A stretch of 64,000 nucleotides of DNA from assembly GCF_003812745.1 (NCBI RefSeq), contig NZ_CP033831.1, positions 2,046,001 through 2,110,000 of the forward strand, written 5' to 3'. This DNA comes from Serratia sp. FDAARGOS_506 (GTDB taxonomy: Bacteria > Pseudomonadota > Gammaproteobacteria > Enterobacterales > Enterobacteriaceae). Positions within the stretch are counted from its first letter, which is position 1, and every line of letters starts with the position of its first letter. The position numbers were made by a program, and so were the translations under genes. Positions 1 through 64,000 of the stretch are shown here, one piece after another. The notes below the pieces were generated by a model that was given only the letters and a program-made list of their open reading frames with translations, had not been told where the DNA came from and did not search any database.

Positions 1-57
1 CTGGCGAGCCACCTCTTGCCGCCGGGATGCAGCTCCAACTATTTAGGGTAGAAATAA

Positions 58-1185
58 TCATTCGACGCGAAACGCCTCTTCGATCATCCGTTGCCGCTGT
101 GCCGGCGCATAATCGATCCAGGAATTCTTGCTGTTGGATTTCTCCAGCGCAACCGCCAATTCCTGGCCGGATATCGGTAAATCGCCCTGCCAGAACGGCG
201 CGATGGCGTGGCGGGTGATGAAGTCGCTCAGGTAGCTCTCCGGGCTGCCCTGCCAGTGCGGGTACAGGCGCGCGGCCAGCTCGGCCATCAGCGCACGTTG
301 CTGCGGCTGTTCGCTGCTTTCCAGCAGAGCGAGGAACGGCAGCAGCAGGCGGCCGCAGACCTGGCCGTGGTGGTAGTCGCGTAGCGCGCCGATCTCGCCG
401 GCGATGCCGTGAATGACCCCCAGCCCGGCGGCGCTCAGCGTCAGTCCCCCAAGGTACGAAGCTTGCATAATCGCCTCGCGCGCCGCGTCGCTGCGGTTGA
501 GCGCTGGCCATGCCTCAAGGAAGTGGCGGATGCCGCTCAGCGACATGTCGCGCGTCATGGCGCTGGCCGTTTTCGACAGGTAGGCCTCGAACAGATGGGT
601 GAAGGCGTCTATGGCGCAGTAGGCCAGCACCTTGTCCGGTGCGCCCGCCAGCAGCTGCGGATCGAGAATGGCGGTGTGCGGCACGAAGTTATTGTGGCGC
701 AGCGAAGCCTTCACTTTGCTGACCTGGGTGTCGGTGATCACCGCGTTTTGCGTCACCTCGCTGCCGGTGCCGGCGGTGGTAGGAATGGCGATCAGCGGCA
801 GGGTGGCGCCGCTGATTTTGCTGTCACCGACCTTTTCCATATAGCGCAGCGTCGGCAGCGGATGTTCCACCAGCGCAGAGAACGCCTTGGCGGCGTCCAG
901 CACGCTGCCGCCGCCGATGGCCACCACGCGCCGCGCCCGGCCGCGCCAGCGCGCCACCCAGGCGTCTATTTCCTGCGGCGACGCTTCGTGGCTGACGATC
1001 TCGGTGCCGATGAGCAGCGGCGTAAGCGCTTCGTGCAGGCCGGCGTACACCGGGCCGTTGAGAAAAGATCGGCAGCTGAACAGCAGCGTCGGCTGCGGAT
1101 CGGCAAGCAGCAGCGGCGGTAGCTGCTGGATGCTGCCGTGGCCGAACCAGGTCTGGCGGTTGGCGATGATGTGGCTGACGGACAT
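58..1185 (-). CDS. Iron-containing alcohol dehydrogenase family protein
   Basis: The 375-residue protein belongs to the group III (iron-dependent) alcohol dehydrogenases, which reduce or oxidise aldehydes and alcohols with NAD(P). The nucleotide-binding signature GGGSVLDAAK is at residues 91-100, followed by PTTAGTGSE, then the metal-ligand stretches AIDAFTHLFEAY and GVIHGIAGEIG with a downstream YHHG. The chosen start at 1185 has AAGGAG upstream (1189-1196 region); an upstream in-frame ATG would add 29 arginine-rich residues unlike the family. It diverges from a LuxR-type regulator at 1415, suggesting joint control and possibly aldehyde clearance from the FAD oxidoreductase at 2275. The true substrate cannot be read from the sequence. 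Confidence 0.85.
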   Translation of the reverse strand: MSVSHIIANRQTWFGHGSIQQLPPLLLADPQPTLLFSCRSFLNGPVYAGLHEALTPLLIGTEIVSHEASPQEIDAWVARWRGRARRVVAIGGGSVLDAAKAFSALVEHPLPTLRYMEKVGDSKISGATLPLIAIPTTAGTGSEVTQNAVITDTQVSKVKASLRHNNFVPHTAILDPQLLAGAPDKVLAYCAIDAFTHLFEAYLSKTASAMTRDMSLSGIRHFLEAWPALNRSDAAREAIMQASYLGGLTLSAAGLGVIHGIAGEIGALRDYHHGQVCGRLLLPFLALLESSEQPQQRALMAELAARLYPHWQGSPESYLSDFITRHAIAPFWQGDLPISGQELAVALEKSNSKNSWIDYAPAQRQRMIEEAFRVE

Positions 1186-1282
1186 GAGGTCTCCTTGACG
1201 GCGTTGCAGGTCGCGATGCCACAGCATAAGCCAGCGGGCGCGGAGCGGCCACCGCTTTCCCCGCAGCGGCAACTTGTGAGTT

Positions 1283-1297
1283 GTTTAACATGTAAAC
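1283..1297. promoter_or_regulatory. Inverted repeat in the divergent ADH/LuxR promoter region
   Basis: The gap between the divergent alcohol dehydrogenase and LuxR-type genes holds a GTTTA-N5-TAAAC dyad (1283-1287 and 1293-1297). It could be an operator for either gene. It does not resemble the GTCC/GGAC dyads seen at the other LuxR-linked promoters, so its binding protein is unknown. Confidence 0.3.
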
Positions 1298-1414
1298 GAT
1301 CGCGTTCTTGCATTTCGGCGCGCCGGATGCTTTTTTTAACAGTACTGGCTGCCATGCGGCCAACCCCATCCGAAATCGGTAGATTGTTAATGTATTAATA
1401 ATGGCGAGGCGGGT

Positions 1415-2173
1415 ATGGATATTCAGGTTGAACGCTTGTCTGCGGTGATCGATGCGGTGGCCAGCCCGCGCTTTTATCCCAGCCTGTTGAACTGGCTGGA
1501 AGGGTTTTTCGCCTTCGACAACGCCATCGTCTATGCCTTCGAACGCGGCCGGCCGCCGCGCTGCCTGATCAAAACCGAACGGGAAAACAGCGATGCGGTT
1601 AACCAAATCTACCAACAGGGCGCCTATCTGCAGGATCCGTTTTACCGCGCGCTGAATGACGGCGGCGAAGGCGAGGTGCTCACGTTGCGCCAGCTGGCGC
1701 CCTGCGGGTTTTATCACAGCGACTATTACCGTAATTTTTATCGCAAGACCGGCTGGCACGACGAGGCCGGCGTGCTGCTGCAGTTGACGCCGGAGCGCGG
1801 GCTGGGGGTGTTCTTCGGCTCGGCGTGCCGCACGGTGGCGGTGCGCTACCCGCAGCGGGCGGATCTGCGCAGCGCGCTGACGCTGGTGAAAAGCGTGGCA
1901 CGGCTGCATGGCGAAGTGGTGGCGGCACCGGCCGAGGCCGACACGGGGAACGACGATGGCGCGCAGGCGCGTTATCTGTTGACGCCGCGCGAGCGCGAGA
2001 TCGTCGATCTGATCCTCGCCGGTTGCGGTTCGCAGCAGATTGCCGACCGGCTGTTCATCAGCCTCGGCACGGTAAAAAATCACCGCAAGAACATCTATGG
2101 CAAGCTGAACATCGGCTCACAGGCCGAACTGTTCAGCCTGTTGCTGACCGCCCCGCAGCGCCGCAGCGCGTGA
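1415..2173 (+). CDS. LuxR-type transcriptional regulator
   Basis: This 252-residue protein has a C-terminal LuxR/NarL-type DNA-binding domain (about residues 185-245; LTPREREIVDLILAG, then the helix-turn-helix ending ISLGTVKNHRKNIYGKL). The N-terminal part (DPFYRAL, a YYRNFYRKTGW stretch) resembles a small-molecule sensing domain rather than a phosphorylated receiver: no receiver-type aspartate pocket is evident. The N-terminal layout is shared with the regulator at 7340-7987, so the two look like paralogues. It lies just upstream of the FAD oxidoreductase, and a perfect dyad at 2195-2210 between them is its most likely binding site. The inducer is unknown. Confidence 0.8.
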   Translation: MDIQVERLSAVIDAVASPRFYPSLLNWLEGFFAFDNAIVYAFERGRPPRCLIKTERENSDAVNQIYQQGAYLQDPFYRALNDGGEGEVLTLRQLAPCGFYHSDYYRNFYRKTGWHDEAGVLLQLTPERGLGVFFGSACRTVAVRYPQRADLRSALTLVKSVARLHGEVVAAPAEADTGNDDGAQARYLLTPREREIVDLILAGCGSQQIADRLFISLGTVKNHRKNIYGKLNIGSQAELFSLLLTAPQRRSA

Positions 2174-2194
2174 ATGTTAATTTTTTGTAGCGAA

Positions 2195-2239
2195 TGTCCC
2201 TAAGGGGACATAGCGGCACGGCTGCCGGCTCCCGATAAT
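2195..2239 (+). promoter_or_regulatory. Candidate LuxR-type operator and promoter of the FAD oxidoreductase gene
   Basis: A perfect dyad TGTCCC-TAAG-GGGACA (2195-2210) is followed by ATAGC and, 31-32 bp from its centre, by a -10-like GATAAT (2234-2239). There is no good -35 box, which fits activation from a site near -42. The GTCC...TAAG...GGAC core and trailing ATAG match the two dyads at 8311 and 11372. Confidence 0.55.
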
Positions 2240-2274
2240 CCGATGTCATGGCATAGGCAATCGGGAGTGCGGCA

Positions 2275-3576
2275 GTGAACAACGAAATCGAGTCCTTAAC
2301 CTACTACGCGGCGACCAAAAAATACGATCTGCGCTTCCCGACGCTGGAAGAGGATCTGGACGTCGACGTGGTGATCATCGGCGGCGGCTTCTCCGGCATC
2401 AACACCGCGCTGGAGCTGGCGGAGAAGGGCATCACCAACATCGCCATTCTCGAAGGCCGCTATCTGGGCTACGGCGGCACCGGGCGCAACGGCGGTCAGG
2501 TGATGGCCGGCATTGGCCACGATCTGGAGAAGATCAAGCGCCACGTTGGCCCGGCCGGGCTGGAAACCATCTTCAAAATCAGCAACCTTGGCGCCGGTAT
2601 TATCCGCGAGCGCATCAAAAAATATGACATCGACGCCGACTTCTGCTTCGGCTACGGCTATCTCGGCAGCAACGCGCGCCAGGAGAAGACCCTGCGCGGC
2701 TGGCTGAAGGAGTTCAAGGCGGTAGCGCCACAGGAGGAGATTGAGCTCTACACCGGGGCGGAGGTGAAGCAGGTGGTGGGCTCCGACGCATACACCTGCG
2801 CGCTGAAACACATGGGCGGCGGCCACGTGCACTCGCTCAACCTGCTGCTGGGCGAGGCCAAGGCGCTGAGCGGCTACGGGGTGAAAATCTTCGAGAACAG
2901 CAGCGTGCTCAACGTGGAGTATGGCCCGCGCATCACGGTGCGCACCGCCATGGGCTCGGTGCGTGCCAACAAGATGCTGTGGGCCTGCAACGGCTTCCTC
3001 AACGGCATGGAGCCGCAGATCTACCGCAAGACCATCAATACCTACGCCTTCCAGCTGGCCACCGAGCCGCTGTCTGACGAACTGATCCGCCAGATCAGCC
3101 CGATCCGCGGCGCCTACAGCGACATCCGCCCGGTGATCGACTATTACCGGGTGACCAACGAAAACCGGCTGCTGTTCGGCAGTGCCACCCGATTGATCGA
3201 ATATTTCCCGTCGGATCTCAAGGCCTGGAACCGCAACCTGATGCTGAAGGTGTTCCCGTACCTGAAAGACGTGAAGATCGATCTGGCCTGGGGCGGCCCG
3301 CTGTGCTGCAGCGCCAACCTGTTCCCGCAGATCGGCACGCTGCCGGATCGCGACAACGTGTTTTACGTGCAGGGCTACTCAGGCTTCGGCGTAACGCCGA
3401 GCCACATCGTGTGCAAGGTGCTGGCGGAGGGCATGAGCGAAGGATCCGATCGTTACGATCTGATGAGCTCGATCCCGCACGTCAACATTTTCGGCAAGGA
3501 CAAGCTGCGGCGGGTGATGACCACCGCCGGTAAGGTTTGGCACCAGACATCCGGCTACTGGAAAGGCCGCCGTTAA
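2275..3576 (+). CDS. FAD-dependent oxidoreductase, PuuB-like
   Basis: This 433-residue protein belongs to the DAO family of FAD oxidoreductases and resembles gamma-glutamylputrescine oxidase (PuuB), which oxidatively deaminates an amine to an aldehyde. The dinucleotide-binding motif VVIIGGGFSG is near residues 33-41, followed by the GRNGGQ segment; near the C-terminus lies YVQGYSGFGVTPSH, typical of the FAD-binding end of the family. The start is a GTG with GGGAG eight bases upstream (2263-2267). A cupin gene follows after 18 bp. The pairing with a cupin, a LuxR-type regulator and an alcohol/aldehyde dehydrogenase suggests catabolism of an amine, but the substrate is not defined by sequence. 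Confidence 0.8.
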   Translation: MNNEIESLTYYAATKKYDLRFPTLEEDLDVDVVIIGGGFSGINTALELAEKGITNIAILEGRYLGYGGTGRNGGQVMAGIGHDLEKIKRHVGPAGLETIFKISNLGAGIIRERIKKYDIDADFCFGYGYLGSNARQEKTLRGWLKEFKAVAPQEEIELYTGAEVKQVVGSDAYTCALKHMGGGHVHSLNLLLGEAKALSGYGVKIFENSSVLNVEYGPRITVRTAMGSVRANKMLWACNGFLNGMEPQIYRKTINTYAFQLATEPLSDELIRQISPIRGAYSDIRPVIDYYRVTNENRLLFGSATRLIEYFPSDLKAWNRNLMLKVFPYLKDVKIDLAWGGPLCCSANLFPQIGTLPDRDNVFYVQGYSGFGVTPSHIVCKVLAEGMSEGSDRYDLMSSIPHVNIFGKDKLRRVMTTAGKVWHQTSGYWKGRR

Positions 3577-3594
3577 CCCTCAGAGGAGAATGAC

Positions 3595-3960
3595 ATGAAA
3601 CCGTTACTGCTTAAACAACCGCTGCCGGAACTGCTGGAGATCGGTAGCGTCAGCAACCTGGGCGCCACGGTGATCGCCGGCACGCCGACCGTCGGCGTGG
3701 CCAGCATCTTCGGCGAACCGACCGACAATCTGAACTGCGGCGTGTTCAGTTGCACTCGCGGCAGCTTCGTGATGGAGTATCCGTTCGCCGAGCACGCCAC
3801 GGTGTGGGAAGGCAGCGCCACCCTGACCAACGAACGCACCGGCGAATCGGTGCAGTATCAGGCCGGCGACTCCTGGTTCGTCGAGAAGGGCACCCCGGTG
3901 CGCTGGGATATCACCTCGGATCGCTTCGTCAAACACTACCTCGCCATCGTCGAAGGCTGA
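3595..3960 (+). CDS. Cupin domain protein (DUF861/cupin_3)
   Basis: A 121-residue single-domain cupin. The segment FAEHATVWEGSATLTNE and the later GDSWFVEKGTPVRWDI are the two cupin-motif strands of the DUF861 type. The start follows GAGGAGAA and lies 18 bp behind the FAD oxidoreductase, so the two are probably one transcript. Cupins of this type often sit beside PuuB-like oxidases, but their reaction is generally unknown. Confidence 0.8.
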   Translation: MKPLLLKQPLPELLEIGSVSNLGATVIAGTPTVGVASIFGEPTDNLNCGVFSCTRGSFVMEYPFAEHATVWEGSATLTNERTGESVQYQAGDSWFVEKGTPVRWDITSDRFVKHYLAIVEG

Positions 3961-3971
3961 CGCCGTCATGC

Positions 3972-3993
3972 CCCCCTCGGCCCGCTGAGGGGG
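3972..3993. terminator. Hairpin between convergent genes
   Basis: CCCCCTC (3972-3978) pairs with GAGGGGG (3987-3993) between the cupin gene and the convergent alpha/beta hydrolase gene. It lacks a clear T-run on either strand, so termination is inferred from position. Confidence 0.45.
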
Positions 3994-3999
3994 AGCGCC

Positions 4000-4806
4000 T
4001 TAGCCTAACGCCCGCGCAATAAACTCGGTCACCCGCTTGAGGATCTGATCCTTATTGGTTTCGTTAAAGCTCTCGTGCCGCCCGCCTGCATTGATCATTC
4101 GTTCGAAATCGTCACCGCGCAGACGATCGAGCGCGGTTTGCGTTTCGCTCATCAGCACCAGCCGATCGTCGTCGCCGTGGATCCACAGCGTGGGCAGCGC
4201 GCCGAAGCCCGGCCCGGCGTTGATGGCGGTGAGGATCCGTTGCATGGCGCGCAGCGTGGGGCGCTTGAACGGCCCGTGCCACACCAGCGGATCTTCCTGA
4301 TACGCCGCGCCGACCGCGGGATCGCGCGCCAGGGTAGCGGTATCCAGCGGTGCGTCGGGGATCGTCGGCAGTTCGGCCAGATCGGAGATCGCCGTTCTGT
4401 CGCCGAGCAGCGGGCCGGACAGCACCAGCGCGCGCACCTCCTCGCCATGGCGCTGCACGTAGCGGGTGGCGATCATGCCGCCCATCGAGTGGCCGATCAC
4501 CACCAGCGGCAAGGTGGGGTATTGCTGCCGGAGATGCGCGACCACGCGCTGCACGTCGTCGACCACGGCGTCATAGTCCTCGATCAGCACGCGTTCGCCC
4601 TGCGACAGGCCGTGGCCGAGATGGTCGGGGCCGAACACCCGCGCGCCCTGTGCCTGTAGCGTGCGCGCCACGTATTGATAGCGGCCGAGATGCTCGCCGT
4701 AGCCGTGCACCAGCAGCGCCAGATAGCGCGGTTTGTCGTTTCCCCAGTCGTGCACGGCGATGTCGCCGTGACGGCCTTTGATAAAGCTGACGGTTTGTTC
4801 GGACAT
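4000..4806 (-). CDS. Alpha/beta hydrolase, monoacylglycerol lipase/lysophospholipase-like
   Basis: This 268-residue protein has the alpha/beta hydrolase triad pattern: nucleophile elbow GHSMG (Ser107), the acid in WIHGDDDRLV, and the histidine in GGRHESFNE. The LLVHGYGEHLGRY oxyanion-loop segment near residue 31 is typical of the monoglyceride lipase/lysophospholipase family. No signal peptide is visible, so it is probably cytoplasmic. It runs in the same direction as the amidohydrolase and transporter genes upstream (6015 and 7199) but is separated by about 100 bp, so co-transcription is possible and not certain. Confidence 0.8.
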   Translation of the reverse strand: MSEQTVSFIKGRHGDIAVHDWGNDKPRYLALLVHGYGEHLGRYQYVARTLQAQGARVFGPDHLGHGLSQGERVLIEDYDAVVDDVQRVVAHLRQQYPTLPLVVIGHSMGGMIATRYVQRHGEEVRALVLSGPLLGDRTAISDLAELPTIPDAPLDTATLARDPAVGAAYQEDPLVWHGPFKRPTLRAMQRILTAINAGPGFGALPTLWIHGDDDRLVLMSETQTALDRLRGDDFERMINAGGRHESFNETNKDQILKRVTEFIARALG

Positions 4807-4902
4807 CTTATTGTTCTCATGGTGGTAGGGTTGCCCTTCAGCGTAGCGGCTGGCGGCGAGGTTGTCAGGGGCGCCGGGTGCGGCGCCCGCAAGAGAGGGG
4901 GA

Positions 4903-6015
4903 TTACAGGCCGAACTGGCGCGCCAGCTCGTCGAGCGCTTCACGCTGGAAGCGGTTGAAGGCGTCGCGCGGCTGCTGTTGCTGGATGAACGCCAGCAGCG
5001 GATCCTGCACTTCAGTGCGCACGCCGCTCAGCTGTTCCATCACCGCCAGCCCGCAAAACGGCACGTAGGATTCGGCGTAGCCGCCTTCGTGCACCATCAC
5101 CAGCTTGCCGCCGCACAGTCGGTCAGCGGCGTCTTGCACCAGCGCGGTCATGGCGCGGAAGCTGTCGCTGTGCAGCTGCATGCGCGCCAGCGGATCGAGG
5201 GCGTTGGCGTCGTAGCCGCAGGCGACGATGATCAGCTCCGGCTCGAATTTTTCCAGCGCCGGGATGATGATGCGCCGCATGGCGTGCAGGTAGCCGTCGT
5301 CGCCGGCGCCGGCCAGCATCGGTACGTTAACGTTGCAGCCCGCCCCGGCGCCTTCGCCGCGATCCCGTTCGCCGGAATAGCCTGCCGGGAAGCAGCCGTC
5401 CTGATGCAGCGACAGCGTCAGCACGTCGCCGCGCTGCCAATAGATATGCTGGGTGCCGTTGCCGTGGTGTACGTCCCAGTCGAGCACCGCCACCTTGCCG
5501 AGGCCATGGCGGGCCTTGGCGCGCTCGATGGCAATGGGAATGTTGGCCAGGAAGCAGAAGCCCATCGATTGATCCGGCAGGCAGTGGTGGCCCGGCGGGC
5601 GCGACAGCGCATAGGCGTTATCCAGCTCGCCCTGCAGCACCGCCTCCACCGCCGCGCAGGCCAGCCCGGCTGAGAGTTTGGCGATCTCATAGCTGCCCGG
5701 CCCCAGCGGCGCTTCTTCCCCCAGCAGGCCGCCGCCACTGTCGCTCACCTGTTTGAAACGCTGCAGGTAGTGTGCGGGGTGGATGCGCAGCAGGTCTTCT
5801 TCCGCCGCCGGTTCGGCGCTCAATAGGGTAAGCTGGCGCGACAGGCCGGACACGTCCATCAGGTTCTTCATGCGCCGTTTGGTTTCCGGCGATTCGGCGT
5901 GGCCGGCACCCGAAGGCGGTTGTACCCAACCGCCGACCGGCAGGGTGGTGGCGTGCAGGCCGGTGCTGTGCCAGAAACAGCGTTCATCAAACAAGAAACC
6001 GGTTGTTCTTTTCAC
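4903..6015 (-). CDS. Class II histone deacetylase-family amidohydrolase
   Basis: This 370-residue protein belongs to the zinc-dependent deacetylase superfamily (bacterial class II HDAC-like and acetylpolyamine amidohydrolases). Visible hallmarks are SRPPGHHC, the metal-binding WDVHHGNGTQ, a further CGYDAN stretch and the C-terminal HEGGYAE. Such enzymes remove acetyl groups from acetylated polyamines or other small N-acyl amines in bacteria. Its start overlaps the end of the upstream MFS gene by four bases (ATGA), so the two are translationally coupled. The cognate substrate may be what that transporter moves; this is inference. Confidence 0.85.
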   Translation of the reverse strand: MKRTTGFLFDERCFWHSTGLHATTLPVGGWVQPPSGAGHAESPETKRRMKNLMDVSGLSRQLTLLSAEPAAEEDLLRIHPAHYLQRFKQVSDSGGGLLGEEAPLGPGSYEIAKLSAGLACAAVEAVLQGELDNAYALSRPPGHHCLPDQSMGFCFLANIPIAIERAKARHGLGKVAVLDWDVHHGNGTQHIYWQRGDVLTLSLHQDGCFPAGYSGERDRGEGAGAGCNVNVPMLAGAGDDGYLHAMRRIIIPALEKFEPELIIVACGYDANALDPLARMQLHSDSFRAMTALVQDAADRLCGGKLVMVHEGGYAESYVPFCGLAVMEQLSGVRTEVQDPLLAFIQQQQPRDAFNRFQREALDELARQFGL

Positions 6016-7199
6016 CTTTCTCCTCCTGTTATACGGCGCGGTGCGCGCGGTGAAGCCAGCGAAATCAACAGCAGTGACAGCAGCGCGCAGCCCAGCGCGC
6101 CGAACAGCAAGGCGTTGAAACCGCCGGAAGATTCGATAAGAGAGCCGGCCAGCGTCGGGCCGATGGCCATGCCGCCGCCGATCACCAGGTTGATGCCGTT
6201 CATCAGCTTGCCGTCGTTATCCAGCCCGGCGACCCGCGCCAGAATGAACGGCAGCACGAAGGTCCAGGTGAATTTGAACAGCAGGGCGGCCAGGGCGAAA
6301 CGCAGCAGCAGCGGTTGGCCTGTCAGTAGCGCCACGCTGGTCAACAGCAAGGCGTACCCCAGCACGATCAGGCGTCCGCCGCCGAAGCGCGCGCCGATCA
6401 GCGCCGCTGCCCCCGCACCGACGATGCCGAGCAAGGTGGCGATGGCCAGCACCTGGCCGCTGTGGGCCGGCGACAGCCCGGCACCTGCGGCGATGCCGCC
6501 GATAAAGGTCCAGACCGCGCTCAGGCTGATGTAAAAGGTCAGCACCGCCAGCACGGCGCACAGCTTGCGCGCCAGCGAGGCGGCGGGGCCACTGCGGGCG
6601 GCGCGGGCGGCGGTGAAACCGTTGGGGAACGCCGGGATGAGCGGCAGGCAGCACAGCATGATGGCTGCCAAAATCAGGTAGACCGCCATCAGGCCGAAGT
6701 GCGCGAATAGCGGCGGCAGCACCAGCAGCCCGACTGCACCCAGCACCAGCTGGCCGAGCACCCAGAAGGCATAGACCCGGCTGGGATTGGCGGTGCCGGC
6801 GGCGCAGGTGATGCACAGGATCATCAAGGTGCCGCCTGCCAGCGAGGCGATGAAGCGCAGCGGCAGCAGTAGGGCGAAATCTTGCACCAGCGCCGAAGCC
6901 AGGTTGCCGGCGATAAACACCAACGCCGACAGCGTAGCGACCCGCCGCCAGTTGATGCGCCCGATCCACCACCACGCCGGCAGGGTGGCCAGGCTCATGG
7001 CGCCGAGTTCGGTGGAGAACAGGTGGCCGATCTGCGCCGGGCCGAGCTGCCACTGCGCGGCGAGCTGGGCGGCCACGGCGGGGGCGGTCATCAGAATGCC
7101 CGGCGCGATGGCGGCGAAGACGATAATGGCGGTCAGCAGCCGCGGCGGGCAGGGGAGCGCCGCGCCGACGGCGGGCGCGGAAACCGAATCACTGGACAT
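6012..7199 (-). CDS. MFS transporter
   Basis: A 395-residue, strongly hydrophobic protein with about twelve predicted membrane segments and major-facilitator character. The start at 7199 (MSSDSVS) is preferred because AAGG lies just upstream and the cytoplasmic N-tail then has normal length; an upstream in-frame ATG would add 26 residues of poor quality. It overlaps the deacetylase-like gene by four bases. The substrate is unknown; an acetylated amine or a related compound would fit the coupling. Confidence 0.75.
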   Translation of the reverse strand: MSSDSVSAPAVGAALPCPPRLLTAIIVFAAIAPGILMTAPAVAAQLAAQWQLGPAQIGHLFSTELGAMSLATLPAWWWIGRINWRRVATLSALVFIAGNLASALVQDFALLLPLRFIASLAGGTLMILCITCAAGTANPSRVYAFWVLGQLVLGAVGLLVLPPLFAHFGLMAVYLILAAIMLCCLPLIPAFPNGFTAARAARSGPAASLARKLCAVLAVLTFYISLSAVWTFIGGIAAGAGLSPAHSGQVLAIATLLGIVGAGAAALIGARFGGGRLIVLGYALLLTSVALLTGQPLLLRFALAALLFKFTWTFVLPFILARVAGLDNDGKLMNGINLVIGGGMAIGPTLAGSLIESSGGFNALLFGALGCALLSLLLISLASPRAPRRITGGER

Positions 7200-7339
7200 A
7201 AACCTTATTCCCCAAGCGTTAAGTGACGATGAAATATCCCGCCCGGCCCGATTGCGGGCAGGGGGAAGCCGCGCCATAAATGGCGAATACGTTCTGGCGT
7301 TATTTTCCGACCGCCGGCAGCGGCGGCCGTTATCGGGCG

Positions 7340-7987
7340 TTAACCGTGGGCGAGAAAGCCGCTGGCGACCAGTTCGGTGCGGTTCACCACGTCGGTTTTG
7401 GCAAAAATATTGCGCATATGGGTTTTCACCGTGGACAGCGAAATGCCCAGCTTCAGGGCGATGCGCTTATTGCTGGCGCCTTCGCGCACCATGTTGACGA
7501 TCTCTTGCTCTTTGGCGGTCAGCAGCTGCGCCTCGCCGTCGGGCAGCAGATCGCGCGTCGCCAGCTCGATCAGCGGCAGCACCGCGCGCAGGCGGCCGCG
7601 TTCCACTTCGGTAAACGGGGTGTCACGGATCAGCGATACCCCGGCGACGATGCGCTTGCGCTGGCGGATGAAGATCTCCGTCATGTCGCGCATGTCGTTC
7701 GGCAGCATAAAGTCGTGGTAATAGCGGCGGTTGCCGGCGATCGCCGCCGGGCTCATGCCGACCATGGTAATGTCCTGACGATGGAAATTGGCCGGCTGCA
7801 GCGGGTCTATCTGCTGGAAGTGGTTCAGGTACTGCTGATGCGTTTTATCGGGCATGCCATGCAAGATGTAGTGATCCGGCCGCAGGTCGCGATCGACCAG
7901 ATAGAACACCCCGGCGGACACCGGGATCAGGTGCGTGATGGTCGCCAAACAACTGTTGATAAAGGCATCGGATGCTGTGCTGTGCAT
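7340..7987 (-). CDS. LuxR-type transcriptional activator, MoaR candidate
   Basis: A 215-residue regulator with a C-terminal LuxR-type helix-turn-helix (LLTAKEQEIVNMVREGAS, then ISLSTVKTHMRNIFAKT). The N-terminal region (IDPLQPANF, YYHDFMLPNDM) is a probable ligand-sensing domain, paralogous in layout to the regulator at 1415. The start at 7987 is chosen because GGAGG lies ten bases upstream. The gene is divergent from the arylsulfatase and near the MoaE/MoaF-like genes. In Klebsiella the monoamine regulon is activated by MoaR, which also has a C-terminal HTH of this kind; equivalence is inferred from context. Its likely targets are the dyads at 8311 and 11372. Confidence 0.75.
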   Translation of the reverse strand: MHSTASDAFINSCLATITHLIPVSAGVFYLVDRDLRPDHYILHGMPDKTHQQYLNHFQQIDPLQPANFHRQDITMVGMSPAAIAGNRRYYHDFMLPNDMRDMTEIFIRQRKRIVAGVSLIRDTPFTEVERGRLRAVLPLIELATRDLLPDGEAQLLTAKEQEIVNMVREGASNKRIALKLGISLSTVKTHMRNIFAKTDVVNRTELVASGFLAHG

Positions 7988-8469
7988 GATTCGTGTTCCT
8001 CCCTTTATCATTCAATCTGGAGAAGGTTGGCGGTCAATATATGAACGATACAAGCATAGTTGTAGCAATTTGGCAACACAATAAAAACATATTAACAACG
8101 TGAGGCTGATTGCAATAAAACACATAAATAACAAGATGACACTGCATTAATCAGGGCTTTTCATGGCGGATTTATCGCGATTTTCATTAATAGGTTAATG
8201 AAATGGTTCACCGCTTTTCCCGCTGAATTTACAGCGCTTTTCAAGGCTTGCCCGGGTGAAGCCGCCTCCGCCCTGCGCGTGCTACAGCTGTCGTTGCCGC
8301 CGCCGCCTCTCGTTCTTAAGAACGATAGCCAGGCTTTTCCACCGCTTCCTACACTGCGAATTGAAGATAGCGCCAGGCGGCGCCAAACGTATAAGACGAA
8401 AAAATGATGACCTTTCTCGGGCTGAGGCGTCGGGTTGTTCAGTCCGCATGACCATACAGGGGACGGACG
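7988..8469. promoter_or_regulatory. Divergent intergenic region between the LuxR gene and atsA
   Basis: This 482-bp gene-free stretch is AT-rich from about 8030 to 8200, which probably holds the regulator's own promoter. It contains the atsA activator dyad at 8311-8324. A short open frame from 8198 has no ribosome site or recognisable product. Confidence 0.6.
8311..8355 (+). promoter_or_regulatory. atsA promoter with activator dyad
   Basis: A perfect dyad CGTTCTTAAGAACG (8311-8324) is followed by ATAGCCAGGCTTTTCC and a -10-like TACACT (8350-8355). The start of the dyad is exactly 39 bp before the -10, the same as at 11372. No -35 consensus is present, so a class II-like activator site centred near -44 is inferred. 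Confidence 0.7.
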
Positions 8470-10182
8470 ATGCAGAAAAAAACGTTGGCGGTGGCGTTGA
8501 GCGGCGCCTTATCGGGCCTGGCGCAGGGGGCGGACGTCGATCGCCCCAACGTGCTGATCATTCTGGTGGACGATATGGGCTACTCCGACATCAGCCCGTT
8601 CGGCGGCGAGATACCGACGCCCAACCTGCAGGCGCTGGCCGAACGGGGCGTGCGCATGAGCCAGTACTACACCTCGCCGATGTCGGCGCCGGCGCGGTCG
8701 ATGTTGATGACTGGCAACACCAACCAGCAGGCCGGCATGGGCGGCATGTGGTGGTATGAGAGCACCGCCGCGCAGCCGGGCTATGAAATGCGGCTGACCG
8801 ACCGCGTGACCACATTGCCGGAGCGCTTTCGCGACGCGGGCTACGCCACCATGATGGCGGGCAAATGGCACCTGGGCTATGTCGACGGCGCCAAACCGAC
8901 CGATCGCGGCTTCGAGCGCGCCTTCGCCTTTATGGGGGGCGGCACCAGCCATTTCGACGATGCGAAACCGCTGGGCACCGTGGAGGCGTTCCATACCTTC
9001 TACACCCTGAACGGTAAACGCGTGTCGTTGCCCAAAGATTTCTATTCCAGCAAGGCCTATGCCGATCAACTGGAACAGTGGATCCGCGATACGCCGCAGA
9101 GCAAGCCGATCTTCGCCTATCTGGCCTTTACCGCGCCGCACGATCCGCTGCAGGCGCCGGATGACTGGATCGCCAAATTCGACGGCAAATACGACGCCGG
9201 TTACCAGCAGGCCTATCAGCGGCGCATTCAGCGCCTGAAGGCGCTGGGGCTGATCTCCGAGCGCACGCCGATGCCGACGCTGGCGCTGGATAAGGCCTGG
9301 AACGCGCTGACGCCCGAGCAGCAAAAATATGAAGCCAAGACCATGCAGGTGTACGCGGCAATGATTGCTTACATGGACGATCAGGTCGGTGCGGTGCTGA
9401 ACACCCTCAAGCAAACCGGCCGCGACCAAAATACGGTGATCGTGTTCGCCACCGACAACGGCGCCAACCCCGCCAGCGGCTTCTACTACGGTTCGAAGCC
9501 GGAGTATTGGCGGCAGTTCGACAACAGCTACGCCAACCTCGGCCGCAAGGGATCGTTCATCTCCTACGGGCCGCACTGGGCCAACGTCAGCAACGCGCCG
9601 TACGCCAATTACCACAAAACCACCAGCGCACAGGGCGGCATCAATACCGATTTCATCATCTCCGCGCCGCGGCTGAAGGGGCGTGGCGGCATCGACCGCA
9701 CGCCGATGGCGGTGTATGACATCGCGCCGACGCTGTATGACTATGCCGGCATCGACGCCAACAAACCGCTGAAAGCCAAGCCGACGCTGCCGATGGTCGG
9801 CGTCAGCTTCAAGCGCTATTTCAGCGGCGAGGCAGACGGCGTGCCGCGTGCGACCTACGGCGTGGAACTGCATAACCAGGCCGCCTATGTGGATGGCGTC
9901 TGGAAGCTGCGGCGGTTGGTGAAGGCCGGGCCGACGGCGCAGATGGCGCCGTGGGGGCTGTTCAACCTGCATGACGATCCGCTGGAAACGCGCGATCTGG
10001 CCGCCGCCAACCCGGATCGAGTCAAACGGCTGAGCGAGGCGTATCGCCGCTTTGCGCAGCAGAGCATGGTCATTGAAGCCAAAGGTGAAGCGATCGACTA
10101 CCTCGGCGTTGACGCCAGCACCGGTGACTATATCGGCCTGGATCCGCAGACCCACAAACCGTTGCCGCAGGCGGCGCCATGA
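8470..10182 (+). CDS. atsA: Periplasmic arylsulfatase, Ser-type
   Basis: A 570-residue sulfatase that hydrolyses aryl sulfate esters. A signal peptide is likely at residues 1-20 (cut near LAQGA). The catalytic signature is [12 protein letters not shown] with the modifiable serine at residue 72, the residue position known for Klebsiella AtsA; the start chosen gives this numbering. Serine-type sulfatases need conversion of this serine to formylglycine by a radical-SAM maturase, which is the next gene. Other family marks are the metal site LVDDMGY, KWHLGY and ATDNGANP. The stop overlaps the maturase start by four bases. Natural substrate unknown; tyramine-type or other aromatic sulfates fit the neighbourhood. 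Confidence 0.92.
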
Positions 10183-11363
10183 ACCTGGCCCAGCTGCGCG
10201 CGCAGCAGATCCCGGTAGAGAGCGAACCGCGCGCGGCGGTGCCTTTTCATTTGCTGGTGAAGCCGATCGGCGCCGGCTGCAACCTGGGTTGCCGTTACTG
10301 TTACTATCCGCAGCGCCAGGAAGAACGGACGCGCAAGATGGACGACGACCTGCTGGCGGAATTTATCCGCGGCTACATCGCCGCCCAGCCGCGTTACAGC
10401 CGCGAGATCAACTTCGTCTGGCAGGGCGGTGAGCCGCTGCTGGCGGGGATCGGTTTTTACAAGCGGGCGCTGGCGCTGCAGCGCCGCTATGCGCCGCCGG
10501 GCGTGCGGATCAGCAACAGCCTGCAGACCAATGGCACCCTGCTGAACGACGCCTGGTGCCGGCTGTTCCGGCAACATCACTTTATCCTCGGCGTCAGCCT
10601 GGACGGCGACCGCGAGGTGCAGGACGCCCACCGGCCGGACAAGCGCGGTGGCGCCAGCTATGACGCCGCGCTGCGCGGCATCGCGTTGCTGCAGCGCCAT
10701 CAGATCGACTTCAACCTGCTGATGGTGGTGCACGACGGCGTCGCGGATCGCGCCGAGGCGATCTACGATCATGCGGTGGCGATCGGGGCGCGCTATCTGC
10801 AGTTCCAGCCGCTGATGCTGGAAGGGGACGCGCCCACCGCCGGCTATGGGCTGAGCGCCGCCAACTGGGGGCGCTTCATGCTGGCGGTATACCGCCGCTG
10901 GCGCAGCCGCGGGCACGTCGGCCAGGTCTTCGTGATGAACATCGAGCAGGTCTACGCACAGTATTTTACTCACGTCAGCCCCAGCTGTGTACACGCCGAA
11001 CGCTGCGGCGGCAATCTGGTGATGGAGCCGGACGGGCGGCTTTACGCCTGCGATCATCTGATCAACGCGCAGCACCTGCTCGGCCATGCCGATCGCCACA
11101 CGCCGCTCGCCACCCTGGCGGCAAGGGCGGCGGAGATGCCATTCGGTAAAAACAAGAGCCTGCGCCGCGAGTGCCAACGCTGCAGCGTGAAAAGCGTCTG
11201 CCAGGGCGGCTGCCCGGCGCATGTGGGCGAAGATCGCTACAACCGGCTGTGCGCCGGTTATTACGCCTTCTTTTCCGCGCTGCTGGCGCCGCTGCGTGCC
11301 TATCCGCGCAGCCCGCAGGGAGCGAGGCAGTGGCGCGCCGCCGTGAGCGCGGCCGCAGGTTGA
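10179..11363 (+). CDS. atsB: Anaerobic sulfatase-maturating radical SAM enzyme
   Basis: This 394-residue radical-SAM/SPASM protein converts the active-site serine of the adjacent sulfatase to C-alpha-formylglycine. The radical-SAM cluster motif is C34-x3-C38-x2-C41 ([13 protein letters not shown]). The SPASM cysteines for two auxiliary clusters are visible in [19 protein letters not shown] and [17 protein letters not shown]. Length agrees with AtsB/anSME proteins (about 370-410). The ATGA overlap with the sulfatase stop indicates translational coupling. Confidence 0.92.
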
Positions 11364-11371
11364 AACCGTCT

Positions 11372-11416
11372 CGTCCTTAAGGACGATAGTCAGCATTTTC
11401 CTTTCCTCTCTATAGT
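11372..11416 (+). promoter_or_regulatory. Promoter of the permease-moaEF-like operon with activator dyad
   Basis: A perfect dyad CGTCCTTAAGGACG (11372-11385) is followed by ATAGTCAGCATTTTCC and TATAGT (11411-11416) as -10. Its core, its trailing ATAGYCAG and TTTTCC, and the 39-bp dyad-to--10 distance repeat the arrangement at 8311-8355. It lies between atsB and the permease, so the latter genes form a separately started but co-regulated unit. Confidence 0.7.
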
Positions 11417-11492
11417 GAGATTACCGCCGCTGGCGGTGAAAAACCTGCAAGCACCTGCATGCATCAGGCCAAAACTATAAGAGGAAATAACC

Positions 11493-12986
11493 ATGAACCT
11501 GTCGTCGCGGTTGCACGCCCACCTGGCTCGAGGCAAGGTCGGCTTTCCCACCACCTTGGCCAGTTCGGTCGGGGTGATCATGGCCAGCCCGGTGATCCTG
11601 ACGGTCACCAGCGGCTTCGGCATCGGCGGCGACACCTTCGCGCTGGCGATGCTGATCGCCTTCATCATGATGCAGGCGCAGCTCACCACCTTCTCCGAAG
11701 CGGCGGCGCTGCTGCCGACCTCCGGCTCCGTTTACGACTATATCTCCTGCGGCATGGGGCGTTTTTTCGCTATCACCGGCGCGCTGTCGGCCTACCTGAT
11801 CGTGCATATCTTCGCCGGCACCGCCGAGACCATTCTTTCCGGCATCATGGCGTTGGTGAACTTCGAGCACCTCAACACCCTGATGGAAAGCCACAATGCC
11901 TCCTGGATGGTCGGCGTCGGGCTGGTTGTCGTGTTCGGCCTGCTCAACGCGTTCGGCATCGAGGCCTTCGGCAAGGCGGAGATCGTGCTGACCTTCGCCA
12001 TGTGGAGCACGCTGGTGATTTTCGGCATCGTCGGGCTGCTGTCGCCGCATGCGGTGCCGCTCGAGGGCTGGTTCGGCAGCACGCTGAGCCTGAACGATCC
12101 CTTCGCGGTGTTCAGCCTGATCGGCATGGCGATGTTCATGTTCGTTGGCTGTGAACTGGTGACGCCGATGGCGCCGGAGATCAAACGCTGCGATCGGGTG
12201 ATCCCGCGCGCGATGGCGCTGGGGCTGTGCGGCGTGGCGGTGTGTATGGCGCTGTATGGCGCGGCGCTCAGCCACCAGGTGGAAAACGTGGTGATCGACG
12301 CCGCCAGCGGCACGCGCCTGCTGGAAACGCCGATGGCCATCCCGGCGTTCGCCGGCCAGGTGATGGGCCAGTTCGGCAAATATTGGCTCGGCGTCGGCCT
12401 GCTGCTGGCGGGCGCCGCGACCATCAACACGCTGATGGCGGCGGTGCCGCGCATTCTGTACGGCATGGCGCTGGACGGCGCGCTGCCGCGCATGTTCGCT
12501 TATCTGCACCCGCGCTTTAAGACGCCGGTGGTCGGCATTCTGGTGGCGGTATTGATCCCCTGCGTACACGCCTTCGCCATTCAGGGCAATCTCGACAGAA
12601 TCATACCGCTGGTGCTGGCGGCGGTGTGCGCCTGGGGCGTGGCCTACCTGCTGGTGACCTGCTCGGTGGTGATCCTGCGCGCACGTCGCCCCGATCTGCC
12701 GCGTGCCTATAAATCGCCGTGGTTCCCGCTGCCGCAGATCGTTTCCAGCGTTGGCATCGTGCTGGCCATCGTTTACATCACGCCGCCGGGAATGAACCCG
12801 AGCGATATCTACATTCCCTTCGGCTGGATGATCGGCCTGACTGCCGCCTATGCGCTGTTCTGGACGCTGTGCGTGCAGAAAGTGAATCCGTTCAAGCCGG
12901 TGCCGGTCGAGCAGGTGCTGGAGAACGCATTCGCCAAGGGGGAAAACGAGGAGGCGCAGTTTGATCGGCTTACTTCCCTCACTTAA
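11493..12986 (+). CDS. APC-family amino acid/amine permease
   Basis: A 497-residue inner-membrane transporter with about twelve hydrophobic segments and the amino acid-polyamine-organocation family pattern (ASSVGVIMASPVIL near residues 24-37; FSEAAALLPTSGSVYDY near 66). The ribosome site GAGGAAA precedes the ATG. It heads an operon containing MoaE- and MoaF-like genes, the place where a tyramine permease would be expected, so an aromatic-amine uptake role is inferred. Other amino acid-like substrates cannot be excluded. Confidence 0.8.
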   Translation: MNLSSRLHAHLARGKVGFPTTLASSVGVIMASPVILTVTSGFGIGGDTFALAMLIAFIMMQAQLTTFSEAAALLPTSGSVYDYISCGMGRFFAITGALSAYLIVHIFAGTAETILSGIMALVNFEHLNTLMESHNASWMVGVGLVVVFGLLNAFGIEAFGKAEIVLTFAMWSTLVIFGIVGLLSPHAVPLEGWFGSTLSLNDPFAVFSLIGMAMFMFVGCELVTPMAPEIKRCDRVIPRAMALGLCGVAVCMALYGAALSHQVENVVIDAASGTRLLETPMAIPAFAGQVMGQFGKYWLGVGLLLAGAATINTLMAAVPRILYGMALDGALPRMFAYLHPRFKTPVVGILVAVLIPCVHAFAIQGNLDRIIPLVLAAVCAWGVAYLLVTCSVVILRARRPDLPRAYKSPWFPLPQIVSSVGIVLAIVYITPPGMNPSDIYIPFGWMIGLTAAYALFWTLCVQKVNPFKPVPVEQVLENAFAKGENEEAQFDRLTSLT

Positions 12987-13551
12987 CCGTGCCTGGCGGC
13001 GAGCGCCGTCGGGCTATCGGCCGGGCGCTGCGCTGGATCGTCTGGTGCGCAATCTGGAACCCTACGCGTGCGAACGCCTGGCGCCGGGACTGCTGCGGCT
13101 GACGCTGCCGCAGGGGCCGCAGATCGAGGTCAGTGAACAGGTGCAGGGGCTGTTTATGGCGCATATCGTCAGCCACCGCTTTCGGTTGCAGGGCCCGTGC
13201 GCGATGCAGCTTCCGCTGACGCTGGACGTGGTGACCGGCGGCTGGCTGCGGCGGTGCGGGGTGCGTTATCTGCTGCGCCAGCGCCATGCGGCCGCGCAGC
13301 AGGTGCTGGACGGCCTGCAGCGTTACCCGCAGATCGGCGAGACGCTGGCGCAGCTGGATTTTCGCCGCGTGCAGCTGACGGTGAACGACGGGCGTTGGCA
13401 GGTGGATATTGAGCATTTCGCCGCGTCGGAGGTGGTCAGCTGTTTGCCGGTCGGCCGCCGCTATCTGCGGCTGGATGCCGAACAGCGGCGGCTGCTGTTG
13501 AGCAGCCTGCTGATGATCGGCCAACTGATGGAGAAGCTGAATCATGAGTAG
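12961..13551 (+). CDS. DUF3156 family protein
   Basis: A 196-residue soluble-looking protein that resembles the DUF3156 family. There is no signal peptide, membrane segment or recognised catalytic motif; it is arginine- and leucine-rich. The TTG start has GAGGAGG six bases upstream, within the end of the permease gene (26-bp overlap), and its own stop overlaps the next SDR start by eight bases. This strict coupling indicates a role in the same pathway, perhaps accessory to the permease or the dehydrogenase. The function is unknown. Confidence 0.65.
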   Translation: MIGLLPSLNRAWRRAPSGYRPGAALDRLVRNLEPYACERLAPGLLRLTLPQGPQIEVSEQVQGLFMAHIVSHRFRLQGPCAMQLPLTLDVVTGGWLRRCGVRYLLRQRHAAAQQVLDGLQRYPQIGETLAQLDFRRVQLTVNDGRWQVDIEHFAASEVVSCLPVGRRYLRLDAEQRRLLLSSLLMIGQLMEKLNHE

Positions 13552-14326
13552 AGTGGTTGTGATTACCGGCGGCGGTACCGGCGTCGGCGCCGCCTGCGCA
13601 CGTCTGCTGGCGGCGCAGGGTGATCGGGTGTTCATCATCGGCCGCCGCCCGGAACCGCTGGCGGCGCTGGCGCAAGAGATCGGCGCGCAGGCGCTGGTGG
13701 GCGATGCCGCCAGCGGTGAGAGTTGGGCCCACACGCTGCTGCCGGCCATTCTGCGTGAAGCCGGGCGCATCGACTGCCTGATCGGCAGCGCCGGCGGCAT
13801 GGGCTTCAAGCGCATCACCGAGATGACCGACGCGCAGTGGCAAGGGGCGATGGACAGCAACCTCAACAGCGCTTTCGCCAGCGCGCGCGCCTGCCTGCCG
13901 GAGCTGATTAAAAGCGGCGGCAATTTGCTGTTTGTGGCCTCGATCGCCTCGCTGGCCGCCGGGCCGGAGGTCTGCGGCTACGTCACCGCCAAACACGCGC
14001 TGATCGGGCTGATGCGCTCCATTGCCCGCGACTATGGCCCGCTGGGCGTGCGCGCCAACGCGGTGTGCCCGGGCTGGGTGACCACGCCGATGGCGGACGA
14101 AGAGATGCAACTGCTGATGGACGCCCATCAGATTTCGCTGGAGCAGGCTTACCAGATGGTCTGCCGCGACGTGCCGCTGCGCCGCCCGGCCAGCGCCGAG
14201 GAGATCGCCCGCGTGTGCCGTTTCCTGTGTTCCAGCGAAGCTTCAATCATTACCGGCGCGGCGCTGGTGGCCGACGGCGGCTCCACCATCGTCGATGTGC
14301 CGACCCTGGCTTTCACTTCCCTGTAA
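13544..14326 (+). CDS. Short-chain dehydrogenase/reductase, MoaE-like by context
   Basis: A 260-residue SDR with the NAD(P)-binding motif TGGGTGVGAA near residue 8, catalytic serine in FVASIASLAAG, and Y-x3-K in GYVTAKHALIG. Its C-terminal part ends with VADGGSTIVDVP. It is directly before MoaF, and Klebsiella MoaE is an SDR-type protein encoded in a moaEF operon, so it is probably the MoaE counterpart. Its reaction is not established. Confidence 0.75.
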   Translation: MSRVVVITGGGTGVGAACARLLAAQGDRVFIIGRRPEPLAALAQEIGAQALVGDAASGESWAHTLLPAILREAGRIDCLIGSAGGMGFKRITEMTDAQWQGAMDSNLNSAFASARACLPELIKSGGNLLFVASIASLAAGPEVCGYVTAKHALIGLMRSIARDYGPLGVRANAVCPGWVTTPMADEEMQLLMDAHQISLEQAYQMVCRDVPLRRPASAEEIARVCRFLCSSEASIITGAALVADGGSTIVDVPTLAFTSL

Positions 14327-14337
14327 GGAGCATTTCC

Positions 14338-15135
14338 ATGAGTTCAGAAGCGGTATTCATTCAGGTTGGCGCACTGGCGGAAGGCTTTGCGCCGCACAGC
14401 AATACACTGGAACAGCAGCACGGGTTGGCGGGCACCATGCTGACGCTGCGTTTTCGCGACGGCGCGGCGCAGCGCTGCCGGTTCATCGACGAGCAGACGC
14501 TGGAGTGGGGGGAGCGGCGCGGCGTCGCCTATCGCGCCACCAGCATTCGCCCCGGCGTGCTGTTCATCGATTTTCTCGATCCTGCCCGCGCCAACGCCAG
14601 CATTACGCTGGTATGCGACCGCAATCAGGGCAACTTCACTGCGGTATACGGCCAGTTGCCGGACGAAGCGCAGGCGCGGCTCGACGCCTTCAGCCGGGTG
14701 GAGCAGGGGCTGCCGCTGACCGCGGTCGAGGCCGAATTCCGCTTCGGCACGCTGGATGACGCCGACGTGGCGCCACCGGGCTTTACCGATGAGCTGATCG
14801 GCATGCGCAACATGTACACCTACAGCCCGACCGAGCGGTACGAGCACATCTACCTGAACGACAACTTCTACGCCTGGCAGTGTCTGGACGGGGTGGAAAA
14901 GGGGCTGGCGGACGTCGATCGCTGCCACTACGTGAAGGTGGCGGAGCAGCTTTATCTGTTCGTCTGGCGCGAGAAGATCATCCCGACGCTGGGCGTGGTG
15001 ATGATCGATCTGCAGGGCATGCGCACCGACGGCAAGATCCTCGGTTATCAGGGCAGCGATTTCAGCGCGCTGAGCAACTTTGCGGTCGGCGCCCATGCGC
15101 AGGTGCTGAACACCACGCGACACCCGCGAGGATAG
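14338..15135 (+). CDS. moaF: MoaF family protein
   Basis: This 265-residue protein has the features of MoaF, a protein of the Klebsiella monoamine (tyramine) regulon: an N-terminal half with a lipocalin-like beta pattern (FRDGAAQRCRFIDEQTLEWG) and a C-terminal half with a second similar repeat (YEHIYLNDNFYAWQCL). AAGGAG lies seven bases before the ATG. It sits between two SDR genes in one operon. The biochemical activity of MoaF is not known; the name rests on resemblance and gene order. Confidence 0.75.
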   Translation: MSSEAVFIQVGALAEGFAPHSNTLEQQHGLAGTMLTLRFRDGAAQRCRFIDEQTLEWGERRGVAYRATSIRPGVLFIDFLDPARANASITLVCDRNQGNFTAVYGQLPDEAQARLDAFSRVEQGLPLTAVEAEFRFGTLDDADVAPPGFTDELIGMRNMYTYSPTERYEHIYLNDNFYAWQCLDGVEKGLADVDRCHYVKVAEQLYLFVWREKIIPTLGVVMIDLQGMRTDGKILGYQGSDFSALSNFAVGAHAQVLNTTRHPRG

Positions 15136-15139
15136 GGCG

Positions 15140-15931
15140 ATGAGCGCAACCTATGCGGCCGACGCCTTCACGGGGCAGGCGGTGCTGGTGACCGGCGGCG
15201 CTCAGGGCATTGGGCTGGCGATCGTCAGCGCCTTTGCCCGGCTGGGCGCCGAGGTGACGATCGCGGACGTGCAGCTGCCGCAGGCGCAGGCGGCGGCGCA
15301 GGCGCTGCGGGACGAAGGGCTGAGTGTGCAGGCGCTGGCTTGCGATCTGGCCGAACCGGGGCAGATCGCCGAGCTGGTGACGGCGGTAGGTGAGCGGCAT
15401 CAACGGCTGGACGTGGTGATCCACAATGCCGCTTACTTTCCGCTGACGCCGTTCGCCGCTATTGACGCGGCCCTGCTGCAACGCACGCTGAGCGTCAATC
15501 TGATGGCACCGTTCTTTCTGGCGCAGGCGGCGCTGCCGTGGATGCGCCGCCGGGGCGGCGGCTGCCTTCTGGTGACCTCGTCGGTGACCGGCCCGCGGGT
15601 GGCCTACCCGGGGCTGGCGCATTACGCCGCTTCCAAGGCCGGGGTGAACGGGTTTATTCGCGCGGCGGCGCTGGAGCTGGCGGCGGAGAAAATTCGCGTC
15701 AACGGCGTGGAGCCGGGGATGATCCGCACGCCGGCGATGGCCAATCTGGGCGACGCGCAGGTGAATCAGGCGATCGCGGCCTCGGTACCGCTCGGGCGGC
15801 TGGGGGAACCGGAAGACATCGCCGCGGCGATGGTGTTTCTCGCCTCGCCGGCGGCGGCCTACATCACCGGGCAGACGCTGGTGGTGGACGGCGGCGCGCT
15901 GTTGCCGGAAACGAATTCTCTGCTTACTTGA
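15140..15931 (+). CDS. Short-chain dehydrogenase/reductase
   Basis: A 263-residue SDR with the TGGAQGIG cofactor motif near residue 18, a catalytic serine in LLVTSSVTG, and Y-x3-K in HYAASKAGV, followed by EPGMIRTP and a C-terminal VVDGGALLPE. It starts four bases after moaF and ends the operon. The substrate is unknown; an alcohol or aldehyde derived from an aromatic amine is possible. Confidence 0.8.
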   Translation: MSATYAADAFTGQAVLVTGGAQGIGLAIVSAFARLGAEVTIADVQLPQAQAAAQALRDEGLSVQALACDLAEPGQIAELVTAVGERHQRLDVVIHNAAYFPLTPFAAIDAALLQRTLSVNLMAPFFLAQAALPWMRRRGGGCLLVTSSVTGPRVAYPGLAHYAASKAGVNGFIRAAALELAAEKIRVNGVEPGMIRTPAMANLGDAQVNQAIAASVPLGRLGEPEDIAAAMVFLASPAAAYITGQTLVVDGGALLPETNSLLT

Positions 15932-15956
15932 CGCTGCAGCGTTGTTGGCTGCAGCG
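15932..15956. terminator. Hairpin between the SDR operon and hpaR
   Basis: CGCTGCAGC (15932-15940) pairs perfectly with GCTGCAGCG (15948-15956) with a seven-base loop. It lies between convergent genes and may stop both transcripts, though no strong T-run follows. Confidence 0.5.
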
Positions 15957-15987
15957 CCAATTAATTTGAGAATTCCGGTTGGTTAAA

Positions 15988-16440
15988 TCACTTCTTGGCA
16001 GGATGCGCTGTGACGTTGGCGGGCAGGCTGTCGCCCAGGGTGATCAGCTCGTCCAGCAGCGTCATCAACTGGTCCATTTTCTGCTGCGAAAAGGCGGCTT
16101 CAATCTCGGCGTAGCCCTGTTCCACCTGGTGGCGCGCCACTTCATACAGATCCTGGCCTTGCTGGGTCAGCGACACGTACAGCTTGCGCTGATCGTTGAC
16201 CGGTTTCAGGCGGAAGATCAGCTTGTCGCGCTCCATGCGCGACAGAATGCCTGTCAGGCTGGGACGCAGAATGCAGGTTTCCGCCGCCAGTTCGTGGAAT
16301 TCGATCGAACGGCTGTTGGCCAGCACGCGGATGATGCGCCATTGCTGTTCGGTCAAATTGTGGCTTTTCAGGATCGGGCGGAAGAACCCCATGGCGGTTT
16401 CACGCGCCTGCAGCAGGGCGATGGTTAACGATTCATGCAT
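15988..16440 (-). CDS. hpaR: HpaR, MarR-family repressor of the hpa meta-cleavage operon
   Basis: A 150-residue MarR-type repressor (winged helix about residues 35-100; LTEQQWRIIRVLANSR, LRPSLTGILSRMERDKLI, NDQRKLYVSLTQQG). It closely resembles E. coli HpaR, which represses hpaGEDFHI and its own gene until 4-hydroxyphenylacetate or homoprotocatechuate is present. The start at 16440 (MHESLTIALLQARE) matches the known N-terminus; an in-frame ATG 21 bases upstream is less likely. It is divergent from hpaG1, and the shared intergenic region carries dyads expected for its operators. Confidence 0.93.
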   Translation of the reverse strand: MHESLTIALLQARETAMGFFRPILKSHNLTEQQWRIIRVLANSRSIEFHELAAETCILRPSLTGILSRMERDKLIFRLKPVNDQRKLYVSLTQQGQDLYEVARHQVEQGYAEIEAAFSQQKMDQLMTLLDELITLGDSLPANVTAHPAKK

Positions 16441-16598
16441 AAGTTTGGCCTTAGCTATCAAGGTGTTCGCTGTTACGGCGCTCGTTATGGGGGCGCCTGC
16501 CCCGCAAAGCCCGATTTTGTTAATAACTTAATAGTAGCCAAAGTTACCCGTAGGGATAAAGCAAAAATGCGGGGTGCAGCGAAAAATGGCGCGAAAAA

Positions 16599-16620
16599 TG
16601 ATTAATACATTGAATAATCA
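16599..16620. promoter_or_regulatory. Candidate HpaR operator, hpaR-proximal
   Basis: TGATTA (16599-16604) and TAATCA (16615-16620) form a 22-bp imperfect dyad around ATACATTGAA. In E. coli, HpaR binds one operator near hpaR and one near hpaG; the position fits the first. Confidence 0.5.
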
Positions 16621-16648
16621 CGCTAATGTTCGTTATTTGTGAATATTT

Positions 16649-16664
16649 TGTTATCACGATCACA
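16649..16664. promoter_or_regulatory. CRP-binding site candidate
   Basis: TGTTA-TCACGA-TCACA differs from the TGTGA-N6-TCACA consensus at one base. Its centre lies about 57 bp upstream of the inferred hpaG1 start point, a usual place for CRP activation. Confidence 0.6.
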
Positions 16665-16712
16665 AATCACTCCAAGCGCGTTGCGTAAAAGCTGCACAGC
16701 GTATAAAAGTAA

Positions 16713-16730
16713 TCATTAATATATTAATGA
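16713..16730. promoter_or_regulatory. Candidate HpaR operator, hpaG-proximal
   Basis: TCATTAATATATTAATGA is a perfect 18-bp palindrome just downstream of TATAAA (16702-16707) and 38 bp before the hpaG1 start codon. A bound MarR-type dimer here would block transcription of the operon. Confidence 0.65.
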
Positions 16731-16767
16731 ATGCCGGTTGTCATGTTTTGCCATTGGAGGAGTTCGC

Positions 16768-17400
16768 ATGAAAGGCACCGTATTTTCCGTTGCGCTGAAT
16801 CACCGCAGCCAACTGGACGCCTGGGATCAGGCGTTTCACCAGCCGCCGTATCAGACCCCGCCCAAAACCCCGGTCTGGTTTATCAAACCGCGCAACACCC
16901 ACCTCGCCAACGGCGGGGCGATCCCGTTCCCGGCCGGTGAAACCGTTCACAGCGGCGGCACGCTGGCGGTGATCATCGGCGATACCGCGCGCAAGGTGCC
17001 GGCAGCGCAGGTGAGCCGTTATCTGGCCGGTTATGCGTTGGCCAACGACGTCAGCCTGCCGGAGAGCAGCTTCTACCGCCCGGCGATCAAGGCTAAATGC
17101 CGCGATGGGTTCTGCCCGCTGGGGGAGATCGGCCAGTTGGCGAATGCCGATCGGCTGGAGATCGTCACCGAGATCAACGGCGTGGAGCAGGATCGCTGGT
17201 CCACCGCCGATCTGGTGCGCTCGGTGCCGGAGCTGATCGCCGCCATCAGCGACTTCATCACCCTGCAGCCGGGCGATGCGGTGCTGATCGGCACCCCGCA
17301 CCAGCGGGTGGAGATCAAACCGGGGGATGAGGTGACGGTGCGCGCCGCCGGCCTGCCCACTCTGACCAACCGCGTCGCCCAGGCAGGAGCCGCATCATGA
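16768..17400 (+). CDS. hpaG1: HpaG1, N-terminal-half HpaG protein of the 4-HPA pathway
   Basis: A 210-residue fumarylacetoacetate-hydrolase-fold protein. In E. coli HpaG is one fused protein (about 429 residues) that acts as OPET decarboxylase and HHDD isomerase in homoprotocatechuate breakdown. Here the N-terminal half is a separate gene. FAH-fold marks include FIKPRNTHLANGG, the LAGYALANDVS segment and LQPGDAVLIGTP. The start follows GGAGG. Its TGA overlaps the hpaG2 ATG (ATGA), and GGAG lies about seven bases before that ATG, so the split is genuine and not a frameshift. Confidence 0.9.
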   Translation: MKGTVFSVALNHRSQLDAWDQAFHQPPYQTPPKTPVWFIKPRNTHLANGGAIPFPAGETVHSGGTLAVIIGDTARKVPAAQVSRYLAGYALANDVSLPESSFYRPAIKAKCRDGFCPLGEIGQLANADRLEIVTEINGVEQDRWSTADLVRSVPELIAAISDFITLQPGDAVLIGTPHQRVEIKPGDEVTVRAAGLPTLTNRVAQAGAAS

Positions 17401-18161
17401 AACATGCCCGTATTCGCCATCATGGCCAGATCTTCAACGTGCAGGTAGACGACCAGTTGCGCGTCACGCTGCCGAACGGCGAGGTGCTGCAGGAACGTGA
17501 AGTTGAATGGTTGCCGCCGGCGCAGGGCACAGTGTTCGCCCTGGGGCTGAACTATGCCGACCACGCCAGCGAGCTGGAATTCAAGGCGCCGGAAGAACCG
17601 CTGGTGTTCCTCAAGGCGCCGAACACCCTGACCGGCCATCTCCAGGTGTCGGTGCGCCCGTCCGGGGTGGAGTACATGCACTACGAAGCCGAACTGGTGG
17701 CAGTGATCGGCAAGACTGCGCGCAATGTCAGCCGCGAGCATGCCATGGAGTACGTGGCGGGTTACACCCTGTGCAACGACTACGCCATTCGCGATTACCT
17801 GGAGAACTACTATCGGCCGAATCTGCGGGTGAAGAGCCGCGATACCCTGACGCCGATCGGGCCTTACATCGTCGATCGCGACGACGTCGCCGATCCGCAC
17901 CGGCTGGCGCTCAGCACCTACGTCAACGGTGAGTTGCGCCAACGCGGCAGCACCGCCGACATGATTTTCGACATTCCGTTCCTGGTCGCCTACCTGAGCG
18001 AGTTCATGACGCTGCAGCCGGGCGACATGATCGCCACCGGCACGCCGAAAGGGCTGGCCGACGTGCAACCGGGCGATGAAGTGGTGGTGGAGATCGAGGG
18101 CATCGGCCGTCTGGTTAACCACATTATCAGTGAAAAAGATTACGAGGAGAGCCTGCGATGA
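17397..18161 (+). CDS. hpaG2: HpaG2, C-terminal-half HpaG protein of the 4-HPA pathway
   Basis: A 254-residue FAH-fold enzyme corresponding to the C-terminal half of fused HpaG. Hallmarks are FALGLNYADHASELEFKAPEEP, the acidic metal ligands in MHYEAELVAVIG, YTLCNDYAIRDY, and TLQPGDMIATGTPKGL. With HpaG1 it converts 5-carboxymethyl-2-oxo-hex-3-ene-1,7-dioate through decarboxylation and isomerisation to 2-oxohept-3-ene-1,7-dioate. It overlaps both hpaG1 and hpaE by four bases, giving a tightly coupled operon. Confidence 0.9.
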   Translation: MKHARIRHHGQIFNVQVDDQLRVTLPNGEVLQEREVEWLPPAQGTVFALGLNYADHASELEFKAPEEPLVFLKAPNTLTGHLQVSVRPSGVEYMHYEAELVAVIGKTARNVSREHAMEYVAGYTLCNDYAIRDYLENYYRPNLRVKSRDTLTPIGPYIVDRDDVADPHRLALSTYVNGELRQRGSTADMIFDIPFLVAYLSEFMTLQPGDMIATGTPKGLADVQPGDEVVVEIEGIGRLVNHIISEKDYEESLR

Positions 18162-19612
18162 AAACCATCAACCACTGGATCAACGGCAAGAACGTCGCCA
18201 GCAAAGAGTATTTCACCACCACCAACCCGGCGAACGGCGAGGTGCTGGCGGAGGTGGCCTCGGGCGGCCAACTGGAGATCGACCAGGCGGTGGCGGCAGC
18301 AAAAGAGGCTTTCCCCAAGTGGGCCAATACGCCGATGAAAGAGCGTGCGCGCCTGATGCGCCGTCTGGGTGAACTGATCGACCAGAACGTGCCGCAGATC
18401 GCCGAAATGGAAACCGCCGACACCGGTCTGCCGATCCACCAGACCAAAAACGTGCTGATCCCGCGCGCCTCGCACAACTTCGAGTTCTTCGCCGAGGTGT
18501 GCCAGCAGATGAACGGCAAGACCTACCCGGTGGACGACAAGATGCTCAACTACACGCTGGTGCAGCCGGTGGGGGTGTGCGCGCTGGTGTCGCCGTGGAA
18601 CGTGCCGTTCATGACCGCTACCTGGAAAACCGCGCCTTGCCTGGCGTTGGGTAACACTGCGGTGCTGAAGATGTCCGAACTGTCGCCGCTGACCGCCGAT
18701 CGCCTGGGCGAGTTGGCGCTGGAGGCCGGTATTCCGGCCGGGGTGCTGAACGTGGTGCAGGGCTACGGCGCCACCGCCGGCGACGCATTGGTGCGCCATA
18801 AAGACGTGCGCGCGGTCTCCTTTACCGGCGGCACCGCCACCGGCCGCCGCATTATCGAAAGCGCCGGGCTGAAGAAATTCTCCATGGAGCTGGGCGGCAA
18901 GTCGCCGGTGCTGATCTTTGAAGACGCCGACATCGAGCGGGCGCTCGACGCCGCGCTGTTCACCATCTTCTCGATCAACGGCGAACGCTGCACTGCCGGT
19001 TCGCGCATCTTCATTCAGGAGAGCATCTACCCGGAATTCGTCAAACGCTTCGCCGAACGCGCCAACCGCCTGCGCGTGGGCGATCCGCAAGATCCCAACA
19101 CCCAGGTGGGGGCGCTGATCAGCCCGCAGCACTGGGAAAAAGTCTCCGGCTATATCCGCCTCGGGCTGGAAGAAGGGGCGACCCTGCTGGCCGGAGGACC
19201 GGACAAACCGGCCGGTTTGAGCCACGGCAACTTCCTGCGCCCGACGGTGCTGGCGGATGTCGACAACCGGATGCGCGTGGCGCAGGAGGAGATTTTCGGG
19301 CCGGTGGCCTGCCTGCTGCCGTTCAAATCAGAAGAAGACGGCCTGCGCATGGCCAACGACGTGGAGTACGGCCTGGCGTCGTACATCTGGACGCAGGATG
19401 TGAGCAAGGTTCTGCGCCTGGCCCGCGGCATTGAAGCGGGCATGGTTTTCGTCAACACCCAAAACGTACGCGATCTGCGCCAACCGTTCGGCGGCGTGAA
19501 AGCTTCCGGCACCGGCCGCGAAGGCGGCGAATACAGCTTCGAAGTGTTCGCCGAAATGAAGAACGTGTGCATTTCCATGGGTGATCACCCGATCCCGCGT
19601 TGGGGCGTTTAG
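18158..19612 (+). CDS. hpaE: HpaE, 5-carboxymethyl-2-hydroxymuconate semialdehyde dehydrogenase
   Basis: A 484-residue NAD-dependent aldehyde dehydrogenase (E. coli HpaE about 488). The SPWNVPFMTATWK cofactor segment, FTGGTATGR, the general-base glutamate in FSMELGGKSPVL and the catalytic cysteine in NGERCTAGSR are all intact. It oxidises the ring-cleavage product of homoprotocatechuate to 5-carboxymethyl-2-hydroxymuconate. It overlaps hpaG2 by four bases and precedes hpaD by 50 bp. Confidence 0.93.
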   Translation: MKTINHWINGKNVASKEYFTTTNPANGEVLAEVASGGQLEIDQAVAAAKEAFPKWANTPMKERARLMRRLGELIDQNVPQIAEMETADTGLPIHQTKNVLIPRASHNFEFFAEVCQQMNGKTYPVDDKMLNYTLVQPVGVCALVSPWNVPFMTATWKTAPCLALGNTAVLKMSELSPLTADRLGELALEAGIPAGVLNVVQGYGATAGDALVRHKDVRAVSFTGGTATGRRIIESAGLKKFSMELGGKSPVLIFEDADIERALDAALFTIFSINGERCTAGSRIFIQESIYPEFVKRFAERANRLRVGDPQDPNTQVGALISPQHWEKVSGYIRLGLEEGATLLAGGPDKPAGLSHGNFLRPTVLADVDNRMRVAQEEIFGPVACLLPFKSEEDGLRMANDVEYGLASYIWTQDVSKVLRLARGIEAGMVFVNTQNVRDLRQPFGGVKASGTGREGGEYSFEVFAEMKNVCISMGDHPIPRWGV

Positions 19613-19662
19613 TCAGGCCCCGGCATCGTTCACGGAATCATTTTTGTTTCATGTGAGGACTT

Positions 19663-20520
19663 ATGGGTAAGTTAGCGTTAGCCGCCAAGATTACACATGT
19701 TCCATCGATGTATCTGTCGGAAATCCCTGGGAAAAACTTTGGCTGCCGGCAGGCGGCCATCGACGGCCATAAAGAGATCGGCGCGCGTTGCCGCGAGATG
19801 GGCGTCGACACCATCGTGGTGTTCGACACCCACTGGCTGGTGAACAGCGCCTATCACATCAACTGCAGTGCGCATTTCTCCGGCGTGTACACCAGCAACG
19901 AGCTGCCGCACTTCATCCGCGATATGACCTACGACTACGACGGCAACCCGGCGCTGGGGCAGCTGATCGCCGACGAGGCCTGCAAGCTGGGCGTGCGCGC
20001 CAAGGCGCACGACATTCCGAGCCTGAAGCTGGAATACGGCACGCTGGTGCCGATGCGCTACATGAACGCCGACAAGCATTTCAAAGTGGTGTCGATCTCG
20101 GCGTTTTGCACCGTGCATGACTTCGCCGACAGCCGCCGGCTGGGCGAGGCGCTGAAAAGCGCCATCGAGAAATACGACGGCACCGTGGCGGTGCTGGCCA
20201 GCGGTTCGCTGTCGCACCGCTTCATCGACGATCAGCGCGCCGAAGAGGGCATGAACAGTTACACCCGCCAGTTCGATCAGCAAATGGACGAACGGGTGGT
20301 CAAGCTGTGGGAAGAGGGGCGCTTTCGCGAGTTCTGCGAAATGCTGCCGGAGTATGCCGATTACTGCTACGGCGAAGGCAACATGCACGACACCGTGATG
20401 CTGCTGGGCCTGCTCGGCTGGGACAAGTACGACGGCAAGGTGGAGTTCATCACCCCGCTGTTCGCCAGTTCCGGCACCGGGCAGGTTAACGCCGTGTTCC
20501 CTTTGCCCGCTGAAGCCTGA
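19663..20520 (+). CDS. hpaD: HpaD, homoprotocatechuate 2,3-dioxygenase
   Basis: A 285-residue class III (LigB-type) extradiol dioxygenase that opens the ring of 3,4-dihydroxyphenylacetate between C2 and C3. FDTHWLVNSAYHINC carries metal-ligand histidines, with further candidates in GSLSHRF and the C-terminal GEGNMHDTVMLLGLLGW. Length matches the E. coli protein (283). The gene lies nine bases before hpaF. Confidence 0.92.
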   Translation: MGKLALAAKITHVPSMYLSEIPGKNFGCRQAAIDGHKEIGARCREMGVDTIVVFDTHWLVNSAYHINCSAHFSGVYTSNELPHFIRDMTYDYDGNPALGQLIADEACKLGVRAKAHDIPSLKLEYGTLVPMRYMNADKHFKVVSISAFCTVHDFADSRRLGEALKSAIEKYDGTVAVLASGSLSHRFIDDQRAEEGMNSYTRQFDQQMDERVVKLWEEGRFREFCEMLPEYADYCYGEGNMHDTVMLLGLLGWDKYDGKVEFITPLFASSGTGQVNAVFPLPAEA

Positions 20521-20529
20521 GGTGTGTGA

Positions 20530-20916
20530 ATGCCCCATTTTTACGCTGAATGTACCGACAACATCCGCCGCGAGGCGGATTTGCCCACCCTGTTCGCCAA
20601 GGTTAACGAGGCGCTGGCGGCGACCGGCATCTTCCCGCTGGCCGGCGTGCGCAGCCGCGCCATCTGGCTCGATACCTGGCAGATGGCCGACGGCAAGCAG
20701 GACTACGCCTTCGTGCACATGACGCTGAAGATCGGCCACGGCCGCAGTCTGGAAAGCCGCCAGCAGGTGGGCGAGATGCTGTTTGCGCTGATCAAGGAAC
20801 ACTTCGCCGCGCTGATGGCGCAGCGTTACCTGGCGCTCTCTTTCACGATGGAAGAGCTGGATCCGGTGCTGAATTACAAACAGAACAATGTCCACGCGCT
20901 GTTCAACAAGGCGTGA
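20530..20916 (+). CDS. hpaF: HpaF, 5-carboxymethyl-2-hydroxymuconate delta-isomerase
   Basis: A 128-residue member of the CHMI family (E. coli about 126), a tautomerase relative that uses Pro1 as catalytic base. The start MPHFYAECTDNIR places proline second, as needed once the methionine is removed. It converts CHM to OPET before decarboxylation by HpaG. Confidence 0.92.
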   Translation: MPHFYAECTDNIRREADLPTLFAKVNEALAATGIFPLAGVRSRAIWLDTWQMADGKQDYAFVHMTLKIGHGRSLESRQQVGEMLFALIKEHFAALMAQRYLALSFTMEELDPVLNYKQNNVHALFNKA

Positions 20917-20930
20917 ATAAGGGGTCGTAA

Positions 20931-21734
20931 ATGCTGGATAAAGAGCAGGTTAACCGCGCCGTACAGCGCCTGCATCAGGCGGAAAAGAGTCGTGAACAGA
21001 TCCGCGCGTTGTCGCTCGATCATCCCGAGATCACCATCGAAGACGCTTATGCCATTCAGCGGCAGTGGGTGGAGCTGAAGATCGCTGAGGGGCGCACGCT
21101 CAAGGGCCACAAGATCGGCCTGACCTCGCGCGCCATGCAGGTCAGTTCGCAGATCACCGAACCGGACTACGGCGCGCTGCTGGACGACATGTTCTTCAAC
21201 GACGGCAGCGACATTCCGATCGATCGCTTCATCGTGCCGCGGGTGGAGGTGGAACTGGCGTTCGTACTGGCCAAGCCGCTACGCGGGCCGAACTGCACGC
21301 TGTTCGACGTCTACAACGCCACCGACTACATCATTCCGGCGCTGGAGATCATCGATGCGCGCAGCCACAACGTCGATCCCGAGACGCAGCGGCCGCGCAA
21401 GGTGTTCGACACCATCTCCGACAACGCCGCCAACGCCGGTGTGGTGATGGGTGGACGGCCGATCAAGCCGGATGCGCTGGACCTGCGCTGGATCTCCGCG
21501 CTGCTGTACCGCAACGGCGTGATTGAAGAGTCCGGCGTGGCGGCGGCGGTGCTCAACCACCCGGCTAACGGCGTGGCCTGGCTGGCCAACAAGCTGGCGC
21601 CGTATGAGGTGGAGCTGGAAGCGGGGCAGGTGATCCTCGGCGGATCCTTCACCCGGCCGGTGCCGGCGCGGCGCGGCGACACCTTCCATGTCGACTACGG
21701 CCAGATGGGCTGCATCAGCTGCCGCTTTGTCTAA
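20931..21734 (+). CDS. hpaH: HpaH, 2-oxo-hept-4-ene-1,7-dioate hydratase
   Basis: A 267-residue hydratase of the MhpD/HpaH family, with the signature [25 protein letters not shown], the metal-binding [13 protein letters not shown] and [14 protein letters not shown]. It adds water to 2-oxohept-4-ene-1,7-dioate to give 2,4-dihydroxyhept-2-ene-1,7-dioate, the aldolase substrate. It follows hpaF by 14 bp. Confidence 0.92.
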
Positions 21735-21810
21735 TAAGCAGGCTCGGCGAACCGGGCCGCCATAAACCGGGCGGGGCCATGCGCTACGCCCGCTTGTCAG
21801 GGAGAATGCG

Positions 21811-22605
21811 ATGTTAACCAACCATTTCAAGCGTGCGCTGCAGGAAAAGCGCCCGCAGATCGGGCTGTGGCTCGGCCTGTGCAGCAGCTACAGCGCCGAG
21901 CTGTTGGCCGGCGCCGGTTTCGACTGGTTGCTGATCGACGGCGAACATGCGCCCAACAACGTGCAGACGGTGCTGGGGCAGCTGCAGGCGGTCGCGCCTT
22001 ACCCGAGCCAGCCGGTGGTGCGGCCGCCGTGGAACGACGCGGTGATCATCAAGCAGCTGCTGGACGTCGGCGCGCAAACCTTGCTTATCCCGATGATTCA
22101 AAACGCCGAACAGGCGCGCGACGCAGTGCGCGCCACGCGCTATCCGCCGCACGGCGTGCGCGGCGTCGGCAGCGCCCTGGCGCGCGCTTCGCGCTGGAAC
22201 CGGGTGCCCGATTACCTGCAGCAGGCCGATGAACAGATGTGCGTGCTGGTGCAGATTGAAACCCGCGAGGCGGTGAAAAACCTCGACGCCATTCTGCAGG
22301 TGGAAGGGGTGGACGGCGTGTTTATCGGCCCGGCGGATCTCAGCGCCGACATGGGGTTTGCCGGTAATCCGCAGCACCCGGAGGTGCAGCGCACCATCGA
22401 CGACGCCATCGCGCGCATCCGCGCCGCCGGCAAGGCGCCGGGCATTTTGATGGCCAACAAGGCACTGGCGCAGCGCTATCTGGAGGCCGGCGCGCTGTTC
22501 GTCGCGGTGGGGGTGGACACCACCCTGCTGGCGCGGGCGGCGGAAGCCCTGGCGGACGAATTCAAACAGGGCGGGGCGCAAGCGCCTTCAGCGGGAGTCT
22601 ACTAA
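21811..22605 (+). CDS. hpaI: HpaI, 4-hydroxy-2-oxoheptanedioate aldolase
   Basis: A 264-residue class II pyruvate aldolase of the HpaI/GarL family. Recognisable parts are [31 protein letters not shown], the acidic ligand in [13 protein letters not shown] and [10 protein letters not shown]. It cleaves the hydrated dioate to pyruvate and succinate semialdehyde, ending the pathway. A 76-bp gap with its own GGGAGAA site separates it from hpaH; hpaX begins three bases after its stop. Confidence 0.92.
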
Positions 22606-22608
22606 ACC

Positions 22609-23979
22609 ATGAACCACGTCGATTCGCTGCAGCCGGCCAACCCGGCGCAGCAACATAAAGCGTTAACCGCCGCCGAGCAATCGGTGATTAAAAAGTTGTT
22701 TCGGCGCCTGATCATCTTCCTGTTCGTGTTGTTTGTTTTTTCTTTCCTCGACCGCATCAACATCGGCTTCGCCGGGCTGACGATGGGCAAAGATCTCGGT
22801 CTCAGCTCGACCATGTTCGGGCTGGCGGCGACGCTGTTCTACGCCACCTATGTGATCTTTGGCATTCCGAGCAACATGATGCTGAGCCGGGTCGGTGCGC
22901 GACGCTGGATCGCCACCATCATGGTGCTGTGGGGCATCGCTTCTACCTGCACCCTGTTCGCCACCGGGCCGACCAGCCTGTACGTGCTGCGCATGATCGT
23001 CGGCATCACCGAGGCCGGCTTCCTGCCAGGCATTCTGGTGTATCTCACCTACTGGTTTCCGGCGTTCTACCGCGCCCGCGCCAATGCGCTGTTCATGATC
23101 GCCATGCCGGTGACCATGGCGATCGGCTCGCTGGTTTCCGGCTATATCCTGGCGCTGGACGGGGTGATGAACCTGAAGGGTTGGCAGTGGCTGTTCCTGC
23201 TGGAAGGCATTCCGTCGGTGCTGCTGGGCGTGGTGGTGTGGTTCTACCTCGACGATACGCCGGCCAAGGCCAAGTGGCTGACCGACGAGGAGAAAACCAG
23301 CCTGCGGGCGATGATGGAGGCCGACAAGCTGCAGCTGGTGCAACCCAATGGGCCGAGCAGCCACCGCGCGCTGCAGCAACGCAGCCTGTGGCGTGAGGTC
23401 TTCACGCCGATCGTGCTGATGTATACGCTGGCCTATTTTTGCCTGACCAACACCCTGAGCGCGATCAACATCTGGACGCCGCAGATCCTGCAGAGCTTCA
23501 ACCAGGGCAGCAGCAACGTGGTGATCGGCATTCTGGCGGCGATCCCGCAGATCTGCACCATCGCCGGCATGGTGTGGTGGAGTAAACGATCCGACAGGCT
23601 GCAGGAGCGTAAGCACCACACCGCGCTGCCGTACCTGTTCGCCGCCGCCGGCTGGCTGCTGGCGTCCGCCACCGATCACAGCCTGATCCAACTGCTGGGG
23701 ATCGTGATGGCCTCGGTTGGCTCCTTTACCGCCATGGCGATCTTCTGGACCACGCCGGATCAGTCGATCAGCCTGGAAGCGCGGGCGGTGGGGATCGCGG
23801 TGATCAACGCTACCGGCAACATCGGATCGGCGCTCAGCCCGGTGCTGATCGGTTGGTTCAAGGATCTGACCGGCAGCTTCAACTCCGGGTTGTATTTCGT
23901 CTCGGCGCTGTTGATCGTCGGCGCCGTGCTGGTGTGGCGCATTCCGATGAAGGATTCGCGCCCGAGAGCGACGCCTTGA
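22609..23979 (+). CDS. hpaX: HpaX, 4-hydroxyphenylacetate permease
   Basis: A 456-residue MFS transporter of the anion:cation symporter type (E. coli HpaX about 458). The FLDRINIGFAGLTMGKDLGL segment after the first membrane helix is typical, with about twelve helices in two blocks of six around a hydrophilic loop near residues 220-260. It imports 4-hydroxyphenylacetate. It starts three bases after hpaI. Confidence 0.9.
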   Translation: MNHVDSLQPANPAQQHKALTAAEQSVIKKLFRRLIIFLFVLFVFSFLDRINIGFAGLTMGKDLGLSSTMFGLAATLFYATYVIFGIPSNMMLSRVGARRWIATIMVLWGIASTCTLFATGPTSLYVLRMIVGITEAGFLPGILVYLTYWFPAFYRARANALFMIAMPVTMAIGSLVSGYILALDGVMNLKGWQWLFLLEGIPSVLLGVVVWFYLDDTPAKAKWLTDEEKTSLRAMMEADKLQLVQPNGPSSHRALQQRSLWREVFTPIVLMYTLAYFCLTNTLSAINIWTPQILQSFNQGSSNVVIGILAAIPQICTIAGMVWWSKRSDRLQERKHHTALPYLFAAAGWLLASATDHSLIQLLGIVMASVGSFTAMAIFWTTPDQSISLEARAVGIAVINATGNIGSALSPVLIGWFKDLTGSFNSGLYFVSALLIVGAVLVWRIPMKDSRPRATP

Positions 23980-24013
23980 TACGTTGAAGGGCATGATTGC
24001 AGGAGGTCATGAG

Positions 24014-24910
24014 GTGCGGAAAAGTACCGGCTTTATCACCAACATCGATATTTGCAAAGAGTATGACGCGCGTTATGCCGCCGACGAGGTGCACTACGAA
24101 ACCTTCGCCGGGCTGGCGGCGTTCTTTGGTCGCGACATGCAGGTGCACTGGCACGACTGCTTCTTCCAGGTGCATTTTCTGGAGACCGGCAAGATAGAGC
24201 TGCAGCTCGACGACCAGCATTATTCAGTGCAGGCGCCGCTGTTCATCCTCACGCCGCCGTCGGTGCCGCATGCGTTCTTCACTGAACCGGACAGCGACGG
24301 CCACGTGCTGACGGTGCGCCAGGAGCTGATTTGGCCGCTGCTGGAGCGTCTGTATCCCGGCAGCAACCTGGCGCTGGACATGCCGGGTATCTGCCTGTCG
24401 TTGGCCGACGCGCCGCAGGAGCTGACGGCGCTCAGCCACTATTGGGCGCTGATCCGCCGCGAGTTCGGGCAGAACCTGGCCGGGCGCGAACAGACGCTGG
24501 CGCTGCTGGCGCAGGCGGTGTTCACGCTGCTGCTGCGCAACACCGCATTGGAAGACAGCGCCAACAGCGGCGTGCGCGGTGAACTGCAGCTGTTTCAGCG
24601 GTTCAACAAGATGGTGGACGAGCGTTTTCGCGAGCACCTGCCGGTGCCGGAGTATGCGCAGGCGTTAGGCGTGACCGAATCGCGGCTCAACGACCTGTGC
24701 CGGCGCTTCGCCAACCGGCCACCCAAGCGGCTGATCTTCGATCGGCTGCTGCGCGAGGCCAAACGCATGCTGCTGTTCAGCGCCTGTACGGTGCATGAAA
24801 CCGCCTACAGCCTCGGCTTCAAGGATCCGGCCTATTTCGCCCGTTTTTTCAATCGGCTGGAAGGCTGTTCCCCCTCGACCTACCGCGCGGCGCAACACGC
24901 CCTTTCGTAA
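24014..24910 (+). CDS. hpaA: HpaA, AraC-family activator of hpaBC
   Basis: A 298-residue AraC/XylS-type regulator. The N-terminal cupin-like effector domain contains FFGRDMQVHWHDCFFQVHFLE and TPPSVPHAF; the C-terminal domain holds two HTH motifs (about 225-290), ending in AYSLGFKDPAYFARFF. In E. coli, HpaA activates hpaBC with 4-hydroxyphenylacetate. A GTG start at 24014 is chosen because AGGAGG lies seven bases upstream (24001-24006); an in-frame ATG at 23993 and TTG at 23984 have weaker sites. Confidence 0.9.
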   Translation: MRKSTGFITNIDICKEYDARYAADEVHYETFAGLAAFFGRDMQVHWHDCFFQVHFLETGKIELQLDDQHYSVQAPLFILTPPSVPHAFFTEPDSDGHVLTVRQELIWPLLERLYPGSNLALDMPGICLSLADAPQELTALSHYWALIRREFGQNLAGREQTLALLAQAVFTLLLRNTALEDSANSGVRGELQLFQRFNKMVDERFREHLPVPEYAQALGVTESRLNDLCRRFANRPPKRLIFDRLLREAKRMLLFSACTVHETAYSLGFKDPAYFARFFNRLEGCSPSTYRAAQHALS

Positions 24911-24919
24911 CCGCGATCA

Positions 24920-24945
24920 CAGTTTGCCGCGAAAGCGGCAAACTG
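24920..24945. terminator. Strong hairpin between hpaA and hpaB
   Basis: A perfect 11-bp stem CAGTTTGCCGC / GCGGCAAACTG with a GAAA loop lies nine bases after hpaA. There is no T-run, so it could be a 3' end stabiliser, a Rho-associated end, or an attenuator ahead of hpaBC. Confidence 0.5.
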
Positions 24946-25088
24946 ACCTGAAAAGTACCGGCGATTGTCGCAAAAGTCTCTTCTCGAAACCGGCTTTGGA
25001 AGCTTCAATTAAGCAACCAAAAGAAAACATTATTTTAACAAATGGCCGGATCCACGGCCTGAAAAATGCCGATTACGAGGAAGACCCG

Positions 25089-26651
25089 ATGAAACCAGAA
25101 GACTTTCGTGCCGACAGCAAACGCCCGTTCACCGGCGCCGAATACCTGAAAAGTTTGCAGGACAGCCGCGAAATCTACATTTACGGCGAGCGCGTGAAAG
25201 ACGTCACCACGCACCCGGCGTTCCGCAACGCGGCGGCGTCAGTCGGCCAGCTGTACGATGCGCTGCACGATCCGGCCAGCCAGGATCGCCTGTGCTGGAA
25301 TACCGACACCGGCAACGGCGGCTATACCCACAAATTCTTCCGCTACGCTCGTAGCCCGGAAGAGATGCGCCAGCAGCGCGACGCCATCGCCGACTGGTCG
25401 CGCCAAAGCTACGGCTGGATGGGGCGTACGCCGGACTACAAGGCGGCCTTCGGCTGCGCGCTGGGGGCTTATCCGGAGTTCTACGGTCAGTTCGCCGACA
25501 ATGCGCGCCACTGGTACAAACGGATTCAGGAAACCGGGCTCTATTTCAACCACGCCATCGTCAACCCGCCGATCGACCGCCACAAGCCGGTCAACGAGGT
25601 GAAGGACGTCTACATTCAGGTGGAGAAAGAGACTGACGCCGGCATCATCGTCAGCGGCGCCAAAGTGGTGGCCACCAACTCGGCGTTGACCCACTACAAC
25701 TTCATCGGCTTCGGTTCGGCGCAGGTGATGGGCGATAACCCGGACTTTGCGCTGATGTTCGTGGCGCCGATGGACGCCGAAGGGGTGAAGCTGATTTCGC
25801 GCGCCTCTTACGAGCTGGTGGCCGGCGCCACCGGATCGCCGTTCGACTACCCGCTCACCAGCCGCTTCGACGAGAACGACGCGATCCTGATTATGGATCA
25901 TGTGCTGATCCCGTGGGAAAACGTGCTGATCTACCGCGATTTCGATCGCTGCCGCCGTTGGAGCACCCAGGGCGGTTTCGCCCGGCTGTTCCCGCTGCAG
26001 GCCTGCGTGCGCCTGGCGGTGAAGATGGACTTCATCACCGCGCTGCTGCAAAAGAGCCTCTCGTGTACCGGCGTGCTGGAGTTCCGCGGCGTGCAGGCCG
26101 ATCTGGGCGAAGTGGTAGCCTGGCGCAACCTGTTCTGGTCGCTGAGCGACGCGATGTGCGCCGAAGCCACTAAATGGGAAAACGGCGCTTATCTGCCGGA
26201 TTCCGCCGCGCTGCAAACCTATCGCGTGATGGCGCCGATGGCTTACACCAAGGTGAAACACATCATCGAGAAGAACGTCACCAGCGGCCTGATCTATCTG
26301 CCGTCCAGCGTGCGCGACATGAATAACCCGGAGATCGACAAGTATCTGGCGCGCTACGTGCGCGGATCGGACGGCATGGATCACGTTGAACGCATCAAGA
26401 TCCTCAAGCTGATGTGGGATGCGATCGGCAGCGAATTCGGCGGCCGCCACGAGCTGTATGAGATCAACTACGCCGGCAGCCAGGATGAGATCCGTCTGCA
26501 GTGCCTGCGCCATGCGCAGGGATCCGGCAACATGGATCGCATGATGCAGATGGTTGACAAGTGCCTGGCCGATTACGATCAGCACGGCTGGAAGGTGCCG
26601 CACCTGCGGAACAATGACGATATTAATCAGTTGGATAATCTGCTGAAGTAA
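25089..26651 (+). CDS. hpaB: HpaB, 4-hydroxyphenylacetate 3-monooxygenase, oxygenase component
   Basis: A 520-residue FADH2-using monooxygenase, identical in length to E. coli HpaB. The start MKPEDFRADSK at 25089 is the family N-terminus; in-frame sequence continues upstream into hpaA but is not coding for this protein. Typical segments are SYGWMGRTPDYKAAF and RDFDRCRRWSTQGGF. It hydroxylates 4-hydroxyphenylacetate to homoprotocatechuate using reduced flavin from HpaC. It is transcribed separately from the hpaG operon, from the 178-bp gap behind hpaA. Confidence 0.95.
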   Translation: MKPEDFRADSKRPFTGAEYLKSLQDSREIYIYGERVKDVTTHPAFRNAAASVGQLYDALHDPASQDRLCWNTDTGNGGYTHKFFRYARSPEEMRQQRDAIADWSRQSYGWMGRTPDYKAAFGCALGAYPEFYGQFADNARHWYKRIQETGLYFNHAIVNPPIDRHKPVNEVKDVYIQVEKETDAGIIVSGAKVVATNSALTHYNFIGFGSAQVMGDNPDFALMFVAPMDAEGVKLISRASYELVAGATGSPFDYPLTSRFDENDAILIMDHVLIPWENVLIYRDFDRCRRWSTQGGFARLFPLQACVRLAVKMDFITALLQKSLSCTGVLEFRGVQADLGEVVAWRNLFWSLSDAMCAEATKWENGAYLPDSAALQTYRVMAPMAYTKVKHIIEKNVTSGLIYLPSSVRDMNNPEIDKYLARYVRGSDGMDHVERIKILKLMWDAIGSEFGGRHELYEINYAGSQDEIRLQCLRHAQGSGNMDRMMQMVDKCLADYDQHGWKVPHLRNNDDINQLDNLLK

Positions 26652-26667
26652 TTCAGGAGGAGGTTGT

Positions 26668-27183
26668 ATGTCTCAGGAAAATGAACAGCGCCTGCGCTTT
26701 CGCGACGCCATGGCCAGCCTGTCGGCGGCGGTGAATATCGTCACCACCGACGGCCCGGCGGGGCGCTGCGGCATCACCGCCACGGCGGTGTGCTCGGTGA
26801 CTGATACGCCGCCGACGCTGCTGGTGTGCATCAACCGCAACAGCGCGATGAACCCGGTGTTTCAGGAAAACCGCAGGCTGTGCGTCAACGTGCTCAACCA
26901 CGAACAGGAGCTGATGGCGCGCCACTTCGCCGGCATGACCGGCGTCAGCATGGAAGATCGTTTCCGGCTGGAAGAGTGGCAGCTCGGTGCGCTGGGGCAG
27001 CCGGTGCTGCGCAATACCTTGGCCAGCCTGGAAGGGGAGATCGAGCAGATCCAAAGCATCGGCACCCACCAGATGTACCTGGTGCAGATCAAACACATCG
27101 CGCTGAGCGAAGCCGGCAACGGGCTGATCTACTTCAAGCGCAATTTCCATTCGGTGATCCACCAGATGGCGGTGCCGGCCTGA
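26668..27183 (+). CDS. hpaC: HpaC, flavin reductase component
   Basis: A 171-residue short-chain flavin:NADH reductase (E. coli 170) that supplies FADH2 to HpaB. The conserved FRDAMASLSAAVNIVTTDG, GITATAVCSVTDTPPTLLVCIN and the C-terminal IYFKRNFHSV identify it. GGAGGAGG precedes the start, 16 bp after hpaB. Confidence 0.95.
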   Translation: MSQENEQRLRFRDAMASLSAAVNIVTTDGPAGRCGITATAVCSVTDTPPTLLVCINRNSAMNPVFQENRRLCVNVLNHEQELMARHFAGMTGVSMEDRFRLEEWQLGALGQPVLRNTLASLEGEIEQIQSIGTHQMYLVQIKHIALSEAGNGLIYFKRNFHSVIHQMAVPA

Positions 27184-27189
27184 GGCGTT

Positions 27190-27211
27190 GGGGCGCAGCA
27201 GGCTGCGCCCC
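27190..27211. terminator. Bidirectional hairpin between hpaC and ampH
   Basis: A ten-base-pair perfect stem GGGGCGCAGC / GCTGCGCCCC with a two-base spacer, followed by GCGTTTC, lies between the convergent hpaC and ampH genes. Confidence 0.6.
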
Positions 27212-27216
27212 GCGTT

Positions 27217-28359
27217 TCAACTCTTGTTGGCCGCCAGATCGCTCACCAGGCGGTTGACCGGATCGCTCATGTTGGTGAACTTGCTCAGCTCCGAGCGGGT
27301 CACCACCACGAACACCCCGACGTTCTTCGCCGGAATCATCGCCATGTAGGTAATGAATCCGCCACCACCACCGGTCTTCTGAATGATGCCCGGTAGCCCG
27401 TCCTTCGGCGCCATATACACCCAGCCCAACCCCAGCGCATCCGCTTGCCCCGGCACGTCCATGCCTTTCAGCGACACCAGATCGTGACGTTGGAAGTACA
27501 TGGTTTGCTCGCTGGCAGCGGTGGCCTTGCGCGGGCCGCTGGCGCTGGAGGAGAGGAACTGCTGCATCCAGCGCTGCATGTCGCGCGGGGTGGAGTAGAC
27601 GCCGCCACTGCCGGCTGCGGCGGTGGTGTCGCGGCAGGCGCTCGGGCCGGCCGCCGCCACCATCAGGCGCGAGCACTGTTCGGGGCTCGGCGTTAGCGTG
27701 GTGTCGACCATGCCGAGTGGTGCGGTGATTTTCTCTTTCAGCAGCGCGTTGTAAGGCTTGCCTGCAGCGCGCGACAGCGCGTCGGCCAGCAGGTCATAAG
27801 CCAGGTTGGAGTAGGCGGCGTGTACGCCCGGCGGCACCGTGACGTTGGCATGCGCCAGCCACTGCCAGCGCTGGGCCTTGGTCGGCCAGGTGAAAACCGG
27901 CGTTTTCGGCGGCTTCTTGCCCGGCTGCTCGCGCGGCAGCGAACTGGTGTGCGTCGCCAGGTTCAGCAGGGTGATCGGTTGGCTGGCGTTGTAAGCCGGC
28001 ACATAGGCGCCTTTGGGGGCATACTTGCGCAGCGGGTCGGTCAGTTTTACCTGGCCTTCCGCCGCCATTTTCACCATCACTTCGCTGGTCATCAGCTTGG
28101 TGATCGAAGCGATACGGATCAGCGAATCCGGGCGCGGGCGCAGGTTGTTGCCAGGTTTGGTATCGCCAAAGCTGCGGTTAACCACCTGATTGCCGTCGAT
28201 CACCACCAGCGCCATGCCGGTGGCACCGCTGTTGTAGAAAATATGTTCGGCATACTGGTCGACGATTTGCGAAGCCAGCTGCGGGGGCGCGGCCTGCACG
28301 GCCAGCGGCGCGGCGCACAGGCCCAGCGCCAGCAATAAAGCGGAGACAGAGTTCTTCAA
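27217..28359 (-). CDS. ampH: AmpH, D-alanyl-D-alanine carboxypeptidase/endopeptidase
   Basis: A 380-residue periplasmic penicillin-binding protein of the class C beta-lactamase fold (E. coli AmpH 385). A signal peptide ends near VQA (residue 23). Catalytic motifs are SITK (Ser85, Lys88), YSN and KTG in the C-terminal part. The segments DQYAEHIFYNSGATGMALVVIDG and NLATHTSSLPREQPG are characteristic of AmpH rather than AmpC. It trims peptidoglycan peptides. It stands alone between hpaC and the GntR-type regulator. Confidence 0.9.
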   Translation of the reverse strand: MKNSVSALLLALGLCAAPLAVQAAPPQLASQIVDQYAEHIFYNSGATGMALVVIDGNQVVNRSFGDTKPGNNLRPRPDSLIRIASITKLMTSEVMVKMAAEGQVKLTDPLRKYAPKGAYVPAYNASQPITLLNLATHTSSLPREQPGKKPPKTPVFTWPTKAQRWQWLAHANVTVPPGVHAAYSNLAYDLLADALSRAAGKPYNALLKEKITAPLGMVDTTLTPSPEQCSRLMVAAAGPSACRDTTAAAGSGGVYSTPRDMQRWMQQFLSSSASGPRKATAASEQTMYFQRHDLVSLKGMDVPGQADALGLGWVYMAPKDGLPGIIQKTGGGGGFITYMAMIPAKNVGVFVVVTRSELSKFTNMSDPVNRLVSDLAANKS

Positions 28360-28485
28360 CGGTCGTTATCCATTTAACAATGCAGCGGGGAAAGGGCTTA
28401 TCCGTTGCCCAGTGTAATGCGCCCGGGTCCTGGCTGCATGTAGAAAAAAGAGCGGTGGCGATAAAATTTTTTAACCGCCGGTGGC

Positions 28486-29244
28486 CTACTGCGCGCGGGC
28501 GAAAATGGCGATCACTTCGTCGAGGTGCGCCTTCATCGCCTTGCGGGCACCGCGCACGTCGCGCGCTTCGATCGCCGCCAGGATAGCCCGGTGTTCCAGC
28601 TCGGAACGGTGCGGCATGTCGTCCGGCGTATAGTGGCGCTGCAGCACGCGGAACATGCTGCCGTAACGGTGGCCGAGCAGGTGGCCGATGATGAACGCAT
28701 AGGCCGGGTTGCCGCTGGCCTGGGCGATGCGGATGTGGAACAGCCGATCGCCGGGGTGGGTGGCGGAACCGGCGCGGTTATCGCGGCAGTTCTGCTCATA
28801 GGCAGCGCGGATGCCCGCCAGCTCTTCGTCGGTGGCGTGGCGCGCGGCCAGCGCGGCGGTCTCCGGTTCAATCAGCAGGCGGGTTTGCAGCAGTGAAAAC
28901 GGCGGCAGCTCGGCGTTGAAATCCAGCTCGATGTTCAGTTCGTCGTCGATCTCCGCCCACTGGTTGCGGCCGGCCTGGGCCATCACCGGCTCCTGCGACG
29001 GCGCCAGCGGCGTTTGCGAGCGTACGATCACCCCGTTACCGACCTTGACGTCCACCAGGCCGATCACTTCCAGTGCGATAAGCGCCTCGCGCACCGACGC
29101 GCGGCTGACCTGCAACTGCTGGGCGAGATCCCGCTCCGAGGGCAGGCGGCTGCCCGGTGGAAATTCGTTATTTTCGATAAGACGTTTGAGCTGGTCAGCT
29201 ATCTGTCTGTAAATTCTTGGGTTTTCCAGTCGGGTAATCGGCAT
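28486..29244 (-). CDS. GntR/FadR-family regulator of the fucose-type operon
   Basis: A 252-residue regulator with an N-terminal winged helix (about residues 8-72; RLPSERDLAQQLQVSRASVREALIALEVIGLV) and a C-terminal FCD-type effector domain with probable metal-ligand histidines in GDRLFHIRIAQ, GHLLGH and HRAILAAI. It is divergent from the sugar-acid operon at 29480, and two near-palindromes in between are probable operators. By family it is most likely a repressor released by a sugar acid such as L-fuconate; this is inference. Confidence 0.85.
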   Translation of the reverse strand: MPITRLENPRIYRQIADQLKRLIENNEFPPGSRLPSERDLAQQLQVSRASVREALIALEVIGLVDVKVGNGVIVRSQTPLAPSQEPVMAQAGRNQWAEIDDELNIELDFNAELPPFSLLQTRLLIEPETAALAARHATDEELAGIRAAYEQNCRDNRAGSATHPGDRLFHIRIAQASGNPAYAFIIGHLLGHRYGSMFRVLQRHYTPDDMPHRSELEHRAILAAIEARDVRGARKAMKAHLDEVIAIFARAQ

Positions 29245-29413
29245 TTTTGACCTTTGACGATTCTGCGTTCAGTGATTTGGCGCACAATTATGCGACAAGG
29301 CGCTTGAGTAATCGTTATTCAAGTGTAAAAAAAAGGTTAATTGAAATGCGGTTTCAAGGCTGTTTTATTAACTTCTTCCCCCAACGATAACGCGTAAAGC
29401 GTCTTTTGTCATG

Positions 29414-29457
29414 TTAGAGGCCTGACCTTTAATCGCCCTTAGTGGCCTGACCATTAG
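29414..29457. promoter_or_regulatory. Paired GntR-type operators before the fucose operon
   Basis: Two 19-bp sites of 7-5-7 form with the same centre: TTAGAGG-CCTGA-CCTTTAA (29414-29432) and TTAGTGG-CCTGA-CCATTAG (29439-29457). Their starts are 25 bp apart. Each is an imperfect dyad, and they end 23 bp before the start codon, where a repressor would block transcription. Confidence 0.6.
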
Positions 29458-29479
29458 ACCTTTAGGCCGAGGAGTCAAG

Positions 29480-30220
29480 ATGGATTTAACCGGGAAACGT
29501 GTACTGATCACCGCCGCCGGGCAAGGGATCGGTTTTACCACCGCCAGGCTGTTCGCCGCCGCCGGTGCTGAGGTGATCGCCAGCGATATCAACCTAGAGC
29601 GCCTGCAGGGCTCCGCCGGGATCCGCGCGCTGACGCTGAACGTCACCGATCCGGCCGCCATCGCGGCGGCGGCGGAAGCGATCGGCCCGATCGACGTGCT
29701 GTTCAACTGCGCCGGCGTGGTGCACAGCGGATCGATCCTCGATTGCAGCGAAGAGCAGTGGGCTTTCGCGCTCGATCTCAACGTTACCGCGATGTTCCGC
29801 ATGATTCGCGCCTTCCTGCCGGGCATGTTGGCGCGCGGCAAAGGTTCAATCATCAACATGTCCTCGGTGGCCTCGAGCGTGAAAGGGGTGCCGAACCGCT
29901 TTGCCTACGGCGCCAGCAAAGCGGCGGTGATCGGCCTGACGCGCTCGGTGGCGGCGGACTACGTCACGCAGGGCATCCGCTGCAATGCCATCTGCCCCGG
30001 CACGGTGGAGTCGCCGTCGCTGCGCCAGCGCATTGCCGAGCAGGCGCGCGAGCAGGGGCGCAGCGAGCAAGAGGTGTATCAGGCGTTCGTCGCCCGTCAG
30101 CCGATCGGGCGCATCGGTACCACCGAGGAAATCGCCCAATTGGCGCTGTATCTGGCCTCCGACGCCAGTTCATACACCACCGGTACGGTGCAGGTTATCG
30201 ACGGCGGCTGGAGCAACTGA
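29480..30220 (+). CDS. SDR, probable 2-keto-3-deoxy-L-fuconate dehydrogenase
   Basis: A 246-residue SDR with TAAGQGIGFTTA near residue 11, the catalytic serine in NMSSVASSVKG, Y-x3-K in AYGASKAAVIG, and a C-terminal QVIDGGWSN. It resembles the BDH2-like and keto-deoxy-fuconate dehydrogenase subgroup (NCAGVVHSGSILDC). In this operon the expected step is oxidation of 2-keto-3-deoxy-L-fuconate to the 2,4-diketo compound with NAD. It is the first operon gene, behind the operators. Confidence 0.75.
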   Translation: MDLTGKRVLITAAGQGIGFTTARLFAAAGAEVIASDINLERLQGSAGIRALTLNVTDPAAIAAAAEAIGPIDVLFNCAGVVHSGSILDCSEEQWAFALDLNVTAMFRMIRAFLPGMLARGKGSIINMSSVASSVKGVPNRFAYGASKAAVIGLTRSVAADYVTQGIRCNAICPGTVESPSLRQRIAEQAREQGRSEQEVYQAFVARQPIGRIGTTEEIAQLALYLASDASSYTTGTVQVIDGGWSN

Positions 30221-30221
30221 A

Positions 30222-30363
30222 GGAATGGGCCCTCAGGCGGTTGCGCTTGCCATTTTGAGCTTGGGCAGTGCTCGGACTCCTCACGTACTCCGCGTACGCT
30301 CCGGGTCCTGCGCGCTGTCCGTACTCAAACTGCCTGCGCTCACGGCACCTGTGGGCCCATTCC
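30222..30363. repeat. 142-bp imperfect inverted-repeat element
   Basis: The element is bounded by GGAATGGGCCC (30222-30232) and its exact complement GGGCCCATTCC (30353-30363). Inner parts also pair imperfectly (GGGCAGTGCTCGGAC with GTCCGTACTCAAACTGCC) around a centre containing CGTACTCCGCGTACG. It has no coding capacity and looks like a short palindromic intergenic repeat of the MITE type. It sits between two operon genes. Confidence 0.65.
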
Positions 30364-30391
30364 TCCCGCATATTTTTTGAGAGAGGAAGGC

Positions 30392-31237
30392 ATGAAACTT
30401 TTACGTTACGGGCAACCCGGGCAAGAGCGCCCCGGCATGTTGGATGCGCAGGGCCGCCTGCGCGATCTGTCGCAGCATATCGCCGATGTAGGGGGCACCG
30501 CGTTATTACCGGCGTCGCTCGCCAAACTGCGCGCGCTGGACAGCGCTACGCTGCCGCTGGTCGAAGGGCAGCCGCGCCTCGGCGCCTGCGTCGGCGGCAT
30601 CGGCAAGTTTATCTGTATCGGCCTGAACTACGCTGATCATGCGGCGGAGACCGGTGCGGCCATTCCTGAGGAGCCGGTGGTATTCAACAAATGGACCAGC
30701 GCGGTGGTCGGCCCCAACGATCGCGTGGAGATCCCGCGCGGCTCGCAGAAAACCGACTGGGAAGTGGAGTTGGGCGTGGTGATCGGCCAGGGCGGGCGCT
30801 ACATCAGCGAAGCAGACGCGATGCGCCACGTCGCCGGCTACTGCGTGATCAACGACGTCTCAGAACGCGAATATCAAATTGAGCGCGGCGGCACCTGGGA
30901 CAAGGGCAAAGGCTGCGACACCTTCGGGCCGATCGGCCCCTGGCTGGTGACCGCCGACGAGATCGCCGATCCGCACAGCCTGAACCTGTGGCTGGAGGTG
31001 GACGGCAAGCGCTATCAGGACGGCAACACCAGCACCATGATCTTCCGCATTCCCCAGATCGTCAGCTACCTCAGCCGCTTTATGAGCCTGCAGCCGGGCG
31101 ACGTGATCTCCACCGGCACGCCGCCGGGCGTCGGCATGGGGCAGAAACCGCAGCCCATCTATCTGCGTGCGGGCCAGACGATGCGTCTGGGCATCGAAGG
31201 GCTGGGCGAACAGCGCCAGCAAACCGTACAGGCTTAA
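30392..31237 (+). CDS. FAH-family hydrolase, probable 2,4-diketo-3-deoxy-L-fuconate hydrolase
   Basis: A 281-residue fumarylacetoacetate hydrolase-fold enzyme. ICIGLNYADHAAETG, EEPVVFNKWTSAVVG, the metal ligands in DWEVELGVVIG and STGTPPGVGMG are diagnostic. In the non-phosphorylating fucose route it splits 2,4-diketo-3-deoxy-L-fuconate into pyruvate and L-lactate. The start at 30392 has GAGGAAGG directly upstream. Annotation as ureidoglycolate lyase, a common label for this family, is less likely in this context. Confidence 0.8.
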   Translation: MKLLRYGQPGQERPGMLDAQGRLRDLSQHIADVGGTALLPASLAKLRALDSATLPLVEGQPRLGACVGGIGKFICIGLNYADHAAETGAAIPEEPVVFNKWTSAVVGPNDRVEIPRGSQKTDWEVELGVVIGQGGRYISEADAMRHVAGYCVINDVSEREYQIERGGTWDKGKGCDTFGPIGPWLVTADEIADPHSLNLWLEVDGKRYQDGNTSTMIFRIPQIVSYLSRFMSLQPGDVISTGTPPGVGMGQKPQPIYLRAGQTMRLGIEGLGEQRQQTVQA

Positions 31238-31251
31238 CCGGGAGCGCCGCC

Positions 31252-32529
31252 ATGACCACCATTACCGCACTGCGGGTTGAAGACATTCGTTTTCCCACGT
31301 CGCTGGGGCTGGACGGATCCGACGCCATGAATCCGGATCCCGACTATTCCGCCGCCTACGTGATCCTGGAGACCGATCGCGCGGATCTCAGCGGCCACGG
31401 GCTGACGTTCACCATCGGCCGTGGCAACGAGATCTGCTGCGCGGCGATCCGCGCGCTGGAACACCAGATCGTCGGCGAGCGGCTGGAGGATATCGCCGCC
31501 GACATGGGCGCCTTCTGGCGGCGCTTCACCAGCGACAGCCAGCTGCGCTGGATCGGGCCGGACAAGGGGGCCATTCACCTGGCGACCGGCGCGGTGGTCA
31601 ACGCGGTGTGGGATCTGTGGGCCAAATCGGTCGGCAAGCCGGTGTGGCGGCTGGTGGCGGAGATGACGCCGGAGGAGCTGGTGCGCTGCATCGATTTCCG
31701 TTACATCACCGACTGCATCACGCCGCAGGAAGCGCTGGCGCTGCTGAAACAGCGTGCTGAGGGCAAAGAGCGGCGCCTGGAGCGGCTGCTGCAGGAAGGC
31801 TATCCCTGCTACACCACCTCCGCCGGCTGGCTGGGTTATCCGGACGACAAGCTGCGCCGCTTGTGTCAGGAAGCGGTCGACGCCGGTTTTTCTTACCTGA
31901 AGCTGAAGGTCGGGCGCGATCTGGAAGACGATATCCGCCGGGTGCGCATCGCCCGCGAAGTGATCGGCCCGGATCGCCGGCTGATGATCGACGCCAACCA
32001 GGTGTGGGAGGTGAACGAAGCCATTCCGTGGGTGAAGCATCTGGCGTTCGCCAAACCCTGGTTTATCGAAGAGCCGACCAGCCCGGATGACGTGGAAGGG
32101 CACCGCCGCATCCGCGAAGGGGTAGCGCCGGTCAAGGTGGCCACCGGTGAGATGTGCCAGAACCGCATCATGTTCAAGCAGTTCATCATGCGCGGCGCGG
32201 TAGACGTGGTGCAGATCGACGCCTGCCGCCTCGGCGGCGTCAACGAAGTGCTGGCGGTGATGCTGATGGCGGCCAAATACCAGCTGCCGGTTTGCCCGCA
32301 CGCCGGCGGCGTCGGGCTCTGCGAGTATGTGCAGCACCTGTCGATGATCGACTACCTGTGCATTGCTGGCACCCATGAAGGCCGGGTGATCGAGTATGTC
32401 GATCATCTGCATGAACACTTTGTCGATCCCTGCGTGATCAAAGGCGCGGCCTACATGCCGCCGAGCCGTCCCGGCTATTCGATCGAGATGCATCCGTCGT
32501 CGATCGAACAGTATCGGTTCCGCGGGTGA
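31252..32529 (+). CDS. L-fuconate dehydratase (enolase superfamily)
   Basis: A 425-residue mandelate-racemase-type enolase superfamily dehydratase, the size of known L-fuconate dehydratases (about 440). The K-x-K catalytic pair is in FSYLKLKVGRD, the metal ligands in MIDANQVW, FIEEPTSPDD and ATGEMCQ, and the catalytic histidine in CPHAGGVGLCEY. It converts L-fuconate to 2-keto-3-deoxy-L-fuconate. Of all genes here it most specifically points to L-fucose or a stereochemically similar sugar acid. Confidence 0.88.
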   Translation: MTTITALRVEDIRFPTSLGLDGSDAMNPDPDYSAAYVILETDRADLSGHGLTFTIGRGNEICCAAIRALEHQIVGERLEDIAADMGAFWRRFTSDSQLRWIGPDKGAIHLATGAVVNAVWDLWAKSVGKPVWRLVAEMTPEELVRCIDFRYITDCITPQEALALLKQRAEGKERRLERLLQEGYPCYTTSAGWLGYPDDKLRRLCQEAVDAGFSYLKLKVGRDLEDDIRRVRIAREVIGPDRRLMIDANQVWEVNEAIPWVKHLAFAKPWFIEEPTSPDDVEGHRRIREGVAPVKVATGEMCQNRIMFKQFIMRGAVDVVQIDACRLGGVNEVLAVMLMAAKYQLPVCPHAGGVGLCEYVQHLSMIDYLCIAGTHEGRVIEYVDHLHEHFVDPCVIKGAAYMPPSRPGYSIEMHPSSIEQYRFRG

Positions 32530-32543
32530 GGCGGGAGGATCGC

Positions 32544-34517
<1,974 letters not shown>

Positions 34518-34557
34518 CGCCAACATCATCATCGCCAGACGATACGAGGGTATCACC

Positions 34558-35787
34558 ATGCTTGCTGAAAAAAGTGCGGCCTCCGCGCAGCCGGGCGTCT
34601 CCATGACCGCCAATCTGCGCTGGGCATTTATCCTGGTCACCAGCCTGTTCTTCATGTGGGGGCTGTCCTATGGCCTGCTGGACGTATTAAACAAACATTT
34701 TCAGGAGACGTTGCACGTTACCAAGGCGCAGTCGGGGCTGCTGCAGGCGGCCTATTTCGGCGCCTATTTCCTGGTGGCGCTGCCCGCCGGGTACTTTATG
34801 GACCGCAAGGGCTATAAGGCGGGCATTCTGGTTGGTCTGTGCCTGTATGCGCTGGGGGCGCTGCTGTTCGTGCCGGCGGCGTCGGCCAACAGCTTCGGCG
34901 TATTCCTGTTCGCGCTGTTCGTTATCGCCAGCGGTTTGGGCTGCCTGGAAACGGCCGCCAACCCGTACGCCACGGTACTGGGTGACGCGCAGGGCGCCGA
35001 ACGGCGGCTCAACCTGGCCCAGTCGTTCAACGGCCTCGGGCAGTTTATTGGCCCGTTGATCGGCGGCACGCTGTTCTTCTCCACCAGCCAGTCCGCCGGC
35101 GGCGGCGATCAGAGCGCGGTGAAGATGACCTATGTGGCGATCGCCGTGCTGGTGCTGCTGATCGCGCTGTTGTTCAGCCGCACCCGGCTGCCGGCGATCC
35201 GCGAAGAGGAAAAACCGGTGCACGGCGTGATAGCGCAGGGATTGTGGCAGCATCCGCATTTCGTCGGCGGGGTTATCACGCAGTTCTTCTACGTGGCGGC
35301 GCAGGTGGGCGTAGGGGCGTTCTTCATCAACTATGCCACCGAACACTGGCGCGAAGTGTCTAACCAGAGTGCCTCTTACCTGCTGTCGATCGCCATGATC
35401 TGCTTTATGGTCGGGCGCTTCTTCAGCACCTGGTTGATGGGGCGAGTCAAGCCGGCGACGCTGTTGGCGGCCTATGCGCTGATCAACATCGCGCTGTGCG
35501 GCGTGGTGATGCTGAGCGTTGACGGCGTGTCGGTGGTGGCGCTGATCGCGGTATTCTTCTTTATGTCGATCATGTTCCCGACGATTTTCGCCCTGGGGGT
35601 GAAAAACCTGGGTAAACACACCAAGCGCGCCAGCTCCTTTATGATCATGGCGATCGTCGGCGGCGCCATCATGCCGTACTTTATGGGCGCGCTGGCCGAT
35701 CGTTACAGCACCGCGCTCTCTTATCTGCTGCCGCTGCTGTGCTTCGCGGTGGTGCTGGTTTACGGCCTGCGGCAGCGCCGCGCCTGA
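34558..35787 (+). CDS. fucP: FucP-type L-fucose:proton symporter
   Basis: A 409-residue MFS transporter of the fucose/glucose-galactose permease family (E. coli FucP 438). The segments FFMWGLSYGLLDVLNKHFQETLHV, YFGAYFLVALPAGYFMDRKGYK and the SLFFSTSQ-like loop after GPLIGGT are typical. Twelve membrane helices are expected. It ends the operon, one base short of the convergent MFS gene. The sugar transported is inferred from family and operon. Confidence 0.83.
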   Translation: MLAEKSAASAQPGVSMTANLRWAFILVTSLFFMWGLSYGLLDVLNKHFQETLHVTKAQSGLLQAAYFGAYFLVALPAGYFMDRKGYKAGILVGLCLYALGALLFVPAASANSFGVFLFALFVIASGLGCLETAANPYATVLGDAQGAERRLNLAQSFNGLGQFIGPLIGGTLFFSTSQSAGGGDQSAVKMTYVAIAVLVLLIALLFSRTRLPAIREEEKPVHGVIAQGLWQHPHFVGGVITQFFYVAAQVGVGAFFINYATEHWREVSNQSASYLLSIAMICFMVGRFFSTWLMGRVKPATLLAAYALINIALCGVVMLSVDGVSVVALIAVFFFMSIMFPTIFALGVKNLGKHTKRASSFMIMAIVGGAIMPYFMGALADRYSTALSYLLPLLCFAVVLVYGLRQRRA

Positions 35788-35788
35788 T

Positions 35789-36991
35789 TTAACCCGGCGG
35801 CGAATCGGCCTTCGCCGCCGTTGTCAGCGCATGTGGGCGGGTTCGCATCAGGATCGCCAACGCCAGCAGCAGCACGATGCCGGACAGCACGCCGTTTAGC
35901 GTCAAGCCTCCGGCATCCACCACCAGCCCGCCCGCCAGTGAACCGCAGGAAATCGCCAGATTAAACAGCGCGATATACAGCGAAGAGGCGACCTCGACCG
36001 CGTCGGGGGCTGCCTTGAGCATCCACGCCATTAGCGAAACGGAAACGCCGCCGTAGGCGATGCCCCACAGCAGGAGGAAGGCGCTGCCGCTCAGCGGCGC
36101 GTGGCCCAGCAGCGGCAGCAGCAGGACGGCGAGCGCCAGCCCGAGGGCGATCAGCGCCAGGGTGCGGCGCAGCCGTTTGGCGGCGGCCTGGCCGGCGATG
36201 AAATTCCCGACGATACCGGCGGCGCCGTAGGCGAACAGCAGCGGCCCCACCCAGCGGCCCTCGATGCCGGCGACCGTCTGCAGCAGCGGGCGGACAAAGG
36301 TGTAGGCCATAAAGTGGCCGGCGACCAGCAGAAACGTCAGCAGCAGCCCGAGGAGCAGCCGGCGATTCGCGCGCTGCGCGGTGAATAAGCGCCAGCTCAC
36401 CGCCTGCGTGACCGGCAGCGGCGGCAGCGCGCACAGCAGCAGGAGCAGGGTCAGCGCCGCCAGGACGGCGACGGCCAGAAACGCCATGCGCCAGCCCAGC
36501 GCTTCGCCGAGGAACACCCCGAGCGGCACGCCGAACACCGAGGCTGCCGCTACGCCGCCGAAGATGACGGACAGCGCTAATCCGACGGAGGCCGGCGGCA
36601 CCAGGCGTTCTGCCAGCCCACCCGCGATGGCCCAGATACCGCCGATGCAAAAGCCCAGCAGGATGCGCGCAGCGAACAGCAGCGCCATGGAGGTGGCGGC
36701 GGCGGCCAGCAGGTTGGCGGCGATCAGCAGCAGTAGAAAGGCGATCAGCAGGCTGCGGCGATCCGTGCGCCGGGCGCCCAGCACCACCAGCGGGGCGAAC
36801 AGCGCGGCGAACAGGGCAGGCAGGGAAATTAGCAGCCCGGCGCGGCCGATCGTCGCGTTCAGGGTGCTGACGATCGGGGTCAACAGCCCGACGGGCAGCA
36901 TTTCTGCCGTGACGACGGTAAAGGTGGACAGGGCGATAGCGAAAGTCGCCAGCCAGGGTTTTGCGCCGCCGCCGGCGTGTAAGGCACTCAT
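35789..36991 (-). CDS. MFS efflux-type transporter
   Basis: A 400-residue MFS protein of the drug/arabinose-efflux (AraJ/YdhP-like) group, with FTVVTAEMLPVGLLTPI in the first helix and about twelve hydrophobic segments. It is divergent from the LysR gene at 37082, which probably controls it. A ten-base perfect hairpin (35795-35820) lies inside its 3' end. The exported compound is unknown. Confidence 0.78.
   Translation of the reverse strand: MSALHAGGGAKPWLATFAIALSTFTVVTAEMLPVGLLTPIVSTLNATIGRAGLLISLPALFAALFAPLVVLGARRTDRRSLLIAFLLLLIAANLLAAAATSMALLFAARILLGFCIGGIWAIAGGLAERLVPPASVGLALSVIFGGVAAASVFGVPLGVFLGEALGWRMAFLAVAVLAALTLLLLLCALPPLPVTQAVSWRLFTAQRANRRLLLGLLLTFLLVAGHFMAYTFVRPLLQTVAGIEGRWVGPLLFAYGAAGIVGNFIAGQAAAKRLRRTLALIALGLALAVLLLPLLGHAPLSGSAFLLLWGIAYGGVSVSLMAWMLKAAPDAVEVASSLYIALFNLAISCGSLAGGLVVDAGGLTLNGVLSGIVLLLALAILMRTRPHALTTAAKADSPPG
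35795..35820. terminator. Hairpin at the convergent fucP/MFS ends
   Basis: CGGCGGCGAA (35795-35804) and TTCGCCGCCG (35811-35820) form a perfect stem with a six-base loop, within the last codons of the MFS gene and just after fucP. No T-run is present on either side. Confidence 0.4.
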
Positions 36992-37081
36992 AATGATTCT
37001 CCCAACAGATGAAGAACCTCAGTGTATCTGTGCCAAAATGGCTGATAAACTGGCCTTAATGCGCAACATTGGGGACAAATC

Positions 37082-38011
37082 GTGGCCAATTTACCGTCTA
37101 TGCCGTTGGATAACCTGAGCGACCTGCTGGTGTTCATTCGCGTCGCCGACGCCTGCAGCTTCACGCTGGCGGCCGAGAGGCTGGGCATTTCCCGATCGGC
37201 GGCGGGCAAATGCGTGAACCGGTTGGAGGAGCGATTGGCCACCCGGCTGCTGCAGCGCACCACGCGCAGCGTCAGCCTGACCGAAGACGGCGCGGTGTTT
37301 TACGAGTATGCGCAGCGCATCCTGTCGCAGGCCGAAGAGGCGGAAACGGCGCTGAATACGCGGCGGCAAACGCCGCGCGGGCGGCTGCGGCTGGATCTGC
37401 CGGTCTCGTTGGGGCGATTACATATCCTGCCGATTTTGCGGGAGTTTTTGGCGCAGTGGCCGGAGGTGGACGCCGACGTCAGCTTCTCCGACGATTACAG
37501 CGATTTGGTGCGCGACGGCATCGACGTGGCTGTCCGCGTTGGCGGCAACGACGACAGCCGGCTGGTGCGGCGGGTGCTCGCGCCGCATCGCCTGATCACC
37601 TGCGCGGCGCCGGATTATCTGGCGCGGTACGGTACGCCTGCAAAACCGGAGGCGTTGGGCGATCACGAGACGCTGGTCTTCAGCCATCAGGGGCTGCCGG
37701 CGCCCTGGCGCTATTTGGTCAACGGCCAACTGCACGAACAGCCGGTGCGTGGCCGGATGCGTTTCAACAACGTCGAGGCCTTGCGGGATGCGGCCGTCGC
37801 CGGAGCCGGCCTGTGCCAGGTGGGGGCGTTTCTGGTCGGCGAGCAGATTGCGGCCGGCACGCTGGTGCCGGTGCTGGAGCGCTATTGTCGCCCGGGACCG
37901 CCGATCTGCGCCGTCTACCCCAGCCGACGCCATCTCTCCCCCAAAGTGAAGCTGTTCCTGGCGGCGATCGAACGGCGCTGGCAGGGCAGGGCGATTTGGG
38001 AAGCCGACTAG
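37082..38011 (+). CDS. LysR-family transcriptional regulator
   Basis: A 309-residue LysR regulator: N-terminal winged helix (about residues 7-66; CSFTLAAERLGISRSAAGKCVNRLEERL) and a C-terminal effector-binding domain. The DNA-binding part resembles the YafC/DsdC-unlike solo LysR regulators that pair with efflux genes. The GTG start has GGGGAC just upstream; an ATG six codons later lacks a ribosome site. It is divergent from the MFS gene 90 bp away. Confidence 0.82.
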   Translation: MANLPSMPLDNLSDLLVFIRVADACSFTLAAERLGISRSAAGKCVNRLEERLATRLLQRTTRSVSLTEDGAVFYEYAQRILSQAEEAETALNTRRQTPRGRLRLDLPVSLGRLHILPILREFLAQWPEVDADVSFSDDYSDLVRDGIDVAVRVGGNDDSRLVRRVLAPHRLITCAAPDYLARYGTPAKPEALGDHETLVFSHQGLPAPWRYLVNGQLHEQPVRGRMRFNNVEALRDAAVAGAGLCQVGAFLVGEQIAAGTLVPVLERYCRPGPPICAVYPSRRHLSPKVKLFLAAIERRWQGRAIWEAD

Positions 38012-38019
38012 CGAACGTG

Positions 38020-39105
38020 TTACTCCTGCGGCTGCAGCAGGGCGGGCTGTACATTTTGCGCCAGCTGGATATTGTTGCGGCCGCTGTTTTTCGCCAAATA
38101 AAGTGCAGCGTCGGCTGCGCCGATCGCCGATTCGACGTCCAGCTTTTCCAACGCCGAGATGCCGGCGCTGAGCGTCAGCGTGCCGCTGTGCTGCGGGCTG
38201 GCGCCGTGCGGGATATTCAGTTCCGCCACCCGTTGGCGCACCCGTTCGGCCAGCTGCGCCGCGTAGCCTTCGTGCACGTTGGTCAGCAGCACTAAAAACT
38301 CCTCCCCGCCGTACCGCACCACGATGTCGCGTGAACGCACCGCATCGCGGATGGCGATCGCCACCTGCACCAGCGCCCGGTCGCCCATCGCGTGGCCGTA
38401 ACTGTCGTTGTAGACCTTGAAGTGGTCGATATCCAGCAGCAGCACGTAGTGGCGGCCGGTTTGCGGTTCCATCAGCATGTTGATCTTATTCTCCAGGCCG
38501 CGGCGGTTATAAAGGCCGGTCAGGGGATCGAGCATGCTCAAATTATTGAACTTGTCCCGTTCGTTATACAGGTTGGCCACCAGCGCATGGGTAAAGATTT
38601 CACTGCGTTTCAACATCAGGTGATGAATGGAGAAAGCGATAATAGGTAATAGCGTGGTGAATAATATCCGCAGGGTATTATGCATGCCGTCTAAAACCAG
38701 GATCATCATTGCGGAAGGCACGGCGTGTAAACAAAAGGCGGTAAAGTTATCCGTCAGAGAAATAGCGCTGATAAAAAAGATGCTGAACAAACTAATTAAT
38801 AAAAAATCTTGGTTATTCGGCAGGCAATATTGACTTTTAACGTAGATGTGTGAGGCCCAAAGCAGGCCGAGAACGCTAGCGAACAGGTTGAGTTTGCCTA
38901 CGTATTGCCGCGGCGCGGACAGAGAAAATAGCGCAGCTGCCAGACAAAATAACGGTATGCATAATAAAGGCAGAGTAAAAGAAGGGACATCCCTAAAAGG
39001 GAACAATAACGTAAATACGGAAGAGGCGGCATTCATCACCAGAAAAAGAAATAATGCCAGGCGCTGCTTGCTGTTCAGTAATTCCTGATAAGAACGGGCG
39101 TTCAT
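38020..39105 (-). CDS. Membrane-bound diguanylate cyclase (GGDEF)
   Basis: A 361-residue protein with about five to six membrane helices in residues 15-165, then a GGDEF domain (about 188-355). The active-site signature is GGEEF at 266-270, and RSRD at 257-260 is an intact product-inhibition (I) site. It should make cyclic-di-GMP from two GTP. The start at 39105 (MNARSYQ) gives a short cytoplasmic tail before the first helix; the longer in-frame version from 39222 adds an unlikely polar tail. The membrane sensor has no recognised ligand. Confidence 0.87.
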   Translation of the reverse strand: MNARSYQELLNSKQRLALFLFLVMNAASSVFTLLFPFRDVPSFTLPLLCIPLFCLAAALFSLSAPRQYVGKLNLFASVLGLLWASHIYVKSQYCLPNNQDFLLISLFSIFFISAISLTDNFTAFCLHAVPSAMMILVLDGMHNTLRILFTTLLPIIAFSIHHLMLKRSEIFTHALVANLYNERDKFNNLSMLDPLTGLYNRRGLENKINMLMEPQTGRHYVLLLDIDHFKVYNDSYGHAMGDRALVQVAIAIRDAVRSRDIVVRYGGEEFLVLLTNVHEGYAAQLAERVRQRVAELNIPHGASPQHSGTLTLSAGISALEKLDVESAIGAADAALYLAKNSGRNNIQLAQNVQPALLQPQE

Positions 39106-39197
39106 ACGGAGGTCACTCTTTGCAAAGTCGTTCTGTCGAATAATTAAGGTTGAGAAGCATTCCCTCGGCGCGAAATATCCACGGAAGTTGCATGGTT

Positions 39198-39216
39198 GAT
39201 GATTGTGATTATTATC
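39198..39216. promoter_or_regulatory. Weak Fur-box-like site
   Basis: The 19 bases here match 14 of 19 positions of the Fur consensus GATAATGATAATCATTATC. It lies upstream of the diguanylate cyclase and of the DUF1435 gene, 130 bp from the stronger box. Confidence 0.35.
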
Positions 39217-39329
39217 ATGCAAACAGGACTAGGAATTTTCTTATGTCAAATTATCATTTTTTCATGCTGGTGTCATCTGGGTTTGGTCAACGCAGTGAAA
39301 ATGGTGCGGTGGCCAAAAAAGTGTTATAT

Positions 39330-39348
39330 GATATTGGTTATCATTATC
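39330..39348 (+). promoter_or_regulatory. Fur box overlapping the DUF1435 gene promoter
   Basis: GATATTGGTTATCATTATC matches 16 of 19 positions of the Fur consensus. A TATGAT -10-like hexamer (39326-39331) overlaps it, so Fur-iron binding would repress. It lies 17 bp before the start codon. Confidence 0.7.
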
Positions 39349-39364
39349 ACTTAAGGGGGTTGTC

Positions 39365-39649
39365 ATGCTCACCGCCATGATTGCCGCGTGTGGACTGTGG
39401 GGCGTCAGCTGGTGTCTAGGCGATCGTCTGGCCAGCGCCTGGGGCGTTTTGCTGCCGTGTGCGCTGATGCCGCTGCTGGCCTTGATCGATCTGAATATGA
39501 TGCAGCTGCGCACCCTGATTGTGATAGCGATGTTGGCGACGCTGGTGATGCTGTTCAACAGCCGGCTGCGCCACTATCTGCTGCTGCCTTCCTGCATAGC
39601 GTTGGCGGGCGGCCTGGCGGCAATCAGCCTCAACTTCAGCTTCGCGTAA
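39365..39649 (+). CDS. yjjZ: DUF1435 small membrane protein, YjjZ-like
   Basis: A 94-residue hydrophobic protein with three likely membrane helices. The C-terminal half (LRHYLLLPSCIALAGGLAA) closely resembles E. coli YjjZ (DUF1435), which also lies near the leuVPQ tRNA genes. The ATG follows a GGGGG tract. A Fur box covers its promoter. Its function is unknown, but iron-limited expression is predicted. Confidence 0.75.
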   Translation: MLTAMIAACGLWGVSWCLGDRLASAWGVLLPCALMPLLALIDLNMMQLRTLIVIAMLATLVMLFNSRLRHYLLLPSCIALAGGLAAISLNFSFA

Positions 39650-39737
39650 ACGCCGGAAACGGCAAAACCACGCTTAGGCGTGTTTATCATCAATGCGTTG
39701 GGATTTTTTCGAAGGAACTACCGGAGAGATCATCAAT

Positions 39738-39824
39738 TGGTGCGAAGAGAGGGACTTGAACCCTCACGTCCGTAAGGACACTAACACCTGAAGCTAGCGC
39801 GTCTACCAATTCCGCCACCTTCGC
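39738..39824 (-). tRNA. tRNA-Leu (CAG)
   Basis: An 87-base tRNA gene read on the minus strand, from GCGAAGG at 39824 to the encoded CCA at 39738. The seven-base anticodon loop TTCAGGT gives anticodon CAG (codon CUG). A long variable arm marks a class II tRNA. It is the last gene of a three-copy array transcribed leftwards. Confidence 0.97.
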
Positions 39825-39866
39825 ACAGTCGATGTTGTTGCTTCGATTTATATTACGTCGCCAGCT

Positions 39867-39953
39867 TGGTGCGAAGAGAGGGACTTGAACCCTCACGTCC
39901 GTAAGAACACTAACACCTGAAGCTAGCGCGTCTACCAATTCCGCCACCTTCGC
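39867..39953 (-). tRNA. tRNA-Leu (CAG), variable-arm variant
   Basis: The middle copy of the array, 87 bases with encoded CCA. It differs from the other two by one base in the variable arm (position 39906; GTTC instead of GTCC in the stem strand), turning a C-G pair into a U-G wobble. The rest, including anticodon CAG, is the same. Confidence 0.97.
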
Positions 39954-39989
39954 ATCGATGCTGAGTGCAATATAAATCATGTGGTTATT

Positions 39990-40076
39990 TGGTGCGAAGA
40001 GAGGGACTTGAACCCTCACGTCCGTAAGGACACTAACACCTGAAGCTAGCGCGTCTACCAATTCCGCCACCTTCGC
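39990..40076 (-). tRNA. tRNA-Leu (CAG)
   Basis: The first transcribed copy of the array, 87 bases with encoded CCA and anticodon CAG, sequence identical to the copy at 39738-39824. The three copies and their order beside rsmC correspond to the E. coli leuV/P/Q locus. Confidence 0.97.
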
Positions 40077-40148
40077 GTACCAGAAACATTACCGGAGTAA
40101 CGTTACCACGGAGGCGAATTCTAGAGATTTTGGCGGACACGTCAACAG

Positions 40149-41093
40149 TTATTTCCCCGCTTTGCGGGCGTTTGCTGGAAAAACAGCCATATCACCGCTT
40201 TTCTGCTGGTCAAACAGCCAAATCAGCCAATCAATCAACACTCTGACCCTTGGTGCCAGGAAACGGCCGGGCGGATACATGATGTAAATCGGCATCGGCG
40301 GAGGGGGCGTTTCCGCCAACACTTCCACCAGTTCGCCCTGTTCCAGCCAGGGAGCAAGCGAATAGCGCGCCGCCTGAATCAATCCCATGCCGGCACGCGC
40401 GCCGGCGATGTAGGCGTCGGCACCGCTGACGCTCAGCCGGGCGGGGAGTTCGCGCAGTTCCACTTTGCCGCCGCGGCAGAATTCCAGCGGATAATTGCGG
40501 TTGCTGGCCAGAGAAAAATAACCCACCGCGCGGTGCGGTTCCAGGCTATCGATGTCGAACGGCGTGCCGCAAGCTTGCAGGTAAGCGGGGGAGGCGCAGG
40601 TGACCTGCGGCAACTGGGCGATACGCCGCGCCACCAGGCTGTCGTCTTCGGTTTCCCAGGCGCGCAGCACGCAGTCTACGCCTTCGCGCAACAGATCGAC
40701 GTGGGTGTCGTTGGCGCCCAGCGCCAGCGTGATGTCGGGATAGCGCCGGTAAAAGTCGTCCAGCGCCGGAATGACTATCTCACGCGCCAGCGAATGGGGC
40801 ATGTCGATGCGCACCTTACCGGACGGCTGCAGCTTATGGTGGCTGAACAGCGTGTCCGCCTCCTCAAGCGCCCCCAGCAACTGCACGCAGCGTTGATAGT
40901 AGAGGCTGCCTTCGCTCGTCACTTGCACCTGGCGGGTGGTGCGGATCAGCAGGCGCACGCCCAGCCGCTGTTCCAGCCGTTTCAGCGCGTTGCTGACCGT
41001 GGCGCGCGGCAGCTGCAGGCGCTCGGCCGCCCGGCTGAAGCTGCCCAGTTCGACGATGCGGGTAAAAATGCGCATGGCTTGAACCTGGTCCAT
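40149..41093 (-). CDS. LysR-family transcriptional regulator
   Basis: A 314-residue LysR regulator with the N-terminal HTH in SFSRAAERLQLPRATVSNALKRLEQRLG and a C-terminal effector domain. The start at 41093 (MDQVQAMRIFTR) is the normal family N-terminus with GGAG upstream; a further 62 in-frame residues upstream are not credible. It is divergent from the aldo/keto reductase at 41212, its probable target. Confidence 0.85.
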   Translation of the reverse strand: MDQVQAMRIFTRIVELGSFSRAAERLQLPRATVSNALKRLEQRLGVRLLIRTTRQVQVTSEGSLYYQRCVQLLGALEEADTLFSHHKLQPSGKVRIDMPHSLAREIVIPALDDFYRRYPDITLALGANDTHVDLLREGVDCVLRAWETEDDSLVARRIAQLPQVTCASPAYLQACGTPFDIDSLEPHRAVGYFSLASNRNYPLEFCRGGKVELRELPARLSVSGADAYIAGARAGMGLIQAARYSLAPWLEQGELVEVLAETPPPPMPIYIMYPPGRFLAPRVRVLIDWLIWLFDQQKSGDMAVFPANARKAGK

Positions 41094-41211
41094 GTCCACT
41101 CCGAATTGTTGGTGATTTTTGAACAGTGATGTGCAATCTGCATTATTTATCTTTGTAGCGTAAACAACCAGACTTTGCTGCGTTATCCATTCATCGCATG
41201 AGGGCAGTACA

Positions 41212-42204
41212 ATGCAACAACGTAAACTGGGTTCCCAAGGTCCTGTCGTCTCCGCCCTGGGGCTGGGATGCATGGGCATGAGCGACTTCTACTCCACCGG
41301 TGCCGATCGGCAGGAGGCCATCGCCACGCTGCACCGGGCGCTGGAGCTGGGCGTCACGCTGCTCGACACCGCTGACATGTATGGCCCACACACCAACGAA
41401 GAACTGGTGGGGGAAGCGATCAAGGGCAAACGGCAACAGGTGTTCCTGGCCACCAAGTTTGGCATCCTGCGCGATCCGGCGGATCCTTCGGCGCGCGGCG
41501 TCAGCAGCCGGCCCGAGTATATCCGGCGCTCCGTCGAGGGCAGCCTGCGGCGCTTGGGCGTGGAGGAGATCGATCTTTATTATCAGCACCGGGTCGATCC
41601 GCAGGTGCCGATCGAAGACGTCGTGGGTACGATGGCGGATCTGATCCGCGAAGGCAAGATCCGCCATATCGGCCTGAGCGAGGTGTCGGTCGACACGCTG
41701 GAGCGGGCGCACAAGGTGCATCCGATCACGGCGCTGCAGACCGAGTATTCGCTGTGGACGCGCGACGCCGAACAGGGCGTGCTGGCGGCCTGTGAGCGCC
41801 TGGGCATCGGCTTTGTGCCTTACAGCCCGTTAGGGCGTGGTTTCCTTACCGGCGCTATCCGGCGGCCGGAGGATCTGGCCGAGGACGATTTCCGCCGCGA
41901 CAACCCGCGCTTCCAGGGGGAAAACTTTGCCCGTAACCTGGCGCTGGTGGAGAAGGTGGGGGAGCTGGCGGCGCAGAAGGGCGTCAAGCCTTCACAGCTG
42001 GCGCTGGCCTGGGTGTTGGCGCAGGGCGAGCACATTGTGCCGATTCCCGGCACCAAACGTCGCCGCTATCTGGAAGAGAACGTCGCGGCGGCGGAGATAA
42101 CGCTGAGCGCTGCCGAACTGGCGGCGATCGAAGCGGCGTTTCCGCTGAGCGCGGCGGCCGGCGATCGCTACGGCGCGGAGTCGATGACCTACATCAACGG
42201 CTAA
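41212..42204 (+). CDS. Aldo/keto reductase
   Basis: A 330-residue NADPH-dependent aldo/keto reductase of the AKR13/YajO-like group. The catalytic tyrosine is in [18 protein letters not shown], lysine in FLATKFG, histidine in [11 protein letters not shown], and the cofactor site in [13 protein letters not shown]. It reduces aldehydes or ketones; the physiological substrate is unknown. A terminator follows at once. Confidence 0.9.
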
Positions 42205-42209
42205 AAAAA

Positions 42210-42230
42210 AGCGCGGCCTCGGGCCGCGCT
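42210..42230. terminator. Bidirectional Rho-independent terminator
   Basis: AGCGCGGCC (42210-42218) pairs with GGCCGCGCT (42222-42230), a three-base loop between. An A-run precedes it (42203-42210) and T-rich sequence follows, so it can act on both the aldo/keto reductase and the convergent rsmC transcript. Confidence 0.8.
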
Positions 42231-42254
42231 CTGTCGTTTTCCGCCAACGGCGAA

Positions 42255-43295
42255 TTATTTCTTCTTCGGCGCGCGCGGCGGGCGGCCGACGGTGGCCTGG
42301 TACACCTTGAAGCGGCCGTTTTGCGCCAGCACTTCGTGGCTGCCGAAGGTGGCGTCCAGAATGTCCGGGTACGGCAGGAAGGCGTTGGCGACGATGCGCA
42401 GCTGGCCGCCGATCGGCAGGTGTTTCACCGCGCCGCGGATCAGGGTTTCGGCGGCGGTCAGGCTGGTCTGCAGCCCGTCGTGGAACGGCGGGTTGGAGAT
42501 GATCATGTCGAAACGGCCGGTGATGTCGGAGTAAACGTTGCTGACGATCACTTCGCCTTCGATGCCGTTGGCGGCCAGCGTCGCGCGGCTGGATTCCACC
42601 GCAGCGGCGTTGACGTCGCTGAGGGTCAGTTTCACCTTCGGCGACAGCTTGGCCATCACCGAGGCCATCACGCCGGCGCCGCAGCCGATGTCCAGCACCT
42701 TGCCTTTCATGTGTTTTTCCAGCGTCGACAGCAGCAGCGAGCTGCCGACGTCCAGGCCGTCGCGGCTGAACACGCCCGGCAGCGTTTTCACTTCCAGATC
42801 GTGCAGCTGATAGCTGTCCCACCAGTCGTTCAGGTCGAATTCGGTCTGCGCGTCCAGACGGCCGTGATACAGGCCGCAGCGGCGCGCGCTGTCGATTTTC
42901 ACCAACGCAACGTGGCCTTCCAGCGTGGTCTCGGCGCTGCGCACGCCGCTGCGGTTTTCACCGACCACGAACACGTCCACACCCACCGGCAGCAGCGCCA
43001 GGATGTTGCACAGTTGGAATTGCGCTTCCTGCTTGCTCTTCGGCCAGTAGTAAATCAGCGTGTCGCAGTCGGCGACGAAAGCGGGATCGACGGTCAAACC
43101 GAACTGCACGTTATCGCCCATCGTCCGGTTCAGTAACTGCCAGTGATGGTATTGCTGGGTGTGGACGCGCACGTCCGCGGCCTCGAATTGGGCCGGCAGG
43201 CTGTCCTGCAGGTCGCCGGCAAACAGCACGCGGCGTTCGATAAATTCATCACTGTGGCGCAGCATGACTTCACTGGCGGGGGTTAATGCAGACAT
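42255..43295 (-). CDS. rsmC: RsmC, 16S rRNA (guanine-1207-N2) methyltransferase
   Basis: A 346-residue protein (E. coli 343) with an N-terminal pseudo-methyltransferase domain and a C-terminal SAM-dependent domain: the SAM site [16 protein letters not shown] and the catalytic ISNPPFHDG. It methylates G1207 of 16S rRNA in the 30S subunit. The start at 43295 ([18 protein letters not shown]) has AGGAG upstream; 52 further in-frame residues upstream are not part of the family. It is divergent from holD. Confidence 0.95.
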
Positions 43296-43441
43296 CAGAT
43301 ATTGGCTCCTGGAAATGAGACCGGGGATTATAGAGCTTTGTGGCGATATGTTCGACGGGTTTGTTGGCGCGGGCAGCGCGGGTTTGTTAGCATAGCGCGG
43401 CGCATGGCAGGCATGGCGCACCACAACGGGTAGGAATCGGC

Positions 43442-43879
43442 ATGGCATCAAAACGCGACTGGCTGTTACAACAACTGGGTATTACGCAGTGGACATTGCG
43501 CCGCCCGAGCGTGTTGCAGGGCGAAGTGGCGGTCAGTCTGCCGCCCGAGGCGCGCCTGTTGGTGGTGGCGCAGACGCTGCCGGCGCCCGACGACCCGCTG
43601 TTTTGCGACGTGCTGCGCAGCCTGGGGCTGACGCCGGCGCATACCTACAGCCTGACGCCGGAACAGGCGGCGATGCTGCCTGAAGAGACCGCATGCAACA
43701 GTTGGCGGCTGGGCGTGGCGGAACCGCTTGCGGTCGCCGGCGCGCAGCTACACAGCCCGGCGCTGGCCGAGCTTTCTCAAGACGCGGGGGCCAAACGCGC
43801 CCTCTGGCAGCAGATTTGTCATCATGAACACGATTTCTACCCTGACGGCGGCCGATCTGGCCACGGCCTTCACCATTGA
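43442..43879 (+). CDS. holD: HolD, DNA polymerase III psi subunit
   Basis: A 145-residue psi subunit (E. coli 137) of the clamp-loader complex, which links the chi subunit (and single-strand-binding protein) to the gamma/tau complex. [19 protein letters not shown] at the N-terminus is the chi/clamp-loader-contact region. The 3' end overlaps rimI by 56 bases, as in E. coli. Confidence 0.92.
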
Positions 43880-44267
43880 GCAAGCCAGCCACGCTTTCCC
43901 CTGGACGGAAACCACCTTCGCCAGCAATCAGGGCGATCGCTACCTTAACCTGAAGCTGAGCGCCGACGGGGAGATGGCGGGGTTCGCCATCACGCAGATC
44001 GTGCTGGATGAAGCCACGTTGTTCAACATCGCCATTCATCCGCAGCACCAGCGCCGGGGCTTTGGCCGTTTGCTGCTCAACGCGTTGATCGAACAGCTGG
44101 AGAGCCGCGGCGTGGTGACGCTGTGGCTGGAGGTGCGCGCCTCCAACCAGGCGGCGATCGCACTGTATGAAGATCTCGGTTTCAACGAGGTCACCGTGCG
44201 CCGCAATTATTACCCGAGCGCCCAAGGCCGCGAAGACGCGATCGTGATGGCGCTGCCGCTGGCGTAA
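43824..44267 (+). CDS. rimI: RimI, ribosomal protein S18 alanine N-acetyltransferase
   Basis: A 147-residue GNAT acetyltransferase (E. coli 148). The acetyl-CoA site is HPQHQRRGFGRLLL and the C-terminal substrate part LEVRASNQAAIALYEDLGF. It acetylates the N-terminal alanine of S18. The start at 43824 ([12 protein letters not shown]) is the family start and lies inside holD. In E. coli yjjG follows; here prfC follows directly. Confidence 0.93.
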   Translation: MNTISTLTAADLATAFTIEQASHAFPWTETTFASNQGDRYLNLKLSADGEMAGFAITQIVLDEATLFNIAIHPQHQRRGFGRLLLNALIEQLESRGVVTLWLEVRASNQAAIALYEDLGFNEVTVRRNYYPSAQGREDAIVMALPLA

Positions 44268-44418
44268 TCAGCCCGGCCGGAAAAAGCATTGATTGTCACC
44301 GGTTGGCAAATCGGCGAAAATGCCCGGCTGTTATCTTTTATTCACCGCTTTGCCCGGCGCCGCGATCGGCGCGTTCTGATGATGTTGCAGGGCGGACTAA
44401 CCGTAGAACCTGAAAACC

Positions 44419-46008
44419 ATGTCTCCTAGTGAATTTGCCCGCGAAGTCTCCAAAAGAAGAACTTTCGCCATCATCTCGCACCCCGATGCCGGTAAAACCA
44501 CCATTACCGAGAAAGTGCTGCTGTTCGGACAGGCGATCCAGACCGCCGGTACGGTAAAAGGCCGCGGCTCCAGCCAGCACGCCAAATCCGACTGGATGGA
44601 AATGGAAAAGCAGCGTGGGATCTCGATCACCACCTCCGTGATGCAGTTCCCGTATCGCGACAGCCTGGTTAACCTGCTGGATACCCCGGGGCACGAAGAC
44701 TTCTCCGAAGATACTTACCGTACCCTGACTGCCGTCGACTGCTGTCTGATGGTGATCGACGCCGCCAAGGGCGTTGAGGATCGTACCCGTAAGCTGATGG
44801 AAGTCACCCGTCTGCGCGACACGCCGATCCTGACCTTCATGAACAAACTGGACCGCGACATCCGCGATCCGATGGAAGTGATGGATGAAGTCGAGCGCGA
44901 GCTGAAGATCGCCTGCTCGCCTATCACCTGGCCAATCGGCTGCGGCAAGCTGTTCAAGGGCGTTTACCACCTGTACAAGGATGAAACCTACCTGTACCAG
45001 ACCGGTAAAGGCCACACCATTCAGGAAGTGCGCATCGTCAAAGGCCTGAATAACCCGGAGCTGGATGCGGCGGTGGGCGAAGATCTGGCGGCGCAGCTGC
45101 GCGATGAGCTGGAACTGGTGCAGGGCGCTTCCCACGAGTTCGATCAGGAGGCCTTCCTGAGCGGCGAGCTGACCCCGGTATTCTTCGGTACCGCACTCGG
45201 TAACTTCGGCGTGGATCACATGCTGGACGGCCTGGTGGCCTGGGCGCCGGCGCCGATGCCGCGCAAAACCGATACCCGCGAAGTGACGGCGGCGGAAGAG
45301 AAATTCACCGGCTTCGTGTTCAAGATCCAGGCCAACATGGATCCGAAACACCGCGACCGCGTGGCCTTTATGCGCGTGGTTTCCGGTCGCTACGAGAAGG
45401 GCATGAAGCTGCGCCAGGTGCGCACCGGCAAAGACGTAGTGATCTCCGACGCGCTGACCTTCATGGCCGGTGACCGTTCGCACGTGGAAGAAGCCTACCC
45501 GGGCGATATTATCGGCCTGCACAACCACGGCACCATTCAGATCGGCGACACTTTCACCCAGGGTGAAGACATGAAGTTCACCGGTATTCCGAACTTCGCG
45601 CCGGAGCTGTTCCGCCGTATTCGCCTGCGCGATCCGCTGAAGCAGAAACAGCTGTTGAAGGGGCTGGTTCAGCTGTCCGAAGAGGGCGCGGTGCAGGTGT
45701 TCCGTCCGATTGCCAACAACGATCTGATCGTCGGTGCGGTCGGTGTGCTGCAGTTCGACGTGGTGGTGGCGCGTTTGAAGAGCGAGTACAACGTGGAAGC
45801 GCTGTACGAGTCGGTCAACGTGTCGACCGCGCGCTGGGTCGAGTGCGACGACGTGAAGAAGTTCGAAGAGTTCAAGCGCAAGAACGAGATCAACCTGGCG
45901 CTGGACGGCGGGGACAACCTGTCCTACATCGCGCCGACCATGGTGAACCTTAACCTGACGCAGGAACGCTATCCCGACGTGACCTTCCGCAAGACGCGCG
46001 AACACTGA
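44419..46008 (+). CDS. prfC: PrfC, peptide chain release factor 3
   Basis: A 529-residue translational GTPase, equal in length to E. coli RF3. G-motifs are [33 protein letters not shown] and FMNKLDRD. It removes RF1/RF2 from the ribosome after termination. The reading frame is intact. A strong hairpin follows the stop. Confidence 0.97.
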
Positions 46009-46015
46009 TAAATCG

Positions 46016-46038
46016 GCAGGGCGCCCAGTGCGCCCTGC
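46016..46038 (+). terminator. prfC terminator
   Basis: GCAGGGCGC and GCGCCCTGC form a nine-base-pair stem with a five-base loop, then ACGTTTCT, seven bases after the prfC stop. Confidence 0.7.
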
Positions 46039-46149
46039 ACGTTTCTCCTATCCTCACTGCGCTAATTAATAAATCTTCCTCATATTTTATCCTGCAAACT
46101 GCTATCGCCAGGCGATGTTCGTTCGGCCTGCGTTTTCCGTCTGATGGTC

Positions 46150-46328
46150 TATCTTTAACGAGATGTCCGCACATTGCTTGAGAGTAAATCACTGTAATAC
46201 GTTACTTGTTTGGTGAGTTATTCTGATGCGTTGCCGATAGGAGACAGTCAGTATCTTTAAATATCAATGAGATAGCTATATTTCAGTTTTGTGTAACTTA
46301 GCCTGTCGTCAATAGACGACAGTTTTTT
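46150..46328 (+). ncRNA. Candidate small RNA upstream of osmY
   Basis: Within the 517-bp gap (46009-46525) a classic intrinsic terminator ends at 46328 although no open frame precedes it after the separate prfC terminator. A TTGCTT/TAATAC promoter-like pair (from about 46175, spacing 15) lies upstream. The inferred transcript would be about 110-170 bases. The 5' limit is a guess. Confidence 0.35.
46303..46328 (+). terminator. Strong Rho-independent terminator without an obvious gene
   Basis: CTGTCGTC-AATA-GACGACAG followed by TTTTTT (46323-46328). The stem is perfect and the T-run is on the plus strand only, so it ends a rightward transcript. The remaining 46329-46525 probably holds the osmY promoter; no other feature was seen there. 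Confidence 0.85.
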
Positions 46329-46525
46329 GGCTAAAAATCCGACTTCTGAATTTTTTTCTTTGATTTTTAAGGTGTTTTTTGAGTTGGCACGGCCGTTGCA
46401 ACACTCCTGTCGTGAACGCTTAATCGTATAGCGATGATGAAGTATTTACCGAGCAGGCCGCGTGAAGGTGGCCGCAGGGTTCCGGCGTTCTGGCGTCGAG
46501 AGCCCCCAACAAAAGGAAGAGATCG

Positions 46526-47140
46526 ATGAAAAAGACCAAATTTGCACACTCGCTGATGGCTGTCGTATTGGGTTCTGTTTTGGTGAGCGGCAGTGCGCTG
46601 GCCGAAGACAGTCTGCTCAACAAGGCGTCTAACGCCGCGGATAGTGCCGGTGCCAAAATCGATAGCTCCATGAAAAAAGTTGACGGTTACATGGATGACA
46701 GCGCGATAACGGCTAAAGTTAAGAGTGCGTTGGTGGAAGATAAGACCATCAAAAGTTCCGACATTTCGGTGAAAACCGAAAAAGGCACCGTGACCCTGAG
46801 CGGGTTCGTCGGCAGCCAGGCGCAGGCGGAGCATGCGGTCGCGGTCGCCGGTAAGGTTGAAGGCGTCAAGACCGTCAGCGACAAGCTGCACGTGAAAGAT
46901 GAAGCCAACCAGTCGATCAAATCGTATGCCGGTGACACCGCCACCACCAGCGAGCTGAAAGCCAAGCTGTTGGCCGACGACATCGTGCCGTCGCGCAATG
47001 TGAAAGTGGAAACCACGGATGGCGTGGTGCAGCTTTCCGGTGAGGTGAAAACACAGGCGCAGTCTGAGCGTGCGGAAAGCATCGCCAAGGCCATCGACGG
47101 TGTGAAAAGCGTGAAAAACGACCTGGTGGTCAAGCAGTAA
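46526..47140 (+). CDS. osmY: OsmY, periplasmic BON-domain stress protein
   Basis: A 204-residue protein (E. coli 201) with a signal peptide ([20 protein letters not shown]..., cut after ALA near residue 26) and two BON domains at about 58-125 and 138-203, each with a V-x-T/S-x-G-x-V-x-L-S-G pattern ([24 protein letters not shown]). It is a periplasmic chaperone-like protein induced by osmotic and stationary-phase stress in E. coli. AAAGGAAGAG precedes the start. Confidence 0.93.
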
Positions 47141-47302
47141 TCCCGCCAGGCGCCCATAACAAGTCACAACAAAGCCGCATCTGCCGGGCCGCGAAGGCGG
47201 CCCGGCATGCACCACCAGAAAAAGAAACTGATTCACCGTCAACGCCTCGCTATCGAAGCGGCCGACGGCAGCCAATTTTTTCACAATGGTAAGGAGAAGC
47301 TT

Positions 47303-47464
47303 ATGTTTCGTTGGGGCATTATCTTTTTAGTCATCGCGCTTATCGCAGCGGCGCTGGGGTTTGGTTCACTGGCCGGCACCGCCGCCTGGGCCGCCAAGGT
47401 GGTGTTCGTCGTCGGCATCATCCTGTTTCTGGTCAGCCTGTTCACCGGCCGCCGGCGTCCTTAG
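47303..47464 (+). CDS. ytjA: YtjA, DUF1328 small membrane protein
   Basis: A 53-residue, two-helix membrane protein ([20 protein letters not shown], then [18 protein letters not shown]). The family lies next to osmY in E. coli as well. AAGGAG stands eight bases before the ATG; an in-frame extension from 47207 is not credible. Its role is unknown, probably stress-linked by position. Confidence 0.88.
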
Positions 47465-47532
47465 CCGGCCGGCATTTTCCTGCAAACTGTAACAAAGCTT
47501 AATTCCTTTTCTCACGTCGGGGAGGGCCGGTC

Positions 47533-47718
47533 ATGAACAGCGACATCATTGTCGGGCGTTGGAAACAGCTGAAAGGCCAGGTATGGCAGGCGTGGGCTGA
47601 ATGGTCCGGCAGTGATTGCGTTTGGCTGGCCGGCAGCAATGATTTCCTCGCCGGCGTGCTGCAAGAGGATTACGGAAGAGAGCGAGACGCGGTATCCTCG
47701 GAGAAAACGTCTCACTGA
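47533..47718 (+). CDS. CsbD-like small stress protein
   Basis: A 61-residue hydrophilic protein similar to the CsbD/YjbJ family: VGRWKQLKGQVWQAWAEWSGSD, then GSNDFLAGVLQEDYGRER. The N-terminal W-K-Q-L-K-G pattern and spacing fit, but the C-terminal part is short and diverges after [12 protein letters not shown] precedes the start by about eight bases. It follows ytjA and precedes yjjU by ten bases, placing it with stress genes. Confidence 0.7.
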   Translation: MNSDIIVGRWKQLKGQVWQAWAEWSGSDCVWLAGSNDFLAGVLQEDYGRERDAVSSEKTSH

Positions 47719-47728
47719 GGATGCCAAG

Positions 47729-48847
47729 TTGGGATACAGAATACCCATCACGCTCGGCAATATAGAACCGCTGGCGTCTAAGCCCTTTCGGCCAGGCAAG
47801 ATGGCGCTGGTCTGCGAAGGTGGCGGCCAGCGCGGTATTTTCACCGCCGGCGTACTGGACGAGTTTCAGCGCGCGGGCTTTAACCCTTTCGATCTGCTGA
47901 TCGGCACGTCGGCCGGCGCCCAAAACCTGTCCGCCTATATCTGCGGGCAGATGGGCTATGCGCGTCGGGTTATCACTCGTTACACCACCTCGGCCCAGTT
48001 CTTCAATCCGCTGCGCTTCGTGCGCGGCGGGCATCTGATCGATCTCGACTGGTTGGTCGATACGGCGGCGGCGCAGATGCCGCTGGCGATGGACGTGGCG
48101 GAGCAACATTTTACCGACGGGCGCGAATTCCTGCTGTGCGCCTGCCGCAGCGATGACTTTGAGCCGACCTACCTGCCGGCGCAGCGCGAACGCTGGCTGC
48201 CGGCCATCAAGGCATCCAGCGCCATTCCCGGTTTTTATCGCCAGGGCGTGGAGTTGGACGGCGTCAGTTATCAAGACGGCGGCATCAGCGATGCGATCCC
48301 GGTTGAAGAGGCCTACCGCCGCGGCGCCGACACCATCGTGGTGATCCGCACCGTACCTTCGCAGATGTACTACACCCCGCAGTGGATGAAGCGCATGGAG
48401 CACTGGCTGAGCGACAGCAGCCTGCAACAGATGGTGCGCATCCTGCAGCATCATGAGAAAAGTTATCACCGCATCCAGCGCTTTATCGAGAAGCCGCCGG
48501 GCAAGCTACGTATCTTCGAGATCTTTCCGCCGAAACCGCTGGCCAGCAATGCGCTGGGCAGCCGACTGGGGGCGCTCAATCAGGATTATCATCTGGGGCG
48601 CCGCTGCGGCCGCTACTTCCTGGCCACCGTCGGCCAGTGGATGGCGCAGCCGGAACCGGACGGCATGAAGGTGAAGAAAGCGCTGTCGCGCCGCCTGATC
48701 CAGCCGGAGAACGTCAGAATGCCTTCGCCGATCGTGACCGACATCGCCATGCCGCCCGAGCTGGGCGCGCAGCCGGAGGCCGCGTTGGCGGCGCCGAAGA
48801 TCATTCTGCCGGGTGATTTGCCGCCGGGTGAAGGGGGCGCGCTGTGA
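47729..48847 (+). CDS. yjjU: YjjU, patatin-like phospholipase family protein
   Basis: A 372-residue patatin-type hydrolase (E. coli 357). The oxyanion glycine motif CEGGGQRGIF, the nucleophile elbow GTSAG and the catalytic aspartate in QDGGISDAIP form the Ser-Asp dyad. A TTG start at 47729 gives LGYRIPITLGNI, which aligns with the E. coli start, and TGAGG lies eight bases upstream; longer in-frame ATG versions would overlap the CsbD-like gene. The stop overlaps the yjjV GTG start. The lipid substrate is not known. Confidence 0.88.
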   Translation: MGYRIPITLGNIEPLASKPFRPGKMALVCEGGGQRGIFTAGVLDEFQRAGFNPFDLLIGTSAGAQNLSAYICGQMGYARRVITRYTTSAQFFNPLRFVRGGHLIDLDWLVDTAAAQMPLAMDVAEQHFTDGREFLLCACRSDDFEPTYLPAQRERWLPAIKASSAIPGFYRQGVELDGVSYQDGGISDAIPVEEAYRRGADTIVVIRTVPSQMYYTPQWMKRMEHWLSDSSLQQMVRILQHHEKSYHRIQRFIEKPPGKLRIFEIFPPKPLASNALGSRLGALNQDYHLGRRCGRYFLATVGQWMAQPEPDGMKVKKALSRRLIQPENVRMPSPIVTDIAMPPELGAQPEAALAAPKIILPGDLPPGEGGAL

Positions 48848-49626
48848 GTTACGCCTTTACTGATACCCACTGCCATTTCGATTTCCCCCCTTTTACCGGG
48901 CATGAGGCCGAAAGTCTGGCGCGGGCGGCAAGCGCCGGCGTGCAGCGCATCATTGTGCCGACGGTCACCGCCGATCGCTTCGTGCGGGTGCTGCGGCTGG
49001 CGCAGGAGCACCCGCCGCTGTTCGCCGCGCTGGGGTTGCATCCGCTGTATATCGCGCAGCATCATGAGCCGCAGCTGGAACAGCTGGCGACGCTGCTGGC
49101 CGAACGGCCGCGCAAGCTGGTGGCGGTAGGGGAGATCGGGCTCGATCTGTATATGGACAACCCGCAGTTCGAACGCCAGCAAAGCGTGCTGCTGGCCCAG
49201 CTGAAGCTGGCGAAACAGCATGATCTGCCGGTGATCCTGCATTCGCGCCGCACCCACGATCAGCTGGCTGCGGCGCTGCGGCGCATGCAGTTGCCGCGTC
49301 GCGGCGTGGTGCACGGCTTCGCCGGCAGCCTGTCGCAGGCGCAGGCGTTTATCCGCCTCGGCTATTACATCGGCGTGGGCGGCACCCTCACCTATGAGCG
49401 GGCGCAGAAAACGCGCGGCGTGATGGCGCAATTGCCCCTTGAGGCACTGCTGCTGGAGACCGATGCGCCGGACATGCCGCTGGCCGGCTATCAGGGGCAG
49501 CCGAACCGCCCCGAACGCGCCGCCGAGGTGTTTCAGACGCTGTGCGAGCTGCGGCCGGAGCCGGCCGATGAGATCGCCGACCACCTGCAACGCAATACCC
49601 AGGCACTGTTCGCCATGCCGGATTGA
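48844..49626 (+). CDS. yjjV: YjjV, TatD-family metal-dependent hydrolase
   Basis: A 260-residue TatD-type nuclease/hydrolase (E. coli 259). Metal ligands lie in DTHCHFDF, GEIGLDLY, ILHSRRTHD, VVHGFAGS and LLETDAPDMPL. The GTG start overlaps the yjjU stop by four bases (GTGA). TatD proteins are 3'-5' exonucleases or D-tyrosyl-type hydrolases; the exact role of YjjV is not settled. Confidence 0.92.
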   Translation: MSYAFTDTHCHFDFPPFTGHEAESLARAASAGVQRIIVPTVTADRFVRVLRLAQEHPPLFAALGLHPLYIAQHHEPQLEQLATLLAERPRKLVAVGEIGLDLYMDNPQFERQQSVLLAQLKLAKQHDLPVILHSRRTHDQLAAALRRMQLPRRGVVHGFAGSLSQAQAFIRLGYYIGVGGTLTYERAQKTRGVMAQLPLEALLLETDAPDMPLAGYQGQPNRPERAAEVFQTLCELRPEPADEIADHLQRNTQALFAMPD

Positions 49627-49630
49627 TGAG

Positions 49631-49660
49631 CTTATAACGTGATTTGTGTCACGTTATAAG
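49631..49660 (+). terminator. yjjV terminator overlapping a CRP-like core
   Basis: CTTATAACGTGA (49631-49642) pairs perfectly with TCACGTTATAAG (49649-49660), then GTTTTTATTT follows: an intrinsic terminator. The centre GTGA-TTTGTG-TCAC also fits the CRP core and stands upstream of the nucleoside transporter. Confidence 0.75.
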
Positions 49661-49809
49661 GTTTTTATTTGCGTCCTGTTGTATACATTTGTGACATAAA
49701 TCGGTGCGAGGGTGACCTCGCTCAGTATAATCCCCCCGAAACTCTCCAATAGCAGACCTCTCTCCATGAGCAGGGATGTATTTTATTTTTTGCAACAGGG
49801 AAACTTTGC

Positions 49810-51087
49810 ATGCAACTCATCATGAGTCTGGTCGGTATGGCGGTGCTGATCGCCATTGCGGTGCTGCTCTCCAGCAACCGCCGGGCCATCAAACTGCGCA
49901 CCGTCGTGTGGGCGTTCATCATTCAGGTCGGCATCGGCGCGCTGGTGCTGTATGTACCGCTGGGCCGCAGCATCCTCGGCAGTATGTCTAACGGCGTGGC
50001 AAACGTTATCGCTTACGGCAATCAGGGCATTTCGTTCATTTTCGGCGGGCTGGTGTCCGACAAGATGTTCGAGGTGTTCGGCGGCGGCGGCTTCGTGTTC
50101 GCACTGCGCGTTCTGCCGGTGATCGTGTTCTTCTCCTCGCTGATTGCGGTGCTGTACTACCTCGGCATCATGCAGTTGGTGATCCGCGTGTTGGGCGGCG
50201 GCCTGCACAAGCTGCTGGGCACCTCGCGCACCGAATCGCTGTCGGCGACCGCCAACATTTTCGTTGGCCAGACCGAAGCGCCGCTGGTGGTGCGTCCGTA
50301 TATCGCCACCATGAGCCAGTCAGAGCTGTTTGCCGTGATGTGCGGCGGCCTGGCCTCGGTAGCCGGTTCGGTGTTGGCGGGGTACGCGCAGATGGGGGTG
50401 CCGCTGGAATACCTGATCGCCGCGTCCTTCATGGCCGCGCCGGGCGGGCTGTTGTTCGCCAAACTGATGGTGCCGGAAACGGAGCAGACCCACGATAAAG
50501 ACGATGCGATGAAGCTGATCGCCGAAGAGGATCGTCCGGCCAACGTGATCGACGCGGCGGCTTCCGGCGCGGCTTCCGGCATGCAGCTGGCGTTGAACGT
50601 CGGCGCGATGCTGCTGGCGTTTATCGCGCTGATCGCCTTGCTCAACGGCATTCTCGGCGGCATCGGCGGCTGGTTCGATTACCCGCAGCTGTCGCTTGAA
50701 CTGATCCTCGGCTGGGTGTTCTCGCCGATCGCCTTCCTGATCGGCGTGCCGTGGAGCGAAGCGATGACCGCCGGTTCGTTTATCGGCCAGAAGATCATCG
50801 TCAACGAGTTCGTCGCCTACATGAACTTTGGCGCCTATCTGCGCCCGGACGACGTGGTGGCGGCGGAAGGCCTGCAGGTGCTGTCGGCTCACACCAAGGC
50901 GATCATCTCCTTCGCGCTGTGTGGTTTCGCCAATCTCTCCTCGGTGGCGATCCTGCTGGGTGGTCTGGGCAGCATGGCCCCCAACCGTCGCCATGACATC
51001 GCGCGCTTCGGTCTGAAGGCCGTGGCGGCGGGCACGCTGTCCAACCTGATGAGCGCCACCATCGCCGGCTTCTTCCTGGCGCTGTAA
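49810..51087 (+). CDS. CNT-family nucleoside transporter (NupC/NupX-like)
   Basis: A 425-residue concentrative nucleoside:cation symporter. Conserved CNT parts are [37 protein letters not shown], the motif [15 protein letters not shown], and the C-terminal [17 protein letters not shown]. It resembles E. coli NupX (YeiJ) and PsuT more than a generic NupC. It stands directly before deoC, where E. coli has yjjW/yjjI, so it probably delivers nucleosides to the deo enzymes. Confidence 0.88.
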
Positions 51088-51147
51088 GCCATCCCGGAGC
51101 CCGCGTCGGCGCGACCGATCGTGGGACTCCGCCTATACTCTAAGCAA

Positions 51148-51170
51148 CGCGGGTGCTTACCGCACCCGCG
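51148..51170 (+). terminator. Hairpin after the nucleoside transporter
   Basis: CGCGGGTGC (51148-51156) pairs with GCACCCGCG (51162-51170). It lacks a T-run but separates the transporter from the deo promoter region. Confidence 0.5.
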
Positions 51171-51196
51171 ATCTTCAGCCGCTTCTTTAGCGAATT

Positions 51197-51234
51197 TGTG
51201 AACGATATCGCGTTATTTTGTGATGTTCTTCACA
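51197..51234 (+). promoter_or_regulatory. deoP-like promoter region with CRP sites
   Basis: A perfect CRP consensus TGTGA-TGTTCT-TCACA lies at 51219-51234, and a half-match (TGTGA-N6-TCGCG) 22 bp upstream at 51197-51212. Paired CRP sites like these are known at E. coli deoP2, where CytR binds between them. The whole gene-free stretch 51088-51458 (371 bp) holds the transporter terminator, these sites and the deoC leader; no clear DeoR operator was seen. Confidence 0.75.
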
Positions 51235-51458
51235 TATAATTCCGGTCTGTTACAGTGCTATTTCATATAGTGTGACGATGAACGCGAATCGCCTCCGGCA
51301 TTCGTGTTCAAATAGCTATTTACTGGCCGGCCGCAAGGCGGGTGGCCATGTGCGGTGAGAAGGATCTCAGTTGCCGCCGTGGGAACCCCGTTCCCCAGCG
51401 CTATCTTCATGGAACCAAGTCCGCTCGCCAACACCCAGGTACTCAGTTGGAGAGTTTT

Positions 51459-52238
51459 ATGACCGAATTAACCGCAGCAGCGCAACGTGCGCTGAACCTG
51501 ATGGATTTAACCACGCTGAATGATGATGACACCGACGAGAAAGTGATCGCGCTCTGTCGTCAGGCCAACAGCCCGGCCGGCCACACGGCGGCTATCTGCA
51601 TCTACCCGCGTTTTATCCCGGTGGCGCGTAAGGCGCTGCGTGAGCAAGGCACGCCGGATATTCGTATCGCCACCGTGACCAACTTCCCGCATGGCAATGA
51701 CGATATCGACATCGCGCTGGCGGAAACCCGTGCGGCCATCGCCTATGGCGCGGATGAAGTGGACGTGGTGTTCCCTTACCGCGCGCTGATCGCCGGCAAC
51801 GAACAGGTCGGCTTCGAGCTGGTGAAACAGTGCAAGCAGGCTTGCCTGGCGGCCAACGTGCTGCTGAAAGTGATCATCGAAACCGGTGAGCTGAAGCAGG
51901 CCGATCTGATCCGCAAGGCGTCCGAAATCGCCATCAAGGCCGGGGCGGACTTTATCAAGACCTCCACCGGCAAGGTGCCGGTCAATGCCACCTTGGAAAG
52001 CGCCGAGCTGATGATGTCGGTGATCCGCGATATGGGCGTGGCGAAGACGGTGGGCTTCAAGCCAGCCGGCGGCGTGCGCACCGCGGAAGACGCGCTGCAT
52101 TATCTGCAACTTGCCGATCGTATTCTGGGCGAAGGCTGGGCCGACGCGCGGCATTTCCGCTTTGGCGCTTCCAGCCTGCTGGCCAGCTTGCTGACCGCGC
52201 TGGGCCATCAGACCCAGACCGCCGGCGGCGGCTACTGA
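51459..52238 (+). CDS. deoC: DeoC, deoxyribose-phosphate aldolase
   Basis: A 259-residue class I aldolase, same length as E. coli DeoC. The Schiff-base lysine is in [11 protein letters not shown]; a second active-site lysine in [10 protein letters not shown]. It cleaves deoxyribose-5-phosphate to acetaldehyde and glyceraldehyde-3-phosphate. The start at 51459 ([20 protein letters not shown]) is the family start; 39 in-frame codons upstream are leader sequence. Confidence 0.96.
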
Positions 52239-52304
52239 TCGATTTCGTTGGCGGGCGCCAGGCGCGCCCGTCTGCACCGACTCTCGGCGACACAGGGGGA
52301 TGCC

Positions 52305-53630
52305 TTGTTCCTGGCTCAAGAAATTATTCGTAAAAAACGCGACGGCCAGCCGTTAAGCGAAGCGGAAATCCGCTTTTTCATCAACGGCATTCGCGACAAC
52401 GTGGTATCGGAAGGGCAGATCGCCGCGCTGGCGATGACCATTTATTTCCATGACATGAGCATGCCGGAGCGCGTGGCGCTCACCATGGCGATGCGCGATT
52501 CCGGCACCGTGCTGGATTGGAAGAGTCTGGCGCTGAACGGCCCGATCGTCGACAAGCATTCGACCGGCGGCGTGGGCGACGTGACCTCGCTGATGCTTGG
52601 CCCGATGGTGGCGGCCTGCGGCGGCTATGTGCCGATGATCTCCGGCCGCGGCCTGGGGCATACCGGCGGCACGCTGGACAAGCTGGAAGCCATTCCGGGC
52701 TTCAATATTTTCCCGGACGATAACGCCTTCCGCAAAATCATTCAGGACGTCGGCGTGGCGATCATCGGCCAAACCAGCTCGCTGGCGCCGGCGGACAAAC
52801 GTTTCTATGCCACCCGCGACATTACCGCTACCGTGGATTCGATTCCGCTGATCACCGCCTCCATTCTGGCCAAGAAGCTGGCGGAAGGGCTGGATGCGCT
52901 GGTGATGGACGTGAAGGTCGGCTCCGGCGCCTTTATGCCGACCTATGCGCTGTCGCAAGACTTGGCCCAGGCGATCGTCGGCGTGGCCAACGGTGCGGGC
53001 TGCAAGACCACCGCGCTGCTGACCGACATGAACCAGGTGCTGGCTTCCAGCGCCGGTAACGCGGTGGAAGTGCGTGAAGCGGTGCGCTTCCTGACCGGCG
53101 AATACCGCAACCCGCGTCTGCTGGAAGTGACGCTGGCGCTGTGCGTAGAGATGCTGCTGTCCGGCGGCCTGGCGCAAGACGAGGCCGACGCGCGCGCCAA
53201 ACTGCAGGCGGTGCTGGACAACGGCAAGGCGGCGGAGGTATTTGGCCGCATGGTGGCGGCGCAGCAGGGGCCGATAGACTTCGTCGAACGTTACGATAGC
53301 TATCTGCCGGCGGCAACGCTGAGCAAGCCGGTGTATGCTGAAAAGCCGGGCATCATCAGCGCCATGGATACCCGTGCGTTGGGCATGGCGGTGGTTTCGC
53401 TGGGCGGCGGCCGCCGCCGGGCGAGCGACGCCATCGACTACAGCGTTGGCCTGACCGAGGTGGCGCGCCTGGGCGATAAAGTGGATGCCCAGCAGCCGTT
53501 GGCGATGATCCACGCCAACGATGAAGAGAGCTGGCAGCAGGCGGCCGATGCGGTGCGCAGCGCAATGACGCTGAGCGACAAGGCGCCGGAGGCGACGCCG
53601 GTGGTGTATAAGCGCATCACTCAAGCGTGA
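52305..53630 (+). CDS. deoA: DeoA, thymidine phosphorylase
   Basis: A 441-residue pyrimidine nucleoside phosphorylase (E. coli 440). The [33 protein letters not shown] and [16 protein letters not shown] segments give phosphate and substrate binding. A TTG start at 52305 (followed by [13 protein letters not shown], matching E. coli [14 protein letters not shown]) with GGGGGA just upstream is favoured over an upstream start inside a 19-residue arginine-rich extension. It converts thymidine and phosphate to thymine and deoxyribose-1-phosphate. Confidence 0.95.
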
Positions 53631-53631
53631 T

Positions 53632-53755
53632 GACCCTCGTCTTTCAAGCCGTAGCGTTGTTGGCTGCACGCGTGCACCCCAGTCACTTACTTGAGTAAGC
53701 TCCTGGGGATACACGCGCTAGCCGCCTAGCTACAACTTGAAATCCATTGGGTATA
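53632..53755. repeat. ERIC (IRU) repeat between deoA and deoB
   Basis: The core CCCCAGTCACTTAC...GTAAGCTCCTGGGG is the central palindrome of the enterobacterial repetitive intergenic consensus element; the flanks TTTCAAGCCGTAGCGTTGTTGG and CAACTTGAAAT...GGGTATA agree with its ends. About 124 bp long. It will form a long hairpin in the deo mRNA. Confidence 0.9.
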
Positions 53756-53823
53756 AATTTAGAGAATAAGGGCGATTGCAGTCTTGCGGTCGCAATAGCG
53801 TGAGAACACGCAGGAGAGCACAG

Positions 53824-55047
53824 ATGAAACGCACATTTATTATGGTATTGGACTCCTTCGGCATCGGTGCCAGCGAAGACGCCGAACGTTTTGGCGACCA
53901 GGGTTCCGACACCCTGGGCCACATCGCCGAGGTTTGCGCGCGCGGTGAGGCCAACGTGGGCCGTCAGGGCCCGCTGACGCTGCCTAACCTGAGCCGTCTG
54001 GGCCTCGGCAAAGCGGCGGAAGAGTCTACCGGCAACTTCCCGCAGGGGCTGGACCGCAACGCCGACATCATTGGCGCGTACGGTTACGCCAGCGAGCTCT
54101 CTTCCGGTAAAGACACGCCGTCGGGCCACTGGGAAATCGCCGGCGTGCCGGTGCTGTTCGACTGGGGCTACTTCACGGACGAACACAACAGCTTCCCGCA
54201 GGCGCTGCTGGATAAGCTGGTGGAGCGCGCCAAGCTGCCAGGCTACCTGGGCAACTGCCACTCATCCGGCACCGTGATCCTCGATCAGTTGGGCGAAGAG
54301 CACATGAAAACCGGCAAGCCGATTTTCTACACCTCCGCCGACTCAGTGTTCCAGATTGCCTGCCATGAAGAAACCTTCGGCCTGGAGCGTCTGTATGAGC
54401 TGTGCGAAATCGCGCGTGAAGAGCTGACCGAAGGCGGGTACAACATCGGCCGCGTGATCGCGCGTCCGTTCGTCGGCGATAAGCCGGGCCACTTCCAGCG
54501 CACCGGCAACCGTCACGATCTGGCGGTAGAGCCGCCGGCGCCGACCGTGCTGAAAAAGCTGGTGGACGAGAAGGGCGGCGAAGTGGTGTCGATCGGTAAA
54601 ATCGCCGATATCTACGCCAACGTCGGCATCACCAAGAAGGTGAAGGCGACCGGCATCGACGCGCTGTTCGACGCGACCCTGATCGAAATGGAGAAGGCCG
54701 GCGACAACACCATCGTGTTCACCAACTTCGTGGACTTCGACTCCTCCTATGGCCACCGCCGCGATGTGGCGGGCTACGCCGCTGCGCTGGAGCTGTTCGA
54801 CCGCCGCCTGCCGGAGCTGCTGAAGCTGGTGAAAGACGAAGACATTATCATCTTCACCGCCGACCACGGCTGCGACCCGACCTGGCCGGGCACTGACCAC
54901 ACCCGCGAGCACATCCCGGTGCTGGTTTACGGCCCGAAAGTGAAGCCGGGCTCGCTGGGCCACCGTGAGACCTTTGCCGACATCGGCCAGACCGTTGCCA
55001 ACTACTTTGGCCTGTCGCCGATGGATTACGGTAAGAGCATGTTCTAA
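53824..55047 (+). CDS. deoB: DeoB, phosphopentomutase
   Basis: A 407-residue alkaline-phosphatase-superfamily metalloenzyme, equal to E. coli in length. The N-terminal [11 protein letters not shown] and the C-terminal [20 protein letters not shown] hold the two-Mn ligands; [11 protein letters not shown] carries the phospho-acceptor threonine. It isomerises (deoxy)ribose-1- and 5-phosphates. It lies between two direct ERIC copies. CAGGAGAG precedes the start. Confidence 0.96.
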
Positions 55048-55049
55048 GC

Positions 55050-55168
55050 CCTGTCTTTCAAGCCGCAGCGTTGTTAGCTTCACGCGTGAACCCCAGTCAC
55101 TTACTCAAGTAAGCTCCTGGGGATTCACCCGCTAGCTGCCTGGCTGCAACTCGAAATTCAAGGCTTAG
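55050..55168. repeat. ERIC (IRU) repeat between deoB and deoD
   Basis: A second ERIC copy, same orientation as the one at 53632: CCCCAGTCACTTACTC...GTAAGCTCCTGGGGATTCAC is the core, with TTTCAAGCCGCAGCGTTGTT and GCTGCAACTCGAAAT at the ends. About 119 bp; limits are approximate. Confidence 0.9.
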
Positions 55169-55213
55169 ATGTTTGACGTTTTTATTAAATAAGATTTCTA
55201 AAGGAAGAAAATT

Positions 55214-55945
55214 ATGGCTACGCCGCACATTAATGCTGAGATGGGTGATTTCGCTGACGTAGTACTGATGCCGGGCGATCCGCTGCGTGCAAAATACATC
55301 GCCGAAACCTTCCTGGAAGGCGCGGTGGAAGTGAACAACGTGCGTGGCATGTTGGGCTTCACCGGTACCTACAAAGGCCGCCGCATCTCCGTAATGGGCC
55401 ACGGTATGGGCATCCCGTCCTGCTCCATCTATGCGCGTGAGCTGATCGCCGAATTCGGCGTGAAGAAGATCATTCGCGTGGGCTCCTGCGGCGCGGTGCG
55501 TGACGATATCAAACTGCGTGACGTGGTGATCGGCATGGGCGCGTGCACCGACTCCAAGGTGAACCGTCTGCGCTTCAAGGACAACGACTACGCGGCGATC
55601 GCCGATTTCGACATGGTGCGCAACGCGGTCGACGCGGCGGCGGCGCAGGGCATCCCGGCGCGCGTGGGCAACATCTTCTCCGCCGATCTGTTCTACACGC
55701 CGGATCCGGACATGTTCCAGGTGATGAAGAAGTACGGCATCCTGGGCGTGGAAATGGAAGCGGCCGGCATCTACGGCGTGGCGGCGGAGCTGTACGAAGA
55801 GTTCGGCTGCAAGGCGCTGACCATCTGCACCGTGTCCGACCACATCCTGCGTCACGAAGCGACCACGGCGGCGGAACGCCAGACCACCTTTAACGAAATG
55901 ATCGTTATCGCGCTGGAATCCGTGCTGCTGGGCGACAAAGCGTAA
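55214..55945 (+). CDS. deoD: DeoD, purine-nucleoside phosphorylase
   Basis: A 243-residue hexameric purine-nucleoside phosphorylase. [23 protein letters not shown] and [15 protein letters not shown] bind phosphate and ribose; the catalytic aspartate lies in [11 protein letters not shown]. coli DeoD is 239; the extra four residues are around [13 protein letters not shown] (E. coli AAEFGAKAL), close to the active-site loop. It follows the second ERIC by about 45 bp. Confidence 0.95.
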
Positions 55946-55949
55946 TACC

Positions 55950-55980
55950 CCGGCGGGCGTCATCATGGCGCCCGCCCGTC
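55950..55980 (+). terminator. Hairpin at the end of the deo operon
   Basis: GGCGGGCG (55952-55959) and CGCCCGCC (55969-55976) pair over a nine-base loop just behind deoD. The T content after it is low, so efficiency is uncertain. Confidence 0.5.
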
Positions 55981-56114
55981 AATCTATTCATTCCGCTTGG
56001 CCAGTTTTGGCTAATGCTTTACCTTTCAATTGGTTGTGGATCCCGTTGTTACGGACAATCTATTCACCAAAAGGACAAGAAAACGGCACGAGTGCATTCA
56101 GCGCCTGGCCTGAG

Positions 56115-56798
56115 TTACCCCTTCTTCGGCGCTTCCTGTTTTTTCTCCGGCGCATCCTCTTCGCCGTCTTCCACCGTATTGCCTTCTGCCAACGGCGTGT
56201 TGGCGGTCAACAGGTACGGCGACTGCTGCCAGCGGCTGCGGCGGTGTTGCAGCAGAGTGCGCGCCAGAATGATGCCGATCGCCAGCGCCAGCAGGATCAT
56301 CAGGCGCAGCAGGTTGGTGGTGTTGTCCACCTGCTTGGATTCGGTCGCCAGCACGTGGGTGTCGAGGGTGATGCGGATAAAGCCGATCGGGCCGTCTTTG
56401 CCCTGAATGGATTCGACCAACTGGTGGTTGAAGTAGCTGCCGGCGCGTTTGCCGTCGAGCGACAGGCGATCGCGTATACTTATCTGCTCCCCGGCGTGGG
56501 AGACCAGCGTGCCGTCCAGCTGATACACGCTGACGTCGAGAATGCGGCTGTGATCGGTGAGCTGCTTGAGGATGGCGTCGATGCGCGGGGCATTGCCGTC
56601 GTCGTCCAGCAGCGGCGCCAGGCTGTAGGCGACCTGTTTGGTCAGCGTCTGCGCCAGCTCTTCAACCTGCTCGGATCGCGCCATTTGGTGACTCAGGCTA
56701 AAATAAGAGGCGCCCTGCATCAGCAGCACCAGCAAAGCCAGGCAAATCAGGATAATAGCGGTGCGGTGCAGGCGAAATTTCAGTTTAGCGCGAGCCAT
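56115..56798 (-). CDS. ytjB: YtjB (Smp), membrane protein divergent from serB
   Basis: A 227-residue membrane protein with one N-terminal helix (residues 12-32), a periplasmic loop (about 35-155) and a second helix (about 162-182), then a charged tail rich in Glu/Lys. Topology, the SHQMARSEQVEELAQTLTKQVA segment and its divergence from serB match E. coli YtjB/Smp. The function is unknown; an HAMP-like or sensor-like role has been suggested by topology only. Confidence 0.85.
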   Translation of the reverse strand: MARAKLKFRLHRTAIILICLALLVLLMQGASYFSLSHQMARSEQVEELAQTLTKQVAYSLAPLLDDDGNAPRIDAILKQLTDHSRILDVSVYQLDGTLVSHAGEQISIRDRLSLDGKRAGSYFNHQLVESIQGKDGPIGFIRITLDTHVLATESKQVDNTTNLLRLMILLALAIGIILARTLLQHRRSRWQQSPYLLTANTPLAEGNTVEDGEEDAPEKKQEAPKKG

Positions 56799-56908
56799 GC
56801 AGGTTCCTTGGGCATCGGGGACACTTTATGTTGCCAGAACCGCTGGCGATAGGATAGCTTGATGCGTCGTTTTATCATGCAGCGTTTTTGTCCATTCAGG
56901 AGTCAATG

Positions 56909-57886
56909 ATGTCAAACAGTCTGACCTATTGCGATCTTCCGGCGGAGATCTCTCAATGGCCGGGTCTTCCCCTTTCGCTCAGCGGCGACGAAGTGATGCC
57001 GCTGGACTACCGGGCGGGCAATACCGGGTGGCTGTTATACGGCAGAAAGCTGGATAAGGCGCGCATTACGCAATTCCAACGCAAGCTCGGCGCGGCGATG
57101 GTGATCGTCACCGCCTGGGGCGTGGACGATTATCAGGTGGTGCGGTTGGCGGGCACGTTGACGCCGCGCGCCAAGCTGCTGGCGGCGGAGAGTGGGCTGG
57201 ATGTGGCGCCGCTCGGCAAGATCCCGCATCTGCGCACGCCGGGGCTGTTGGTGATGGACATGGATTCGACGGCGATCGAGATCGAGTGCATCGACGAGAT
57301 CGCCAAGCTGGCGGGCGTCGGCGAACAGGTGGCGGAAGTCACCGAACGCGCGATGCGCGGCGAGCTGGACTTTACCGCCAGCCTGCGCCAGCGCGTCGGC
57401 ACGCTGAAAGGGGCCGACGCCAACATCCTCAAGCAGGTGCGCGACGAACTGCCGCTGATGCCGGGGCTGACCAGCCTGGTGGGCAAGCTGCAGGCGATGG
57501 GCTGGCATGTGGCTATCGCCTCCGGCGGCTTCACCTACTACGCCGAATACCTGCGCAACCGGCTGCGGCTGGTGGCGGCAGCGGCCAATGAGCTGGAGAT
57601 CCGCGACGGCAAGCTGACCGGCGAAGTGCTGGGGCCGGTGGTGGACGCGCAGTTCAAAGCCGACACGCTGCTGCGGCTGGCGGAGAAGCTGGAGATCCCG
57701 CTGGCGCAAACCGTGGCCATCGGCGACGGCGCCAACGATTTGAAAATGATGCAGGCGGCGGGGTTGGGTATCGCCTACCACGCCAAACCGAAAGTGTATG
57801 AAAAAGCGCAGGTATCGATCCGGCATGCGGATCTGATGGGCGTGCTGTGTATTCTCACCGGCAGCCTGAAACACGAAGTGCGATAA
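56909..57886 (+). CDS. serB: SerB, phosphoserine phosphatase
   Basis: A 325-residue HAD-family phosphatase (E. coli 322) finishing serine synthesis by dephosphorylating L-3-phosphoserine. The catalytic DMDST (117-121) includes the nucleophile aspartate; ASGGF and GDGANDLKM are the other HAD motifs. AGGAG (56898-56902) lies six bases before the ATG at 56909; the ATG three bases earlier is too close. Confidence 0.96.
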   Translation: MSNSLTYCDLPAEISQWPGLPLSLSGDEVMPLDYRAGNTGWLLYGRKLDKARITQFQRKLGAAMVIVTAWGVDDYQVVRLAGTLTPRAKLLAAESGLDVAPLGKIPHLRTPGLLVMDMDSTAIEIECIDEIAKLAGVGEQVAEVTERAMRGELDFTASLRQRVGTLKGADANILKQVRDELPLMPGLTSLVGKLQAMGWHVAIASGGFTYYAEYLRNRLRLVAAAANELEIRDGKLTGEVLGPVVDAQFKADTLLRLAEKLEIPLAQTVAIGDGANDLKMMQAAGLGIAYHAKPKVYEKAQVSIRHADLMGVLCILTGSLKHEVR

Positions 57887-57905
57887 CGAAAGATTGAGGT
57901 AAGAC

Positions 57906-59291
57906 GTGGCAAAAGCGGCAAAACGGGCATTTGTGTGCAATGAGTGCGGGGCGGACTATCCGCGTTGGCAGGGGCAGTGCAGCGCCTGCCATGCCTGGAA
58001 CACCATCACGGAAGTGCGTTTGGCCGCGTCGCCCGCAGCGGCGCGCAACGATCGCCTCAGCGGTTATGCCGGTGACGCCGGCGTCAGCAAGGTACAGAAG
58101 CTGTCGGAAATCAGCCTTGAGGCGCTGCCGCGCTTCACCACCGGCTTTCTCGAGTTCGACCGCGTGCTGGGCGGCGGCGTGGTGCCCGGCAGCGCCATTC
58201 TGATCGGCGGTAACCCCGGCGCCGGCAAGAGTACCCTGTTGCTGCAGGTGCTGTGCAAACTGTCCGAACAGATGAAAACCCTGTACGTCACCGGGGAGGA
58301 GTCGCTGCAGCAGGTGGCGATGCGCGCTCACCGTCTGGGGCTGCCGACCGGTGGCCTGAACATGCTGTCGGAAACCAGCATCGAGCAGATCTGCCTGATC
58401 GCCGAGCAGGAGCAGCCGAAGCTGATGGTGATCGACTCGATTCAGGTGATGCACATGGCGGACATTCAGTCTTCGCCGGGCAGCGTGGCGCAGGTGCGGG
58501 AAACCGCCGCCTATCTGACGCGCTTCGCCAAGACGCGCGGCGTGGCGATCGTCATGGTCGGCCACGTCACCAAAGACGGCTCGCTGGCCGGGCCGAAAGT
58601 GCTGGAACACTGCATCGACTGTTCGGTGCTGCTGGACGGCGACGCCGATTCCCGCTTCCGCACTCTGCGCAGCCACAAGAACCGCTTCGGCGCGGTCAAC
58701 GAGCTGGGCGTGTTTGCCATGACCGAACAGGGGCTGCGCGAAGTCAGCAACCCTTCGGCGATCTTCCTCAGCCGCGGCGATGAAGTCACTTCCGGCAGCT
58801 CGGTGATGGTGGTGTGGGAAGGCACCCGGCCGCTGCTGGTGGAGATCCAGGCGCTGGTGGATCACTCGATGATGTCCAACCCGCGCCGTGTGGCGGTAGG
58901 CCTGGAGCAGAACCGGTTGGCGATCCTGCTGGCGGTGCTGCATCGGCACGGCGGGCTGCAGATGTCGGATCAGGACGTGTTCGTCAACGTGGTCGGCGGG
59001 GTGAAGGTCAGCGAGACCAGCGCCGATCTGGCGCTGCTGATGTCGCTGGTTTCGAGCCTGCGCGATCGGCCGCTGCCGAACGATCTGGTGGTGTTCGGCG
59101 AAGTGGGGTTGGCGGGGGAGATTCGCCCGGTGCCGAGCGGCCAGGAGCGCATCTCCGAAGCGGCCAAACACGGCTTCAAGCGCGCCATCGTGCCGCACGG
59201 CAACATGCCGAAGAAGCCGCCGGCCAACATGCAGGTGTTCGGGGTCAAGAAGCTGGCGGACGCACTGGACGTGCTGGAAGAGTTTTATTAA
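57906..59291 (+). CDS. radA: RadA, DNA repair ATPase/branch-migration protein
   Basis: A 461-residue protein (E. coli 460) with an N-terminal C4 zinc finger (CNECGADYPRWQGQCSAC), a RecA-like ATPase core (Walker A GGNPGAGKSTLL), the RadA-specific KNRFG motif in SHKNRFGAVNELG, and a C-terminal Lon-like domain. It processes recombination intermediates. The start is a GTG, 19 bp after serB. Confidence 0.96.
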   Translation: MAKAAKRAFVCNECGADYPRWQGQCSACHAWNTITEVRLAASPAAARNDRLSGYAGDAGVSKVQKLSEISLEALPRFTTGFLEFDRVLGGGVVPGSAILIGGNPGAGKSTLLLQVLCKLSEQMKTLYVTGEESLQQVAMRAHRLGLPTGGLNMLSETSIEQICLIAEQEQPKLMVIDSIQVMHMADIQSSPGSVAQVRETAAYLTRFAKTRGVAIVMVGHVTKDGSLAGPKVLEHCIDCSVLLDGDADSRFRTLRSHKNRFGAVNELGVFAMTEQGLREVSNPSAIFLSRGDEVTSGSSVMVVWEGTRPLLVEIQALVDHSMMSNPRRVAVGLEQNRLAILLAVLHRHGGLQMSDQDVFVNVVGGVKVSETSADLALLMSLVSSLRDRPLPNDLVVFGEVGLAGEIRPVPSGQERISEAAKHGFKRAIVPHGNMPKKPPANMQVFGVKKLADALDVLEEFY

Positions 59292-59322
59292 TGTCGCCGA
59301 CGGCGAGAAAGATATGCTATTT

Positions 59323-59340
59323 TGTTTAGCATACTAAACG
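59323..59340 (+). promoter_or_regulatory. NadR-box-like operator before nadR
   Basis: TGTTTA-GCATAC-TAAACG differs from the NadR consensus TGTTTA-N6-TAAACA at the last base. It ends nine bases before the nadR start codon. Confidence 0.6.
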
Positions 59341-59349
59341 GAGGTGGCC

Positions 59350-60621
59350 ATGCCGCAATTTGATTACCTGAAGACGTCCATTAAGCAAAAGGGCTGTACT
59401 TTGCAGCAGGTGGCGGATGCCAGCGGCATGACCAAAGGCTATCTCAGCCAGCTGTTGAACGACAAGATCAAAAGCCCGAGCGCGCAAAAGCTCGAGGCGC
59501 TGCACCGTTTTCTCGGGCTGGAGTTCCCGCGTAAAGAGGTTAAAGTCGGCGTGGTGTTTGGTAAATTTTACCCGCTGCACACCGGCCACATCTACCTGAT
59601 CCAGCGCGCCTGCAGCCAGGTGGACGAGCTGCACGTTATCTTGTGCCACGACGAGCCGCGCGACCGCGAGCTGTTCGAGAACAGTTCGATGTCGCAACAG
59701 CCGACGGTCAGCGATCGCCTGCGCTGGCTGCTGCAGACCTTCAAGTACCAGAAAAACATCCATATCCACTCGTTCGACGAGCAGGGCATCGAACCCTACC
59801 CGCACGGCTGGAACGTGTGGAGCGACGGCATGAAGGCCTTTATGGAACAGAAGGGCATCGTGCCGAGCTTCATCTATTCCAGCGAAGCGCAGGATGCGCC
59901 GCGCTACCGCGAGCATCTGGGCATCGAAACCATCTTGGTCGACCCAGAGCGTTCGTTCATGAACATCAGCGGCAATCAGATCCGCCAGGATCCGTTCCGC
60001 TATTGGGACTACATCCCGACCGAGGTGAAGCCGTTCTTCGTGCGCACCGTGGCGATCCTCGGCGGCGAATCGAGCGGCAAATCGACGCTGGTCAACAAGC
60101 TGGCCAACATCTTCAACACCACCAGCGCCTGGGAATATGGCCGCGATTACGTGTTTTCGCACCTGGGCGGCGACGAGATGGCGCTGCAGTACTCTGATTA
60201 CGACAAAATTGCCCTCGGGCAGGCGCAATACGTGGATTTCGCGGTCAAGTACGCCAACAAGGTGGCGTTTATCGATACCGATTTCGTGACTACGCAGGCG
60301 TTTTGCAAAAAGTACGAAGGACGTGAACACCCGTTCGTGCAGGCGCTGATCGACGAATACCGTTTCGATCTGGTGATCCTGCTGGAAAACAACACGCCGT
60401 GGGTGGCGGATGGCCTGCGTAGCCTCGGCAGCACCGCCGATCGCTTGGCGTTCCAGCGCCTGCTGGAGGAGATGCTTCGCGCCAACAACATCGAGTACGT
60501 GCACGTTGAGTCCAGCGATTACGAAGAGCGTTTTCTGCGCTGCGTCGAGCTGGTGCAACAGCTGCTGGCGGCGGACGCCGGCCGGTTGAGCGCGCCCGCG
60601 CATCGTCACGCGGCAGGCTGA
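59350..60621 (+). CDS. nadR: NadR, NAD repressor / NMN adenylyltransferase / ribosylnicotinamide kinase
   Basis: A 423-residue trifunctional protein (E. coli about 410). The N-terminal HTH (residues 17-50; CTLQQVADASGMTKGYLSQLLN), NMN adenylyltransferase domain (GKFYPLHTGHIYLI) and C-terminal nicotinamide riboside kinase with Walker A GGESSGKST are all present. It represses NAD synthesis genes when NAD is high. GGAGG places the start at ATG 59350; a GTG six bases earlier lies in the ribosome site. Confidence 0.96.
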   Translation: MPQFDYLKTSIKQKGCTLQQVADASGMTKGYLSQLLNDKIKSPSAQKLEALHRFLGLEFPRKEVKVGVVFGKFYPLHTGHIYLIQRACSQVDELHVILCHDEPRDRELFENSSMSQQPTVSDRLRWLLQTFKYQKNIHIHSFDEQGIEPYPHGWNVWSDGMKAFMEQKGIVPSFIYSSEAQDAPRYREHLGIETILVDPERSFMNISGNQIRQDPFRYWDYIPTEVKPFFVRTVAILGGESSGKSTLVNKLANIFNTTSAWEYGRDYVFSHLGGDEMALQYSDYDKIALGQAQYVDFAVKYANKVAFIDTDFVTTQAFCKKYEGREHPFVQALIDEYRFDLVILLENNTPWVADGLRSLGSTADRLAFQRLLEEMLRANNIEYVHVESSDYEERFLRCVELVQQLLAADAGRLSAPAHRHAAG

Positions 60622-60755
60622 GTAAAATTAGCGTAATGTGCGATCGAGGCGGCAAAAGCGGCCGCCCGGACGCACATTTAACGGCTTGTTTAAACATGGT
60701 TCATTCGACAGCGACTAAGTTAAGATTTTCTTTACAATAACGCTTAGAAGAAGAC

Positions 60756-62189
60756 ATGTCTTATCGCTTACTCGCTCTCTGGTTGGTCTGCTATGCCGCA
60801 GCCTGGACGCTGCTGACTGTTCATCTTGATCCTACCTTGCCTTACGACGCTGTGGAGGCGCTCAATTGGGGCCTCAACGGCGAATGGGGCTCACCGAAAA
60901 ATCCGTGGCTGGTCGGTGCGGCGATGCATCCGGCGATATGGCTGTCGTGGTTGCCGCTGAACCTGTACTGGTATGGCGGGCACTTCATTGCCATCGCCAT
61001 CGGCATGTTGGGCGTCTGGCTGTTGGCGCGCCGCCTGAGCGGCAGCACCTCGCTGGCCTGGATGGCGCTGCTGACGCTCAACCTGTCCGGCATCATCAAT
61101 TTCGACATCATCCCCTACAACGACAACTACCTGTTGGTGATGCTGTGGCCGTGGATGGCGCTGTTCTTCCACATGGCGATCTCGCGTTCGGCCAACTGGT
61201 GGCCGGCCTTCGCATTGGTGGCCGGTCTGGCGATGATGGCGAAATACTCGACCTTCGCCTTCGTCTATTTCGTGGCGCTGTCGACGCTGTTCGTACCGCA
61301 GGTCCGCCGTTGCTATCGGCAGCCGCAGTTCTATCTGGCGGTGGCGATCTGGCTGGCGTTGGTGTTGCCGAACGTGTTCTGGCTATGGAACCACGACTTT
61401 GCCGCCTTCAAATGGGTGGATTCGCAGATCAAGATGCAGCTCAACCTCGACATGCTGCAGTCGCTGCTGCTGGTGTTCTATCCGTCGCTGGTGCTGTGGC
61501 TGATTCTGCGGCGCAGCGGGGCGGTGCTGGCCTGGCCGAAGTCGTTGCCGATGCGGGTGCTGCTGTGGATCTATCTGCTGCCCCTCGGCATCATCACGTT
61601 CTGGTTCTCCTTCAACGTCGGCGGCCGGTTGACCGAGTGGCTGCAGCCGTTCTTCATGCTGGCGCCCGCGCTGCTGGTCGGCTGCGTGCGTCAGCCGCCG
61701 GTGCGTTCGCTGCGCGCGGCGACCATCGGGCTGATGTGCGCAGCGCTGGCGGTCTATCTGGGGTATGCCGCGGTGATGCTGGGGAACGTGCGCAACGCCG
61801 GCCAGAAAATGGTGGGTATCAAGGCGTTCAGCGCCGGGGTGGAGCGGCAGTGGCAGGAGCGGTATGGCGTCGATCTACGCTACGTCGGCGGCGAATACCT
61901 GTCGCAGTGGATGACGGTTTATGCCGGCTCCCGGCCGCAGACCATTACGCGCTGGTCCAATCATACGCGGCCGAATATCTACAACGTCAATATCACCTAT
62001 CCGCAGATTGCGCAGCATGGCGTCGCCCTGTTCGGACGGTTGGGTGAAGACTGCGCGCACAGCGACTTCGGCGGTGAGTTGGCCCATTGGCCGAAGATGC
62101 GCCTCGATTGGCAGCAGACGCTGACGTTCCGCGCCGATCCGCATACCGACGAGCAGACGCTGTGCGTCGGCTTCGTCCGCCCGCAGTAA
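60756..62189 (+). CDS. ArnT/GT39-like membrane glycosyltransferase
   Basis: A 477-residue integral membrane protein with ten to twelve helices and a C-terminal periplasmic part (about 370-477). The first periplasmic loop contains DPTLPYDAVEALNWG, with an acidic residue pair where GT39/ArnT enzymes have catalytic acids. Such enzymes transfer sugars from polyprenyl phosphates to lipid A, other lipids or proteins. The donor and acceptor are unknown, and no other polysaccharide genes are nearby. Confidence 0.75.
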   Translation: MSYRLLALWLVCYAAAWTLLTVHLDPTLPYDAVEALNWGLNGEWGSPKNPWLVGAAMHPAIWLSWLPLNLYWYGGHFIAIAIGMLGVWLLARRLSGSTSLAWMALLTLNLSGIINFDIIPYNDNYLLVMLWPWMALFFHMAISRSANWWPAFALVAGLAMMAKYSTFAFVYFVALSTLFVPQVRRCYRQPQFYLAVAIWLALVLPNVFWLWNHDFAAFKWVDSQIKMQLNLDMLQSLLLVFYPSLVLWLILRRSGAVLAWPKSLPMRVLLWIYLLPLGIITFWFSFNVGGRLTEWLQPFFMLAPALLVGCVRQPPVRSLRAATIGLMCAALAVYLGYAAVMLGNVRNAGQKMVGIKAFSAGVERQWQERYGVDLRYVGGEYLSQWMTVYAGSRPQTITRWSNHTRPNIYNVNITYPQIAQHGVALFGRLGEDCAHSDFGGELAHWPKMRLDWQQTLTFRADPHTDEQTLCVGFVRPQ

Positions 62190-62190
62190 C

Positions 62191-62209
62191 GGCGGCGCAG
62201 GGCGCCGCC
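62191..62209. terminator. Hairpin between convergent genes
   Basis: GGCGGCGC (62191-62198) and GCGCCGCC (62202-62209) with a three-base loop stand between the glycosyltransferase and the oxidoreductase, which end towards each other. Confidence 0.55.
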
Positions 62210-62220
62210 GCGATTCAGGC

Positions 62221-63222
62221 TTAGTAAGCGATAACCAGCTTGCCTTGCATATGGCCGCCGAGCAACTGTCGATGCGCGGCGGTCAGCGTTTCCACCGTCA
62301 GCCCGTGCAGGGTTTCGCTCAGCGTGGTGCTCAGCTTGCCTTCGTCCAGCAACTGCGCCACCTGCTGCAGGATCTTGCCCTGCTGCGCGATGTCCGGGGT
62401 GGTGAACATGCTGCGGGTGAACATGAACTCCCAGTGCAGCGCGGCGCTCTTCAGCTTCAGCGCGTTTTGATCCAACGGCTGCGCGTTCTCGACGATGGTG
62501 CAGATATGGCCTAGCGGCGCGACCAGCTCGGCCATCGCCGGCCAATGGCCGTCGGTATCGTTCAGGCACAGGATGTAATCCACCTGCTCGATGCCGTGCT
62601 GCGCCAGGTTGCCTTTCAGATCGCGGTAGTCCACCACCAGGTCGGCGCCGCGTTCACGGCACCAGGCGGCGGATTCCGGTCTTGAGGCGGTGGCGATCAC
62701 TTTCACCTTGCTGCGCAAGGCGGCCAGCGGAATGGCCAGCGAGCCGACCCCGCCGGCGCCGCCGATGATCAGCAGCGTCTTGTGCTCCGGCGCATCCTGA
62801 ATGTTCAGATGTTCGAACAGCGCCTCCCAGGCGGTGAGGGCGGTGAGCGGCATGGCGGCGGATTCGGCCCAGTTCAGGCTGCGCGGTTTGTGCGCGGCGA
62901 TGCGCGAGTCGATCAATTGGTGGCTGCTGTTGCTGCCGGGGCGGGTGATGTCGCCGGCGTACCATACTTCATCGCCGGGTTTGAAGCCGCTGACGCCGCT
63001 GCCCACTTCCAGCACCACGCCGCTGGCGTCCCAGCCGAGAATGCGCGGCTGCTGCAGGCCGCTTTTCTGCAGGCCGGCGTGCACTTTGGTGTCCACCGGG
63101 TTGACCGACACCGCTTTCACCTCCACCAGCAGATCGTACTGGCCGGGAACCGGCATCTCCGGTGAAATTTCGATGAAACCGGCGGGGTTCTGCGGGTCTA
63201 CGGCAATGGCTTTTATCGACAT
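62221..63222 (-). CDS. Zinc-type alcohol dehydrogenase/quinone oxidoreductase family protein
   Basis: A 333-residue MDR-superfamily reductase. The cofactor motif GGAGGVGSLAIPLAA is at about 155-170, and VSVNPVDTKVHAG near residue 38 marks the quinone-oxidoreductase subgroup. Catalytic zinc ligands are not evident, so it is probably zinc-free and NADPH-dependent. AAGGAG precedes the start at 63222; 22 in-frame residues upstream are not family-like. It is divergent from a LysR gene 98 bp away. Confidence 0.85.
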   Translation of the reverse strand: MSIKAIAVDPQNPAGFIEISPEMPVPGQYDLLVEVKAVSVNPVDTKVHAGLQKSGLQQPRILGWDASGVVLEVGSGVSGFKPGDEVWYAGDITRPGSNSSHQLIDSRIAAHKPRSLNWAESAAMPLTALTAWEALFEHLNIQDAPEHKTLLIIGGAGGVGSLAIPLAALRSKVKVIATASRPESAAWCRERGADLVVDYRDLKGNLAQHGIEQVDYILCLNDTDGHWPAMAELVAPLGHICTIVENAQPLDQNALKLKSAALHWEFMFTRSMFTTPDIAQQGKILQQVAQLLDEGKLSTTLSETLHGLTVETLTAAHRQLLGGHMQGKLVIAY

Positions 63223-63319
63223 GATTGTACTCCTTTCAAATGATGCTCCCAGTGTAGACCCGCGGCAGTGGGGTGATAAGATGGACAATATCTAACTGAG
63301 TGTTCGTTTAAGGTGAACA

Positions 63320-64000
63320 ATGGAATTCAAACGGCTGCAGGACATGGCGCTGTTCGCGCTGGTGGCGGAGTGCGGCAGCTTCACCGCCGCCGCACAGCGC
63401 GTGGGATTGCCGAAATCCAGCGTCAGCCAGCGCATCAGCCAGCTCGAACAGACGCTGGGGCTGCGCTTGCTCAACCGCACCACGCGCCAGCTGAACCTGA
63501 CCTTCGCCGGTGAGCGCTATTTGGAACATTGTCAGGCGATGATGTCCGCCGCCGAACGCGCCGATCTGGCGCTGCAGCGGCTGCGCGATAACCCGAGCGG
63601 CCGCCTGCGCATCTCGACGCCCGCCGGGCTGGGGGCGACCCTGGTGGCGCGGCTGGCGGCGGATTTTCAGCGCCAGTATCCGGACGTTTCGCTGGAGGTG
63701 TCGGTGTCCGATGCCATGGTGGATCTGGTACAGGAAGGTTTCGACGCCGCGTTGCGCACCGGCAAGCCGCAGGATTCTTCGCTGATCGGCCGCCGCCTCG
63801 GGTATGCGCCGCGCTATCTGTTGGCGGCGCCGTCCTACCTGGCGCAGCACCCGCCGATCGAACATCCGCAGCAGCTGCAACAGCATCGCTGCATTGCCCA
63901 CCGCGCCTGGACGGCCTGGAACCTGCGCTGCGGCGACGACGACTACCGTTGGCAGCTGCCGCTGGCACACACCACCGACAACCTGCTGTATGCGCGTGAA
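63320..64000 (+). CDS. LysR-family transcriptional regulator, truncated by the window edge
   Basis: An open frame of 227 codons without a stop before the right edge. MEFKRLQDMALFALVAECGSF begins the winged helix, with FTAAAQRVGLPKSSVSQRISQLEQTLG as the HTH and GRLRISTPAGLG starting the effector domain. AAGGTGAAC gives a weak ribosome site. It is divergent from the quinone oxidoreductase, which it probably controls. Confidence 0.88.
   Translation, partial: MEFKRLQDMALFALVAECGSFTAAAQRVGLPKSSVSQRISQLEQTLGLRLLNRTTRQLNLTFAGERYLEHCQAMMSAAERADLALQRLRDNPSGRLRISTPAGLGATLVARLAADFQRQYPDVSLEVSVSDAMVDLVQEGFDAALRTGKPQDSSLIGRRLGYAPRYLLAAPSYLAQHPPIEHPQQLQQHRCIAHRAWTAWNLRCGDDDYRWQLPLAHTTDNLLYARE

Follow-up and report, generated by a model that had tools for sequence, protein, structure and literature searches.

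Predicted operators of the monoamine regulator MoaR in a Serratia arylsulfatase and amine-utilisation cluster

MoaR has carried its name since the 1990s. The DNA sites of NarL, a regulator to which the MoaR DNA-binding domain can be compared, follow a consensus of heptamers in a 7-2-7 layout. In Klebsiella aerogenes, MoaR activates atsBA and moaEF, according to the accessible part of one report (PMC6813237). A further regulator that bears on this locus is HpaR, whose core in Yersinia pseudotuberculosis is given as TTAA-N4-TTAA in excerpts of another study (PMC7180172). That MoaR acts on atsBA and moaEF has thus been published before, but in the open-licence literature searched, neither a description of a MoaR operator nor a primary MoaR paper was found.

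The window analysed here, the whole stretch of 64,000 nucleotides of Serratia sp. FDAARGOS_506, contains a cluster in which ats and moa genes adjoin moaR (7340-7987, minus strand), the gene of a 215-aa LuxR/GerE-type regulator. Divergently from moaR, on the plus strand, lie atsA (8470-10182; arylsulfatase, Pfam Sulfatase) and atsB (10179-11363; anaerobic sulfatase maturase of the radical SAM type, TIGR03942 above cut-off). A second operon begins with the gene of an amino acid permease family protein (11493-12986; Pfam AA_permease_2), after which the plus strand encodes a DUF3156 protein (12961-13551), an SDR oxidoreductase (13544-14326), MoaF (14338-15135; Pfam MoaF_C and MoaF) and a second SDR (15140-15931). 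The sequence-only reading had called this group permease-moaEF. The name needs one correction: the K. aerogenes protein annotated MoaE is an SDR with its counterpart at 13544-14326, and 12961-13551 encodes the DUF3156 protein, not MoaE. On the minus strand follows hpaR (15988-16461), the gene of a MarR-type regulator (TIGR02337 HpaR above cut-off).

Paired dyads and the adjoining regulator

The sequence-only reading had pointed to two perfect palindromes, CGTTCTTAAGAACG at 8311-8324 and CGTCCTTAAGGACG at 11372-11385, each beginning 39 bp before the start of its -10 box (TACACT at 8350, TATAGT at 11411) and each accompanied by ATAGYCAG and TTTTCC. The DNA agrees in every one of these particulars. 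The layout can be refined: one extra T-A pair lengthens each dyad to 16 bp, giving two inverted heptamers around a WW centre (7-2-7) with the consensus TCGTYCT-WW-AGRACGA. MoaR box 1, the predicted operator TCGTTCTTAAGAACGA in the ats promoter (8310-8325), is conserved beside moaR, and 323 bp separate its near end from the start codon of that gene. MoaR box 2, TCGTCCTTAAGGACGA (11371-11386), is the predicted operator in the permease operon promoter. Counted from the start of the 16-mer, the -10 boxes of the atsA-atsB operon (TACACT, 8350-8355, plus strand) and of the permease operon (TATAGT, 11411-11416, plus strand) both lie at an offset of 40.

A chance origin had been called unlikely, and the genome bears this out: exact matches to CGTYCTTAAGRACG number two in 4,862,745 bases (4.86 Mb), both of them here. 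At up to two mismatches the picture dissolves. The 14-mer then has 20 further places, each with two mismatches and no more than chance, and its backward control is commoner (128 versus 22 places); the 16-mer with a W centre gains two further places, each with two mismatches, and here too the backward control is commoner (49 versus 4). Because the control exceeds the pattern at this level, two-mismatch sites remote from the cluster are meaningless. Within the window, up to three mismatches give 8 matches against 4.96 expected, and three of the six weaker ones (39767, 39896, 40019) were rejected because they lie inside three tRNA-Leu genes. Also set aside were the two of the 20 14-mer places whose surroundings were inspected, namely 727717 (GGTTCTTAAGAACT, two mismatches, flanked by a response-regulator-like frame and a divergent one) and 2816761 (two mismatches, overlapping the start of an ABC-transporter-like frame), and the 16-mer match at 1906524, which has no recognisable gene downstream.

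The regulator contains a GerE domain (54.7 bits; curated cut-off 23.5) and is 59% identical to a K. pneumoniae relative, of which residues 25-214 are 94.7% identical to the K. aerogenes "Monoamine regulon transcriptional regulator". That protein's gene adjoins those of AtsB, AtsA, MoaE and MoaF. Judged by sequence and neighbourhood, the window regulator is the MoaR orthologue. A structural model was built from 48 aligned sequences picked from 64 loci plus the window (mean pLDDT 85.9). Among the matches listed, LasR-type ligand domains and a GAF-type domain fit the N-terminal part about equally well, and the C-terminal part resembles NarL, LiaR and VraR; since the model matches LasR/GAF-type and NarL-type folds, MoaR resembles a LuxR solo that would have a pocket for a ligand. 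Upstream of moaR, a likely promoter for this gene (8053-8081, minus strand; TTGTGT, 17 bp, TATGCT) falls within some 115 bp of strongly conserved sequence. Separately, a palindrome-like GCTGAATTTACAGC at 8222-8235 is mostly preserved in a 13-row alignment of Serratia moaR upstream regions.

The two palindromes are very probably docking sites of the adjoining amine-utilisation regulator. We put the probability at roughly 0.87 that they are operators of a ligand-switched MoaR dimer acting as a class II-type activator at the ats and permease-moaEF promoters. A small aromatic-amine-related ligand presumably switches MoaR on by way of the LasR/GAF-like N-terminal domain, and the NarL-like C-terminal domains of the dimer would then occupy TCGTYCT-WW-AGRACGA. 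With a transcription start assumed 7 nt after the -10 box, the dyad centre falls near -44, as proposed earlier. We infer class II-type activation, in which MoaR would recruit RNA polymerase to both promoters, because the near end of the dyad would reach the -35 region, whose hexamer is a poor one. The permease promoter has a weak -35 match (TAGTCA, 18 bp) and may therefore not be wholly activator-dependent. This match and the tied GAF-type fold make our confidence slightly lower.

Conservation beside moaR and at target promoters

The idea that the dyad belongs with the divergent regulator is supported across 119 genomes, our own included. The regulator, called as a long match at E <= 3e-64, was found in 29 of them. 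In 28 of these a dyad with at most one mismatch lies in its vicinity; in G031, the remaining one, the stretch beside the regulator holds nothing better than three-mismatch sites. Three regulator-bearing genomes (G003, G011, G029) each have one additional stray one-mismatch site far from moaR, and the backward control pattern gives 0-4 one-mismatch matches per genome. The association (Fisher p 2.7e-20) ignores relatedness, and the counts are inflated by it, since a single genus supplies 25 of the 29 genomes with the regulator.

Stray dyad matches with at most one mismatch occur in 6/90 genomes that lack the regulator, as might be expected if the dyads bound another protein, either a distant global regulator or the second LuxR-type regulator of the cluster (LuxR2, likewise GerE-type), with moaR merely adjacent. 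We consider this unlikely, since a 5.4-Mb genome of the same genus that lacks moaR (G002) also lacks the dyad, and since the box is kept where the fetched stretch has no luxR2 hit (Klebsiella, Raoultella, Salmonella arizonae, Prodigiosinella, Xenorhabdus, S. silvae). Furthermore, the FAD-oxidase promoter of luxR2-bearing sequences carries a different dyad in 34/34.

A wider collection scan confirmed 346 stretches and kept the best 80. Of these, 64 hold orthologues and were counted; the other 16 (L139, L141-L155) are distant or DNA-binding-domain matches. Among the 64 loci, 58 have a box (at most two mismatches) no more than 700 bp upstream of moaR, in a range spanning Serratia, Klebsiella, Salmonella, Photorhabdus and Providencia, and box density there is about 60 times that in the rest of the loci. 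At this threshold no site was found upstream of moaR in L092, L110, L130, L131, L132 and L137. Elsewhere in the loci, 26 of 30 sites precede a permease, SDR-moaF or FAD oxidase gene by no more than 300 bp.

The sequence-only reading was to count as refuted if ats and moaEF orthologues had no conserved dyads in front of them; the dyads are conserved at both. Promoters were scored where the gene comes first in its operon, which left out 9/60 permease, 6/14 atsA, 8/14 atsB, 19/26 SDR and 20/46 FAD copies. Box and TACACT at offset 40 precede all eight operon-first Serratia atsA genes. The permease has a box (at most three mismatches) in 50/51 copies, 35 of them exact, and 38 of the 50 copies with a box also have TATAGT[GT] at offset 40. 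Boxes also precede atsB-first operons of Klebsiella, Raoultella, Enterobacter sp. and Salmonella (6/6) and SDR-first copies of SDR-moaF (4/7). Measured to the best TATAAT match, the spacing departs from 40 and is 38 in 3/6 Klebsiella-type atsB rows and 37 in 3/4 SDR rows; a permease row in this tabulation can be the second, moaR-near dyad of Serratia that lack ats.

The two-base centre varies (TA, TT, AA) and the half-sites and -10 spacing stay. This pattern, and the position of both dyads upstream of a -10 box, stand against the view that the palindromes are RNA hairpins, one a terminator after atsB and the other a leader structure before atsA. Dyad 2 does start 8 bases beyond the end of the atsB stop codon and could lie in the ats mRNA tail; a terminator scan reported neither dyad, and we find this view scarcely credible.

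The ats and permease promoters are identical at 28/33 bp across TCTCGT...TTTTCC, non-operator bases included, which would suit a recent copying of the permease promoter to ats, with the shared sequence reflecting descent only. Across seven representatives of six genera, two of them Serratia, identity is 0.85 in the dyad versus 0.33-0.36 in the flanks, and the dyad recurs at FAD oxidase and SDR-moaF promoters with different flanks. Descent as the sole cause is therefore highly improbable, and promoter copying and dyad function are compatible. In the same representatives the stretch holding ATAGYCAG and TTTTCC, present at both window promoters, is less conserved (0.50) than the dyad or the -10 box (0.78), and therefore looks like lineage-specific promoter sequence.

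The proposed two-operon regulon fits this genome, where no third place exists at zero or one mismatch, but is too narrow for other lineages, which have extra boxes at FAD oxidase and SDR-moaF. In Klebsiella-type loci and Salmonella the FAD oxidase is preceded by two boxes with starts 15 bp apart (at most three mismatches), and a K. aerogenes record likewise has two. For maoCA, a MoaR target according to earlier reports, the regions in Klebsiella, Raoultella and Enterobacter sp., maoC being named by position, have no box: the best matches in 7 kb have 4, 4 and 5 mismatches and are no better than shuffles. This limits the regulon that the box defines, not the orthology of MoaR, and control of maoCA would be indirect or via another site. 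Our own genome gave no copper amine oxidase match.

Several Serratia loci lack ats. In seven of them (L077, L079, L081, L082, L084, L086, L087) two dyads persist at a distance of 125-329 bp from each other, the second lying 329-338 bp from moaR. Both dyads are also kept in L090, with another reading frame between them; one is left in L091 and none in L092. The frame in L090 (S. oryzae, 7653-9326) encodes 557 aa and occupies the ats position of this genome. The ats -10 box remains in S. marcescens MSU97, is a variant in S. ureilytica and has been lost from S. plymuthica, liquefaciens, proteamaculans and quinivorans. Where Serratia lack ats, the dyad close to moaR may be a leftover, or it may serve moaR.

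LuxR2 and HpaR-type sites

At the other end of the cluster lies a second LuxR-type regulator gene, for which we coin the name luxR2 (1415-2173, plus strand). Its model, of modest confidence and aligned from 25 of 33 luxR2 loci plus the window, has a VqsR-like ligand-domain fold. The next gene (2275-3576, plus strand) encodes an FAD-dependent oxidoreductase, named from resemblance; the K. aerogenes gene in this place is annotated puuB_3. Between the two lies a dyad related to the MoaR box, TGTCCCTAAGGGGACA (2195-2210), which is probably the operator of the adjoining LuxR2 protein, and 39 after its start comes GATAAT (2234-2239, plus strand), the -10 box of the FAD oxidase-cupin operon. This arrangement, with [GC]ATAAT at offset 39, recurs in 34/34 sequences, the box consensus having been derived from the same loci that were later scored with it.

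The FAD-oxidase promoter has the LuxR2-type dyad where luxR2 is present and MoaR boxes where luxR2 is absent. Fisher p is 2.6e-11 without the one exception and 2.5e-10 with it, relatedness ignored; in a tree of 46 FAD proteins the luxR2 label needs just 2 changes (1-2 in bootstrap trees).

Both LuxR-type genes are also accompanied by HpaR-type sites. TTAA-N4-TTAA palindromes, predicted as HpaR-type operators, lie between moaR and box 1 (TCATTAATAGGTTAATGA, 8184-8201), well upstream of the likely moaR promoter, and in front of the gene at 16768, taken as hpaG from its position (TCATTAATATATTAATGA, 16713-16730). The sequence TCATTAAYRNRTTAATGA is exact at these two places of the genome, upstream of moaR and before the hpa operon, and has two further places with one mismatch. 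A degenerate site with three mismatches is immediately upstream of luxR2 (1384-1401). At this level (at most three mismatches), sites lie 209-277 bp upstream of moaR in 18/18 Serratia loci, before hpaR in 16/16 Serratia loci holding the region and 13-15 bp before luxR2 in 14/14 Serratia loci holding luxR2. Providencia has a weaker form, perhaps chance in AT-rich DNA, and Photorhabdus has little. Two further observations concern such sites: a second TTAA-N4-TTAA on the hpaR side (16519-16536) resembles a two-site layout that the accessible text reports for Yersinia, and a one-mismatch site (G000:C2:584316-584333, L185) lies about 106 bp before a transporter-like frame (MFS by eye).

These sites suggest that 4-hydroxyphenylacetate control covers both moaR and luxR2. 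The putative link between HpaR and moaR was not encountered in the literature searched, as far as its accessible text goes. Excerpts of a study on S. plymuthica A153 (PMC10364317) report that an ipdc mutant lowers RS12455 (LuxR, -3.22), RS12465 (-2.01), RS12475 (histone deacetylase, -2.54), RS12485 (LuxR, -3.87), RS12500 (SDR, -2.71) and RS12515 (hpaR, -2.94), together with the hpa operon; calorimetry with HpaR showed no ligand binding. By numbering and names, read through the gene order of S. plymuthica NBRC 102599 (L081), the lowered genes fit luxR2, cupin, HDAC, moaR, SDR and hpaR. The numbers expected for FAD, lipase-like, MFS, permease, DUF3156, moaF and second SDR genes are absent from the table in these excerpts, and support for target control is therefore partial.

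We hold it evenly balanced whether these elements form a nested circuit, in which HpaR, from 4-hydroxyphenylacetate catabolism, would stand above MoaR and LuxR2, two related regulators that share one promoter architecture and whose operators differ within the heptamer alone, and the FAD-oxidase operon would have been handed over between MoaR and LuxR2 in evolution. If true, nature would here have made a cis-trans specificity switch by few base and recognition-helix changes (MoaR K188-T189-R192; LuxR2 K221-N222-K225).

MoaR among described regulators

The dyads are best regarded as a well-supported predicted operator of a regulator that was known before; more novel are the proposed hand-over between paired boxes and the putative HpaR layer. 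A 16-bp site with near-rigid promoter spacing would make the direct MoaR regulon readable from the genome: the box predicts ats, permease-moaEF and, in some lineages, FAD oxidase as direct targets, with maoCA probably indirect. How LuxR-type regulators change their DNA specificity could be studied in compact form with the pair of MoaR and LuxR2 boxes.

The closest described system is the MoaR monoamine regulon of K. aerogenes, with which the window shares an orthologous regulator and the clustering of arylsulfatase, sulfatase maturase, MoaE-type SDR and MoaF; unlike there, the Serratia order is atsA then atsB, and permease and DUF3156 genes head the moaEF operon. The predicted operator resembles NarL-type 7-2-7 sites in its inverted heptamers and two-base centre, and the DNA-binding domain is NarL-like by sequence and model, but the heptamer is TCGTYCT, and a LasR/GAF-like ligand domain replaces the receiver domain. 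Each MoaR domain taken singly finds matches among the LuxR types with acyl-homoserine-lactone-binding domains (LasR, SdiA, QscR and RhlR), the N-terminal part fitting a GAF-type domain about equally well, whereas the model superposes loosely on LuxR-type regulators over its full length (TM about 0.5, rmsd about 9). The lux box is unlike the predicted 16-bp MoaR operator. The 4-hydroxyphenylacetate catabolism repressor HpaR is approached through the TTAA-N4-TTAA core, which stands before hpaG and upstream of moaR alike and matches the Yersinia core in the accessible part of that report (PMC7180172), and these sites suggest how the use of sulfatase, amine and 4-hydroxyphenylacetate is coupled.
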